The notes under the pieces: model-generated
Seen by the model: the letters and a program-made list of their open reading frames with translations, nothing else
The model's database searches: none
Told to the model about the DNA's origin: nothing
Shown: positions 1 through 64,000 of the stretch, piece by piece
Layout of the letters: every line of letters starts with the position of its first letter
Numbering within the stretch: position 1 is the stretch's first letter
Position numbers and translations under genes: made by a program
Source: Sipunculus nudus
Taxonomy: Eukaryota; Annelida; Sipuncula; Golfingiida; Sipunculidae
Reading direction: 5' to 3'
Length of the DNA: 64,000 bases
Assembly: GCA_026874595.1 (NCBI GenBank)
Contig: CM049307.1
Location: 23,785,079-23,849,078, forward strand

Positions 1-360
1 GAGAATTCCACCCCCCCTGAATATAAAAATGAGGTAGAGTAAATATAGAAAACAAGAATGATAATGATGATGGGTAAATATTGGGGGGAGACCCCCCCCC
101 CCCCCATGGGATATATATATGGAAAAGAGTAAATATAAAAAAAGAAGAATTAAATAAAATGTGGGTAATTATTTGGGGGAGACCCCCCACTTGGCCACAC
201 AAGGATAGAATTAGAAGAGTAAATATAGAAAAAAAGAGGAATATGGATTATTGGGGGGGGGGGAGACCCCACAAACCCCCCTTTGGCGGCCCAAGGATAG
301 GAATAAGAAGAGTAAATATAGGAAAAAATGTAGTATGAGTAAATATTGGGAGGAGACTCC
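1..360. repeat. Imperfect tandem repeat with GGGGAGACCCC cores
   Basis: About four diverged units of roughly 85-100 bp. Each has an AT-rich part containing 'gagtaaatata' followed by a G-run/C-run core of the form GGGGAGACCCC, which is itself an inverted repeat. The cores lie near 85-112, 176-189, 247-270 and 349-362, and the first contains a run of about 15 C. The open frame that crosses this block only reads through the repeat and is not a gene. The left edge of the window cuts the array. Confidence 0.75.
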
Positions 361-990
361 CCAAACCCCCACCTGTCATATTAATATGAATGTGAAACAT
401 CGTCTCGAGATGTGAAAAATGCGACTTGGAGTGATGTGAGATTGTGCTGCTGTGAGTTCATCATGGAAGAAGGGGTTTTCCCATGACATAATGAGAAAAT
501 AACGGGAATGATAGTTGATGCGACGCCGTAAAGTTGGTAATGGCAGATGTAGAAGGATGTGGATATGATTGGAAGAAGATCGTAGTAATATATGGATTAT
601 ATCATAACCTATGATTTACTACAGGTAAGATTGTGATATTTTAGTATTATGTATTAAGTATTATATAAGTATTATAGACCGTTATATGTTAGAATGCGTT
701 TGTTGATGTGTGACATGGCAAAGTCAGTGCTGTATAGGTGAATGAGTGATTTCGACATTCGGGCCGATGTAATGATGTTTCGGATTAATGTAATGGAGAA
801 GAGTGTAAGTGGCAGATAAAAATAAGTGGCAAAATTAACATGCAAGTAGCTGCGTATCCTATGGTTGTTGGGCTGAAGCTCGCATTTTATAGTAGTAGCA
901 ACTTTAAATTAAGCCTTAATTAAGCCTTAAGTGAAGGCCAAGGAAATAACTTCAAAAGTTCAATAACTGAATAAGATATCACTTTATCAC
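361..990. other. Intergenic, no gene seen
   Basis: AT-rich sequence without a convincing reading frame, RNA gene or strong repeat. It separates the G/C-tract tandem repeat from the inverted-repeat element beginning at 991. Confidence 0.5.
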
Positions 991-2609
991 TATAGTCTGT
1001 TCCACCAACCGTGAAACACTGTTTTTTCGCGATCATTTTTAAAAGAATTGAGACAGAACGAAGATTTTTGGTACAGAGTTAAATGAGAACGCGACCTAAT
1101 TTTCTGACAGGAAAAATGCCACATACCCGAGATGAATAGCCTGTAATGAACAAAAATAAAAATCCAGGAGAAACTCGCGGGCTGTTTACGACATTTTGTA
1201 CCTGGTCAGCTGACAAGATTATGCCTCGCACGTGCCTGACGTCATAAGCGGTGTTCCATTTTGCAGGAGATACAATCCCGCTGTTTGGCGATGTGAGCTG
1301 GTCAAACAATAATAGCAGGTAGCATATGATTGTACATGAATGATGAATGGCATCCCTGCTCTCTCCCTTCGATACGCTTTTTCAGAGACAGGATAACAAA
1401 AAACCCGATACATTTACAACAACATTAGGGTGCCTTTCCATACATGGGGGGGCCCCCGCGCGGGTCCCGCACGGTTGAAATCCAACACGTGTGTTATCAC
1501 TGTCGCCTTTCCATACGTGCGGGCACCCGCGCGGGTCCTGCATGCGGACCCAGCAGTGTTGGATTTCTGCGGGGGCCCGCATGCGGATGCTACATGTATA
1601 TATCAGTAGCAGGCATGTGTCCTTGTATTTGAAAAGAAAAAGGAGCTGATAGAGCTTATTTAATTGCATTAAAAAAATATAAGACCATTCTTCATTGAGA
1701 TACGGCCCGGGACCAGCTCTAGTTAGAGTTGCGGCTCTCGGTGCAGAGGTCACACAGTCCATTCAATCCAATGTCAATTTCAAGCTCCGCAGGGGTTAAA
1801 ATTTTTAATTTGAATGAACTTTTAGGCATAACCTACGGGTCAGAATAAACATTATATAATTCATGTCTTCCGTCATCCAAACTTTGAAATGGGATCGTCT
1901 ATATCGCACCGCAAGTACGCCCGGAACGGTCAGAAGTTAGGAGAATATTCCGACCAGTTCATTATAAGTGGGGGTGAAAAGAAGCCAGTATATATGGGTA
2001 AGGCCACTGAAAATGTCCTCGGGCCCTTTCAGTTTGTCCTCAGCCTTTAATTCCAACGGCATTTAACCCAGCTGGAAAAATCCTACACGATGATATGTTA
2101 TTTCTGTATGTGGAAAAAATTATTTGTTCATCTGCTAAGGCAAAGAATAACAAGGAGAACAGTGATTTATCTATTTACTGGGTGTCCCCATTTGAGGTGA
2201 TAATGTTTCCATGTAAGGTACAGGTACATACAGTATAAGTACTAAGATATCGGAGCCTAGCTTGGTCTACTGAAAACGGTGACTGACACCTGCTGACCTC
2301 TTCATAACGTGTATTCAGGAAATTTCACACGACGACCGTGACGTCACGGTTACATCATTCCATTATGACGGCAAAGATTTCACATACAACGCCGTTCAGT
2401 TTGGCCAAGTTAGCCATGCCCTCCTTACATAAAGTAAACAACACCTCAGCGTCGTGATGTAAGTTGTTTTTAATACATTATCACTAACTTCACATAAAAT
2501 TAGGTCGTTTTCTAGGGATTCCTCGTATCGCTAAGAACACAGATTATATATCAAGGTAGATAAGAAAACGTGAAAAAACAGTATTTCACGGTTGGTGGAA
2601 CGGACTATA
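991..2609. mobile_element. Non-autonomous DNA transposon with 41-bp TIRs
   Basis: The left end (991-1031) begins TATAGTCTGTTCCACCAACC. The right end (2569-2609) is its reverse complement with three mismatches over 41 bp. Ends of this kind, 1.6 kb apart, define a cut-and-paste type element. A TA target duplication is possible because both ends read TATA, but it cannot be separated from the repeat itself. No frame inside is long enough or protein-like enough to be a transposase, so this looks like a MITE-type derivative. It carries a GC-rich hairpin block at 1434-1585. Superfamily not assigned. Confidence 0.8.
1434..1585. repeat. GC-rich palindromic block inside the 991-2609 element
   Basis: GAAATCCAACAC at 1477-1488 is matched by its exact reverse complement at 1556-1567. 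In addition, a segment starting 'cctttccatac' and ending in GCGCGGGTCC occurs at about 1434 and again about 72 bp later. Long G/C alternations (GGGGGGCCCCCGCGCGGG) lie between. The block can fold into a large stem and is compositionally unlike its surroundings. Confidence 0.7.
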
Positions 2610-3218
2610 ATATCAGCATGTGTGACCAAGGCCTGAGACAACGTTGTTAGAAAATACCATAACTGATGCCATAAGGAGCATTGAGTCATAACGAGGAAAT
2701 ATCAGGAGTATTCATTGTTGAAAGATGAAAAATAAAGTTGGAGCTTACAGCGTAAGCAAAGGGATCTGGATGAAATGTCACTAGAAATAAAGCGAAACCA
2801 CATCCATACTTACCGCTGTGTCCGCCATCTTTGTTACCATGTAAACAAGATACTCTCGTAACCAGTTTCGCCAAAATTATCAGTATTTTCTAATAATTCA
2901 ATTACTGTATTAGTAAATATTAGTAAATTGTGTATTTGACCATTGTTGTAGACTAGACAGATCACGTAATACTTTTAACAGTAATTCAACAGTTAAGGAT
3001 TGAGGTTACAGGAAAGCGCTCGACGATTACGCGCCAACTTTGACTTAACAAAGCCAATGACAGCTGGGAGAGCAACGTTGTGACAGTTCCTGATCTCCTT
3101 GTGGCGTTTTTTGTAGCCCGCGTCTTTGTCGGGTGATTTGAAGTGCAACTTTAGGTGAAAGTTTAGTGATTTAACTCATTGTATTTTCTCGATCTTTTGT
3201 TGATCCAATTTCGCCACG
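2610..3218 (+). promoter_or_regulatory. TK1 upstream region: CCAAT box and E2F-like site
   Basis: Just upstream of the TK1 start codon are a CCAAT box (3054-3058) and, 17 bp before it, GCGCCAA (3031-3037), the reverse complement of an E2F-type core TTGGCGC. Another E2F-like TTTCGCC lies immediately before the ATG (about 3208-3214). Vertebrate TK1 promoters use CCAAT (NF-Y) and E2F sites for S-phase induction, so this arrangement is the expected one. The transcription start cannot be read from sequence. Roles are inferred from family knowledge. Confidence 0.45.
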
Positions 3219-3281
3219 ATGATGTCCTGTTTGACCGTCCCGGATCTGATGCCACCAACAAGGGAACGCGGACAAATCCAG
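3219..3281 (+). CDS. TK1: TK1 exon 1
   Basis: 21 codons ending RGQIQ, the same boundary residues as in vertebrate TK1. Donor CAG/GTGATT, phase 0. Two ATGs are adjacent (3219 and 3222), so the second could also be used. Confidence 0.92.
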
Positions 3282-6200
3282 GTGATTGTTTCCTCTAAAG
3301 CGGAGCACTACTTGTCAGATTGGCTGTTCTGCAAAGTATTTAGTATTACCGAGACTATTGGCTGGAGTAAATTGAATGGTTATTTTAATTATTTAAAAAA
3401 AATAATTATAAGGAATGGTTTATAATATATGTATATTATTATTGATATAATTTAATTATGTTTATAATTGATATGATTACTTAGTGATACTTAAACTATA
3501 GTATATTTTTAATAATTTGTGTTGTTAAATATATATGTATAAATATGCAAATTTATTTTTCAGTTTATTATAATTTGAGATGTCCATATTGCCTCTGCCA
3601 GGAGGGTAAGCAATAATCCCTGTTCATTGGTGTGTGCGCGTTGTTCAACTTGCACAATTATATAAACTGAATCTCATGAATTTTCAGAATTTTCAAGGAA
3701 TATTCACAAATGCAAATTCACTTTTGCAAGAAAATAAACCTGGGAATGTTGGGCGAATAAGTAAATGCAAACGGGTTTGGGAGCATCCCACACAAGGAAA
3801 CCCCCCCCCCCCCCATGATGGATGCTTGCATTCCTGAGAATGCAGATTTTTAGTTGATTTTAAGCAAATGTTGCATTTTTTACTTGGTAATATTAACTCA
3901 AAATATATGGAATAACTATTTCTGCCTTTGATAGAGAAATTTTATCAAGAGTTTTATCAAACCTCAATAGGGTGGGGATTATATCTGGAACAAGCAGGGT
4001 TGTTTTGATTTCTTAGGTAGGTCTCATTACACTATTACACTTACATGGAAGATCAGACTGATGTTCAGGCATTTGGTTTTAAAGGGAATTGTTTAACACC
4101 TCAATTGATAATGTATTTGCTATATCATATATTTAAGGTAGTGTCCTATTAAATTCATTTTATCAAAGTTTTGAAGGTGTTTCTGCCATTATGGCAATTG
4201 CCAGGCAGCAAAAGGAGTGGCAGAAAATTGCCAACCCTGCGAACAAAATTTTGTAGATTTTGTTGCCATGGAATTTTATGCGATAGGTCTGCTGGTCTGA
4301 TTAAAAAAATGTTCAGACTTCTTTATAGACTGGATGAATAACTTGGCAGTAATAGCAGTCATGTTGCTTATGTAAAATTGGGGAGTAGTAGGAAACCACA
4401 AACTCTACAAAGACCCCTATCAAACTTTGCTGTGTGACAGGATATATACATGTGTTGCAGTCCAACAAATCCATGGTTTAAATACAGGTCAGCTCCAGAA
4501 CAGAAACAGCCCTGATACCAGTGAATGACTCTCAACTGACCATCCAAAGGGAAATAACATAATCATAACAACTGTTGGAGGTTCAATAAAAAGAATAAAT
4601 GCATTTTATCACCTGAAGACCTCTTAACACTTTAATCATTTTTGTGACTTAACTACTTTACATTGTATTTAAACTGAACTGAGAATTTTGCTCTGTTTTG
4701 CAGCTAATCCTTGGGCCAATGTTCTCTGGTAAATCGTAAGTATAAAATGATTTTATTTTTTATTGGAACCTGAAAATCAAACATAGAAGAAATACTAGAT
4801 ATACCTATATGAAAAAGAACTAGATCCAATATACCATGGATACTGGATGTACTCAGTCATTTGTAGATTTATTTAATTTTTTTTTTTAAACAAGTAAATT
4901 TTTAAATTGTGACAACATTTGGCAGGTAATTGCTGGGAAGCAGTGAGATGTAAAAGTATCGGATTCAGGATTCATTTGTTTGCTGCTGAGTGTGTTGAAA
5001 AATGTTGGATTATCAACCATATCAGACTATTAATTAAACAGTTTATACAGTAAAAGAGTGAAAGTTTTGGGTACTTCTGTATAAAAGATTGTACCTTCTC
5101 TCATGTACTGGTTCTTGTTAGAGCCATGGATAACTGTATCAGGATCAGCCTTATTCATCAGCCTAGAGCTTGAAATTCAAGACGTTTCTACCAGACTATG
5201 GGGACTGTCCTGTAGAAAATTAAACATCCCCCAAGATAAAAATATTAAGGTATTACAAGGCTTTTCACCAAGTTTGCAATTTGTTTAACAAAAGGAATAA
5301 ATATGTTGCTGTTTTTTTAAAGCACATGGGGACAACACTTAACAGATTTTACCAGCCCTCCAACAGAATTGCCAAAAAAAATTCATTATTTTGGCATGAA
5401 TTTTGAGCCCTGTAAATTATTCTCATTATAAAAAATCAGCCCAAATTTTTAATACCATTTTCTTAAAACTTTTATTATTTGAATTGCAGCACTGAGTTGA
5501 TGAGGAGAATGAGAAGATTCAAAATTGCAAACTACTCATGTCTAGTCATTAAGTATGCCAATGATACCCGATACGACAAGGATGGACTAGCAACACATGA
5601 CAGGTACTCATATATTAACATATTAACTCATATATTATCATTTTATCACACATCTATCATTTGTGATGATACTGCTGACAGAGATTTCTTCTTCAAGGCA
5701 AGGAGAGTCTGTGTTAAAAAACAACTTTAGTTTTTGCTTTTTTTTTAAATACAAGGCATGTATTCATGTCAGAACTTAGAATAATTTGGAACCATATGTA
5801 AATATTTTAATATTTAAGAACCGGAAATTTTAATTGTATACCCAGAAAAAGTGGGGGGGATACTATGATTTTATATTGGTCCCACTGCCGCAATCAAATC
5901 TTGCCTGTGCCATTACTCAAAAAATATTTCACATATCTTTACCAAAATTGACATGCATAGGTATAGACGAGATGATGAAGTATATAAAAAATGAGGTAAT
6001 GACCTTTACTAGGGGAGTGGCCTTGACCTTGAATCATTCCATTTTGTGGGAAAATCACACAAATTTAAAAAAAAAAAATCTCAAGTAATATTGCATGGAT
6101 TGATCCAAAAATCAAGATGACTAAAGATCTTGGATAGCGTTTCATGTGCTGGAAACTGGTGGTGCCACATTTAGTCCTTTTCTTGTTTGTGTGTCTTCTA

Positions 6201-9200
6201 ATACCCCCAACATTGCCACTTGACAGTACTGTGAGCATTATAAGTCAAAAATTTATTGAAAAATTCTTTCATATTATGCATATACATAGATATAGGCTAT
6301 GGGATGAGGTATATTTAAATTGGGTTCATGACCTCTCCTGTGAGAGTGGCCTTGACCTTGAATAATCCCATATTTGGTGAAAAATATTGTTTCATATATT
6401 GATAGATAGAAGAAACCATGGTGGATTGCCAAGTGTCAGTAAATGCTTCTGAAGATGGGGGGGGGGGGGGGGGCTATTCTTGAGGGGGGATTAATTGTAT
6501 GGGTATACTGTGCCAAGAAATGTCTTACTGATATATATTTTCACCTAGTAGCATATGCTGCTGCTTTGTTCCTATTGCTTATGCTCAGTAAATTTTAATC
6601 ATTTCAGACAAGTCTTGTCAGCAAAACCTGCAACAAAACTGTTTGATCTGGCAGAGGATGCTTACAAGTCAGAGGTCATAGGGATTGATGAGGGCCAGTT
6701 TGTAAGTTATTTTTATAATTTGTCAAAATAAGTAGTTCTTATTTAATAAGGTCTGAAGAGTATGTCACAGTCCACAATCAGAATTTAAGGCAGTGATTAC
6801 ATGGCTTTCACACCTGATAGAGTTCAGGTTGAATCAAGTTGATATCTAAATTCCCAAAGCTTTAAAGTTAGTAAGATGGCAGCTCTGTTGTTTAAATTAT
6901 TCCATTGTTAACTCTGAAAGCCATTGAATGATTTGTCAGGTCAAGTATCACAATAGTCTTTTTGGTTCATCTGGTGGAGGGCTGTGATGGGTAAATGTCT
7001 GAAATAAACTTCCTTGTTTATTCTTATTTCTCATTTAGCACAACATTATACATGTAATGTCTTCTTTCATCTGGTGAACAAACTGTATTTAACAATTCAT
7101 TTTGTAATACATAGGTCATGGAGTTCCATATACCAGTCTGTGTCAAGACTGCATCAGTGGACATGCCTTCATCAGTGTTTGCATTTCTTGTAATATTGCA
7201 TCTTTAGCTCAGCAGACTATAAGTCATCTGAGCTATAGTCGTTGTCCTTTTAAACCGTTGGACCTACAAATCTAAATTTTGCATACAGTTGGCTGTCTTC
7301 AAATTCTTCTACCATACCAAAAATAGGGTCACTATGACTTCGTCCCTTTAAGATATTAAGGAAAAACCTCCATTTTTCATAAAAAAAGTCATTGTTGCAC
7401 TTCAAGGCTGTCTAATATCAAAACCACTGATCTGTTTTTGATCTTGTTTAGTATTCATATTCTTCCATATATTTTCCATAAACATACCAAAAATTAGGTC
7501 AGAATTGCGTATTGTTTCGTAGTTATGGGCCCAAATAAAATGTAATTTTTTAAAAAATCAGGAAATATATTTACTCACTAAGCATGAGAATTGCTAAAGC
7601 TGGAGACATTTTTTCAGAAATATAACTTTTGAGATATAACTAATCAAGATCCAATTGTTTACCCAAAATTAGATCTGAATTTTGCAAATTTTTAAAGTTA
7701 TTAGCATAAATAAAAAATCAATACCCTAAAATTTGTCCAACTTTGGCATTGGCACTTTTTTTCTCTGTAAGCACTGATTTAATTTTCACAGCATATATAC
7801 ATAAGGATTTAATCTTTTAAAATCCGAAATTTCAAAGGAATTGATTGAAAAGAGTAGCTTTTATTCAAGTTTTCATACACTGTCAAGTGTTGTTTACATC
7901 TAGCCCACCTAGTAGTACAGCCTTCACATGTGTTATGTAACCCACTCCAGGCAGCTTTCCTTGGCTCAGCTTGGCCACTACTAACAGGCTTCCCCTCTGC
8001 CCTGCACCCCCCCCCCCCCAGATGGTGCATAAACTAGATGAATGTTATAATTTTCATTATTTGATTCATTCTTATTCCAGGCTGTGCTATATTTTAGATT
8101 TTGTATTGTACCATCAGGGTTAAAATGATTAAACTGCACATTTATTATGTCCACAGAATGGTCTATTGCTATATAAAAGTGTGGATGTTCATTCTTTACT
8201 TCAGAATAGTAAAAACTTCACCAGGTTTGAAATTGACTATTAATTCTAGTAATAAATAATAGCTGAGATAGTATGCACAGTGATATTGTTTTTCCATCAT
8301 TCAGCCAACAGTGTGTATACTTTATTTGAAAAGATGTTTTTATTTCACCAAATTTACTTAATCTTTTATTTTGGTTTATCTTTTGTGCTTAATAAATTAA
8401 GCATGTACTGAAAACTCCAATATGCAAAATTTTTTAAAAGTGATTCAAGGAATAATAGTGAAGATGCCATGTTGTGGAATTATTTTCTTTAAAATTCAGT
8501 TTAAGCATTTTTGATTTAAGAATAATAAAATTTACGTGTCTGCATAATATGACCTGATATGAGCTACACTCTGGATAAATAATGATTGCAATTTAGAATT
8601 CTGATATTTCAGCTTATATTTTCAGATTTTGTTTATTACAAATTTATAAAACTTGTAAATTAAAAAGAATGAATCTGATAAAAACTATTAATGGAAACAG
8701 TGGATATGCTAAAAATATAGGCTTTAAAATAAACTTAAATGCATTATTCCCTTGAAAGTGAAATAAAGGTATTAGTCCATTCTGTTCACTTGCCTGTGAA
8801 TCTGTAAATTTTTCATATGCATCACAGTATCTACAAAACTTTTACTGTATTTCTTCATGACAGTCTTGTCAGAGTATAAGTCTTCATGAAAGTCAGAGTA
8901 TTAGTTTTGCAATCATATATTTAGAACTTTACTATAACCAAGTGGGAGGGCCTCATTCCTCTTAGCTTCTCATATGCTTATATATAAGAAAAACATTACA
9001 ATAGAATATTTTGCATTTGCAAAAATTTCAAACCTTAGCTGAGCGCCGTGAACCATGGGTCCTGTTAAAAGAGCATTCATTTTGCAAAATGTCTAGTTAC
9101 TAGAAAAAAGTAAACTTTGAACATATATTGGAAAGAAGGATATCTTATTTTTCACTGCATTTGTCACTGTCTGTCTTAATTTGTCTTACTTAACCATGAG

Positions 9201-12200
9201 AAATGGAGTGTTGACCTTTTTTTAAAAATCAGCAGGGTTTAAGTAATGTGTACCTGACTAAAATGTATAGATCACGGGAAAAGTTTCAAGTTACTTCCTG
9301 TGTATTGTTGTACATTAGTTAACCCAGAATTCTTTAATTTTACATTATACAGTGGTATCATATTTCATTTAGTGATTGAAAGTTTTGGAACTTATGCAAT
9401 TTGAAATTCTTAGATATTACATATTTATTTGTTACCTTTTATTTCTGATTTAAACAATATATATAATTTGGTGTGCTGAGAAAATTTATTTATTTGGTAT
9501 TTTTTACAGTTCCCAGATGTTGTTCCATTCTGTGAAAAGATGGCAGACAAAGGAAAGACTGTTATAGTAGCTGCTCTAGATGGAACCTTTCAAAGAAAGG
9601 CAAGTCACTTCATGGGTTCTTGTGTTTTACAAAAGATATAAAAATATAATCAATTATGTTTACATATGTCCACTTGTATAGAAATAAGTGCTTATTTCTT
9701 TAATAATAAAATGCTTATTTGACCTTGTATATAGTACAATTATTTTTCCCTCCTAACTTAGTTGAGAAAGGGATAGAGTAATGCCTTCATTCGTGCGTCC
9801 GTCTGTCCATCTGGAATAGGCTTGTGGATCAATTTAAGGCCAAACCGTTTGACCAGAACCTTTCATCCTGCATATATGGCTCACCTTACCATAGATAAAG
9901 AATCCTATCTCTGGGGTCAAAAATCAAAGCCACAGGACCGAATTCTTGAAAAAGCATGTGGACCCATTTTAAGCCTAACCATATAACCAAACCCTTTCAT
10001 CTTGCAAATATTGCTCCCCTACCCATGAATGAAGACCCCAATGGATTTTTGGGTCAAAAGTCTCAGCCACAGGGCCCACTTCTTGAAAAAGCTTGTGGAC
10101 ACATTTTTAGCCAAACTGTTTGACAAAAACCTTTCATCTTGCAAATGTGGCTCACTCACCCATGGATGAAGACCCCAATGGATTTTGAGGTCAAAGGTCT
10201 CGGCCACAGGGCCCAATACTTGAAAAAGCTTGTGGACCCATTTAGAGCCAAACTGTTTGACAAAAACCTTTAATCTTGAAAATATGGATCACCCACCTAT
10301 GGATGGAAAACCATATCGATTTTGAGGTCATGTGGTCAAAGGTCAGAGCAACAAGGCCTACTTCTTGGAAAAACTTGTGGACCCATTTAAAGCCAAACCT
10401 TTTCATTTTCACATATGGCTAACCCACCTATAGATGAAGAACCCTATCTATTTTGAGGTCAGCGGATCAGTGATTAAGGCCACAGGATCCACTTCTTGAA
10501 AAAGCTTTTAGACCCATTTTAAGCCTAACCATTTAACCAAAACCTTTCATCTTGCAAATATTGCTCACCTACCCATGGATGAAGACCCCAATGGATTTTG
10601 AGGTCAAAGGTCTCGCCACAGGGCCCACTACTTATAAAAGCTTTTGGGCCCATTTAGAGCCAAACTCTTTGACAAAAACCTTTAATCTTGCAAATATGGA
10701 TCACCCACCTATGGATGGAAAACCATATCGATTTTGAGGTCATGTGGTCAAAGGTCACAGCCACAAGGCCCACTTCTTGGAAAAACTTGTGGACCCATTT
10801 AAAGCCAAACCTTTTCATCTTCCACATATGGCTCATCCACCTATAGATGAAGAACCCTATCTATTTTGAGGTCAGCGGGTCAGAGATCACGGCCACAGGA
10901 TCCACTTCTTGAAAAAGCTTTTAGACCCATTTTAAGCCTCACCATTTAACCAAAACCTTTCATCTTGCAAATATTGCTCACCTACCCATGGATGAAGACC
11001 CCAATGGAATTTGAGGTCAAAGGTCTCAGCCACAGGGCCCACTACTTGAAAAAGCTTGTGGACCCATTTAGAGCCAAACTGTTTGACAAAAACCTTTAAT
11101 CTTGAAAATATGGATCACCCACCTATGGATGGAAAACCATATCGATTTTGAGTTCACGTGGTCAAAGGTCACAGCCACAAGGCCCATTTTTATTTAAAAC
11201 TTGTGGACCCATTTTAAGCCGAACCTTTTTCCCAAATCTTTCATCTTCCACATACGGCTCACCCATATTTTGGTTAAATGGTTTGGCGCGCTTTAAATGG
11301 GTCCACAAGCTTTTACAAAAATTTGGTCCTGAGGTCACAGGAGCAAAGGTCTTGGCCACAGATCTGCCCTCCTCATTTTCACACTGTAATACACCCATTC
11401 TAATTTTGCCCTGTGTAAGGGGACGCTCTGCTTTGCTGTGCCCTTGTTTGTATGTGTTACCAGTTACACAGAATGTTTTTAGTGCCAGGTGGGTTGTTCA
11501 TGCAACCGAAGATCAGTTAAATCTCATCATGAAAGGAGCTTAAACATAGGGATAAGCTCTTCCTGTCACTAAGTTTTATATGATATTTAAGCTGAAGTTT
11601 CTATTAGTGATTACTTGTACATTGTTTCAAAATTCTTTAAGCTGTTTATTCTTTATCTTGTGCAAGTTCAAAGCTTTGCAGTTATAACGACTTTGTTGTA
11701 TATATGTACCTGTCATTAAATTTCAGGGTTTCTGGGGATCATTGAAAACCTGAAATGTCATATAATTTTATTTTAAACCATAAAAGTTCAAGGCCCTGAA
11801 ATTTTAATTTTGTCACCCAGGTCCTTGAAAATCTTGGACATTTTCCCTGCACAGTCAGTTTTTACACTGTGCAGTTTTTACATTAAGGAAGAATTTATCT
11901 TGTTTATATGAAACACATGAAGCATTTTTATAAACATCTTCATATACAGGGTTTTCCTGTGGTACACAACACTGAGAGTACTATCAGGCAAACCATAACT
12001 GTCAAAATACAACATTATGATATCATTGTTTGACAGTCGAATTCACTAAGAAAGTTTGATCAATTGTACATTTAATAAGCGTTTACTTACAAGTATGAAG
12101 ATGGCTGAGGCAACCCGATATAGGGGGTTGATGATCCAACCTTGTCTCTGAAGCATACTTCATTTTGTCATTAGATCATAACTAAATATAACAACTACCA

Positions 12201-15130
12201 GTACCAGTTGTATATATATATATATATCTCCAAAATGCAAAATGTTATGCAAGAAATTTTCTGACTTAAATTGTTTTGTTTGCCCTACCCTTACATGCCA
12301 GAAGGATTAACCTTTGCATATTGTAGCATCCTCACAGGTGTGTGTATCAGCTGATAAGGATTAACTAATTTTATCACATACTGGATGGACAGGCTCAGAA
12401 ACAGTTGTCATGTATATGGGAAGTTACAATGGATGACAAGTAAATTGTCCTTGTTATCTGCAGTAGCCTGTGGGTTCAGCTTTTGGCCATGAGAAGTCTT
12501 AAATACTGATAAAAATGAACTGATGTATTTCTTTCACTTTGATATACAAGAAGTAAAGTAAATTAACAACACTTCTGTTAAAACCAGCTGGATGTATTCT
12601 CTAGCTAGTTTTTGGGTGCCCAGCCATCTACTTCTCTTGGAAATTCAAGGACTGATCAGCCAATAGAAGGTGGGAGAGACCACATCTAGCAAGTCTTAAC
12701 AAAGGTATCTTCTACTTGCTTTTTTCACTTATAGCTGATACGCTCAACAATCTAATATTATTTCCCTCTGTGATATATTTAATACATGTTTAAGTATGGT
12801 CCCTTTGCAAGAACTTTTTCATTTAATGTCAGATAAAATTTGCTGCAGGCATTCGGGGATTTTCTACAGCTCATCCCCCTGGCAGAGAGTGTAGTCAAAT
12901 TGAATGCCGTGTGTATGATGTGTAATGGTGATGCAGCTTTCACAAAGAGGAAAGGCTCAGAAAAAAAGGTAGGTTAAAGGCACCCATTCACATATCATGT
13001 ATATTCAGTATACATGAAAAACAGTGTTGTAACCTTAAAGAATTTGTGTTATCTGCCAATATTTTCATATAAAGATATTTGCTAACTCCTGTATGCATCA
13101 GGAAATAAGCTTGCATCAGGTGCAATCATTGGCACAAAACATTGTTTCTTCAGTGTGTTCTCTTTCTCATTTCCTCATGTGTGGGAGTTTATGTACCATT
13201 AACATTTCCTAGGAGATTTGTTATCTTTGAACAGTAAATATAACATTAGTTCTGAAACATGATATTTCTGATTTAAAGAAATCCTGTATACAGACGACTG
13301 ACCAAAACTAAATTTGAATAAATCCTTAATATAATTTTTTGCCAAACTATGTCACACATAAATGACATTAATCCATCAAACATCTGCCTGCTTCATTCAT
13401 TGTTACATTTAAAAGTATAATGTTAGTTTGTTTATACCTACATCCATATTCATTGTTAAATAACATGACAGCAGAAATAAGGTATCCAAGCAGCTTTAAG
13501 GATCCTCACAATTTTTTTTCTGTTGTTGAAAACTAGTATATATGAATCCACAAACCTTAAACACACAATTATTGATCAAAGACAGTGAAATCATCCCTAT
13601 TTGACAAAATTTCACTATGTTTACAAATTCTGCTGGACCATAATAATTGTATCCGCCAAAACGAAGTTTTGCGGATACTATGTTTTTGACCGGGTTCCGC
13701 CGCCGCTGCCCCGTTCATTCCAAGAGAACTCCTCTGAGACTACTGGACAGATTTTTACCGAAACTTACACAAATTATCGGGTCACATGTGAACTGGTGCC
13801 TAACCCAGTGGCCTTGACCTCTGACCTTTCCTCTCTGCCCAGCGTCCGTTTGTGCGTCTGTTTCCACACATAAACCCACATATCTTGGGAACCGTTTGAC
13901 CGATCAGGAAAATTTTTTTACACAAATGTAGCGCTTGGATAGCCTTATAACATACACAAAAAAGGTGGCGCCACCTGCAGCCATTTTTGCACAGCTTCCA
14001 TCTGTTTGTCTGCCTTGGGTTAAAATCACTCACATCTCTGCAGTGGTTTGACTAATTCACCTAAAATTCGGCATGCGTATACATCCTAGATAGCTTTCTT
14101 GATTTTATGACAGGAGGCGCCACCTACATTCATGTTAACGCTGCAGACATCCAAGCTCATATCTCGGGAACCGTTTGAGCAAACAGGAAAAAAAGTTTAC
14201 ACAAATGTAGCCCTTGGATAGCTTTATAACATACACAAAAATGGTGGCTCTACCTTCAGTCATTTTTGCTCAGTGTCCATCTGTTTGTCTGCCTTGGATT
14301 AAAATCACTCATATCTCTGCAGTAGTTTGACCGAATAACCTGAAATTTGGCATGCGTATAAATCCCGCATAGCTTTCTTTGATTTTATGACAGGTGGCGC
14401 CACCTACATTCACGTTCACGCTGAAGACATTCATGCTTATATCTCCGGACTCGTTCGATCAATCAGGAAAAAAAATTACACAAATGTAGCCCTTGGATAG
14501 CTTTATAACATACACAAAAAAGGTGGGGCCACCTGCAGCCATTTTTGCACAGCGTCCATCTGTTTGTCTGCTGTGGGATAAAATCACTCATATTTCTGCA
14601 GTGGTTTGACTTTTCCACCTGAAATTTTGCATGTGTATACATCTTGGATAGTTTCTCGTTCAAATAACAGATGGCGCCACCAACAATCATGTTTATGTGG
14701 CAGAGATCCATTCTTATATGTAACACATGTAACTCTATTTCCCCTGCCACTCAAACCATGCCTCACTTCACCCGTCCTACTCAGATTTTGGCGGATACAC
14801 GTAGTCGCTTGTCGACTACCTGTATTCTAGTTTATACTTGATTTGGAATGTCAACATAATTTTCACTTCTTAGAAGTATTTATTCTACTGAGATGGCAAG
14901 ATTAAACAACCATATCATAATTTTCATTATTCCCTTTTTTCCAGGTGGAGGTTATAGGAGGAACTGACAAATATCTGGCAGTTTGTCGACAATGTTACCA
15001 CAGGCGATCTGTCCAGAACAGCCCCTGCAAGGAGAATAATCTAACACCAGTACATCAAGAAAACACAAAAGCTGGCCGCAGACTGTTCATGTCCCCACTG
15101 TCCCCCAGCAAGCTCACAAACAAATCCTGA
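3219..15130 (+). CDS. TK1: Thymidine kinase 1, cytosolic (complete gene, 7 coding exons)
   Basis: Cytosolic thymidine kinase: phosphorylates thymidine to dTMP with ATP in the pyrimidine salvage pathway. Coding exons are 3219-3281, 4704-4735, 5490-5603, 6608-6701, 9510-9599, 12849-12968 and 14945-15130. They splice in phase to 232 codons plus TGA; human TK1 has 234 residues and also seven exons. Visible features are the P-loop GPMFSGKS (residues 25-32, its last Ser split by intron 2), the GIDEGQF segment with catalytic Glu98, ALDGTFQRK, zinc cysteines C153/C156 and C185/C188, the lasso GGTDKY (176-181), and a C-terminal KEN box (200-202), which in vertebrates directs APC/C-Cdh1 degradation at mitotic exit. 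The first of two adjacent ATGs was chosen; MSC also begins the human protein. All donors are GT except intron 5, which is GC. The introns carry several repeats but no exon is disrupted. CLEC16A follows on the same strand. Confidence 0.97.
4704..4735 (+). CDS. TK1: TK1 exon 2 (P-loop microexon)
   Basis: A 32-bp exon after 'ttttgcag', encoding [10 protein letters not shown] plus two bases of the P-loop Ser. Donor TC/GTAAGT, phase 2. It holds almost the whole Walker A loop, which binds the ATP phosphates. Confidence 0.93.
5490..5603 (+). CDS. TK1: TK1 exon 3
   Basis: Acceptor 'gaattgcag', donor ACAG/GTACTC. Completes the P-loop Ser and continues with [11 protein letters not shown], strongly conserved in animal TK1, through the DTRY segment to a split Arg codon. 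Confidence 0.95.
5836..6508. repeat. Interspersed repeat with GTATACCCA ends in TK1 intron 3
   Basis: Begins GTATACCCA (5836) and ends TGGGTATAC (to 6508). Near the start a hairpin forms between GTATACCC and the following GGGGGGATAC. Inside, a segment ending in 'gtggccttgaccttgaat' occurs twice about 325 bp apart (about 5911-6062 and 6243-6388). A run of about 18 G lies near 6457-6474. The start (hairpin followed by TATG and a T-rich stretch) resembles that of the GTATCCGCC elements at 13649 and 43727. It is non-coding, and no subterminal 3' hairpin was seen. Confidence 0.6.
6608..6701 (+). CDS. TK1: TK1 exon 4 (catalytic Glu)
   Basis: Acceptor 'atttcag', donor CAGTTT/GTAAGT, phase 0. Encodes the stretch ending [10 protein letters not shown]; Glu98 in DEGQF is the general base of the TK1 family. 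Confidence 0.96.
7205..9077 (+). repeat. agctca-palindrome repeat family, copy A (TK1 intron 4)
   Basis: Starts with an imperfect palindrome (agctcagcagactataag followed by its near reverse complement, to about 7234). It then carries a ~780-bp body that recurs at 46130 and 58036, with shared stretches such as 'gatattaaggaaaaacctc' and 'atatcaaaaccactgatctg'. A run of 13 C precedes 'agatggtgcataaactag' near 8020. A tail motif 'agctgagcgc..gtga..ccatgggtcc' at about 9035-9064 is like the one ending copy B, so the element may extend that far. The body 7205-8045 is well supported; the rest is less certain. Non-coding. Confidence 0.7.
9510..9599 (+). CDS. TK1: TK1 exon 5 (followed by a GC splice donor)
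   Basis: Thirty codons from [11 protein letters not shown] to ALDGTFQRK, all conserved TK1 sequence. The donor is AAG/GCAAGT: no GT gives a frame that joins exon 6, while GC gives QRK-AFG as in other TK1 proteins. Intron 5 is therefore GC-AG. Confidence 0.95.
9770..11370. repeat. ~137-bp tandem array with trimeric higher-order structure
   Basis: About eleven diverged units, each containing 'cttgaaaaagcttgtggac', 'cctttcatcttgcaaatat' and 'gatgaagaccccaatgg' or close variants. Unit spacing runs about 131, 137 and 147 bp in rotation. Every third unit is most alike (for example near 10500 and 10911), giving a higher-order repeat of about 412 bp. The left edge has a 'cgtgcgtccgtctgtcc' tract. 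It lies inside TK1 intron 5. Frames through it are repeat artefacts. Confidence 0.85.
11371..12848. other. Remainder of TK1 intron 5, no gene seen
   Basis: AT-rich intron with a short (TA)n tract near 12211-12226. No conserved frame or RNA gene was recognised. It ends in the acceptor 'atttgctgcag'. Confidence 0.5.
12849..12968 (+). CDS. TK1: TK1 exon 6 (first zinc cysteine pair)
   Basis: Forty codons from [18 protein letters not shown] through CMMC (C153/C156) to KGSEKK. Donor AAAAAAG/GTAGGT, phase 0. The exon covers the start of the zinc-binding domain. Confidence 0.96.
13649..14830 (+). mobile_element. Helentron/HINE-like element, copy 1 (TK1 intron 6)
   Basis: Begins GTATCCGCCAAAA, which folds at once with the following TTTTGCGGATAC to make a 13-bp hairpin. 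The reverse complement TTTTGGCGGATAC appears again near the 3' end (14786-14798). It is followed by a hairpin GTAGTCgcttgtcGACTAC (14801-14819) and a terminal CTAG (14827-14830) before T. Terminal inverted repeats that are not both at the very ends, plus a 3' subterminal hairpin, fit Helentron-associated non-autonomous elements. The interior holds about three ~300-bp direct repeats with GGCGCCACCT blocks. No Rep/helicase coding sequence. Class assignment is inference. Confidence 0.65.
14945..15130 (+). CDS. TK1: TK1 exon 7 (lasso, zinc pair, KEN box, stop)
   Basis: Acceptor 'cccttttttccag', 61 codons plus TGA. Starts [10 protein letters not shown], then CRQC (C185/C188), a KEN box at residues 200-202, and two SP sites near the end (SPLSPSK). 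SP sites can be CDK targets; that role here is inference. Confidence 0.96.
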   Translation: MEVIGGTDKYLAVCRQCYHRRSVQNSPCKENNLTPVHQENTKAGRRLFMSPLSPSKLTNKS

Positions 15131-16431
15131 CGTCACAGTCATTTACAATAGTGTACTACTTAAATCTCATTTGATACTTACCATTACTCGCTTAGTACTG
15201 TTTAAAATTCTGTTGTGTCTCTTTCTTGGATGTCTTTGTTACATGTGAGATAAACAGGGATTATCCTGATTACTTTGTGTTGTTTTAGGAAGTATTTACA
15301 TTGATTTTCTATGTTGAATTGTACCAGAGAAATATTAATAGTGGAGTGCCATATGGAGTAGCCCTTTGGAAATGATAATCTTGTCTGAACATAATGTGAC
15401 TGGCATAATAAAGATGAGGGAAATTTCTGCCTTGCAAATTGAAAAACTGGTGTTTTTTGCATGTTAAAATTGTGGTTATGATATTAGTCAACCGGAAGTT
15501 TATTTTTTAATGTCTTAATTTGTTACCTATCTATTGTAATTATGATTATACTTTGAGTATTGTAAGAGGAACGTTGATAAATGTAGCTTGCTTGAACTGT
15601 TGAATTTTTATTATTTGCTACGATGACCAAAGAAGACATTTGTTGCACGAAGGCTACAGTGCAAAGGGGTCTAATTCTATGGTACCAAATGATAGTTTGA
15701 ATATTGTGTCTAAAACTTATTGTAATGTGAACCAGCTTGTTACAACATACCACTGCCTACCATTTAACATATCCATATTATTGTACATACAGCACTGATT
15801 GGCAAGGGAGGTAATGAAGGGTCACATAATTTAACTGTTCCAAGGATCAAAGAGAATTTTTAATTTTCTGGGCTCAGGTTAAGTTTGTATAATCCATTAG
15901 AAGTCTCATCTCAGGACGTATCGAGGTACTTGCTCACAATACAGTACATGTAAAATATTTTACAATTTAGTATCAATGAAAATGTTTGTCCATCATCATA
16001 AAATTGAAGTCCAAAACAGAATAAAATTCAATGTTACCTGGTTGTAAGCTCTGACATTATCAGGTGCAATATTATGCCTATTCTTTCCCACTATCAGTTC
16101 AGTTTTGCTTTATACAAAAGTTTCTAAGCAAAGCCATCCCAGCTTTATTTATCTTGTTTCAATTGTTGTAAGTGCTCTTTGACAGATCAGCACTGAATTT
16201 CACAATTTGCATATTTGAATTTGATTCATGTCAGACAAGTGGCAATGACCCCATAAGTCTGATATTCCACTAGGAAATATTTATTTATTTACACTTGTTG
16301 CATTTCATTAGGATAATTTCATTTCCTTTAGGATAATTGCATTTTATTGGCATTCTGATTGAAAATAATTCAGCAGGATTGGAATGATGATGACACGTAA
16401 TGATTTTGTTTTCTTTTCAGTGAAAAAATGC

Positions 16432-16491
<60 letters not shown>

Positions 16492-16640
16492 TATGCAGGG
16501 TTCTGTGCATTTTCCTCAGGTGTTTCCAAGTATAATGCAGACTGGAACATTATTTTGTATTAGCATTTTGCTGTACTTCTCTTTTTTTTGTGAAATGAAA
16601 CTTGAATGTTGAGAATAAACTCTGTATCCAAATATTTTAT
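15131..16640 (+). other. TK1: TK1 3' UTR candidate with AATAAA signals
   Basis: Two polyadenylation-type hexamers follow the stop: AATAAA at 15407-15412 (about 0.28 kb after the stop) and at 16614-16619 (about 1.5 kb after). Which is used cannot be decided from sequence. A long (TA)n tract near 16435-16484 lies between them. Confidence 0.4.
16435..16490. repeat. (TA)n microsatellite
   Basis: An uninterrupted TA dinucleotide run of about 25 units ending in a short ACAC stretch. Downstream of TK1, possibly within its 3' UTR. Confidence 0.9.
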
Positions 16641-17340
16641 TAAAGCTGCTTTATCTAAGAAGTAATTTTAGTGTATTCTTATGTTTTGCTGAGAGCACTC
16701 TATTCATGATTGGTCTTTGTTGTACATTCTAAGATGAGACCGGTTACTACAATCTAATCATTCTCTTATACAGATTACATAGGTCACTGTGACCCTTTTG
16801 CAAATAAAAGTTTATAACCCCCATCCCCTTTGCACTCTGCAAAAGATGTTGTAAATAGGTCATGAACTGACCAATTTGAAGATACCAGAAATTGTACCCC
16901 CCCCCCCCCCAAAAAAAAACACACAGAGTATTTAATTGAATAGCTTCTGTTTAATTCAGGACCACTAGAATGGATTCTTATTTTGATATAAAGGCAACAT
17001 TTATTTCAACAAGCTGAATGGCTTAACCTCTAATAATTGGAGAATAGGCAAAATCAAGATTTACACCCGATTACTAGGTGTGGAATTATGTAATACTTCT
17101 TGCTCTGCTCCGACTTATTGAAATCAAAGTACAAAATACTTAACAGGTGTTAAATTGCCAGTGAAAATTACCTAAATGCATGGCCAACCATGGGCATTTT
17201 AATCAAATTTTCTTCAACAAAGAAATAAGAAGCAACTATTTAATAAATTTCCCATAAATCTGGCAAAATAAAGAATTTCTGAGATACCAAAGCTGAAAAG
17301 CCAAAAGAAATTATTTTCATGATTCCTGAAATAATTAATA

Positions 17341-17854
17341 AAGCCTTTAAGTGAAAGCTGCATAATGAACCCATGAGGGATCGCACGTGTACATCAGACA
17401 TCCCGCCCCCCTCAGGTGTTCATACGATCACATGGGCAATAACATGCCCCGCCCACTTTACGTCATACGAGGTGAACCCTTCGGTTGGGATGGGAGCGTA
17501 AAATTGACTAAAAAGATCTATATTAACCTTTACAAAGCTTGAACACTTCAGTTAAATATTCTATGTAAAATGCCCATGTCTTTTTTTTTTATAAACGCTT
17601 ACGAAGCCAATACTCCTTTAACGTTTAAAAAACAGTGTTGAACGATGTTTCGACCTGCCACATGAACTAGACTGCTTAAGGTCAAGGACATTTCATTAAG
17701 GAAGTAGTCCCATCAGCCAATCAGATTACTTCTTATATACAACTGGCAGATTAAATATGGAGGGTGTTCACGAAAAGGCGTCAATAACAAGGAAAGCATA
17801 ATTACCACATAAAACAACATATAAACGGATTACGACAATCGTCAAGTTTTCAAA
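17341..17854 (+). promoter_or_regulatory. CLEC16A upstream region: E-box, GC box, CRE-like site
   Basis: Before the CLEC16A start codon are CACGTG (17384-17389), a GC box CCCCGCCCAC (about 17447-17456) and a CRE-like TTTACGTCATAC (about 17457-17468). The local sequence is less AT-rich than its surroundings. A promoter here is inferred from position and motifs; the start of transcription is not visible. CACGTG is also the core of lysosomal CLEAR elements, a possible but unproven link to an endolysosomal gene. Confidence 0.4.
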
Positions 17855-17931
17855 ATGTTTTCGAAACCGAAAGCCTGGCTACCAGGAGGTATATGGAGGC
17901 CAAAAAATCCTCATTCATTGGAACATTTGAA
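17855..17931 (+). CDS. CLEC16A: CLEC16A exon 1
   Basis: Starts [12 protein letters not shown] and ends HSLEHLK, like the family's first exon. Donor TTTGAA/GTGAGT, phase 2. The ATG is the first in frame and matches the conserved N-terminus. Confidence 0.92.
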
Positions 17932-20900
17932 GTGAGTATATCTGATTGTGAAGCTGTGTTTGTGATTTCGCTGTGTGAGTTCTGACAGTGACAAACAAAA
18001 CCACTTGCCCATCATTATCACACACCTGTGTACAGTGAGGTTTCTGCTAGAAATTTACATTGTTTTTATCTGATAAAAAAATACTGTAACCCTCGTAGAC
18101 CATAGAATTTCAAATGAACAGATGGGTTATAAATTAAAATTTTTAGTTAAAACTAAAATAGTAAAATTGGCATATATCAGTGAATTAAATTCAAATAAGG
18201 AATGCCTTCAAATAAATCCAATCAGCAATACATGGCATAACTAAGCCATGTTAAAAAGAATAACTCATTTCAAAGCAATTAAAGTTTTACTTCTTTGGTT
18301 TTAAATATGTTGTCTGATTTATGTAAAATAATAATATTATTATTGATACAAAGTGTCCAGAGCTCCGAACACATTGCCCCAGAGACGAAGGGCTGGACTA
18401 TTTCCGGTTTGCACTCATGCAATTTAGTGAAGATGTATAAGTACATATCACAGTTGCTTGAATCGTTATTTGTGGCTGATATTTGGCCCAAAGGAAAGGG
18501 CAATTCAGATGTAAACAGAGAATCCATGAAGTCCATTCCGAAAGAAAGAAGTATGTGAATTCCAATGTTTGGGTGCAAGCGGTGATTTGGTGGTTTAAGC
18601 CATTGGTCACATTTCAGAAGGTGGTAGCTTTTCGAAGCAAGCCGTACTTAAAGTTATTTAAATCTCCACTGTGATGGCCTCAGAACCTCTACAGGCATGA
18701 TCTTTGTATCATATGAAAGCTTAGAACATGTCCTAACCAAGTGTACCATTACTTGTTTCCTAATTACTAAAGTCTCAGTTATATGAAACAAAAGGTCCCT
18801 GTGATTGATGTCATTTTGGCGTGTCACGTGCTGATGTGTATTTTTTCTTGGAAGCTTACCTAAGCACATTTTTTTAAAACATAACTTGGAGGTTTTTACA
18901 TGCTCGAGGTGTCAAGCCTACTTTTGATGCAGAACTGAACAATTTGTGTGAGTTTTGTGGAAGTTGATAGGTAAGTTTATTAGGGAAGTTATGTTGTCCC
19001 GTTTAATTTTTCAAAGTGACATATTTATTTGATTGTTTATTTTAGAGCATATATTACTGTAAGAAATTTAAAGGCCTTTAAGTAAATGCTCCTGAGCAGT
19101 ACTTTACAATGACAAGCAAGTTTTTTCCTTATATCATAACCAACTGGAAAAGTTTTCACTGTGAATTTTGGTGAACAACATGTAACGGTCTCTTTTAACC
19201 ACAAAAATCTTAAGATTTTTTATTTACAGTCACTGTTTATTCTTCTATTAACTGATAAACTGACATTATGGGACTTTTTTTCATAATGCTCCCAACCTGA
19301 AGTTTATTTTGGTATATGATATGTGCTTGTTATTTGTGTAATACTTGGAAATTTATTTTTCTAGGAAATGGTGACCAAAATGTAATGGGCAGATAAAGTA
19401 CATACTGATAGCCCTATAAATAGCATTTTTACATCCATATTTGTTCAAAAAAAGGATACAAAATACTTAGTGGTCACCACTATGATTTCCAGAAAGAAAT
19501 TAAGGCATGAGGTCTTTACAGACTAAATAAGAGACAAGCATATATTCATGTAGATTCCATAATATGACTTGGAGTGAATGTTTTTGCCTAGCGGTCACAC
19601 CATCACAGTATTTATTGCCTAGTCATGACCACCATGACATTATTTCTATGCTTTTTACAATAAATTTAAAGTTTCATATGTACCCTCATTTGTTAGCTAT
19701 CAGTTCTACTTAATAATTCATGTGATCACTTCATAGATACAAGTTATTGTTCAAACATGGTCACAGTAATTTTGTAAACTGCAGACGTTTTTCAAGAAAA
19801 TCTTGTCAAGATATATTGCTTGAGAAAACACAGAAGGAGAGTCAGTACAAAGACATGTAACATTTATGTTAGGGCATTAGGTATTAACTTTTTCAGTTAA
19901 AAATATGGAGTGTATAACATAAGAGATTGCTGAGTTATTGCATGTTTTGATAAAAAAGTGCTTCATGGTAAAAATGACCATTAAAGTTTTAAGAATACAG
20001 ATGATATATAAGAAATTTTTATGTTTAATATTTTATCTTGTCTCTAAAAAAATGAGGTTAGAGCCTTGAAACTTCTCCTAAGGATAGATCAACCCCACTA
20101 AATAATAATAATTTAAAAAAAAAATGGTCAAAATGACCCATGTGACAAAAAAGCTACCACCTTGTGAAATGCAACCCATTACTTTCCCTGTTGAGCAGTA
20201 ATATTTAGTCAACCATATAAATATTGTTGTTTGTGTTCTTTTCTTCCTACCAGCCGCTCAAAGCTGCAGTACTGTCTTGACCGTAAATATATATGGCTGT
20301 TTTAAAACTGTTTTCTGAGTTTGCAGAACAACCATTGCTCACCCACCAGGCCACCATGTTAACAGACTTATTCACAGTCCTGCACAGAATCAAGACATTC
20401 TATTTGGTTCATTCATTGACAGTTAAAGTGACAGCTATTGTACTTGTCCAGGTGAATTTGTCTTGATCACAACATTGTATGTTGTTATAAGTGAATATGA
20501 CCAGTAAATTACCATTCTACAAAATATATTCCAATTTTATTATACCAAAAGTAACAGTACACAAACATTATTTTAATCTTTGATTCTAAGTTTATGTAGA
20601 TTTAATTCCATTTTACCGAAGATTGTCGTGGTCAGGTCAAGTAAACAATGTCCTTTCTACAAGATTTTGTGCTGCCTGATCCTGATGAAAACATAGTGAT
20701 TTCAATTTTATAAAAGCAGAATAAACAACATTTAAAGGAGTTTGTCAGATGCTTCAAGTCAGTTTCAAAGATTTTGTTCTAAGAAACCCTGCAAAACTGC
20801 AACTTTACTGTTGTGCCATGTGGCTGATGTTGACCAGGTCCAAATTGCACTTGCAATACTGGCCTTCCTTTAGAAGGCATTCGTGGTATAAGTATATATT

Positions 20901-23900
20901 GGCGGTTTTAGGCTGTTCTAGGCCAGAATAACCACCACTAATGATTCATGCTACTGTGTACATGCATACTTTAGCAATATGATTAATACTCTCAAATTAT
21001 GGATAAACTTTAAAATTATTTGTCTACATGCAAATAGAGATTTATTAATAAAGCCAATTATAATATTAATGAATTTTTATTAATTTCTTAGCATGTCAAA
21101 GATAACTAAGACTAAGAGTAGGTCTTAAAAGCATATATGGACTTGATCTCAAACCTATAAACAATAAACATAATTTTTTATAGGTCTTTTGTTTAAACAT
21201 TATTTTGTGAGTACATTTATTTTAAACTTGCATAGGTCCTGGTCAATATAAAATCATACAGTTTGCTTCTGTCACTTTTAATGAAAATTCTTTGGTAATT
21301 TTGCGGATCTCTGGGTCTATGCAGATTCTCTAAGAAAGTCCTATATAAAGTGCTAGTTACTAAAGTCACTAAATGCCTGAACAAAAGCAAATGCTCTGGT
21401 TGGTCCTTTAGTTGGTGCCAGAGAAATAGCTCGGGCCATAGATATGTCCGGCAGTGTCAGTGAGCATGCCTACACTTTTTTTTTAACTCAAATTTAGGGA
21501 TAGCCGATTGGAGAAGGGGGGGGGGGGAGACACATCCAGCCATTCCAGTTATTACATTGAAGCTACTGATATTAAACAGCCTGGGCCTCTGAAAGACCAT
21601 TATTGCAAATGAAGTGAGCGTAACCCCTTTGGTTGTAGACCTTTGTGTCAGCTGTTCCAGCAAAACTCTACTTTATCCAGATAGTGGACACGCCCCGTAA
21701 TTAGGGGTCAGCCTGTGAACACCCCATGATTGTCCTGCACTGCATAATTAATATTTTGTGATTGTAGAATTTGTATTTTGGCAAGGTGTACGTATGGTTG
21801 TGTTTATTTTTATATGAGAAATGTGCATTGTAAAGTTTTTTTAACACTCTTTGCATAAAAAGTGTGCTATATAAATATGGTATAATAATAATTAAAGCCA
21901 ATTTGTAAATGCTTTCTTCAAAGTACAAAATTTCATCATTCATTTTACATTGTGATTCTTGCCTGTCTTTCAAAAGAATTTGCTTGTAAACGTCTTTTTA
22001 GTGTCTACATCAGTATGTTCATATAAGACAACAAGGAATCCTCTGTGCTATATTTTCTTCTTGTATTTGTCAAGCACCAGTGCCTGTTTTCAACACTGAT
22101 GCTGCAGTAGATATAAGTTATATATGAGTCGGATGTTTCTACTTGTATATGGTATATATGGGCCATTTTCACAAAATGTGACAAATAACGGTAAAGAAAT
22201 GTCCATCATTTTAAAACCTATTATACTTTACCACTTTTTCAATTTTGGTATTCTGTCATCTATAAACTAAAATGCGGAAACTAAAAAAAATTAAATAGGT
22301 ATATATTTACATTTTTTAAAGATTTTTGAAATCATTAGTAACAGAAATGTCCATACCGTTATATGTCCAAAATTGAATTCAACAATTTGAAAGATAGAAA
22401 ATAATTATTTTTAGTGAAGAGGCCACCTGGGACTATATCTGTTATTTAAGTATATCACTTGAATTGGTGCTGAAACATGTCATGATTATGGTATTACAAA
22501 ATACATGTAAATGGGAAGTCCTTTTTTGTGTGACCATAAATTATACATGTGCTTGTCTTTACCGTTATCATATTATGCTAATTATGAGATTTGAACTTAA
22601 TTTTTTAATAAGCTCACAGGTAATGTCATCTGCACAAGAATCAGCACATGAGACAGGTATACTGACCACAAGCAGGACCCTGCTAGTGTTTTTTATACTG
22701 TAAAAGTTGGTTTCAAACCACAGTGTTAGTGGGTGTCACAACAATTGGATGTCTTTACCGTTATCATTGATAGACATGGAATCATCAGGAGTTAAATGAC
22801 AGGATCTGTCACTGTTGAATATGCATAGTGTTTAGGCTGTGTTAAGGAACTACTTTTCAAGCTGTTGTACATAACCATATCCTACAGGCCATATTTGTGT
22901 CTTTACCGTTATCTTGATCTGTCTTTACCGTTATGAATATATATTAACGGTAAAGACTGGTGAGACAAAGACCTGGAGCTTGAGCTCACAATATCTACAA
23001 TTTATTGCTGTAATCTTGCCACAGTATTTCCTGTATAATATTATTATGTGTCAGTTTATTTAGAGAGAAAGAAATTAAATATATTTTATATGATAATACA
23101 AGAATATGCCTCTACTTAAAAAAGGAACACCAAATAATCAAACATACCATGCATCTGTTAGAGGTCATATGACATATTTCTCATGAAGTTGTAAACTGTT
23201 TATTGTTTTAGCCCTTCACATCAAGCTTAAAAAGGAGAGTTTTTTTGGGGGGGGGGAAATGCCATGATTCCTTTGGTAAAACCAAATATTTACTTGTCTG
23301 AATTAACAAGTAAGAATGTCAATTCAGACTTGGGGATGATCATGCCTTATGTCTATAATCTGCATTCAAAGCAAGTTCACTTTTCACATTTCAGATGTAG
23401 CCTTGTGTACATCTGATATTCTAAAGTTAACCTGTTGACATCAGAATTCATCAGAACTCCACTCTGCATTCTTTACTTAGGTATACCAAGCTAACTGATG
23501 TAAAAATGCATGAAATAATCAATGTACTGAATGGATGATTAAAACCCCTGAGCAATTCACAAGTTAAGGTGGCATTTATTTAACTTTTAATGTTAGAATT
23601 TCTGTGAGTGTAAATCAGTAATCCAAAAGAAACTTGTAAAGCACTTAACCTAATTAAATGTGCTTGGTTACACAATCCTTTTTGGTATTACATGAGAGTG
23701 CAGTCTGATATGTTTCCTGAAATTGTAGGCAAAAAAATTGGGATTCGGAGTTCCCAAGACACTGACAAATACTTTTTTTGTTTTTATCATTTTTGGTGCA
23801 GGTACACGTCTTCATTTCTTAAGTACTAACTTAACTATGTATGTAACTATTATTTTAAGACTTTAACAGGGCGGTTGCACACGATTCATCTCATTTATGA

Positions 23901-26900
23901 TTTATGTCCTGTTAACCAGGCCCAGTGACTACCACACTTACAGGTCCTGGGTGTGTTATCACATCAATTGCTGGGTCATAGGACTGAGGATACCCCGAAA
24001 GGTGGATTTGTTTGCGATTGAATGTGGCCTGGGGCACAGCTATCCCATTTAGCCTTAAGAGTGCTTACCCTGGGTGGAGGCCAGTCTTGTTAAAAATTTG
24101 ATGTAATAATTTCTAATTAATGGACAATTTTAATCGAATGATGTCTGATTAATGGACATGATTTCAGTTTGATAGTCTAATATAAAATGAATACCTGCAA
24201 ATACTCTGATATATGTCACTGCTTCCTGTCAGTGTCATACATAAAAGTACTAATTTGACACAGTTGCTGTAATTTGGCAGTCTCAAAAGTCAAGGATAAA
24301 TACAATTAATAGATGCCTAATATTTGGAAAAAGTGACCTCTAGTCAATTGTTTTGTTAAGCCAATTACACTAACCATGATCACTAAGCATACAAAATTTC
24401 AGGAAATGCATGAACCATCATCTCAGGAAAATACACAACTGGTATAACTTAGAAGTCTCAAAATAAAAATAAAATGGCATGTAAATAGGTTGCACAATGC
24501 TGCTACCACTTGTTCAACTGATAAGAATATCTATATAATCAATAGGCATATCACATTTTTTTGGGGAAACACTTGAAATCACTGCTGAGAAACTGGCACA
24601 ATTTGCTTTAATTTGCTTGACTTTAGCAGTCTAAAAAATATAAGAAAAATTCAATAGAATAACAGAAAAAGTACAGGTGGAACCACATATTTTACTCAGC
24701 TCATCAACTCTCTATTATCAGTGAGCAGACCATATTTTATTACAATATATGGTAATAATTTTGAAGAACTGGAGCCATTTGTCCAATGGAAAATTTTTGT
24801 TCAACGGCCTCACATCCTCAGAAAAGGTTGACTTCCACAGTGCTCAAAACATGTTTTTGCTATTTAGCTAGCATTATATATGTCACGGTTTCCTTATTTT
24901 GGGTGTTTCCAAGGAGATTTACCCGGACCTTTATGTCTCTCAAGCATGAATTTTCTGTGTCTTAAAGTTAGGACTAGTGCCTTGCTAAGGGAGGGACAGC
25001 TGAATAACCGGAAAACAGACAAAGACCCATCACTATGGTCAGCATGCTAAAATCAGCTGAGCTAAAAATTGAAAAAAATATTCCACTTCCAGTAGAATAA
25101 AGTAAAGATTTTCGCAAACTAATGTTCATTTAAGATGTAATAAGTTTTATATAATAGCATTCAGACTAGGTTTGTGTAATTTGAATGTTTTAAATATATT
25201 ATGTTAAAACAATGAGAGCAGGTACTTGTGTTATTTCAACATTGAGAAAACTGTATATGAGTAACAACCATGGGTGATCTATTTTACTTTGTTTGGTTTT
25301 TAAAATTCAGTAAAACAAGCTGGATATATGTAGAAAGGTTTCACATGTAACAGCTACAAGGTTGCTGACACTGAAACTTGTCTTGTTAATGAGATATGGT
25401 TAAGACTTCAACTGATAACGGTAAAGACGTCAAGGTTAATTATTCCAAACAATTTATATTGTTATTCAGCTCATGATTAATTTTGTGTCAGTGAATTATC
25501 TTTAACTGAAAAAATATTATGTTACCCTGACTCATGATTGACTTTTAATAAATTTAAATATTGTTTACATCTTTTTAATGGTATAAATATAAACTTCATG
25601 TCTTTACCGTTATTGTCATAACGGCAAAGACAAAATGGAAAAAATATTTTTTGTATCATTTCTGTTGAATTTTCTAATCTAGCTTTGCTGTTTCTACACA
25701 CATTTTGTGAGGACATATATTTTATTTCTGTGTAAAAATATTGTAATTCCTGATCAAAAAATTTTTGAAAATGTCTTTACTGTTATTTGTCACTTTTTGT
25801 GAAAATGGCCCATATATATATATAGACAAGAATGCATGTAAGGTACTTCAAATTTGATGGACTTTAGTCAGTTCAGCCAAGTGATGTACTTAATACATTT
25901 GCTGTGTGCTTGGTAAATGGAAAAGGAGTGAAAGGAGGCCTGATAGAAAAAGCTCAGTCAAGAGTAGTTGGAAGTCTGACATACAGGGGTATCATCATCA
26001 GCTGTTCTAGACGTTACCTGCTGTTACATTTTCCCATGTGCACATAACAGGTGCTACAGTAATTTTAACTAGGTAATCAACTATGTCTGGTGATCCTGGG
26101 GGATCTAGGAGATGTGACAAGGATCTCCATCAGTCTGCCTGGTGTGTCAGCTTTTAGTATGGGACATAATAATCTTAAACCACTACTCTTGATTCACAGC
26201 TGAATGACGTGGCATGTTTACCTTAAGTTTCCTCTCCTCTGATCTGATTATGACCATGCTTGATGGATTCTCTCATTTGATTTGTTATGTTTCCCTTAAA
26301 CCTTTCACACACAGAATCTAAATTATTTTGAGCTCCTGCTTAAAATGGAAGATGTATTACAATTAACATGGCTCTCTTTGCCTGGATAGAGCATTGCCTA
26401 TAATCAAGCTCGTTTCAGTCATTTCATTTTGTGACTCATTGATTTTTTTCTTTTTTATTCATTAGAGTAAGTTTGCCAGGTTTTAGAAATGATTAACAGA
26501 AAACACACTGTGGCACATTCCATTTTTTACTTGCTCATTGAATGTAACTGGTTTTAACAAAACTGATTTTGATTAATTTCTGGTGTTTTGATGGAAATTG
26601 TAGATTTTAAGGTTAATATCAGAAGCAAGAGTTCATTCAGTTAAAGAAATCAGGTTTTGTTGGTTAATCTGGAGGAAAACTTTAAATTAATCTGTGCAGG
26701 ACTTTAACATTAACAGATTAGATGTCTTTACTTCAGTAAGATGTCCTAGGACCAGTTTATAATTGTAATTCTAACAGTTTCTTGAAGTAAACCAGTGGGA
26801 TCATTAATATCTTGAACTATATAATGTACCTACAGGGTTTTAAAGTACCTATCAGCTGGTTATTGTTGTCCTGCTATTTGATCATTTATTTTCATGTTTT

Positions 26901-29900
26901 GTGATAAAGTGATGAAGTCTTATATATAGGTAAATCCAGGCATCATCATTAGAAACAGCAAATTAAGTCCTGACAGTCCCATAGTGAATAGATAACATAT
27001 ATAAACAAAGTTAATTTCTAGGAGCCCCCTAGGAAACCAACTGTTATCATTTGAACAGAAGGAAGAATTTAAGCAGGTGTAATAAAGTTTTGCTTTTTGT
27101 GCTTCCACCATGAAATATCATACAAGCTTGTCTTAGTAGTATCATGTACTGTGTAGTTTACCAAGATATCAAGGATCTTTTCAGCTGATGTCTGTTTGAT
27201 AAATAGATATGACTCATTTTTTAACCAAACTTGTTAATAAAAAGACACATATGGTTCAGATATAAAATTATATATTTATAAGACTTTTGGATGAGGTAAA
27301 CTCAATGATGTTAAAAAGGACTTACTGGAACTGAGCAGACCATTACCAAGTAACAGTTATAACCATTTATTTTAGTATTTTTACTCTTGAGACTAAAGCA
27401 GATTTATATTTCTATTCATTTAGACTGAATTCTCAAAAGGACACACCTTACAAAAATTGTCAATAATTTCAGTGTTGTAGCTAAAGAGTTTCACACTTCA
27501 TACAAACATACACACACATATTTAATCAACTTTGCCACTGAAAATGGCCATGCATAAAAAATTTAAGTATTATGTTTACAGCATTAAAATATACATGGCT
27601 GTCAGTGATATGCATGGCAAATCATGTGGATTCATGTAGCTGTGTTATTTTATCTGTACAGTGCTGTGTTATTATATCTTTCAGATATTTGTACAATGTG
27701 CTGTGTAAAAATCAGACGGTGACAGAACAGAACAAGAGCTTACTAGTAGAGACCCTCCGATCAATATCAGAAATCCTTATCTGGGGCGACCAAAATGACA
27801 GCTCTGTGTTTGAGTAAGTACATCATCTGACTGATTTATTTGGAGAAGACTGGGCAAGTATCTAAGATAATATGATGATTGTATATCAGTACTACATGAA
27901 TATATGTTATACTAATGAGAGGATATTTGACAATCAATAAATTTTAATTATGGGCTACTGATCATGATTGGTTCCTAATCCTCCCTCTTTGGAAGCTGAA
28001 TCTGTTAGGCATACATGCTTGTTCATAGTTCAAATGATGTTACTTTTTTTGTGAAAATTCATTTGGAAAAGGACACATCAATTAGACCTATATGGTAAAA
28101 TAGGAACACCTAATATGAATTTAATTTGTTTAAAATCTCAAAGTTAATTTTGTCAATGGATAAGTAAGGGTATGGGATGGATGTCTTCTCCTCACCCCAT
28201 GCATGATACTTTAAAAGCTCAGTAAGACCAACTGTCAGTTGTCTAAACAGTAAGTAGATGGGGATATCTTCATACAGGCGAATATCTCTTATTAAAACCA
28301 GTTGATAATAAAAAAGAATATTAATCTATGGATTTCAGGATTTTCAGCCATGATTCTTGTAATTATAAGTACCATATTCATATTCAGATCTTTTTAGTGT
28401 TTGGATGTCTTCTGTATTTGTGACTGATTAAAATTTTTCCTTGTTTGCAGCTTTTTCTTGGAGAAGAATATGTTGGCCTTTTTCTTGCGCTTCATGCGAC
28501 AAAAGTCTGGACGTTACATTTGTGTACAACTACTCCAGACTTTGAATATTCTGTTTGAGAATATCAGCAATGAAACATCTGTCTGTAAGTTCACTGTTTG
28601 ACACTGAGTCTCTCTCTAAACATATAGCACCCAAGAAAATATTTGTGCCTCCTTTGAGATTGTATTTGTTATAGCTTATCACCTAAATTTAAGTAAAAAA
28701 TCATAATTGTATATGATAGTTCCTTGTGCAGTTCAAATTAATCCTATGTACTCAGAAGTAGATCATTAGATGGCTTTAAGATTGATATGACATTCTTGAA
28801 GTGTTTAGCAAAGTACTGTTTAATTAATTATCAAAATTGGTAGTTCCTGTTAGACGCAAAGTGCATACCTCGGTATATATATTCCCTTTGCTTTCAGATT
28901 ATCTGCTGTCAAACAACCACATTAATTCCATAATTGTGCACAAGTTTGACTTCTCAGATGAAGAGGTAAGTGTAGCTTACATAACCAGGTACCATAATGC
29001 ACCAGTGAACACAAAATGGTTAAATATAGGACAGTATAACATATATATATATACAATTATATATATAAAGGAATGGAAGAACACAAGTATTTCTTCGTTA
29101 ACACCAAACTTTTTCTGACTCAGTGAAATTACCAAATTACTTGTTCAGTAATAGTATAAACATTTTTGTTTAAAGTCCATGAATTACTGCTCAAAAGGCA
29201 TTGATGGATTAATTAGATGGATTAGCAAACCTTGCAGAATAAGACAGGAGTTTTTGTTGCACCTAGTTGTAAGTTTGTGAAAATTGAATGCTTAGACTAA
29301 ATGATATTCATTTTCTGCTTTCAGGTGATGGCTTATTATATATCATTCTTGAAGACTTTGTCACTGAAGCTGAACAAACATACCATCCATTTCTTCTACA
29401 ATGAAGTGAGCTATTCTGTTGAACCAACAACTGTTTGTTAATCATTTGTGTCGTAATTGCATGAGTTACATATTCCATATCAGTATAACAGTTGACAAGA
29501 GGCAGAGAACATTGTAGCTGTTTGTCTTGCTTCATTATACTTTTAGCATGTTAAATCTACCTCCTTCAGTCCATCATTTCTGTCTAAATCCAACAAAGAA
29601 AAGTGTTACTTTTAGTTGAGTTGTAAAAGACTCCCATATTTGCCCGAAACACAGAAATGCTAATCACTACCTTCTTGTCAGCTCAGGCTTGATAATAACC
29701 ATCTGATCATATTGCATGTTGAGACTGAACAATAATGAAAATTCTGTAAATCAAATAGGCAGAAATAATATTAATAGCAAAATATATATATTCAGTGTTA
29801 GAGAAATTTCAGATGATTGAATCAGTTGTATATATAATGCTTAATATTCAAAATTGTGTATTTTATGCTTAATGTTTAAATCATACATGTGGAAAATTAG

Positions 29901-32900
29901 TTTTAATTTGTTAATCAGTAAGATTATTTGTAAAAATATGCTTGAAATTTTTTTGATTTTACAAGATGACTTAATTTTTTCTCACTGTCCCTTCTTTGCT
30001 TGGAATCCCCATGTATTCATGATCCTGCATATCCTCTGTTCTGTTTAAATGTGGCAGTGTTCATGTAGTCATGTGTCTGGCCTTAACCCAGCATGTACGT
30101 GATGTACTTGTCATGTGCTAGTCCCTTCAGGTTGCTTTCAGCTTAGTACATATTACCTCACCCAAGGAGAATATGTTTCCATCTGTACTTGTATGTCTGT
30201 CAGTCATATCATTCTGAATTTTGTCAATGCATAATGTAACACTGGTTGAGGTGAATAGTTTGGGTGACAGGATGAACCATATAGTGCAGGTGTTAATCAG
30301 GGTCTAAATACAGATTTGTTTAGAATCATATTTTCAACAACTGAACATACCTTTCATAATTATTAACTGCTCCAGAGAACCATTTCTGTGTAGAAAGTCC
30401 CACTGTTAGTTTATGTACATCGCAAATTCCCATCTTAACCAAAAGGATCAATTCTCTCTCTAAAACCCTGACCAAAGGAAATCCCTTACATCTCTATCAC
30501 TCTTCCAAGGCACCCCCCCCCCCCTTCCCCAATCCTCCTTTACACCCCCCAGTTGTGTACCTGTATTAGGTAACTAGTGATGTTGGTATGTTGACCATCT
30601 TCCAGACTATGTTGTATAGACTGGTGCACCCTGCATTGTCCCCGCTTTGCTGCCCAGGTCAGGCTAGCTTTGTCACTCGCAGTTGAATTTATTTCATGAT
30701 ATTTGTAGAATTCTGTATTAGAATATGAGAAGTCTTCACACAAATCTCAAAAGGTAAGACCTATGAAGAAGATATGTATTTTGATGACATGTCAGTGCAT
30801 GGGGCTCATTTAATAATTGCACTTAAGGGGGCCTTTTCTGATATCAGGCATCTAGTAAGTAAAGATAATTCCTTGAACATTTTATAAGAGGCCACAAAAA
30901 AACTATCCCACTGCACACAGGCTTTTCATTTTGTTTAAAGCCTTGTGTTTATAACATGATGGGGTACATTGCAACTAGTTTTTGCAACTAGTATCTTTTC
31001 AATTTCCGCACATATGCTTGCTTGCACATCTGTCACAAGGCCTCATACATACAGAGATATTTTTCATTGTGATGTTATTGTAACGGGTGAAAATAGATAC
31101 CAGGCCCAAATGTGGGTTCGAACCCGTAACCTGTGACACACAAGTCAGACGTTCTACCTCCTTGCTAATAAAGCAAGCTTCACTAGCAAGGCCAGTAGGA
31201 ATGCTTTTGCGTGTCAGGTTACATTCACCCCCTCTCTGGGAACGTTCTGTCCCCAGAACGTGGGATCTATCCCGGGGGTCACACACGTGAACTGGGTAGG
31301 GCAGTATATGCCACGACACCAATTTCATTATCAAGGCCAGTAGGAACGCTTTTGTGTGTCTGGTTACATTATCATGATGTCATGCTTTGGATATCAGCCA
31401 GGTATCTCTTTGTATTTATTATGCTTCTTTTGCATTAAGGCCACAACTGTAAATAATAACAGTTGACCTCTCCAAATGGGGCCCTTTCTTATCCACCTGA
31501 CTGAACCTAAACACAAGAGTGCCATTGAAAAATAAGCAGTGTACATCATGCAGCAATTCCTCTATAGAGTGGGACTGTCTTTCAGTGTCAATATGATTGA
31601 TTGAATTGGGATTCCTATTAATTGTGCAGGGTAAAAGTCTTAAGGTCTTAGTACAAAGGATCAATGGCATCAGACTACAGACACAATAAAACAGCTTTTA
31701 TACTTCAGCATCACACCTGCCGAAACTTATTAGATGAATGGTTACCGATATCTCGTTTCTTGCTCTGTGGTTTAACCGGTTAATATTATCTAGCAACATT
31801 TAAAACAATGCACTGTAGACAGTATTGTAATCCTTTTTATTTTGTTCTAAATTAATTATCCAAAGAATGTTAATCAGTTGTTGATCACAAACATTTACAT
31901 TCATCCAGTTACAGTCATTATTATCATCAAATAATTTGTTTATGCATCCACAGTGGAATATGATGCATATTGGCAACAAAGCATAATCTCTCATATTGAC
32001 TGTTCTATAGTTTTGTTGCATTTTGATTTATTTTCCCTGTAAATAATTTTTCAGCCACATTAGTGGATAATTAAAGTGGAGAACAGAAAAACAGGTGAAG
32101 TTTCATTAACTCATGTAATGTTATTTTTTCAGCATACAAATGATTTTGCACTATACACAGAAGCCATCAAGTTCTTCAACCACTCTGAGAGCATGGTCCG
32201 CATTGCTGTCAGAACCATCACCCTCAACGTTTATAAAGGTAAGGAAGAGGGCGGAGCATCTGTCTGCTCACCAAGTGTCAATCACTGTTGAATCTTGAGC
32301 CTGAAGGGGGCATGATTTGGGCTAATGAGCTTGGTCTTATCCATGCCACAAGCCTTTGAAATATATTATACAGTGACATATATCATACAAGCTTTAATAT
32401 ATATATACAAGAGCCTACAGTCACAGGTCTTATACGTGATTACATTGTTAACAGTCAAATACATGTGTTCTGTTCCTATACCTCAAGTAATTTTTGTGTA
32501 TTAAAATTGCTGAAGTTATTCTGTTAATGTGCACACATCTTGCTGTGTATGTATCTTTCAGGAATCACTGACAAGATTTCTTTGCTTACGGAAAGGTTGT
32601 TGTCTACCTCACCTTTTTTATATAAGACCTTTGGCTGTAGGGTTTGTGTTTAAGCTTTTGTATGATGATTTCAAAAGCAAGTGATCATACTTTCTATGTC
32701 TGGCTGAGTGTCTAGCACACTGTGTCTCTCTGCTCTTGTCTCTCTTGATTAATTGATAACATTTGTCAAGGTTTCCTACACATGCCTGTACCATGATTTA
32801 TTGTGAATAAAACAAGATTTTCAAAATCTAACAAACACATGTAAGAGTAACTCGGTGATAACATAACTGAGGATTTATTCAAACACAATGATTTAGTATG

Positions 32901-34897
32901 GAAGAGGGCTTTGAGAAATTATGAGAATAATAAAAATGTAAAAAGCATTTTCAACCTTTTGGTATGTTTGTGTCAAAAAATTTTAATCCATGCTGGAATC
33001 AGTTAAATAAAATATGATAATAAGAAGTATGAAGAGCTCTTTGGCCTTTTCAGTATTTGTTTTTTATTTCTTAATTATTTTGCTTTTGTTCAGCAGTTAA
33101 CTTTTTAAGTTTTGTATTGTCTTTGAAAAGATTTGGACAGACTGCAGAGTGTATGAATCCTGATGTGGGTCTAAAAAAAAAGAAAAGTTGATGTAAATAG
33201 TTATAATAAGAGATGTATGTCTTTGTCAACTAGTACTGACAACATTTTTGTGTAATTTGTGAAAGTTTGTCAAAGTGTTAAGTTCACTTGGTTTAAAGTA
33301 AACCCCATATTTACTTATGTGTAAAGATGTGCCCACTTGTAAAATGTACACTCTCACTGATGTAAGACTAACTTGAAGTTAAAAATGGTACTAATGATTC
33401 TAATATTGTTAACACTGTGGTTGTAGATTTAGGATATACTGGAACTTGTTATATGTCAGATTTGTGATGACATGACTGTAAACTGATGTCATCTGTTTGT
33501 TTCAAGCTTGCCAGTTCTCTGTCAAATATGACGAGCAGGGCAGAACACAAGGTAGCTCTTACTGACTTGGCTTGCTTGAGTTCTGCACGGGTGCTGGGCG
33601 GGCTCGGCTGGCAGTGTGCCTCTGTTATGCCAGGCTTCACTTACCCATTACTGTACTAAGCCTAAAACACACAAATATACATTCCCCATATGTGTCAAGC
33701 ATTAATGATCCACCAATAGTGACTGGTACCACCAAAGTGACTGATAATGTCAGCTTGCAATTAACAACATTAATATATTTTTGGGAATGTCATGATGCTG
33801 TTCTGGTCTTAACAGTAGAAGTTCCTTTGGTGTCTTGTTTAAGCTATTCACTTGCATGAAGACCCCAGGCCAAAGGCTATATCAAGATATAGAAGGGGGT
33901 GCCTCAAGGTCTAGGTCTGAATAAGATCTTGCCATAGAGTGTTGGTCAAAGTAGAATGGATAATATTTGCTGCCTTTATTGGCTTATTGCTTTGTTTATT
34001 CCCCCAACAATGAACAGACTTAAGAGAAAAAAATGTTAAATAAAGCTGGATTAACCTGATCGTCAGTTTTGATTTCAGTATCAAAGAAATAATGGCTATC
34101 TTTATTATATTAACTTAATCAGATGAACTTTCTATGTTAAAACCATGATCACATTTTAGTTTTTACTGTTTTTCCGGCCAGATATTTATATTAGTAATTT
34201 GCTGTTCTGTTGTCAACTAATAAATATTCCAAATCTCAGACCTGGTCCCAAAGTTTATCCCCAGTTCCAAAGGATTTTTCTTCATTCAAAACTACTGAAG
34301 TCATATGGTAACATTTATGAAGTTATTAAACATGGAATATGGTCTCATGCTTTTGGTTAAAAGGTGAGCTTGTACCCTAGATTTCAAGCCTTGAACTCAA
34401 TTTCCTTTTTGTGGAACCACAAGACCCTTAATGCTTGACACACATGTATGTAAATGTTTGTGTGATAGACTTACACAAAGAAACACCAGGGCTCACAAAA
34501 AACACTATTGGCACCATCTGCATATATCCATATGATATAATTAGCATCTATAGAAAGTATGATTGACAAGAACCCTGGTATTTGTTTGTGTAAACTCTGT
34601 TGGTTATTGGTAGAGGCACATTTGAAATTGAGTTTGAATCCAGTATGCAGGATGTTATTGCACCACACCAAAACTCTATTGTTTTAGTAATTTCATTAAT
34701 GCAAAATTAACGTAAAGCTTAATCCCTTGAAGAACTTCTTCGAGATGTTTTTGTTTTAAACCTCTCCTTATAGACACCCTTTTATTATGGTCACATATCT
34801 TTTATAGAAATTCTGAGGCCTGCAATCTCTCTTATAGGACCCATCTCTGTTATGGAAAAAAACTCCTACCTTTTTCTTTAATTAGGAAGTTCCACTG

Positions 34898-34945
<48 letters not shown>

Positions 34946-37900
34946 ACTGAATGACAAGGCCTAGCATTTTGAGTTTGTTTGGTAACAGGTGTTTTCCCAA
35001 TTAGCATTTAATTATAACACTGTAATGTAGAAATTCAAACTCTTTATCCCTTAATTAAATATTTATTGATTTATATGTTTATATGTTAACAGATGTCTGT
35101 AATTTTCATGTAAATGCCATGTGATAGTATTCTGCCATGATAATTTGTCAGATAGGATACTTATACATATCCTCTGTGTCATATAAAATGTCAAATTATT
35201 ATGCTCTTTGTGTAGTAGCTTTTGTGAACTATGAAGCATATATATTTTATCTGTAAATTAACCACCAGAAATCACAGATATTGGTATTTTAATAAATGTT
35301 ATACTCTGGTTCTTAATGACGGTAAACTTAAAGATGTATTTATTAATGTTCCAGTTCATTAAGTACCGCACCTATTTTTTTACCAGATATATTTAAATGG
35401 GTATCCCTGTAATGTTGCTAGTGTGCAGTTTTGTAATGTTCATTTAAACATGACTACCTACCAGTAGGCGGGATCATTATGCATCGAGACTGGTCATGTT
35501 GATGAATTTGACTAGAGTAAATCAACCCAAGTGCAAATTTTAGAAGGTATTATTTGTTATGTGCCATTATTAACAGATACAGGGCTCAAACCATATCTTG
35601 GAAGCAGTTGTCCAGCAGACATGTTCTGTTGACAGCTACCAGATGCCCTAATTTATGGTGTCCCCAACTTTTATGTTGTTCCTGATCCTGGCACAAATAG
35701 CCAATATTTTCAATGCATCAAGCAATCTGCTATTCAGACAGTTTCAGCAAATCAGGGGTGTGCATCCCTTTGCATTTCACAAATAAAATCTAATTTACCT
35801 GTCCAAAATGCAGATCAATCCTTTTGCAAAAAAGTAGCCAACTGATAAACTACTACATGGTGTGTCACCTTTTATTGGGCTGTAATGATATATGTCATGA
35901 TATGATACACATCGCTCACAATACGATACCCGATGTGACATGATACGATACAAGTAAGTAACTGTAGTGTTCAGATATCAAGTCAATGCTCTATTTGAAG
36001 CTATATTTATACTGGCCGTGCCAGTGTCTCAAGACCAAAGGAATTTGAATAATGAAAAATGAAACATTCCCTTCAATTGGTTTGATCATTTGGTGACTTG
36101 CCATTTAGATGCAAATCAGCTGATTTCCAGCTGATAATGTTTTTGCCTTACTTGGGCTTGGCTGTTGTGTATTATGAGACAACAGTTGCTAATGAAATGT
36201 GGGAATGTCTTGCAAAATGTCATATATCATTAACATATTATACAGGGGCATCTGATAATAACAATACAAGATTCAACTTTATACTGCAATGTATTGGTGA
36301 ATTCTTATAGCCCTTGATGTTTCCCATAGCTTTACTAATTGAAATTTTACTCATTTTTTTTTTGCTTATTCAGTGTTTGTTACCAAAATTCAAGAGGGAC
36401 ACAGGATTGCATGTTAATAGGACACAGATTTTAAATAATCTGATGGATTTACTTGTGTAGGGATACAAACACCCAATCTTACACCCAGCCCAGACATGGG
36501 AGTGAAGCATTTAACAGTACTTATACCAATATGACTCATGTGAATTCATGTTTGGATTTGCAAACCCCCTTTTATAGTGAAAAACTCAGGGGAATTTTTT
36601 TTTGGTAACTGGGTTATTCACTCTGCTGGTGCACATGTATCCATACATTTTCACTAATGTGTCAATAAAGTGTCAAACTGTCAGAAAAATTTATAATTAA
36701 AAAAAAAACATGACAGTTGTACACTGCTTGAATTGCCCATTCAGACAATCCTGAAAATAAGCAAGCATCCCCCTCATGAATGTACAGTTGGCTCATACCT
36801 CAGACAACCTTTAATAGAACATTAACATCAGGAGTCCCATTTGCTATTCTAGTTTAAATATCTCTGGCTACTGCCCCTTGTGCAGGTGAAATGTTTGATG
36901 TAGGGTATTCCCATAGCAGCCTGTCAGTGTTGAACAGCAAACCTTACTGGCTCTGCATGAATGTATCTATTTGATGGCGTAAACGCTGATGGAGATGGGC
37001 ATTGGTGCTGTGTGTATTTCCTGCGGTTTTAGAAAGGTGGAATGGTGGCTGCTGTGACTTTACCCTCTGCTCGTTTCCTGGAAACTGCTCTGCTCATTAA
37101 TACTGTACCATAGCTTATAATACAGCATTTGATGCGTAGCATGATCAAGGGGACAATTTTCTGCTTCCATATGCCTACATAATATATCCACTGGTCAGTT
37201 GAAGAATGAAAGGCCTGGGAGGAAAATGCACCCCTCAGTGTCATGTTTAAAATTTATCTCATATCACAGTACCTGAGTGTCCTTGACTAATGAAAAATAT
37301 GATTGTGGGTCTCCACTAAAATACTTATGTTGAAATACCATATTTTTCATTTCAGTAGTACATGTTTGCAGAGCATCATGTTGAGAATCCAAAGTCCAAA
37401 TTTAAACACTATAAATTGTCCATTGGGCATAAAGCTGTAGTGCATGCATGCATATGTTTTAGCTTTAAAAATCAGAATCTGTTATATTTATTATTTCCAA
37501 ACTTTATTTTCATTATATTTTTGGTGTTGGTCATGAAAATGAATTCTTGGCACAGTTCAGTAAATGAACATATTTTACGATCATGATCTGTAGTCTGTTC
37601 TGGAAAGGGTTATCCAAATGTTGATTTTTTAGGGGATTTTTTTTTTTCAAAGAGACCTATTAATGATATGTTACCTTGAACTGACTGAAGAAGTGGCTCA
37701 TGTGAAAGTAATTCAACTCGGTGCCCTTGCAGATATTGAGTGTAAAAAGTTAGTTTAATATCTGAGGAATTTATTCATGAGTTTAATAATAATATCTAAG
37801 GAATTCATTCATGACTGGATTGAATGAATGCATCAAGGACACCAGATACTTGCATTAACAGTAACTTTTTGGAGACACTGATGGTGGGACCATAAGTATT

Positions 37901-40900
37901 AAAAAAATGATATACTAAATGTAATAAAAAGAATACCGTTCTGTATTGTCATTGCATTTAGAAGTGTCCAGAAATACTATAAGAAGTTTGAGATTAATAA
38001 ATGTATAACATATACCTACTATGGTAATTTATACACTCAGAAATCAGATAAAGACTTTAGAATGCTATAATTATTACAATAAAATAATGGGTATCCCTTC
38101 ATTAGATAGACCATAGGGAGACATCATAATGCTTAATAAGAGGAGCAACTTGGATGCCCGAAGCTGGTTATGGTTGGAAAATTCAGTGTTATATTTATTA
38201 GACACATATAACAGTTAGGAGGCAAAACCAATATACCCTAACAGTGTGGATTAAGTCAGTTGAAGTGCCTACGTCACTGTAGCTATGGTGACCCAGCAAT
38301 CCCTAGTGTTTGTTGTATAGCCATTTGTAGTGCAGGTAACCATCAGATTGGTGCCCTACTCATAAATGGTAAAATGATGAGCACATCTTTAAAAATGGCA
38401 GTATTATTTTGAGTTTTAAATCAATTAGATATTGAATCTTCCCTTTTTATATGTTTATTAATAAGTTCTTTTATGGAAGCTTCTGTTCTGCTCCTGTGGC
38501 TTATTGTCTTGGACTAGTTATGTGTTGAGACCTGAAACTTTCAAATTTAAGACTATAGGTTTATGTTGATACTTTAAAAATTATAAAATTTTAAACCAAT
38601 GCTGGCACGAATAGATGAAACAGTACAAATCCAAATTACACAGAGAAAACAATAGTTACCTAAGTAATTGACATAAGAGTTATGCCATTTTATAAATTGA
38701 TGCTCTGAAAATTCCATTCCTAAAAATTAGTAGAAATTGTGAGCAGTCTGTCATTCACATAACTATTCATCAATGATACAATTTGCTCACTATATACAGT
38801 ATAAGCTAAAAGTTCATACCTGGTAGTATATCATCACCTGGTCAAATCTTGATTTTGTGTTTCAGTTGATGAGAAGTCGATGCTGCGCTACATCCGTGAC
38901 AAAACAGCAGCTCCTTACTTCTCAAATCTGGTCTGGTTCATCGGCAATCACATTCTAGAGCTTGATGCTTGTGTACGCCATGATGCAGAGTAAGTGTAAT
39001 GTGTAAACTGTAACATTTTCTCCCAATGTAACTGTAATAAAATCATTCCAACCGTAATGCCAGTCATTCTGCCCATAAGGGGAAGAATATTGGCATTTTT
39101 TCCTTAGAATCAGTGATAAATATGTCAAGTATAAAGTACTAACATACTCAGTTCATTCAGAACATTTCATGGTTAATTAGATTAGAAAAAGATAATCTGT
39201 ATAACTTACCATAAATATAACCTTAAAAAATATACATAAGGTATTAAGGCATCAGTATAGACTGTCTTGTCTGGTCTGATATATCAGGAGTGATATGTGC
39301 TCCTTTGAGTGGGTCTCAGTTTCTATCTCTGCGTTGGCAGCTAGTTCAGGGATTCTTGGCTTAGCATGAAAACATCTTTATTTTGATGAATATAAAAAAA
39401 TTGAAAAGGAATATTTATCACATAATTTACCATAGTAAATTTATTGAGAGAATTGGTCCTGATGTAAATGGGATTCTGATCGAAAAATAATTCTCATACA
39501 ATATAATTTTCAATGGAAATATTTGATTGGATAATCACAGCCACAACAGCCGTGACCGCCTGGCAGACCTTGTTGCAGAACACCTTGATCACCTGCACTA
39601 CCTTAACGACATACTGTGTCTCGGCATTGATGCGTTAAACGAAGTTCTGACGGACCACTTACTGAACCGACTGCTCATTCCACTGTATGTGTACTCCCTC
39701 ACCAAGCGCAAGAAGTATGCCCCGAGAAGTGTAAGTAAACACAAAATATTAAAAAGGATGAGTATATATATCACTCCTTTTACATACATAGCAGTTTAAA
39801 GAGGCCTATTCTGATATCTGATGTCTACTCACTACAGATAATGTCTTCAACCTTTTATATAAATAAACCAGAAAAAGCCAGTCCCACTGCACACAGGCTG
39901 TTTGTTTTATTTGTATCCACATCTTTATAACATATGGGAGACCCACCAAAATAATCCAAACACATTCATACAACAAGGACATCTGAAGGTAAGTCAGATG
40001 AAACAGTTTTACAAAGGGCTTTTTGCAACTAGTGAACTTTCAACTAGTGAATTTCAACTCGAATATCCAGCCAACCCCCTGACACACTTGGATTTCCTGT
40101 TTGTCAACAAAGGCGCATGGCCCATGTATAACGACTGTTTGTAGATAAACAAGCTCATACATCCATCACAGAGGCAATATAAGAACTTTTCCTAACAGGA
40201 ATTACCTAGAGTATAGTAATAGGTAAGCAGAGTAAGCCAGAAATCACCTGCAGTAAAGTCAGGTGAACAGCTGGCTTAAACATTATTTTGCCAGTAAATA
40301 AAAATGAACGCAGAGAATTTTGCACATTCTTTTGTATATCAGGCTGTGACAGTTCTGGGGGTAGTCCCTGGCAGTCATCTAGCATTGCAATCAGCACAAA
40401 AACAAAACTTGAACATTACTTATGTGAAGCAGCATGCATACATACAAGCAATTGAATTGTGCATGGATCATTGAGCTTTTGGATATATTGGGGGAAATTT
40501 TTGGAGCCATTTGTAAAGTCAGGTCGAAAACATTTTTGTTTCACGTGTAAGAATACTTTTTCAAACCACCTGCTGAGCTTGTTTTAATGTTAACCAGATA
40601 GAGAGCAATTTGAACAGCAATAGAAATGCTCAAAACATGTTAGAACTGTCTCTTTGCATTTGCTTTGTAAATGGAATATACAATGTAACATATGTAAAGT
40701 ACAATGCATATTATCATGTTGCTTGAAAAACCCTTTGTTAAGTGTGTACTCATGCTTTATCAGCCACCTCTTAGATTGATTATGCTAAAAATATTTTCCT
40801 ATGAAAAAAATGGTCTTCTATAATTTCCTGTATTTTCCACAATTTACACTAATTTCCACTTGTTTCCTATATTTTTTCATTGCCCAACCATATTTCCAAT

Positions 40901-43900
40901 ATGTATCTGATATTACTGTTATTAATGTTATATATATAGACTGTTGTCATTGTTATATATAGACCTATTGAAAACATTTGGCTTTTTCGTAGAACTGTAC
41001 TTGAAACTTATTCAGTCATACTTATACAGCCATCTAAATCAGTTAAAAACGACCTTTAGAACAGATGATCATGTTATTTATTACTTTGAAAACCACAATT
41101 GTGCAGTGAAAACTTCTTGTGTTTTTTGGCTTCAAGTCCTCTTAGAGAATTCCTATACTTAGAGACTCCTATATTTCCTCAGGAGCCTGGTAGGAGCCCT
41201 GTGTATATAAATATGTGTCTCATATTCTGTGCCTGTCTAGTTTAAATACTGGTATGCACACTATGTCAGATTGTTTAAAAGTGAATTGTGTGTGAAATGA
41301 TACTTTTATAGTGGTCATTAAGATAACAGCAGTGTGGATTTATTATTCCATTGATTCATTAAGAATGTTCAGTATAACATAATTTTTGTGAAATTTTTAG
41401 GTCACTTAATTGAATTTTCAACCATGACTTTACTGATATTTTGATATCAAGATATCATGACTTTGACCACATGATTCTGTGTACTTTCAGGATGAGAGAC
41501 CTCATGTCAGCTCTGTTGTATCATTATTCCTCCTGTCTCAGGTAAATGTATATGCATATAAATACACAGGCGTAGTACATATATGTAGTATAGCATAGTG
41601 AATTTTATATATATAATTCACAAATATAAATGGAAAATGTGTATAAAGAACTGAAAGTGTTCATCCTTTGATGTATCTATATAGTTTTCTGTCACTGTCT
41701 CTCTCTATCTTTATATTTCTCTTTTATTTTCAAAAAAAGTTTTAGATTCTTTGTTAGCTACTGCAAACCAGCTTTTACCAAATGAGACACTGTGATGATT
41801 TAAATAAACAAAAATAAATATATTTACTTTTCTATGCCCTGACTAGAAAGAGCTGGCATCTTTTTAAATGGCTATATCAGAGTTTCCATGTAATGAAGGA
41901 AGGACTTGTGTATGAAGTAAAAGGGTTACATACTAATACCATTGTAATGTCATCTGTATAAATGTAGTTTATGATTTCAGCTCAGGCTGTCCCTGATATG
42001 ACTCAAATTTGACCAGTGTATTTTACAAAAATTGTTGTAAGAAGACAGTTGGATGGGGGTAGTGAAATGGAGTCTAAAATTTCTGTGACACCGGTTTTTT
42101 TTGCCATTAAGTCTTATTCATATCTTATTAATGCTTTGAAAATATATTTATATAATTACTTGATGTCATGCCTGGTTCACACTTTACAGGTGTTAAAGTG
42201 CTAAGGCAGTTAGCAGATCACTTCAACATTTGATATAATGTCAGGTTTATGTCTTACAGGTGTTTCAGGTCACATGGCAGTTAGCAGACAGTCTTCAACA
42301 TTTGATACAATGTCTGGTTTATGTCTTACAGGTGTTTCTGATCATATCACATGCGCCCCTGGTTAGGCAATTAGCAGACATTATCTTCAATGGTGACATT
42401 GATGTGTGTATGGTGGATGCCAGTGCCTCACCTCAAGCTGTAAGTGTCTGTATCTTGATAATACCTCCAGGTAGATCAGCTATACAAGGTTTCATGCTGA
42501 CTGAGAGTTTATATCCTTATCAGTAGCTTCATGTGTTTCCTCTATGCTGTATAAAGTTCTTCTGTGATAAAATTAATTCTAATGAAACAAAAAAGAAAGG
42601 GTTACTTTTATATTGAACATGTGATATTCATATAAAGTATTACTGGGAAAATATTATTTGTTATAATAAACATAAAGAAAATATTACAAGATAACTCTTT
42701 TAATATATTTAAAATGAAGATAACTAACAGAAAAAATAATGTGATACCAAACCATTGCAGGAAGCACACTGCTTTGTGCTTCATTGTTCTCAGAATTTCT
42801 CTGTATTCCTTCTATTTCATTTTACATGTTGTCTTTTTTAATGCACGAAAAGTCATTTGATTTGGCAGTTACATGTTGCATGTTTATCGGTTTAATGTTT
42901 ATATTTGTTTTAGATTTTGGATAAATCCTGGCATTCTTGATACCTACATTACAGGCAATATCTTGCTTAGCTTCTGTTGTATCTTTACCAAATTTTCAAA
43001 ATTTCCTGCAGAGAGGGTTTACTTCAGGTTAATGTGAATTTGTAAACCTAAAAATTATATATATATTATATGTTTGACTTCTGAGATTCTAGTCTTTTGA
43101 ATGAGTTCCAGGTTCCAAATTTGAGTGAGCTTTAGTGAGCCTCTGAGCAGGGATGGGATAATTATACATTTAAAATTATACACAAATAAAAAATAACTTT
43201 ACCTTCAACACAGGGGCACAGACCAAGAAGAGAATTTGTGAAGCCCCCAGAACCGCTGGCACAGACACTAGAGAGTAATAGAGGAGAGGCCGCTCCCGAA
43301 CACCGCCTGAGAAGGAGAGGAGGCAAGCGCAACACTGCCGGAAGATCCGGGAAGAGGGCTAACAGAGACCAGGCCCCTGTTGAAGAGACCGTCGAGCAGT
43401 CGCCAACGCCGAGCAGAGAACCAAGTGTAGAGGGTTAGCATCTGTTCTTTTAAGCACTGTTATCAAAACAGTCTTGGATTATGATACCTCCCCAGTCTTA
43501 AAACCGTTCTTCAACATATATCTTGTATTCAAGACTCTCTTGTAATAGATTTTGACATTCTCCACACAGAAGGTATGTCTGTGAATATCAAGGATTTACC
43601 TCCTGCATTCTCTCATTTACACAGCACGCTTTTATGCTGAAACTGAGCTGTTATGCCTGGGAATTGTAAATTATACAAATTAAGTAAATTGGGGAAAATA
43701 TAGAGCATGCATTGACAACATTAATTGTATCCGCCAAAAGAAAGTTTTTGTGGATACTATGTTTTTGACCGGGTTCCGCCGCCGCGGCGTTCGTTTCCAG
43801 AGAACTCCTCTGAGACTACTGGATGGATTACACCAATTACACCTTACACCAATTATCGGGTCTCATGTGAACTGGTGCCTTACCAATATGCATTGAGCCC

Positions 43901-46900
43901 TGACCTTTCCTCTCTGCCCAGCGTCTATTTGTGCGTCTGTTTCCACACAAAAACCCACATATCTCAGGAACCGTTTGACTGATCAGGAAAAAAATTTTTG
44001 TACAAATGAAACCCTTGGATAGCTTTATAACATACGCAAAAAATGGTGGCGCCACCTGCAACCATGTTTGCACAGTGTCCATCTGTCAGCTGCCTTGGGT
44101 TAAAATCACTCATATCTCTGCAGTGGTTTGACTAATTCACTTAAAATTCGGCATGCGTACACATCCTGGATAGCTTTCTTGCTTTTCTGACAGGTGGCGC
44201 CACCTACATTCACCTTTATGCTGCAGACATCCAAGCTCTTATCTCCGTCTGCCACGGGCTAAAATCACTCATATACATGTAGTGGTTTGACTTATCTGCC
44301 TTATATATTGCATATGTATACAACTTTCACTTTTCAGGATTTTGTGGTAGGTGGCCCAACCTACATACACATTTCGGCTGCAGACATCCATGCTTATATG
44401 CAACACTTCACTCTATTTCCCCTTGCCACTCAATCCATGCCTCACTTCACCTGTTCCACTCTGATTTTGGCGGATACATGTAGTCGCTTGTCGACTACCC
44501 GTATTCTATTTTCAGATATAGCAGTTATGAAGAATACTATTGCCTTTTGTTTGAAATTTTGTAAAACCAAGGGAACTACATAACTGTGTAATATCGGTGA
44601 CAAGGCGGTGTAAATGTATACAAACAATACCACGTGCAACCCAGTTTAAGCACCTGTTGCGTGATTCTGCAGTGATGTCTTGGTCAGTGTGATCTGCCCT
44701 GTTTGTATACAGTGGTTGCCCCAGCAGTTTAAGTCAGTGTCGGTGAAGGTCCCTGAAGTACCGTGCTGGGTGAAAGAGCAGTTGCAGGGGCCCATCATCT
44801 GCCTCAGTAGGTCCTGAGGTTTAGTTTTTGAACCAACTCAGGTTCATGAAAATGGTCTGGGTGTAAACATTGATGAAACCAAATACAATCTGTTTGACTT
44901 GTAAGTTAGAACAGTTCTTTAAGTTATATGAAGTTCTATAACAATCTGATAAACCTGTTTTGTTACATTAGTCCCTGATATCCAGTTCATGAAATACAGT
45001 TAGCTCTATCCCTGAAATTAAATTCAAAATACATACATCATTTTAAAACATTGTAGATACATAACCTATAGCAGCTAAGTATTTATTGCCAAATATATTT
45101 TTGAATATCTGCACATTATTCAAAAAAGCAAAGTCTATATGGTCATTTGTTAGTGCCCCGCTTGACAAACGGTGCCCTATAGTGATCACCGTGTCAGTCT
45201 GTCCTTCCGTACTTCCGTCCTTCCGTCAGTGACACTTTTTTCATGCGTAATAACTCAACAACAACATACTGCAGCTTTCCCAAATTCACAGGGGTGATTG
45301 GTACCTATGAGTGCTCCAGACCTATCAAATTACAGACATGTCGTAATTCCAATATGGCCGCCACAGCCCAATTGCTGATTTTTTTTTGGAAGCAATAACT
45401 CAACAACAACATACTGCAGCTTTCCCAAATTCACAGGGATGATTGGTAACTATGATGGCCCCAGACCTATCGAAATACAAACTTGTCGGAATTCCAATAT
45501 GGCCGCCACAGCCCAATATCTGATTTTCTTTCGCGCGCGATAACTCAACAACAACATACTTCAGCTTTTCCAAATTCTCAGGGATGGTTGGTACCTATGA
45601 AGGCTCCAGACCTATTGAATAACAAACCTGTCGGAATTCCAAAATGGCTGCCATAGCCCGATCACTAATATCCTTTGGCGCGCAATAACTCAACAACAAC
45701 CTAACGCAACTTTCCCAAATTCACAGGGATCATTGGTACCTATGAGGGCTCCAGACCTATTGATTAACAGACCTGTCTGAATTCCAGTATGGCCACCACA
45801 GCCAAATCCCTGATTTCCTTTTGCGTGTGATCACTGAACAACAACATACTGCAGCTTTCCCAAATTCACAGGGATGATTTGTACCTATGAGGGCTCCAGA
45901 CCTATTGAAATACAGACCTGTTGGAATTCTAATATGGCCGCCACAGCTCGATCACTGATTTCCTTTCGCATGGATAACTCAACAACAACCCTACTGCAGC
46001 TTTCCCAATTTCACAGGGATCATTGGTACCTATGAGGGCTCAAGACCTATTGAATTACAGACTTGCTCAAAATCAAATATGGCTAACAGACTACATTCTG
46101 TGATTTTCTATTGCACATTTTTAGCTCAGCTGACTATAAGTCATCTGAGCTCTAGTCTTGGTCCATTGTCCGTCGTCCGTCCGTCTGTCTGTCCGGATGT
46201 CCGTCTGTAAGACTGGCACATTTCGACACCATTGGACCTACGAATCTGAAATTTGCCATACAGTTAGATGTCCAAAAAATCTCCTACCATGCCAAAAATT
46301 GGGTCAGTAGGACTTCGTTCCTTCGAGATATTAAGGAAAAACCTCAATTTTTTTTATTAGAATCTATTTTCACACTTCAGGACTGCCTAATATCAAAACC
46401 ACTCATCTGGTTTTCTTCATATTTACCATAAATAATGGTAAATAATGGACTTTGTAAAAAAATCAGAAATGATATTTGGTCACTTAAGACCAAAAGTGTT
46501 AAAGGTAGGGACTTTTTTTCAGTAATACAACTTTAATTGATCAAAATTTAATTGTATACCAAAAATTAGATCAAAATCTGTTAATTTTTTTTAAATATTG
46601 GGAAAAATATAAAATTGGTACCTTAAATTTTGTCCAAGTTTGACCATGGCCATTTTTCCCTGTAAGTACTGTGGATTTAATTTTCACAGCATGTTTGTGT
46701 TAGCATTTTGTCTGTTAACACCAAAAATTTGAAACAAGTTGATCAAAAACTGTAGATTTTATTCAAGTTTTCAAGCACCATGTCACATCAAGTTTACATC
46801 ACAACAAGTTTACATTATGCAGTTTGCTAGAGCTCAGCTCCCCAGCTTCAGCTCTAAGTTCCTTAAATTTAGCACACAGTTAGATGTCTCCAAATCCCCT

Positions 46901-49900
46901 ACCATGCCAAGAATTTTATCACTAGGACTTAATTCCTTCGAAATATTAATGAAAAACTTTATTTTTCCATTAAAAACCCATTGTTACACTGTTAGACTGC
47001 CTTATATCAAAACCACTGATCTGACTTTGATCATATATAATATACATATTTTTCTATACATTCGCTATGCACATGCCAGAAATGATGTCAGTATTGCGTA
47101 ATTGATTTAAGTTATTGGCCCAAACATAATGCACAAAAATCAAGAAATATTTTTACTCCCTTAACAAGAGGATTGCTGAAGCTAGAGATTTTTTGTCAGG
47201 GATGTAACATTATTTAATCAAGATTTAATTGAATACCAAAAATTAGTTCTGAATTTATCAAATTTTATAAGTTATTAGTATAAATATAAAATTAGTACCT
47301 TAAAGTTTGCCCAACTTTGACCATGGCACGTTTGTTTCCTGAGAGCACTGTTGATATAATTTTCATATCATGCACACATAAGGATTTCATCTTTGTAGTT
47401 TAGAAAGCTGAAAGAAATTTGCCAAATATTGTAGCTTTTATAAATGTTTATATGAGACCATGTCAGACCCAGGCTTAATCCAGCCCCTCTTCAGTCACCT
47501 GTATGTTGACCTTGTTGACCTTTCATCAGATTATGCATGTTTGAGCGAAGCATACACTGGGGCAGCCAGGCAGCTAATGCCCAGCCACAGTTGATCCAGG
47601 TGTCCAACCCAACTCATCTAGTAGTTGTTTTGAAAAACAACATAACAATAAACAACAAATTAATAATTTTGTATTTGTTTTTTATAACAAATTAAAGAAA
47701 AATTAATAGAAAAGGAATTTGTTAGTTGATGAGTAACAGAAAATTAACTTGCAGTTACTGATTATGTCAGAATCTTGTATGGATGGATAGAATGTCAATG
47801 TCAATGTTATTCCAAATAACACCATGCAGTAACCTATGGTATTTTTCACTGAAATTTAATGATAAAAAAATAAATCATATTATTCATTACTAATCATTAG
47901 GGATCATATGAAGGAAATTAATGATAGACAAAGATGCAGTTGATAATATTAATCTAGATTCCTACTGTGTCTAGTGTGTAGATTGATGTGAAAGTAGTCC
48001 AAAGTGAATATATTACATTTATTTTTTTTAATATAAATAAAAGCCATAAAACCAGGTACTTATGATCATTATTTAAATTTGTGAATTTTGTATATTCTGG
48101 ATTCTCAACATCTTTGTTTGGCTAAAACTTAATAAATACTAGACATGGTGTGAATGCTTTGCAAATGTATTTGAATACGAATATGAATATGTACTGCATT
48201 AAAAATTTTATTGCATAAAAATGGGAATTCAGGTAAAAATGAAAGTATTTGAATACCAGTGCAGATACTTTCAAAATGTATTCATGAATGCATTCATGAA
48301 TATATTCTATAATATTATTTCAATAATCATTTCAGTTATATTTTATTTTAAAAAATCATATGATTTTCTTATTATTTTTTTAAAAATAAAAATTATATTG
48401 GCACAATATTTGTAATTAAATTTTAATAAATAGTTAAACTCTTTTATAATATGTGCTGCTTATAAGTTATATGGCCAAGTCAAAATCTGTGTGACAATAG
48501 CACTCCATTTGTTAATAAAATAAATGAAATCAATCCTCTTCCCTGTCTCCAAAGATACTATCAAAATCATACATAAGCTAAACACCAACAACTCATAATA
48601 AAGCTTATATTTATTACTACACAAAACAAGCATGTGCCTCTTTCCCAAATCATATTTTTTATCATATATAACAGCTGAGCGCAGTGACCCATGGGTCCCT
48701 TGTTATTTAGACATATCTTCTTTAATATCATTTGATCCAGTAGGATATGTTCCTCATGCATATTGATAAATATTTGTTTCTGTTTGTCATATTTTTCAAA
48801 TTAAACTTAATTTTTCACCCATATGTAAACTAGTCCAGCACTAGCGGAAACGCGGGGCCCCTAAGGACTGTTGTCCGACCACATCTGGTTTATCCAATGT
48901 CCCTTGGCCTGTCTTACTTTGATTGTACAAGAACTTATGTACCTTCTGTTTATAATTATATAATAAATGCATAGAGTATTCTATATTCTAAAACTCACCA
49001 TTCTCCCTCGACTTTGTGGTTTATTAGCTGCTGAAGCAGCTGAAGAGTTCACTCCTGAGGTTCGCAGTCCAGGGCAGAATTCAACAGACGAAGAAAAACT
49101 GTTGATATGTGGCACCACCTTGGAACAAAGACAGAGTGACTTCTCTTTAAACAACAGGTATCTGTTAAACCTGTGTTAAAGCACTGTTATTTAACAAAGA
49201 AAGTTGCTGTATATACCACATTAAATGTTAGCACAGTAATGGTTGGGAAGATTAGAATATTACTTGGTCTATGTATGTGCTTAGTTGTACTATAAGGCTC
49301 ATTTCATTATCATTTGGGGAGAAGACTTATAGTGGATTTATGTATCTGACAGAATGTCATGGTTGTTTAAAAGATTTCAAATGAGAATCAAATCAGGAGA
49401 TAGTATGTGTATTGAACACCTCTTTGCAATTCAAAGGCCTGTTATAATGAATATTAATTGTGTATTTATTTTTCTGAAAATTAGTCAACCACTAAATTGC
49501 ATGATAAAAAATAAAACAAATAATTGTTAGTCTCTATGGTGACAGTACAGGGCTTTGATTATAAACATCTGTTGTTTGACAGACCCTACCTGGAGGCCGT
49601 CTTCAATGCCCTGGAGTGCAGTGAGAACGACTATGAGGCTCTTTTCGCTCTGTGTCTGTTGTACGCCATGGGTCATAACAAAGGTTAGTGCCCTCAAACC
49701 TTGATCAGCCTTGTACCTGTGCGCAGGGCAGGTCACTGTTTCAAGTCAAATACAAAACTGATGTAACAACATAAATGAATAATCAAGCATATGAAATTAC
49801 CTTATCTAATAATTTGCACTGTAAAAATATTATATCTTTTAAATGGATAAGAAGAATAGACAATGGTCCAGTGTATTGGGAGGTATTATTTTTATTATAA

Positions 49901-52900
49901 TGTAAGTAATTGTTTAGGAAGACTTCCATGTTTTTATGGTCACTTGTAGCACAGATGAGCTGATTGGTTTGCTGGCATGCATACATGTAGGCTCTGTCAC
50001 ATTCTGATGTCATCCATGGTTTCACACATGTAAATGAAACCATATGGCATCTTCTAACATCACATGTGTCTGACATCACATTTAAACTGACCGCAACTGT
50101 TCCATTTTGTATTTTTTCTTAAAGCATTCATTTCTAATGATTTTTATAAAATTGACTTGAACAGCAAATTGGTCGTTATGGTACAAGTGGTTATATGATA
50201 TTGGTATGGTGATAGGGCAAATTTTACTTATTACACCAGAGTCCTTGTAAAATGTTTTTGTGGGCCCAGATCACACTGTTTGTTAATATAATGCAACATG
50301 ACATGAAGCAGTTTTAATGTCTCACCCAACCAACCCTCTAAGTCCAGTCATCTGTCTTTTACTACATTAACTTTAAAAGCATTGCATATATTTTGCAGTT
50401 TGGTACACATTTTGTTTCAACAAGTATGAAAACTTTTGACCTTTTTTTCTGATTTTTAAGGTCTGATCTGCAGCAATAAAAGATTTTTCTGAACACCATA
50501 ACATTTTGAAGTTCTGCACATTTTTTTCATCAAATTTTGGGAGGCAGCCAATGGTTGGGACCTCTGCTTTTGGAACTACAAAGACAAGGCCATTCTTGCG
50601 AAAAAAATCACCCATCCAATCAAGTCCTTAATACATCCACCAGTTTGTCATTTTCTGGCATGGAAGTCCTGTAATGTTGTTATTTCACTGAAACCCACTG
50701 GTATGGTATCACCATAATCAGTAAAGTCATCTCATCCCCATCCAGTGTAAACACATAATCAGTGTAAACAGCTCACATAATAGGTATAAGAAAATAAACA
50801 GGTGTTTCATCAGTGTCAACATCACTCATTTGTATTGCCAATATGACACACACACACACACACTCACACACCATATACCAAGTCCCTAAGTATATCTTCA
50901 TTTGATTCTGTATTTTCAATTCATTGTGGCCCTTGTTTTATGCCTCCTTCACCCATTCATTAGAAGGTAAGGTTAAGTGTTTCCTGTTTACTATAAGTCT
51001 GTTTCTACTAGACTAAGAATATCCAAAATATAACTGTCTTGTGATTTTACAGCTGAATTCCTTAATGTAGTCTCTACTGTATTCTTGGTCCTTCAAAAAA
51101 CTTGCCTTGCATGCACACATCACTGTGTCTGTATTCCAAATTAGGATGACAGAAATTTTTCTGTACTACAGATGTTTTGTACTTGCTTGTTGTACTAATA
51201 TTGTGATTGTATTTTGATCAGTTTCTTTCATGATATGTTGATCATAGCTGCTTGGCTGTATTTTGCAATAGATACATGGCTGTCTTGTCTCACAGCTTGT
51301 GCATGACTGTATTTTGCCTTAGCTGTATGTGTCAGCATTCTTACACAGCTATATTGTCACATTCTGTGACAGCTGTGGGACAGTACACAATCCCAGCCAT
51401 GTAGCATTATTTTCTCCCTTCTGTTTGTATCATTTTATAGCTGTTTTTGGAGTATTCTGTGACAGGTATACAGCAGTATCATATCATAACTGAATAACAG
51501 TTGTGTTTGGAGTGCTACTCAGTAGGTTATTTCACTGTATTTCAGTTGAACCCACAGTTGTGGCCTAGTACTTATAACAGAAGCGAAACTAACTGAATAA
51601 TTTTACATTTTTACAACCTCATTGATAATTTGGTTGGTCTTACTGTTTCACTTCCCAGAAATTATTTAAATTTCATATTTTAATACTGGAAAGCATCTTG
51701 TTTGGGGGCACCTGTCTTTCATTGAATGTGAAGGAGAACCAACAAAAAGTACACATGTAGAGCCTCGACCTCTGTAATTAGGGCATGTTTCCATTATCAG
51801 TAACTGGGAGATTACACTGCACATCCATATGTGGAGCATGGTAGTGTAATGGTTGGGATGCTGCAAGATTGTTGGTTTGCATCCCATTCTGACTCTCTCC
51901 TGCACTAGGACTTTACCTCAAGATTTCCCCTTTCCATCCAGTGAATGTGTACTGGTCATGGTATGGCAGATGTGGAATGAATAACCTTCTAGCACCTGTT
52001 ATAGTTGTTCAGGTTGTATGCTCCCCAGGGAGCCGAGAAAACAAGCCTAAAAGACCATTAAAACAATGTGCAAGGCAGTAGAGAGTGACTCCAGACTGAT
52101 ATCAGACTATATACCCCCAACTTTACATTCATATACACTATTATCATGATACTGACATGTGATATTTATATGTAAGATAAATAAAAAATGTGAAATTATC
52201 AGAATGAACAGAATTAAGGAAAAGTCACATTATTATTGTGACTGTGCCCTTTCTTAGTTGTTGTGTTGTGGTTTATTCTTTGGCAGCTATTGTTGCATAT
52301 ATATTTAAGCTTATTATAGTAGTCATAATTTAGTGGCTCTCCTAACTACTTTTAAATGAAACTTGGACATCATCTGTAGATAAGCATGTATAAGTATTCA
52401 TAGAACAAATGAAAAAAAGTTATGTTAGTTATGAAAAATAAGGTGACAGGACTTAATAAACTGTAGGATCTAGCTTTAAACAATATACTGTCTATGCTTT
52501 CTGGTTATTGACTTGTTATATATGATGTCACTTAAATTGCTTTCTGTATATTTAGCATGGAAGATGATGCCAATTATAACTGAATTAAACAAGGAATACA
52601 AAGTACACATAAATAAAAAACAAGACTGGTATTGTATAGCTTGGTCATGTTACACACTGGTCATGTTATCTGTGCAAATAACTGTTTGGAGTAACTTTTA
52701 TTTAATCTCTGTGTGTTGCAGGCATCAACCAGGAGTTACTGGACTCAGTACTAATGCCAACAGAACAGTCCAAGGTGAGTAGTTTGGAATGTGCCCACCA
52801 GATGTCTCCACTGTATTAAAGATGCTCCAGTTCATCTTGCTGTCACATTTTCTAAAAATCATGACAGAAACTAAATAAAATTTGTTCAAACTTCTCACGA

Positions 52901-55900
52901 ATGAAGCCTTACACAAATATTAAGAAATTTCATCTATGAGCTTCTATTTTGGTAAAACTGTTGATTATTCTATCTTGGAAGTTTACAATTCAATATAATA
53001 CCAATAATGACATTAATAAAGGGGGAATCAAAAATTAAACTACCCATAGGGAATTACAGTATCTCTCCTTTGATTTCATTATTCTTTATAAATTATGATT
53101 AATCTGTAATAATTGAATATAATGTGATCAGTTGCCATTCATGTTATAGTCAGTATAAAAACTTTTGAAACATACTTTGCATCAGAGATGGTCTTCTTTA
53201 AACAGGTTTTATAGATGACATATATTACTGTTTCAGACCAAGGACCACTACAACATCTCCCTTGTGGAAAAGCTCATACGTATCATATCGAACAGTTGTC
53301 AGAATGGTAAGTCAGTAGGTCAATCACACACATACAATGAACTGAATTTGAGTGTCTCGCAGAACACAAAGGCCAGCCTTTCACCTACCTTTACTATTGA
53401 ATTTACATGATTTCTGGCAAACTATGTGTACATATAAATGAACTTAAGTTAATTCCTATAAAGAAATGTTCTTATTGCGCATTTGTGGTAGATGTATGAG
53501 CTTTTTTATTTATATACAAGTTGTTAGTAAACACAGCAGTGTTGACAAACAGGGTAACCATGGAACCTAAAGTGGTTGGTTACGTATGTGCTAAAGGTGA
53601 AAGGTACCTTGTTGTGAAAATGCCCTTTGCAAAACTCTGCTTCATCTGACTTGCCACCAGATGTCCTTGATGAATGTGTTTGGAGTGTTTTGGTGGGCCC
53701 CCACATGTTATAAATATGTGGATATAAACAAAGAAACAGACTGTGTGTTGTGGGATTGGTATTTACAGGTGTATCTTTATAAAAGGTTCAGCTGATTATC
53801 TTCAGTTAATATATGTCAGATGTCAGAATAGGTTTTTTGAATTTCATATTGAATGTAGCTGTCCCAGCCCAGTATTTTATAGAGGTAGCCTATAGTGTGT
53901 AGCCACAACTTAAAATAACTTGGTCATAGCAGAGGTTTCAGAATATCAGAATTTCATGGTATATATTTACCACATCACATGTCATAATTGCCTGTTTATC
54001 TGATTGTCAGAATTTCCATACACACATTTAAATATCTGTCTTGAGGGAAAATTTCTGCATACATTCTTGCCACTTCAGTTTATTGTTTGTTACAGGTGGT
54101 GAAGTCTGTCTCACTACTTAATTTACTATTTGTTACAGTCAGTAAAATCCATCTTGCTACTTAATTTACTATTCGTTACAAGCAGTAAAGTCCACCTCGC
54201 TACTTAATTTACTATTCGTTACAAGCAGTAAAGTCCATCTTGCTACTTAATTTACTATTCGTTACAAGCAGTAAAGTCCACCTCGCTACTTAATTTTCTA
54301 TTCGTTACAAGCAGTAAAGTCCACCTCGCTACTTAATTTACTATTGGTTACAAGCAGTAAAATCCATCTTGCTACTTAATTTACTATTCGTTACAAGCAG
54401 TAAAGTCCACCTCGCTACTTAATTTACTATTCGTTACAAGCAGTAAAGTCCACCTCGCTACTTAATTTACTATTCGTTACAAGCAGTAAAGTCCACCTCG
54501 CTACTTAATTTACTATTTGTTACAAGCTGTAAAGTCCATTCCGCTACTTAATTTACTGTTCATTGCAGGAAGTAAAGTCCGTCTTGCTACATTAGAGATG
54601 AGCATTCTGCTTTTGAAGCAGCTGGTGTTCCAGGAAGGACAGTGTTTCCTTCAGGACCGCCATCTTGCCTGCCTGGAAGGAGCGCGCGAGGAAGCCACCC
54701 TCCACCTGAGAAACTTCTACAAGGTATGGGAAAAGGTGTGCATGTTTATTCCTACCTTCTAGTCAACCACTTGCTATTAACATAGCACCGCTGTATCCAT
54801 GTGCTGAGCAGGGGCCGATTTAGGATTTTAGGGGGCACATCAGGTGCACCCCCCCCCCCCATCTTTCGACTTAAAAATCATAGAAAAAGATTTTTCATAA
54901 TACCAAATTTAGAACAAAACTACTCCAGATGACACCATTGCAGCCTAAATTAAAAAATAAAATTATCTTTAACATACTAGGGGAAAGATAATTTCCCTTT
55001 CTCTTAGCCTCTCTATATGATCTCCCATTATCAAATCCTGCATCCTCCCCTGCTGAGAATGTATATATATTATTCACTGATTCCTCAAAGTTTGTTGTTT
55101 TGTGTAGAAATTGTTTTATAAAGTGATACTATTTGATGTGTATGCTGTCATGTTGTACCAGTGTGTTTTATGTGTTAGTTTTGATATAGTTTGTAATTGA
55201 TAGCAGATATTCAAATGCTTTTAAAATTCGGTGTAACATATAATTAAAATTAGCTAGATTAAACTAATAATCGAGACAGTCTAATAAAACTTGTCCAGTA
55301 GAGAGTTCCATTCAAAATGATCAGTTAAAAGAACTTAAAATGGAATAAAATCAGTATGTATTTTATAAATATTTATTAAAATACTTTAAGATGTGTAATT
55401 GTCATTTCAGTGACTGTTTGGTGAAAACAGAATGCTTTTAAAATTAAATGAAGTGATATGATGACCCCCCTGCTCCCCCCCCCCCTCCTAAAAAAAAATG
55501 AGAGTCCTGAATATCTGTCCACACGTGTACAACAGTAACTGTCACCTGAACTATTATGATGCATAATGGGCCCAGCATGGCTATTGCCTGCTTTGATATC
55601 CTACATATACCTTACCCTCCAGATTTACCTGTGCCATTCATTGAACGCAGTGTTCTTGATAACTGTTCTCACCCAGAGGAATTAATACAAATATCCAGTT
55701 TCCTGTACACCTGGATCCCTAATAGGCAATGTGTATACATTTTTCATGTTCATACTTAACACATCAGCCACATCACTGGGCACTGTCCAGTTTGCTTATG
55801 TATTCATCAGAGCACACCAGCCATGTCGCAGAGCGCTGTACACTTTGCTTATGTATTCATTTCAACCCTGGCATTATAACTGTATACTTTATGCACCCTT

Positions 55901-57880
55901 TGGCTTGTTGGGTGGCACAAAACAACTGTATTGGTCTAGTTGATCATGCTGTCACCAGATATCAGCATTGGTCAATCTAGCCAACACCATGCATTCCTCC
56001 AGAACCCTTATTTACTGTTAAATGTCAGGAAAAAGTCTTTATTTAAAATACAAATAAAAAATTAGCCTTTATTTGTTATAATGGCATGAATCAAATTCAC
56101 TGTTAATCATTTATTGCTTAAATCAGTTGTTCAAATGCAGGGGGTTTGTTCAGTGTTATTCATGTGATCACGTAGCTAGTTATCTATACTGCATTGTTTT
56201 GATGGTGCTGTATAAGCTTGTTCACGCATCCCGTGTCATCACTGCTGTGCATAATCTTGCTTATCTTTTATTTCAGTGATGTGTGTTGCCATTAGATATC
56301 TACATTGTGAATCTGGTTGCCTGTGTGAACCCTGACTTTTGTAACAGTGGTAAATGTGGGGGTTTCAAATCTAAAAAACCAAAACCCCTTCAGTGTAGAA
56401 AAATATATTTATCGATGGAAAGAGTAGGTTAAAAACTGAGGATTTGATACAAACAAAGAAAATATCTCCTTCATCCAGTGAAGTCAGAGCTATGAATATA
56501 AGTATGTAGTGATTAGTAAAAGTTTAAAGTTTTGACTTTGTTTTAAATATAAGTAGGAATGTTAACTTGTCTGCAGTATTAGGGAAAGACTAGGTGCACA
56601 ATACTGGTTAAAGTGATTTCTCATTTATAATAATAACTCTGGGCAGGTACCTGTATATTAACAAAAAGATTTTTTATGGAACAGCCCATCAGAAATGTAT
56701 ACCAAGTGTCCTCTAGGCCAGCCACCTGGTTTTAAAGACATTTATATATTACTATTTCCTTTTTTCTTTACACATAACCTGTTCCGTGGTGGCGGGGCTG
56801 CTGCTGTACCGTATATTAATTTTGGGCCTTACCTCATACCTGAAAGTAAAGCTCCCAAATATTTGCTTAACTCTGCTGCTGTCAGACTCAAACCCATGCC
56901 TCACAGTACAATGGATGGTTTACCATGTCTCAACCACACATCCCTAGGGCTGGACAGTTGTTTAAATTTGTTTACAAAACCATGGCTGAAAATCTTGTAT
57001 TATGGTAGAAAACTAAATGTAATCCTGCAATTTCTTCTGGTACACAGACGTCATAATCACAATTACTAGAATCTGCCAAAATGTTTATATGGTGGACCTT
57101 GGATATTGTGTATTAATGTAGCATATATATATATATGCGCAGATAAATGCAGTGAGTCTTTGATGATTTTGTGGGCTTAACTTTGAAGTCACTGTAACAC
57201 TGGTATTTTCTTGTTTCCAGAGTGAAGAGATCTTCCTGGACATGTTTGAAGATGAGTACAGGGAGATGCAGGTGAGTCAGTAGTGACAAGTATTGTTCCA
57301 TATTAACATAATTTATCTGTATGTAAACAGATAATGTAAAAGATCCTCACAATGATTTCTGTAGATATATCTGTAATATTATAGGTAATTTGAATTTAAA
57401 TGTACAGGTGTAATTTGTTTATTGTTGCATTTTGACATATTTCAATACTTCATATAACAGCAATTATTTCCTGCCTACTCTACCTATGCCATGTTTATTT
57501 GAATTAATTTTATCAAATATAATATTTACAATATAATTTTTTGAAGCCTGCTTTTTCATGGTTGGCTTTTCCATTATAAATGACTGTTTTCAACTGCTTT
57601 GACATTCTCAAAAGATTTTTTTTTAAATAGTAAAGCATGTTTTATAGCTGATCTTGATATCTTGTGTGTAACATTTAACTTTAAAAAAAAATGGATTTTA
57701 AAATCTATGTATCCTCCAGGCAGGCCTATTACGATGCTTATTATTATACAGGTGCGCCCCCTGAATGTGGAGTATCTGATGATGGACTCGTCAATACTCC
57801 TGCAGCCGACCGGTACCCCTCTGACTGGCATCGACTTTAACAAGAGGCTGCCCTGTGGCGAAGTGGAGCGTGCTCGTAGA
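17855..57880 (+). CDS. CLEC16A: CLEC16A (Ema/GOP-1 family), exons 1-18, 3' part beyond window
   Basis: Endosomal membrane-associated protein conserved in animals (Drosophila Ema, C. elegans GOP-1). In mammals it acts with the E3 ligase RNF41/Nrdp1 in mitophagy and in endolysosomal traffic. Eighteen exons join in phase to 659 residues; human CLEC16A has about 1,050, so roughly the last 40% is missing and must lie past 64000. Near-identical blocks to the family include [12 protein letters not shown] and [14 protein letters not shown] (FPL domain, exons 2-6), [64 protein letters not shown] and LTGIDF-KRLPCG. Exon 11 and the start of exon 12 (residues about 357-450) are basic, then acidic, and poorly conserved, as in other members; a small exon could have been missed there. 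Introns range from about 0.4 to 9.8 kb and hold many repeats. Despite its name the family has no real C-type lectin fold. Confidence 0.96.
18610..20171. mobile_element. Possible inverted-repeat element in CLEC16A intron 1
   Basis: The sequence catttcagaaggtggtagct (18610-18629) is repeated in inverse form at 20147-20171 with about one mismatch plus a short divergent end. The 1.55 kb between has no protein-like frame but several 'ggtcac' and 'gtgacc' motifs. This is compatible with a small non-autonomous DNA element. The repeats are short and the borders are not defined. Confidence 0.35.
21690..21905 (+). repeat. SINE-like sequence (tail part)
   Basis: Ends with 'gtgctatataaatatggt' followed by an ataataataatta tail, similar in style to the 3' domain of widespread deuterostome/invertebrate SINEs. 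No clear tRNA-type promoter was found at the other end, so it may be truncated or only coincidentally similar. Confidence 0.3.
22160..25811. mobile_element. 3.65-kb TIR element with GTCTTTACCGTTA subterminal repeats
   Basis: The left end starts GGGCCATTTTCACAAAATGT (22160). The right end (to 25811) is its inverted copy; the match runs about 45 bp with few mismatches and continues into flanking TATATA on both sides. The inner part of the terminal repeat contains TAACGGTAAAGA. That motif, as GTCTTTACCGTTA or its complement, recurs near 22186, 22555, 22751, 22899, 22921, 22944, 25415, 25600, 25617 and 25773, that is only in the outer ~800 and ~400 bp. Two pairs are arranged head-to-head (22921-22957, 25600-25631). 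No transposase frame was seen. It looks like a non-autonomous element whose transposase binds the repeated motif; the family is not recognised. Confidence 0.75.
25812..27684. other. CLEC16A intron 1, right part
   Basis: AT-rich, no recognised exon, RNA gene or repeat. Ends in the acceptor 'ttatatctttcag'. Confidence 0.5.
27685..27813 (+). CDS. CLEC16A: CLEC16A exon 2
   Basis: From [10 protein letters not shown] (Lys split by intron 1) through [20 protein letters not shown] to DQNDSSVF plus GA. Donor GA/GTAAGT, phase 2. Start of the FPL domain. Confidence 0.97.
28451..28584 (+). CDS. CLEC16A: CLEC16A exon 3
   Basis: Acceptor 'ttgtttgcag'. Encodes [20 protein letters not shown], then [15 protein letters not shown] and the start of a Tyr codon. 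Donor GTCT/GTAAGT, phase 1. Confidence 0.97.
28898..28965 (+). CDS. CLEC16A: CLEC16A exon 4
   Basis: Encodes [19 protein letters not shown] followed by SDEE. Acceptor 'tgctttcag', donor GAAGAG/GTAAGT, phase 0. Very highly conserved FPL-domain segment. Confidence 0.97.
29325..29405 (+). CDS. CLEC16A: CLEC16A exon 5
   Basis: Twenty-seven codons starting [20 protein letters not shown] and ending HFFYNE. Acceptor 'tgctttcag', donor AATGAA/GTGAGC, phase 0. Confidence 0.97.
30826..31000. repeat. Dispersed repeat, copy 1 (intron 5)
   Basis: Shares 'tcccactgcacacaggct', a 'ctgatatc' start, a 'tttataa' middle and 'gcaactagt' repeats with 39796-40060 in intron 8, in the same order and orientation. 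The family is unclassified and diverged. Confidence 0.55.
31081..31375 (-). repeat. tRNA-derived SINE-like element with pol III boxes
   Basis: On the minus strand there is an A-box-like TAGCAAGGAGGTAGAA followed about 30 nt later by a perfect B box GGGTTCGAACCC (about 31113-31125 in plus coordinates), with an anticodon-arm-like TGAC..GTCA between. The acceptor stem does not close, so it is not a working tRNA. A 38-bp segment starting 'aaggccagtaggaa' occurs twice, about 148 bp apart (31187 and 31334), and a small hairpin ACGTTCTG..CAGAACGT lies near 31243-31262. Confidence 0.55.
32133..32238 (+). CDS. CLEC16A: CLEC16A exon 6
   Basis: Acceptor 'ttattttttcag'. Encodes [20 protein letters not shown], then [15 protein letters not shown] and one base. 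Donor AAAG/GTAAGG, phase 1. End of the FPL domain. Confidence 0.97.
32239..38865. other. CLEC16A intron 6 (6.6 kb), no gene seen
   Basis: AT-rich intron with a (TA)n microsatellite (34904-34941) and a patch of degenerate 'gatac' repeats near 35885-35952. A slightly GC-richer patch near 33570-33625 has no exon-like borders that keep the CLEC16A frame. No other gene or RNA was recognised. Confidence 0.5.
34904..34941. repeat. (TA)n microsatellite
   Basis: Uninterrupted TA dinucleotide run of about 19 units following a short GTGTGTGTA stretch, inside CLEC16A intron 6. Confidence 0.9.
38866..38989 (+). CDS. CLEC16A: CLEC16A exon 7
   Basis: Acceptor 'gtgtttcag'. Encodes [20 protein letters not shown], then [14 protein letters not shown]. 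Donor GCAGA/GTAAGT, phase 2. A few residues shorter than human just after the exon start. Confidence 0.96.
39541..39730 (+). CDS. CLEC16A: CLEC16A exon 8
   Basis: Begins right after 'aatcacag'. Encodes [20 protein letters not shown] and [17 protein letters not shown]. Donor AGAAGT/GTAAGT, phase 0. Confidence 0.97.
39796..40060. repeat. Dispersed repeat, copy 2 (intron 8)
   Basis: Diverged second copy of the repeat at 30826-31000: same order of 'ctgatatc', 'tcccactgcacacaggct', 'tttataacat' and paired 'caactagt' motifs. Confidence 0.5.
41491..41541 (+). CDS. CLEC16A: CLEC16A exon 9 (51-bp)
   Basis: Seventeen codons, [17 protein letters not shown], between 'gtactttcag' and GTAAAT; both phases 0. 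Matches the family's ERPKISLPVSLYLLSQ segment. Confidence 0.95.
42161..42390 (+). repeat. Tandem triplication of the exon 10 acceptor region
   Basis: Three adjacent copies, starting at about 42161, 42231 and 42303 (units of 70 and 72 bp). Each reads tgat..aatg..ggtt, then a 'ttacag/gtgtt' acceptor, then a 'gca(g/a)ttagcagac' segment and 'ttcaaca/t'. The third copy is the real exon 10 acceptor. The second copy (acceptor before 42260) is open and in frame for 24 codons into exon 10. The first (acceptor before 42190) meets a TAA after four codons. Confidence 0.85.
42332..42439 (+). CDS. CLEC16A: CLEC16A exon 10
   Basis: Thirty-six codons starting [20 protein letters not shown]. Acceptor 'atgtcttacag', donor CAAGCT/GTAAGT, both phase 0. 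The conserved family sequence starts exactly at this acceptor (LLSQ-VFLII), which is why it was chosen over the upstream duplicate at 42260. Confidence 0.95.
43214..43433 (+). CDS. CLEC16A: CLEC16A exon 11 (basic, low-complexity)
   Basis: Acceptor 'ttcaacacag', frame continues from exon 10. Encodes [16 protein letters not shown], like the family's IKPTETLERSLEMN, then an Arg/Lys/Glu-rich linker ending PSREPSVEG. The donor G/GTTAGC is weak (phase 1). The linker probably corresponds to the variable charged region of the family. Confidence 0.85.
43727..44508 (+). mobile_element. Helentron/HINE-like element, copy 2
   Basis: Starts GTATCCGCCAAAA, carries the early inverted GTGGATAC, and has the 3' TTTTGGCGGATAC at 44465-44477 followed by the hairpin GTAGTCgcttgtcGACTAC and GTATTCTA. 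It is about 400 bp shorter than copy 1 because it has fewer internal ~300-bp units. The ends here give CTAT rather than CTAG, so the exact terminus of the family is uncertain by a base or two. Confidence 0.65.
45190..46110. repeat. ~145-bp tandem array, six units
   Basis: Units begin near 45251, 45396, 45541, 45686, 45830 and 45973, spacing 143-145 bp. Each has 'taactcaacaacaaca', 'tttcccaaattcacaggga', 'ccagacctat' and 'atatggccgccacagcc'. It is preceded by a 'cttccgtacttccgtcc' tract at 45197-45230. Arrays of this unit size with a TCCGTC-rich lead resemble molluscan pearl-type elements; that link is inference. Confidence 0.85.
46130..48705 (+). repeat. agctca-palindrome repeat family, copy B
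   Basis: Starts agctcagctgactataag..ctgagct near 46132, then a 'ccgtccgtctgtctgtccgg' tract and two tandem versions of the ~650-bp body (about 46200-46860 and 46860-47480); copy A has one. A tail motif agctgagcgcagtgacccat lies near 48673-48692. The part between 47480 and the tail is AT-rich and not clearly alike in copy A. Non-coding. Confidence 0.65.
49028..49157 (+). CDS. CLEC16A: CLEC16A exon 12
   Basis: Acceptor 'gtggtttattag'. Encodes an acidic start (AAEAAEEF) then QNSTDEEK, matching the family's QNTTDEEK, and ends with a split Arg. Donor ACAG/GTATCT, phase 2. Confidence 0.88.
49583..49683 (+). CDS. CLEC16A: CLEC16A exon 13
   Basis: Acceptor 'gttgtttgacag'. Encodes [12 protein letters not shown], then [16 protein letters not shown], as in the family. 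Donor AAAG/GTTAGT, phase 1. Confidence 0.96.
49684..52721. other. CLEC16A intron 13
   Basis: AT-rich intron with a short CA repeat near 50848-50872 and a tRNA-derived SINE-like block at 51829-52080. A minus-strand 80-residue frame near 50373-50615 is flanked by stops and was not recognised. No gene called. Confidence 0.5.
51829..52080 (+). repeat. tRNA-derived SINE-like element
   Basis: A-box-like TAGTGTAATGGTTGGG at about 51842-51857, followed about 30 nt later by a B-box-like GGTTTGCATCCC, then a body with ttgtatgctccccagggagc (about 52014-52033) that resembles a conserved SINE central domain. The tRNA-like head is decayed. No clear poly-A tail. Identity with a named SINE family was not established. 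Confidence 0.5.
52722..52774 (+). CDS. CLEC16A: CLEC16A exon 14 (53-bp)
   Basis: Acceptor 'tgtgttgcag'. Encodes [18 protein letters not shown] (first Gly split), corresponding to the family's KGMDPEKLERIQLP region. Donor TCCAAG/GTGAGT, phase 0. Confidence 0.9.
53237..53306 (+). CDS. CLEC16A: CLEC16A exon 15
   Basis: Acceptor 'actgtttcag'. Encodes [20 protein letters not shown] plus CQN, like the family's TTYNHPLAERLIRIMNN. Donor AATG/GTAAGT, phase 1. Confidence 0.95.
54075..54590 (+). repeat. 43-bp minisatellite derived from the start of exon 16
   Basis: Twelve units of 43 bp of the form (cttaatttactattcgttac)(aagcagtaaagtccacctc)(gcta), in direct order. The last unit is the true acceptor and first 22 bases of exon 16 (cattgcag/gaagtaaagtccgtcttgctac). 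The most distal units (54080-54150) are most diverged; the middle ones are nearly identical, with two alternating forms (cacctc and catctt). The array is thus a tandem expansion of an intron-exon junction. Confidence 0.92.
54569..54723 (+). CDS. CLEC16A: CLEC16A exon 16
   Basis: Acceptor 'ttcattgcag', phase 1 to 0. Encodes [20 protein letters not shown], then [19 protein letters not shown]. Donor TACAAG/GTATGG. Its first 22 bases are the final unit of the 43-bp array upstream. An upstream AG at 54526 would extend it by 14 in-frame codons. Confidence 0.95.
54724..57220. other. CLEC16A intron 16
   Basis: AT-rich intron with C-runs near 54849-54860 and 55474-55485 and no recognised gene, RNA or mobile element. 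Frames at 55.5-57.1 kb lack family features. Confidence 0.5.
57221..57271 (+). CDS. CLEC16A: CLEC16A exon 17 (51-bp)
   Basis: Acceptor 'ttcttgtttccag'. Encodes [17 protein letters not shown], nearly identical to the family. Donor ATGCAG/GTGAGT, phases 0 and 0. Confidence 0.96.
57752..57880 (+). CDS. CLEC16A: CLEC16A exon 18 (last in window)
   Basis: Acceptor 'cttattattatacag'. Encodes [20 protein letters not shown], then [23 protein letters not shown]. Donor CGTAGA/GTGAGT, phase 0. The next family segment (AIRVFFMLRSL-like) does not occur before 64000, so intron 18 exceeds 6.1 kb. Confidence 0.96.
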
Positions 57881-59027
57881 GTGAGTGTTTTTGCGTGATA
57901 TCCACTTGTCACACAGAGAGCAGGATATACAGTAATAATCTGTGTGCTGTTTTCCGGTCTGTAGGTGTTAACTTGTTTATATCAGTATTATTGCTAAACC
58001 AGAGTCTATAGTGATCAGCTCTGCCCTTTTTATCTCAGCTGACTATAAGTCATCTGAGCTATAGTCGTGGTCCATTGTCCGTCATCCGTCCGTCTGTCTT
58101 GCCGTCCGTCTGTCCGGATGTCCGTCCGTAAGACTGGCACGTTTCGACACCATTGGACCTACAAATCTAAAATTCGGCATACAGTTAGATGTCCCTAAAA
58201 TCTCCTACCATGCCGAAAATTGGGTCAATAGGACTTTGTTCCTTCGAGATATTAAGGAAAAACCTCAATTTTTTATTAGAAATCTGTTTTTACACTTCAG
58301 GACTCCCTTATATCAAAACCACTCATCTGGTTTTCTTCATATTTACCATAAATATTCCTCTATATAGTTACTATGTACATGCCAGAAATTAAGTCAGTAT
58401 TATTTAATTTAAAAGAGTTATGGGCCCAAACATAATGGACTTTGTAAAAAAATCAGGAAAGATTTTTGGTCACTTAAGACCTAAAGTGTTAAAGGTAGGG
58501 ACTTTTTTTCAGTAACACAACTTAAATTAATCAAAATTTAATTGTATACCAAAATTTAGATCAAAATCTGTTAAATTTTGTTAAATATTGGCAAAAATAT
58601 AAAATTAGTACCTTAAATTTTAACCAACTTTGGCCACTGCACGTTTTTTTCATGTAAATACTGTGGATTTAATTTTCACAGCATGTACACATAAGGATTT
58701 AATCTGTTAAAATCTGAAATTTGAAAATAAAAGCTGCAAAATTAGGCTAGTTATTGAATTTTTTTGGAGGCTCTTGTTGTATTCCCTTACATTGTCAAGC
58801 AGTCCACTTTGATGACTGTAGGTCATTCAGTGCACATCTCTATGCTCCCCAGGCTGTTGGCATAATGTTAGATGTCCCCAAAATCTCCTACCATACCGAA
58901 AATTGGATCATTAGGACTTTGTTCCTTCGAGATATTAAGGAAAAACCTCCGTTTTCCATAAAAAAAGCCATTGTTACACTTCAAGGCTGCCTGATATCAA
59001 AACCCCTGTTTTATTACGTAAACATCG

Positions 59028-59120
59028 ATGTGAGCGTTTTCTGTATTAATGAGAATATTCTCTGTTAGTATTCACACGCCAGAAGCTCCACTTACAAAAT
59101 TTTCCCTGAGTAGGCCTATC
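59028..59120 (+). repeat. Left inverted terminal repeat of DIRS-like element
   Basis: Starts gatgtgagcgttttctgtat and ends gagtaggcctatc. Pairs with 62275-62367 in inverse orientation with about three mismatches. Confidence 0.88.
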
Positions 59121-59304
59121 ATCGCCCACTTCCGCCTCGTTCTCGGTATCTAGGTCATGCCTCACTTTGGTAGAGCCACATTATTCTTCTGGCGTTTGTG
59201 CTAGACGGACGTGTCGACGGGCTACTCCCGTCCGTCCGCTGTTGGTTTTCCCATGCTCGTTGCTTCACTTACTGTAAGTACGCTTTCATTTTCCCTTGGC
59301 CACT

Positions 59305-59772
59305 ATGGAAGTCTCTCGGACTTGTTCCTCTTGTGGAGCGTCTCTCCCTTCCTGGGATAAGCACCCCTCTTGTCTCAGCTGTCGCTCCAGTGTGGGCACG
59401 TGCCTTGGTGAGGCGGACCCATGTTATTATTGTCACACATGGCCGCCCTCTCAATGGGCTCGACTTCATGCATGGTCGACTGCCCTTGATCCCATTGAGC
59501 CCTCTCCTGCACTGTCTTCCGCTCCGGTGGCGGGGAGCAGGGGGGGCGCCACTCCTTCTGTGTCTAGTCGGGTTGCCTTACGCTCCCCCTCTGCGGATCC
59601 CCTTCTCGTTCCCGATCCTGTCCCTCCCTCCCAGGGCTCTGTCTTCCAGACCCCTGTTGGGGCTCCGGCTAGAGCTCCAGGAAGCGTCCGGGCCCTGCCC
59701 CGCCCAGGCCCCCCGAGAAGGCTCTTGCCTTTTCCCTCATTCACCGTCTCTCCAGTTTTTGTGAATCCTTAA
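59305..59772 (+). pseudogene. DIRS-like Gag, N-terminal part
   Basis: Starts MEVSRTCSSCGASLPSWDKH and shows three Cys pairs (CSSC, CLSC, CYYC) with a DKHPSCL motif. This is the pattern at the start of DIRS-group Gag-like proteins, thought to bind nucleic acid. The rest is Pro/Ser/Ala-rich. A stop at 59770 is followed by apparent continuation in another frame, so the frame is broken. Confidence 0.6.
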
Positions 59773-60336
59773 GGGCGGATTTCGACCTTGATTCGGAGTC
59801 CACGCCCCAGGCCACGGCTCCGGGGCAGGTGTCTTTGACTGATCCTCCTGTGTTGTCCCCGCAGCGTCCCGCTCGGATGGAGGTCACCTGTTCCCCACCG
59901 GCTCCAGCGCAGGTAAGTGCTCCCCCCCCCTGCTTGATCCGCCCCTTCCTAGCCGTCTGTCCCTTCGTCCCCTTAGGGGCCGTCCTTCCGCTGCTGCGGT
60001 TCCCCTCCCGTCCGGGTCTCCAGACGCCCGCCCTGTGGTTCCTGATACGGACCCCGTCTGTGCCCCGACCGCTCCTGCGGCCTCGTCTGCTTTTGATTCT
60101 CCGTCCGTCCGTTCTCCGCTTGTATTTACAGATCAGGCGCCTCCGGCTGGTAAGGATCAGTAGACTACTCTCAACACGCAGAGGCCGGTGTGGCGTACCA
60201 TGAAGTCTGACCTCCTTGATCAGGCGCGAGGCGCCCTTGGCAGATCGGTACCTTGTGGTCCCCTAAGGTGTATTGGGCGACCTGCCTTGACAGGCTCGTC
60301 CCGTCTCCCGCCTTTCCCGCTGTTCCATAGGAACCG

Positions 60337-60918
60337 ATGCGGGCCGAAACAGGGCTTGATCAACCCTTCTCTGACGGTAGGTTGCTTTATTCCCCGGCGG
60401 CGCATGTATCCAATTCTCAGCTCTCGGATATGGAGGCTCTCGCCCCCCAGACCGCTGGCGTTGTCAACGACCTTCAGGCCGTTACCAGCCTGTTGTCTAT
60501 TTCTCTGGATCCTGCCATATTAAATAATATATGGCAGGCTTCTGCTCACGCATGTGCCGAGTTACAACACTTGGCCTGGCGCCTGGTGAAGGATTGTGTC
60601 TTACTCCGCCGCGCCGGGTGTCTCCGCACCCTCCGCTCCGTCCAGCCCGTGCTATCTCCCGCGGAGCTTTTGGATCTATATAATCGGCCGTTGACGGGAT
60701 CTCTCCTCTTCGGGGGTCATCTATCCCGCGTCTATGAGGCTGCCCTGGATCGTTCAGATCGTCGGGCCCGCCTCCACTGGTCCCGTACTGCTCCGGTACA
60801 GGCTCCGGCTGCTAGCCGCTCGGTGGCTCCCGCCCGCCCGTCTGCTCGGTCGTCCGGGTCTCGGCAGACCTCCTCCTTTCGCGGCAAGTCCGCTCGGAGG
60901 GGTCGCGGCCGTAAGTGA
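60337..60918 (+). pseudogene. DIRS-like Gag, C-terminal part
   Basis: A 193-codon frame with a central helical region (PAILNNIWQASAHACAELQH..LAWRLVKDC..) and a basic Arg/Ser tail ending GRGRK. It lies between the Cys-rich frame and the reverse transcriptase, where DIRS-group Gag C-terminal sequence is expected. Linked to 59305-59772 only by broken frames. Confidence 0.5.
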
Positions 60919-61089
60919 CACTCCTGGTCCGGTAGGTGGCCGCCTTCAGACCTGTTATCCGGCCTGGAGGCGTGTCTCCTCGCCTCCCCACGGTTCGTTT
61001 CAGTTTCTGAATTTCGTTTTTCACCCCTTTGCCCCGCACGGCGTTTAAGTTCGTTACTCCCCTGCCCCGGGGTCCGGCCAAGCGTCTCG

Positions 61090-61738
61090 CTTGAAAATGC
61101 CATTCAGTCCCTTCTCCTGAAGGGCGCCATTGTCCAAGTCGATCCTGGAACTCCCGGGTTTTATTCCCGCATTTTTCTTGTCCCCAAGCCCGATTATAGA
61201 TCTGAAGCGCCTCAATGCCTTTATTCGACCTCCCCATTTTCGCATGTTCAATATTCCCGCCGTGCTCCGCACCGTCCGCCCAGGCAACTGGGCGTTCAAG
61301 ATCGATTTTACAGACGCGTATTTCCATGTACCGATCCACCCTGTGTCTCAGCCGTACCTTCGGTTCGCCTTCGGCACTCGCGTGATTCACTTCAGAGCCC
61401 TCCCGTTCGGGATCATTATTGCGCCCTGGATCTTTACGATCCTTATTCATGCTGTAACCACTTACCTCCGGTCAGTCGGGGTATCAGTCCTCCTGTACTT
61501 GGACGACTGGCTCGTTCACGCCCCTTCTCGCGTTCTCCTTTTCCACCACCGTGCCCACGTGCTTTCCCTTCTTCGCGTTCTAGGCTTTCTGGTCAATGTC
61601 CAGAAGTCTCATCTGGTCCCTACCCAGACCATTCAGTTTTCTGGGCGTGGTCCTGGATTTTCGGGGCGGTCGTGTGTCTCTCCCGCTCGACTTTGCGGTC
61701 AATCTGCGCCGGCGTGTCCGATCCCTTCTGTCGGCTAG
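61090..61738 (+). pseudogene. DIRS-like reverse transcriptase fragment
   Basis: Upstream frame: GAIVQVDPGTPGFYSRIFLV (61120-61180), then a shift to the frame holding IDLKRLNAFI, FKIDFTDAYFHVPIHP (motif A with Asp), ALPFGIIIAPWIFT and LLYLDDWLVH (catalytic YLDD, 61490-61520). A second shift follows near 61640. Catalytic residues are intact but the chain cannot be read in one frame. The GGWRP-type segment usual between VPK and NLK appears deleted. Confidence 0.78.
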
Positions 61739-62349
61739 TCGTGTCAGCTCCCATCTGGCGGCTTCCTTACACGGTTCTCTCCACTGGGCGGCCACGTTCG
61801 CCCCTATGGGCCGCCTGTTCCTCCGCCCGGTGCAGTCGCTCCTCCGCTCCTCGCGTCTCCTGGGTTCAGCATCTCATAGCCCCTGGCTCCGGCTGTCTTT
61901 TCTCCTTTGCGGTATTCCGTTCCCGCAAACCGTCGCCTTTACGATCTTTACCGGGTGCCCACCTGGCCGATCTTCGTATTTCCGGCCTCTGGTCTCCTCG
62001 GGAGCGTCTGCTCCATATCAATATTTTGGAGCTCAGAGCAGTCCGTCGTGCGCTCGCACGCTGGTCTCCGCGCTTCCTCGACAGTCATGTTCTAGTCATG
62101 ACAGACAACACGACGGTTCTTGCATATATCAACAGGCAGGGCGGCATTGGGTCACCCTCGCTTTTGCGGGAAACTTATGGCCTGTTCGATCTGTGTATCC
62201 CTCTCGGTTTTACACTTCAGGCTCCTCATGTCCCCGGCGCGGTGAACATCCTCGCCGACGCCCTTTCCCGGGATGATAGGCCTACTCAGGGAAAATTTTG
62301 TAAGTGGAGCTTCTGGCATGTGAATACTAACAGAGAATATTCTCATTAA
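61640..62349 (+). pseudogene. DIRS-like RT thumb and RNase H fragment
   Basis: After a frame change, FLGVVLDFRGG (thumb region) is followed, in yet another frame, by RNase H with HINILELRAVRRAL, MTDNTTVLAYINRQGG and VPGAVNILADALSRD. The acidic residues E, D and D of the active site are present. The frame runs into the right terminal repeat instead of a recombinase. Confidence 0.72.
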
Positions 62350-62367
62350 TACAGAAAAGCTCACATC
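62275..62367 (-). repeat. Right inverted terminal repeat of DIRS-like element
   Basis: Inverse copy of 59028-59120, starting gataggcctactcaggg. It overlaps the end of the RNase H frame. Confidence 0.88.
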
Positions 62368-63036
62368 CGTTTTCTAACAAAACCACCATTCACTGGGAGG
62401 GGAATGGGGGGATCTGTTTTTGATCATGTTTAGTATTCACATTCTTTCAAACATTTTCTATAACATACCAAAAATTAGGTCAGTATTGGGTATTATTTTG
62501 AAGTTATGGGCCAAAATATAATGCAATTTTTAAAAAATCAGGAAAAATATTTACTCCCTAACATGAGAATTGCTGAACCCTAGAGACTTTTTTTCAGGAA
62601 TATAACTGTATTTAATCAAGATTCAATTGTTTACCCAAAATTAGATCTGAGTTTTGCAAATTTTTCAAGTTATTAGCATAAATAAAAAATCAATACCTTA
62701 AATTTTGTCCTACTTTGGCAATGGCAATTTTTTCCCTGTAAGCACTGTTGATTTTTCACAGCATACATACATAAGGATTTAATCTTTAAAAATCTGAAAT
62801 TTCAAAGAAATTGATTGGAAAGAATAGCTTTTATTCACATTTTCATACACCATGTCAAGTGTTGTTTACATCTAGCCCACCTAGTAGTACAGCCTTCACT
62901 TGCATTATGTAACCCACCCCAGGCAGCTTGCCTTGGCTCAGCTTGGCCACTACCAGCAGGCTTCCCCTCTGCCCTGCACTCCCCCCCCCCCCCCCCCCCC
63001 CCCCCCAGATGGTGCATAAACTAGATGAATGTTATT

Positions 63037-64000
63037 GTATCCGCCAAAACAGAGTTTTGCGGATACAATGTTTTCAGCCCACTGCCGCGGCCGCCGCGGC
63101 GTAGGTGTCCGGAGAACTCCTCCGTAACTGGTGGGCGGAATTTTACGAAACCTGGGATTATGTTTGGGTAACATGTGAACTGCTGCATCCTGATTTTGTT
63201 TTGACCTCTGACCTTTCCTCAACGCTCTGCGTCCGTTTGTGCGTCTGTTTCCACACATAAACCAACATATCTCGGGAACCGTTTGACTGATCAGGAAATT
63301 TTTTTTGCACAAATGTAGCCCTTGGAGAGCTTTATAACATACACAAGAAATGGTGGCGCCACCTGCAACCATGTTTGCATAGTGTCCATCTGTTTGTCTG
63401 CCTTGGGTTAAAATCACTCATATCTCTGCAGTGGTTTGACTAATTCACCTGAAATTTGCATTGCGTATACATCCTGGATAGCTTTTCTGATTTTATGACA
63501 GGTGGCGCCACCAACATTCACGTTTACGCTGCAGACATCCAAGCTCATCTCGGGAACCATTTGACCAATTGGGCCAAAATTTTGCATGTGTATAGATCTC
63601 ACATAGCTCTTTATCATATGGAAAACTGGTGGCGCCACCTGCAGCTATTTTTGCACAGCTCCCGCCTATTTGTCTGCCATGGGATAAAATCACTCATATC
63701 TCGACATTGGTTTGACATATCTGCCTTAATTTTGCAGGTTTATACATCCCCGACAGCTCTCTTGATTTTATGACAGGTGGCACCACCTACATTCTAGTTT
63801 ATGCAGCAGACATCCAAGCTCATATCCGTTTGACCATGTGTATAGTTCTCACATAGCTCTTTATCATATGCGAAACTGGTGGCGCCACCTGCAACCATTT
63901 TTGCACAGTTTCCATCTGTTTGTCTGCCACGGGCTAAAATCACTCATATACATGTAGTGGTTTGACTTATCTGCCTTAAATCTGCATATGTATACAACTT
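63037..64000 (+). mobile_element. Helentron/HINE-like element, copy 3 (cut by window end)
   Basis: Begins GTATCCGCCAAAACAGAGTT and then TTTTGCGGATAC (5' hairpin), directly after agctca-family copy C. It continues with the same internal units as copies 1 and 2 (GGCGCCACCT blocks, 'atctcgggaaccgtttgac', 'aaaatcactcatatctc'), at least three of them. The 3' TTTTGGCGGATAC and terminal hairpin are not reached. Confidence 0.65.

Follow-up and report, generated by a model that had tools for sequence, protein, structure and literature searches.

Immediately upstream of one coding exon of the CLEC16A gene, the intron carries a minisatellite of 43-bp units that repeat the junction between that intron and the exon. 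The array is probably (about 0.82) a 'mirage' minisatellite: an ordinary tandem duplication straddling a splice junction would have been amplified and tolerated, with the copy adjoining the exon being the one used in splicing and the remainder close to neutral. The array lies in a 64,000-nucleotide stretch of Sipunculus nudus contig CM049307.1 (the window). The features discussed are listed in Table 1, with positions counted in the window unless a contig is named.

The gene was recovered in the window as 11 exon candidates, in a gene model that has gaps. Genome-wide, the profile matches (eight to CLEC16A_C and two to FPL) fall on the same contig and in profile order. For the exon preceding the array, an alternative start at 53206 scores similarly. 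When this exon and the one that follows the array are joined at 54569, the product gives a gapless match to PF19439 of 75.8 bits, covering profile positions 284–357, and removal of the first eight residues of the downstream exon shows that they are worth 14.5 bits of the profile score. The first 22 bases of this exon are identical to each of the 11 upstream units at 16–20 positions, while outside the array the best matches anywhere in the window reach 14 of 22 on the forward strand (six places) and 15 of 22 on the reverse strand (one place). Local alignment of the array with the exon gives a score of 36, compared with 27 for the best of 83 control chunks. An earlier interpretation of this stretch made from the letters alone (the sequence-only reading) had proposed that the array was built from the exon's own junction, and had named an exon-start match no better than chance as the result that would speak against it; the alignment score (36 against 27 in controls) and the unit matches (16–20 of 22 against at most 15 of 22), together with the PF19439 support, bear the proposal out. 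Since the exon start is conserved gene sequence, as seen in the 14.5 bits and in the gapless joined match, the array is derived from the junction, with the exon as its source. The array alone does not reveal the direction of copying, and a pre-existing minisatellite could in principle have supplied the exon start; the conserved family sequence found there and the gapless fit of the joined exons to the profile make this extremely improbable.

Table 1. Coordinates of the CLEC16A array, its neighbouring features and related junction arrays elsewhere.
Feature	Position	Strand	Description	Basis
Preceding CLEC16A exon	53237..53306	+	Ends with 1 extra nt; donor GTAAGT	
Intron holding the array	53307–54568		1262 bp	
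TCTTGCCACTTCAG	54065..54078	+	11/14 identical to exon bases 54582–54595, one base off the repeat register	
Upstream unit copies	54070..54543	+	n = 11, 43 bp each	TRF and register alignment
Leftmost unit	54070..54113	+	Most diverged; 13 differences from core consensus	
Array core	54157..54500	+	8 units, all with weak acceptor TTACAAG	
Last upstream unit	54501..54543	+	Carries decoy start 54527	
Junction unit	54544..54586	+	Acceptor TTCATTGCAG (AG at 54567–54568) and exon start	
CLEC16A coding exon (unit source)	54569..54723	+	Translation ends ...NFYK; first codon split across the intron	Pfam PF19439 (CLEC16A_C), 52.2 bits
Junction duplication before exon 42332–42439, same gene	42190..42439	+		Alignment, Pfam hit
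Kinesin acceptor array	from C12:42582264 (stretch C12:42581439-42582933)		31 bp, at least 21.8 copies, truncated by the stretch end	
Myosin exon end and donor array	C7:52358084-52358805 (stretch C7:52358084-52359741)		36 bp, at least 20 copies, truncated by the stretch end	
Kinesin acceptor array	C14:446173-446815 (stretch C14:445430-446858)		72 bp (a multiple of three), 9 copies	

The array was reported by TRF at 54110–54580 with a period of 43, 11.0 copies and 92% matches. Placed in register, it comprises 12 units between approximately 54070 and 54586, namely the 11 upstream copies and the junction unit as the last; each unit consists of about 21 nt of the intron 3' end followed by 22 nt of the exon start. 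The count of 12 copies of 43 bp at the exon junction given by the sequence-only reading is thus confirmed, but its start at 54075 is slightly too far right, as similarity begins at about 54065. The leftmost unit requires a one-base gap to fit into the register. At the left limit of similarity, TCTTGCCACTTCAG repeats a part of the exon at a level (at least 11 of 14 identical) reached by 0.008% of 63,281 window positions; it may be a microhomology at the founding breakpoint, which is the reading we favour, or else the trace of a further, 13th unit.

The units of the core differ from one another by a mean of 1.6 of 43 positions, and 10 of the 28 core pairs are identical. Outside the core, the differences from the core consensus amount to 13 and 6 in the two left units, 5 in the last upstream unit and 8 in the junction unit. 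Diverged ends around a near-uniform core are what is usually seen where an array is homogenised internally and its ends are excluded. The near-identical core units also fit the recent unequal exchange suggested earlier, although the unit types do not strictly alternate as had been claimed: from 54114 onwards they run catctt, cacctc, catctt, cacctc, cacctc, catctt, three times cacctc, and cattcc. When the array was used as a query against the 1.43-Gb assembly, in a search that leaves out simple repeats and words of very high frequency, no place was found beyond the window itself. Copy number in tandem arrays is often misassembled, and a repeat that was collapsed or expanded by the assembler is therefore a conceivable source of the pattern; distinct variants mark several of the units, and those at the edges have diverged (five of the 12 units are, however, identical), and we regard an artefact of this kind as highly improbable.

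We infer the following route for the origin of the array. A tandem duplication of about 43 bp across the 3' splice junction of the exon, perhaps aided by the motif TCTTGCYAC that is common to the intron end and the exon start, would have copied the acceptor and the exon start into the intron. At a later stage, an inner copy whose acceptor was weak (TTACAAG instead of the TTACAG seen in the left units) would have been multiplied by slippage or unequal exchange, which also made the core uniform, and divergence would have persisted in the units at the edges. Splicing would use the copy that adjoins the complete exon, and the others would leave with the intron and be close to neutral. The choice of this copy is expected from exon definition, by which the acceptor nearest a real exon and its donor is preferred.

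Between 54060 and 54567 there are 30 AG dinucleotides that could act as decoy acceptors. Their strength was judged with a matrix built from 153 acceptors called in this genome, which is partly circular, since the sites had first been called with the help of a generic acceptor matrix. On this scale the acceptor at 54569, the candidate for the used site, scores 10.9 bits (72nd percentile of the 153), and 27 of the 30 decoys lie at or below the 3.3rd percentile. The three decoys that reach the 25th percentile are all at the left end of the array: 54079 (7.8 bits, 29th percentile), immediately to the left of the first repeat junction; 54096 in the leftmost unit (13.1 bits, 94th percentile), the strongest in the array; and 54139 (8.9 bits, 43rd percentile). 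The weak decoys of the core share one inherited state, TTACAAG rather than TTACAG, so that they represent a single event and not independent evidence of selection.

Use of 29 of the 30 decoys would bring in a stop within at most 28 codons, and in the case of 54096 after eight. Nine decoys add a multiple of three nucleotides, and a stop is present in eight of these; the sole open, in-frame decoy is the AG ending at 54526 (exon start 54527), which would add 42 nt, or 14 codons. The sequence-only reading had anticipated both the general disruption of the protein and this single 14-codon extension, and on these points, as on the junction origin, it stands. It had also presented every upstream unit as a decoy: the AGs are there, but its view of them as credible decoys was overstated, as 27 of the 30 are not credible acceptors, including the site at 54527 that it had singled out (3.1 bits, 3.3rd percentile). 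The stronger left-end decoys are not picked out in that reading, which also does not mention the recurrence of junction arrays in this gene and genome or the class to which they belong.

These results bear on two functional interpretations. The array could be a working element of alternative or unproductive splicing, in which the left-end decoys give truncated products and the length of the array tunes CLEC16A output. The leftmost decoy at 54096 has a higher score than the true acceptor (13.1 and 10.9 bits, respectively), so that a scanning view of acceptor choice would predict some use of it; 54139 is of ordinary strength, truncation would follow from 29 of the 30 decoys, and an intronic VNTR in human ABCA7 has been reported, in the part of the paper available, to affect splicing (PMC5954066). 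Against this, the decoys that were amplified in the core are very weak, arrays do not occur at exon edges more often than random placement predicts (see below), and the amphioxus mirages are described, in the available portions of the papers, as not interfering with regular splicing (PMC3087553, PMC3902484); we consider such a role unlikely. It is also possible to imagine the array as an element of coding diversity that inserts 14 residues through 54527, the only decoy that is open and in frame. The weakness of this acceptor and the lower family match of the exons joined with the extension (60.0 bits, against 75.8 without it) leave that proposal very little room. A tolerated mirage, spliced at the copy next to the exon, is the reading retained here, and the best place to look for misuse is 54096 within the array and 42260 elsewhere in the gene.

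The latter site belongs to a second junction duplication in the same gene, before exon 42332–42439. The donor of this exon (42440) was assumed from the GTAAGT and the end of the Pfam hit. There is one clear upstream copy, at a spacing of 72 and with 91% identity over 55 nt, and one weak copy at a spacing of 70 (60%). Exon bases 35–59 align with the upstream copy with a score of 30, which was reached in none of 1000 mononucleotide shuffles (highest 29) and compares with 24 for the best of 181 control chunks; by eye, the upstream copy lacks an internal part of the exon. The decoy start at 42260 scores 11.9 bits (85th percentile), against 12.9 bits (93rd percentile) for the true site at 42332, and would add 24 open, in-frame codons; a decoy of this strength is, with 54096, a counterpoint to the reading of the extra copies as unused. 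The window contains further large tandem arrays at 9820–11265, 13879–14693 and 45250–46062 (periods of approximately 137, 279 and 145), none of them at the exon edges identified.

Junction-crossing arrays were also sought in a sample of exons from across the genome, consisting of myosin heads (69 of 75 hits, six being without the full region), kinesins (85 of 126 hits) and the three CLEC16A exons outside the window. Kinesin hits were picked mainly in list order, starting with the first, and neighbours were added; not included were at least two that ranked fairly high (C11:8368706 and C14:65453743), as well as the 19 ABC-transporter matches, all on small contigs. The sample totals 157 exons with 153 acceptors and 152 donors called (305 edges), all at distinct positions, with flanks of at most 700 nt (for five exons, a flank is shorter than 300 nt). 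A crossing array was defined as one with a TRF score of at least 50, a period of at least 10 and at least 8 nt on each side of the exon edge.

Eight of the 54 unique TRF arrays cross an exon edge in this way, corresponding to eight of the 305 edges and mostly in myosin and kinesin genes; the CLEC16A array is not a one-off in this genome. Among the eight, the exon start of the C1 case is uncertain and the called acceptor of the C3 case is very weak. The three CLEC16A exons outside the window yielded no junction-crossing hit. Random placement, with up to 60 nt of exon allowed, gives an expectation of 10.6 crossings (sd 2.3; P(≥8) = 0.915), so that junctions are not hot spots for arrays, and the idea of an enrichment there was rejected. 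A looser, ungapped test points in the same direction, with hits at 12 of the 305 edges and, among intronic control positions, at 227 of 3140. Eight of these 12 are also TRF crossings of at least 8 nt; for those on C13 and C9 the crossing reported by TRF is only 7 nt, that on C4 has no TRF row, and the TRF row on C16 ends short of the exon edge.

The sampled arrays differ from one another in the strength of their decoys. Counting decoys that score no more than one bit below the called site, there are 16 decoy donors in the C7 array, 16 decoys in C12, 10 in C3, 9 at C14:446080 and 5 in C5, and none in the other three. A rule by which decoys are always silenced was therefore rejected: five of the eight arrays hold at least five decoys near or above the called site, and decoy weakness is not a general feature. 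In the 31-bp kinesin array on C12, the units consist of a strong acceptor followed by about 16 exon bases. For seven of the eight arrays (all but C1), reading frames were counted for the decoys that reach the 10th percentile; open, in-frame decoys make up four of eight in the 72-bp array and one of 20 in the 31-bp array, and in the other five 0/19, 0/0, 0/7, 0/4 and 0/1.

The occurrence of two junction arrays in one gene, and of several in a small exon sample, suggests that such arrays can be common where minisatellites abound in introns. They constitute natural experiments on how the spliceosome chooses among near-identical sites, two of the sampled arrays each carrying 16 decoys within one bit of the real site. 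A broader proposal is that the arrays (8 of 305 sampled edges) form a genome-wide reservoir of splice-site copies whose changes in copy number alter splicing and sometimes coding sequence, as might happen with the 42260 decoy and its 24 open codons, or in the 72-bp kinesin array, where four of eight decoys are in frame and open. This is rather unlikely; if true, the length of an array would work as a heritable rheostat and offer a way to acquire new exon sequence.

Some observations were made in passing during the profile searches. In the muscle-type myosin gene at C2:44837703-44856291, several matches fall on nearly the same stretch of the profile (approximately 109–153) and look like alternative exons. 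One muscle-myosin exon gave almost equal scores with the PDB myosins 'Myosin heavy chain isoform A' (3i5f, from squid; 194.1 bits) and 'Myosin-6' (193.0 bits). The molluscan haemocyanin profile PF14830 matched nowhere, and neither did its controls. Searches for COX1 and COX3 returned mostly bacterial-type genes on small contigs. Nine bacterial-type COX1 matches are of equal length and near-equal score (on C60, C61, C62, C66, C72, C74, C75, C89 and C123), and two of them, on C89, lie approximately 2.04 Mb apart; for one of the matches, the closest of the 80 matches listed is at most 58% identical. These contigs perhaps represent several strains of an associated bacterium. A short COX1 match with one TGA, located on a chromosome (C5:67852325-67852477), is possibly a nuclear copy of mitochondrial DNA.

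Splice sites within minisatellites are known from a small number of systems, whose descriptions are summarised here from the available portions of the respective papers. In human IFI6 (6-16), a minisatellite contains multiple splice donors, which are reported to be used in three mRNA species (Turri 1995, via PMC4526556). The CLEC16A minisatellite likewise has units that carry splice sites, but these are predicted acceptors where IFI6 has donors; as the units repeat an acceptor junction, the array is not a donor-supplying repeat of the IFI6 type, the strength of any GT donors aside. Human intronic VNTRs in ABCA7 (PMC5954066) and TERT (VNTR6-1, PMC11830802) have been linked to splicing and, like the present array, sit within an intron of a coding gene; unlike it, their units are not stated, in the portions of those papers available, to be copies of a neighbouring splice junction.

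The closest resemblance is to the amphioxus 'mirages', described as tandem repeats of intron-exon boundaries with homogenised centres from which the boundary units are excluded (PMC3087553). They are reported for the globin genes BflGb6 and BflGb9, and a globin repeat made up of the 3' end of an intron and the start of the next exon has 6 and 3 units in two haplotypes; RT-PCR suggests that regular splicing is undisturbed by them (PMC3087553). Further examples are PGBD5, Adh (Adh3) and TnC (PMC3902484). Apart from the IFI6 donor repeat, junction-spanning minisatellites called mirages were found only for amphioxus in the literature searched, as far as the accessible text extends. The CLEC16A array differs from these in its gene, its 43-bp unit and its 12 copies, and is known from the sequence of one assembly, whereas length variation between haplotypes and normal splicing are reported for amphioxus in the text available. 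As in BflGb6, the 3' end of an intron and the start of the following exon have been duplicated (PMC3087553), and, as in the amphioxus mirages generally, the unit spans the boundary and AG/GT signals are kept in many units (PMC3087553, PMC3902484). The mirage is thus a class already described, if rarely, and the array shares each of the structural features tested: a unit lying across the boundary (21 nt of intron end and 22 nt of exon start), an exon start that is genuine conserved gene sequence (14.5 bits, with a gapless junction), splice signals retained in many units (30 AGs, 27 of them weak), and a centre evolving in concert (1.6 of 43) with its boundary units excluded (13, 6, 5 and 8 differences).
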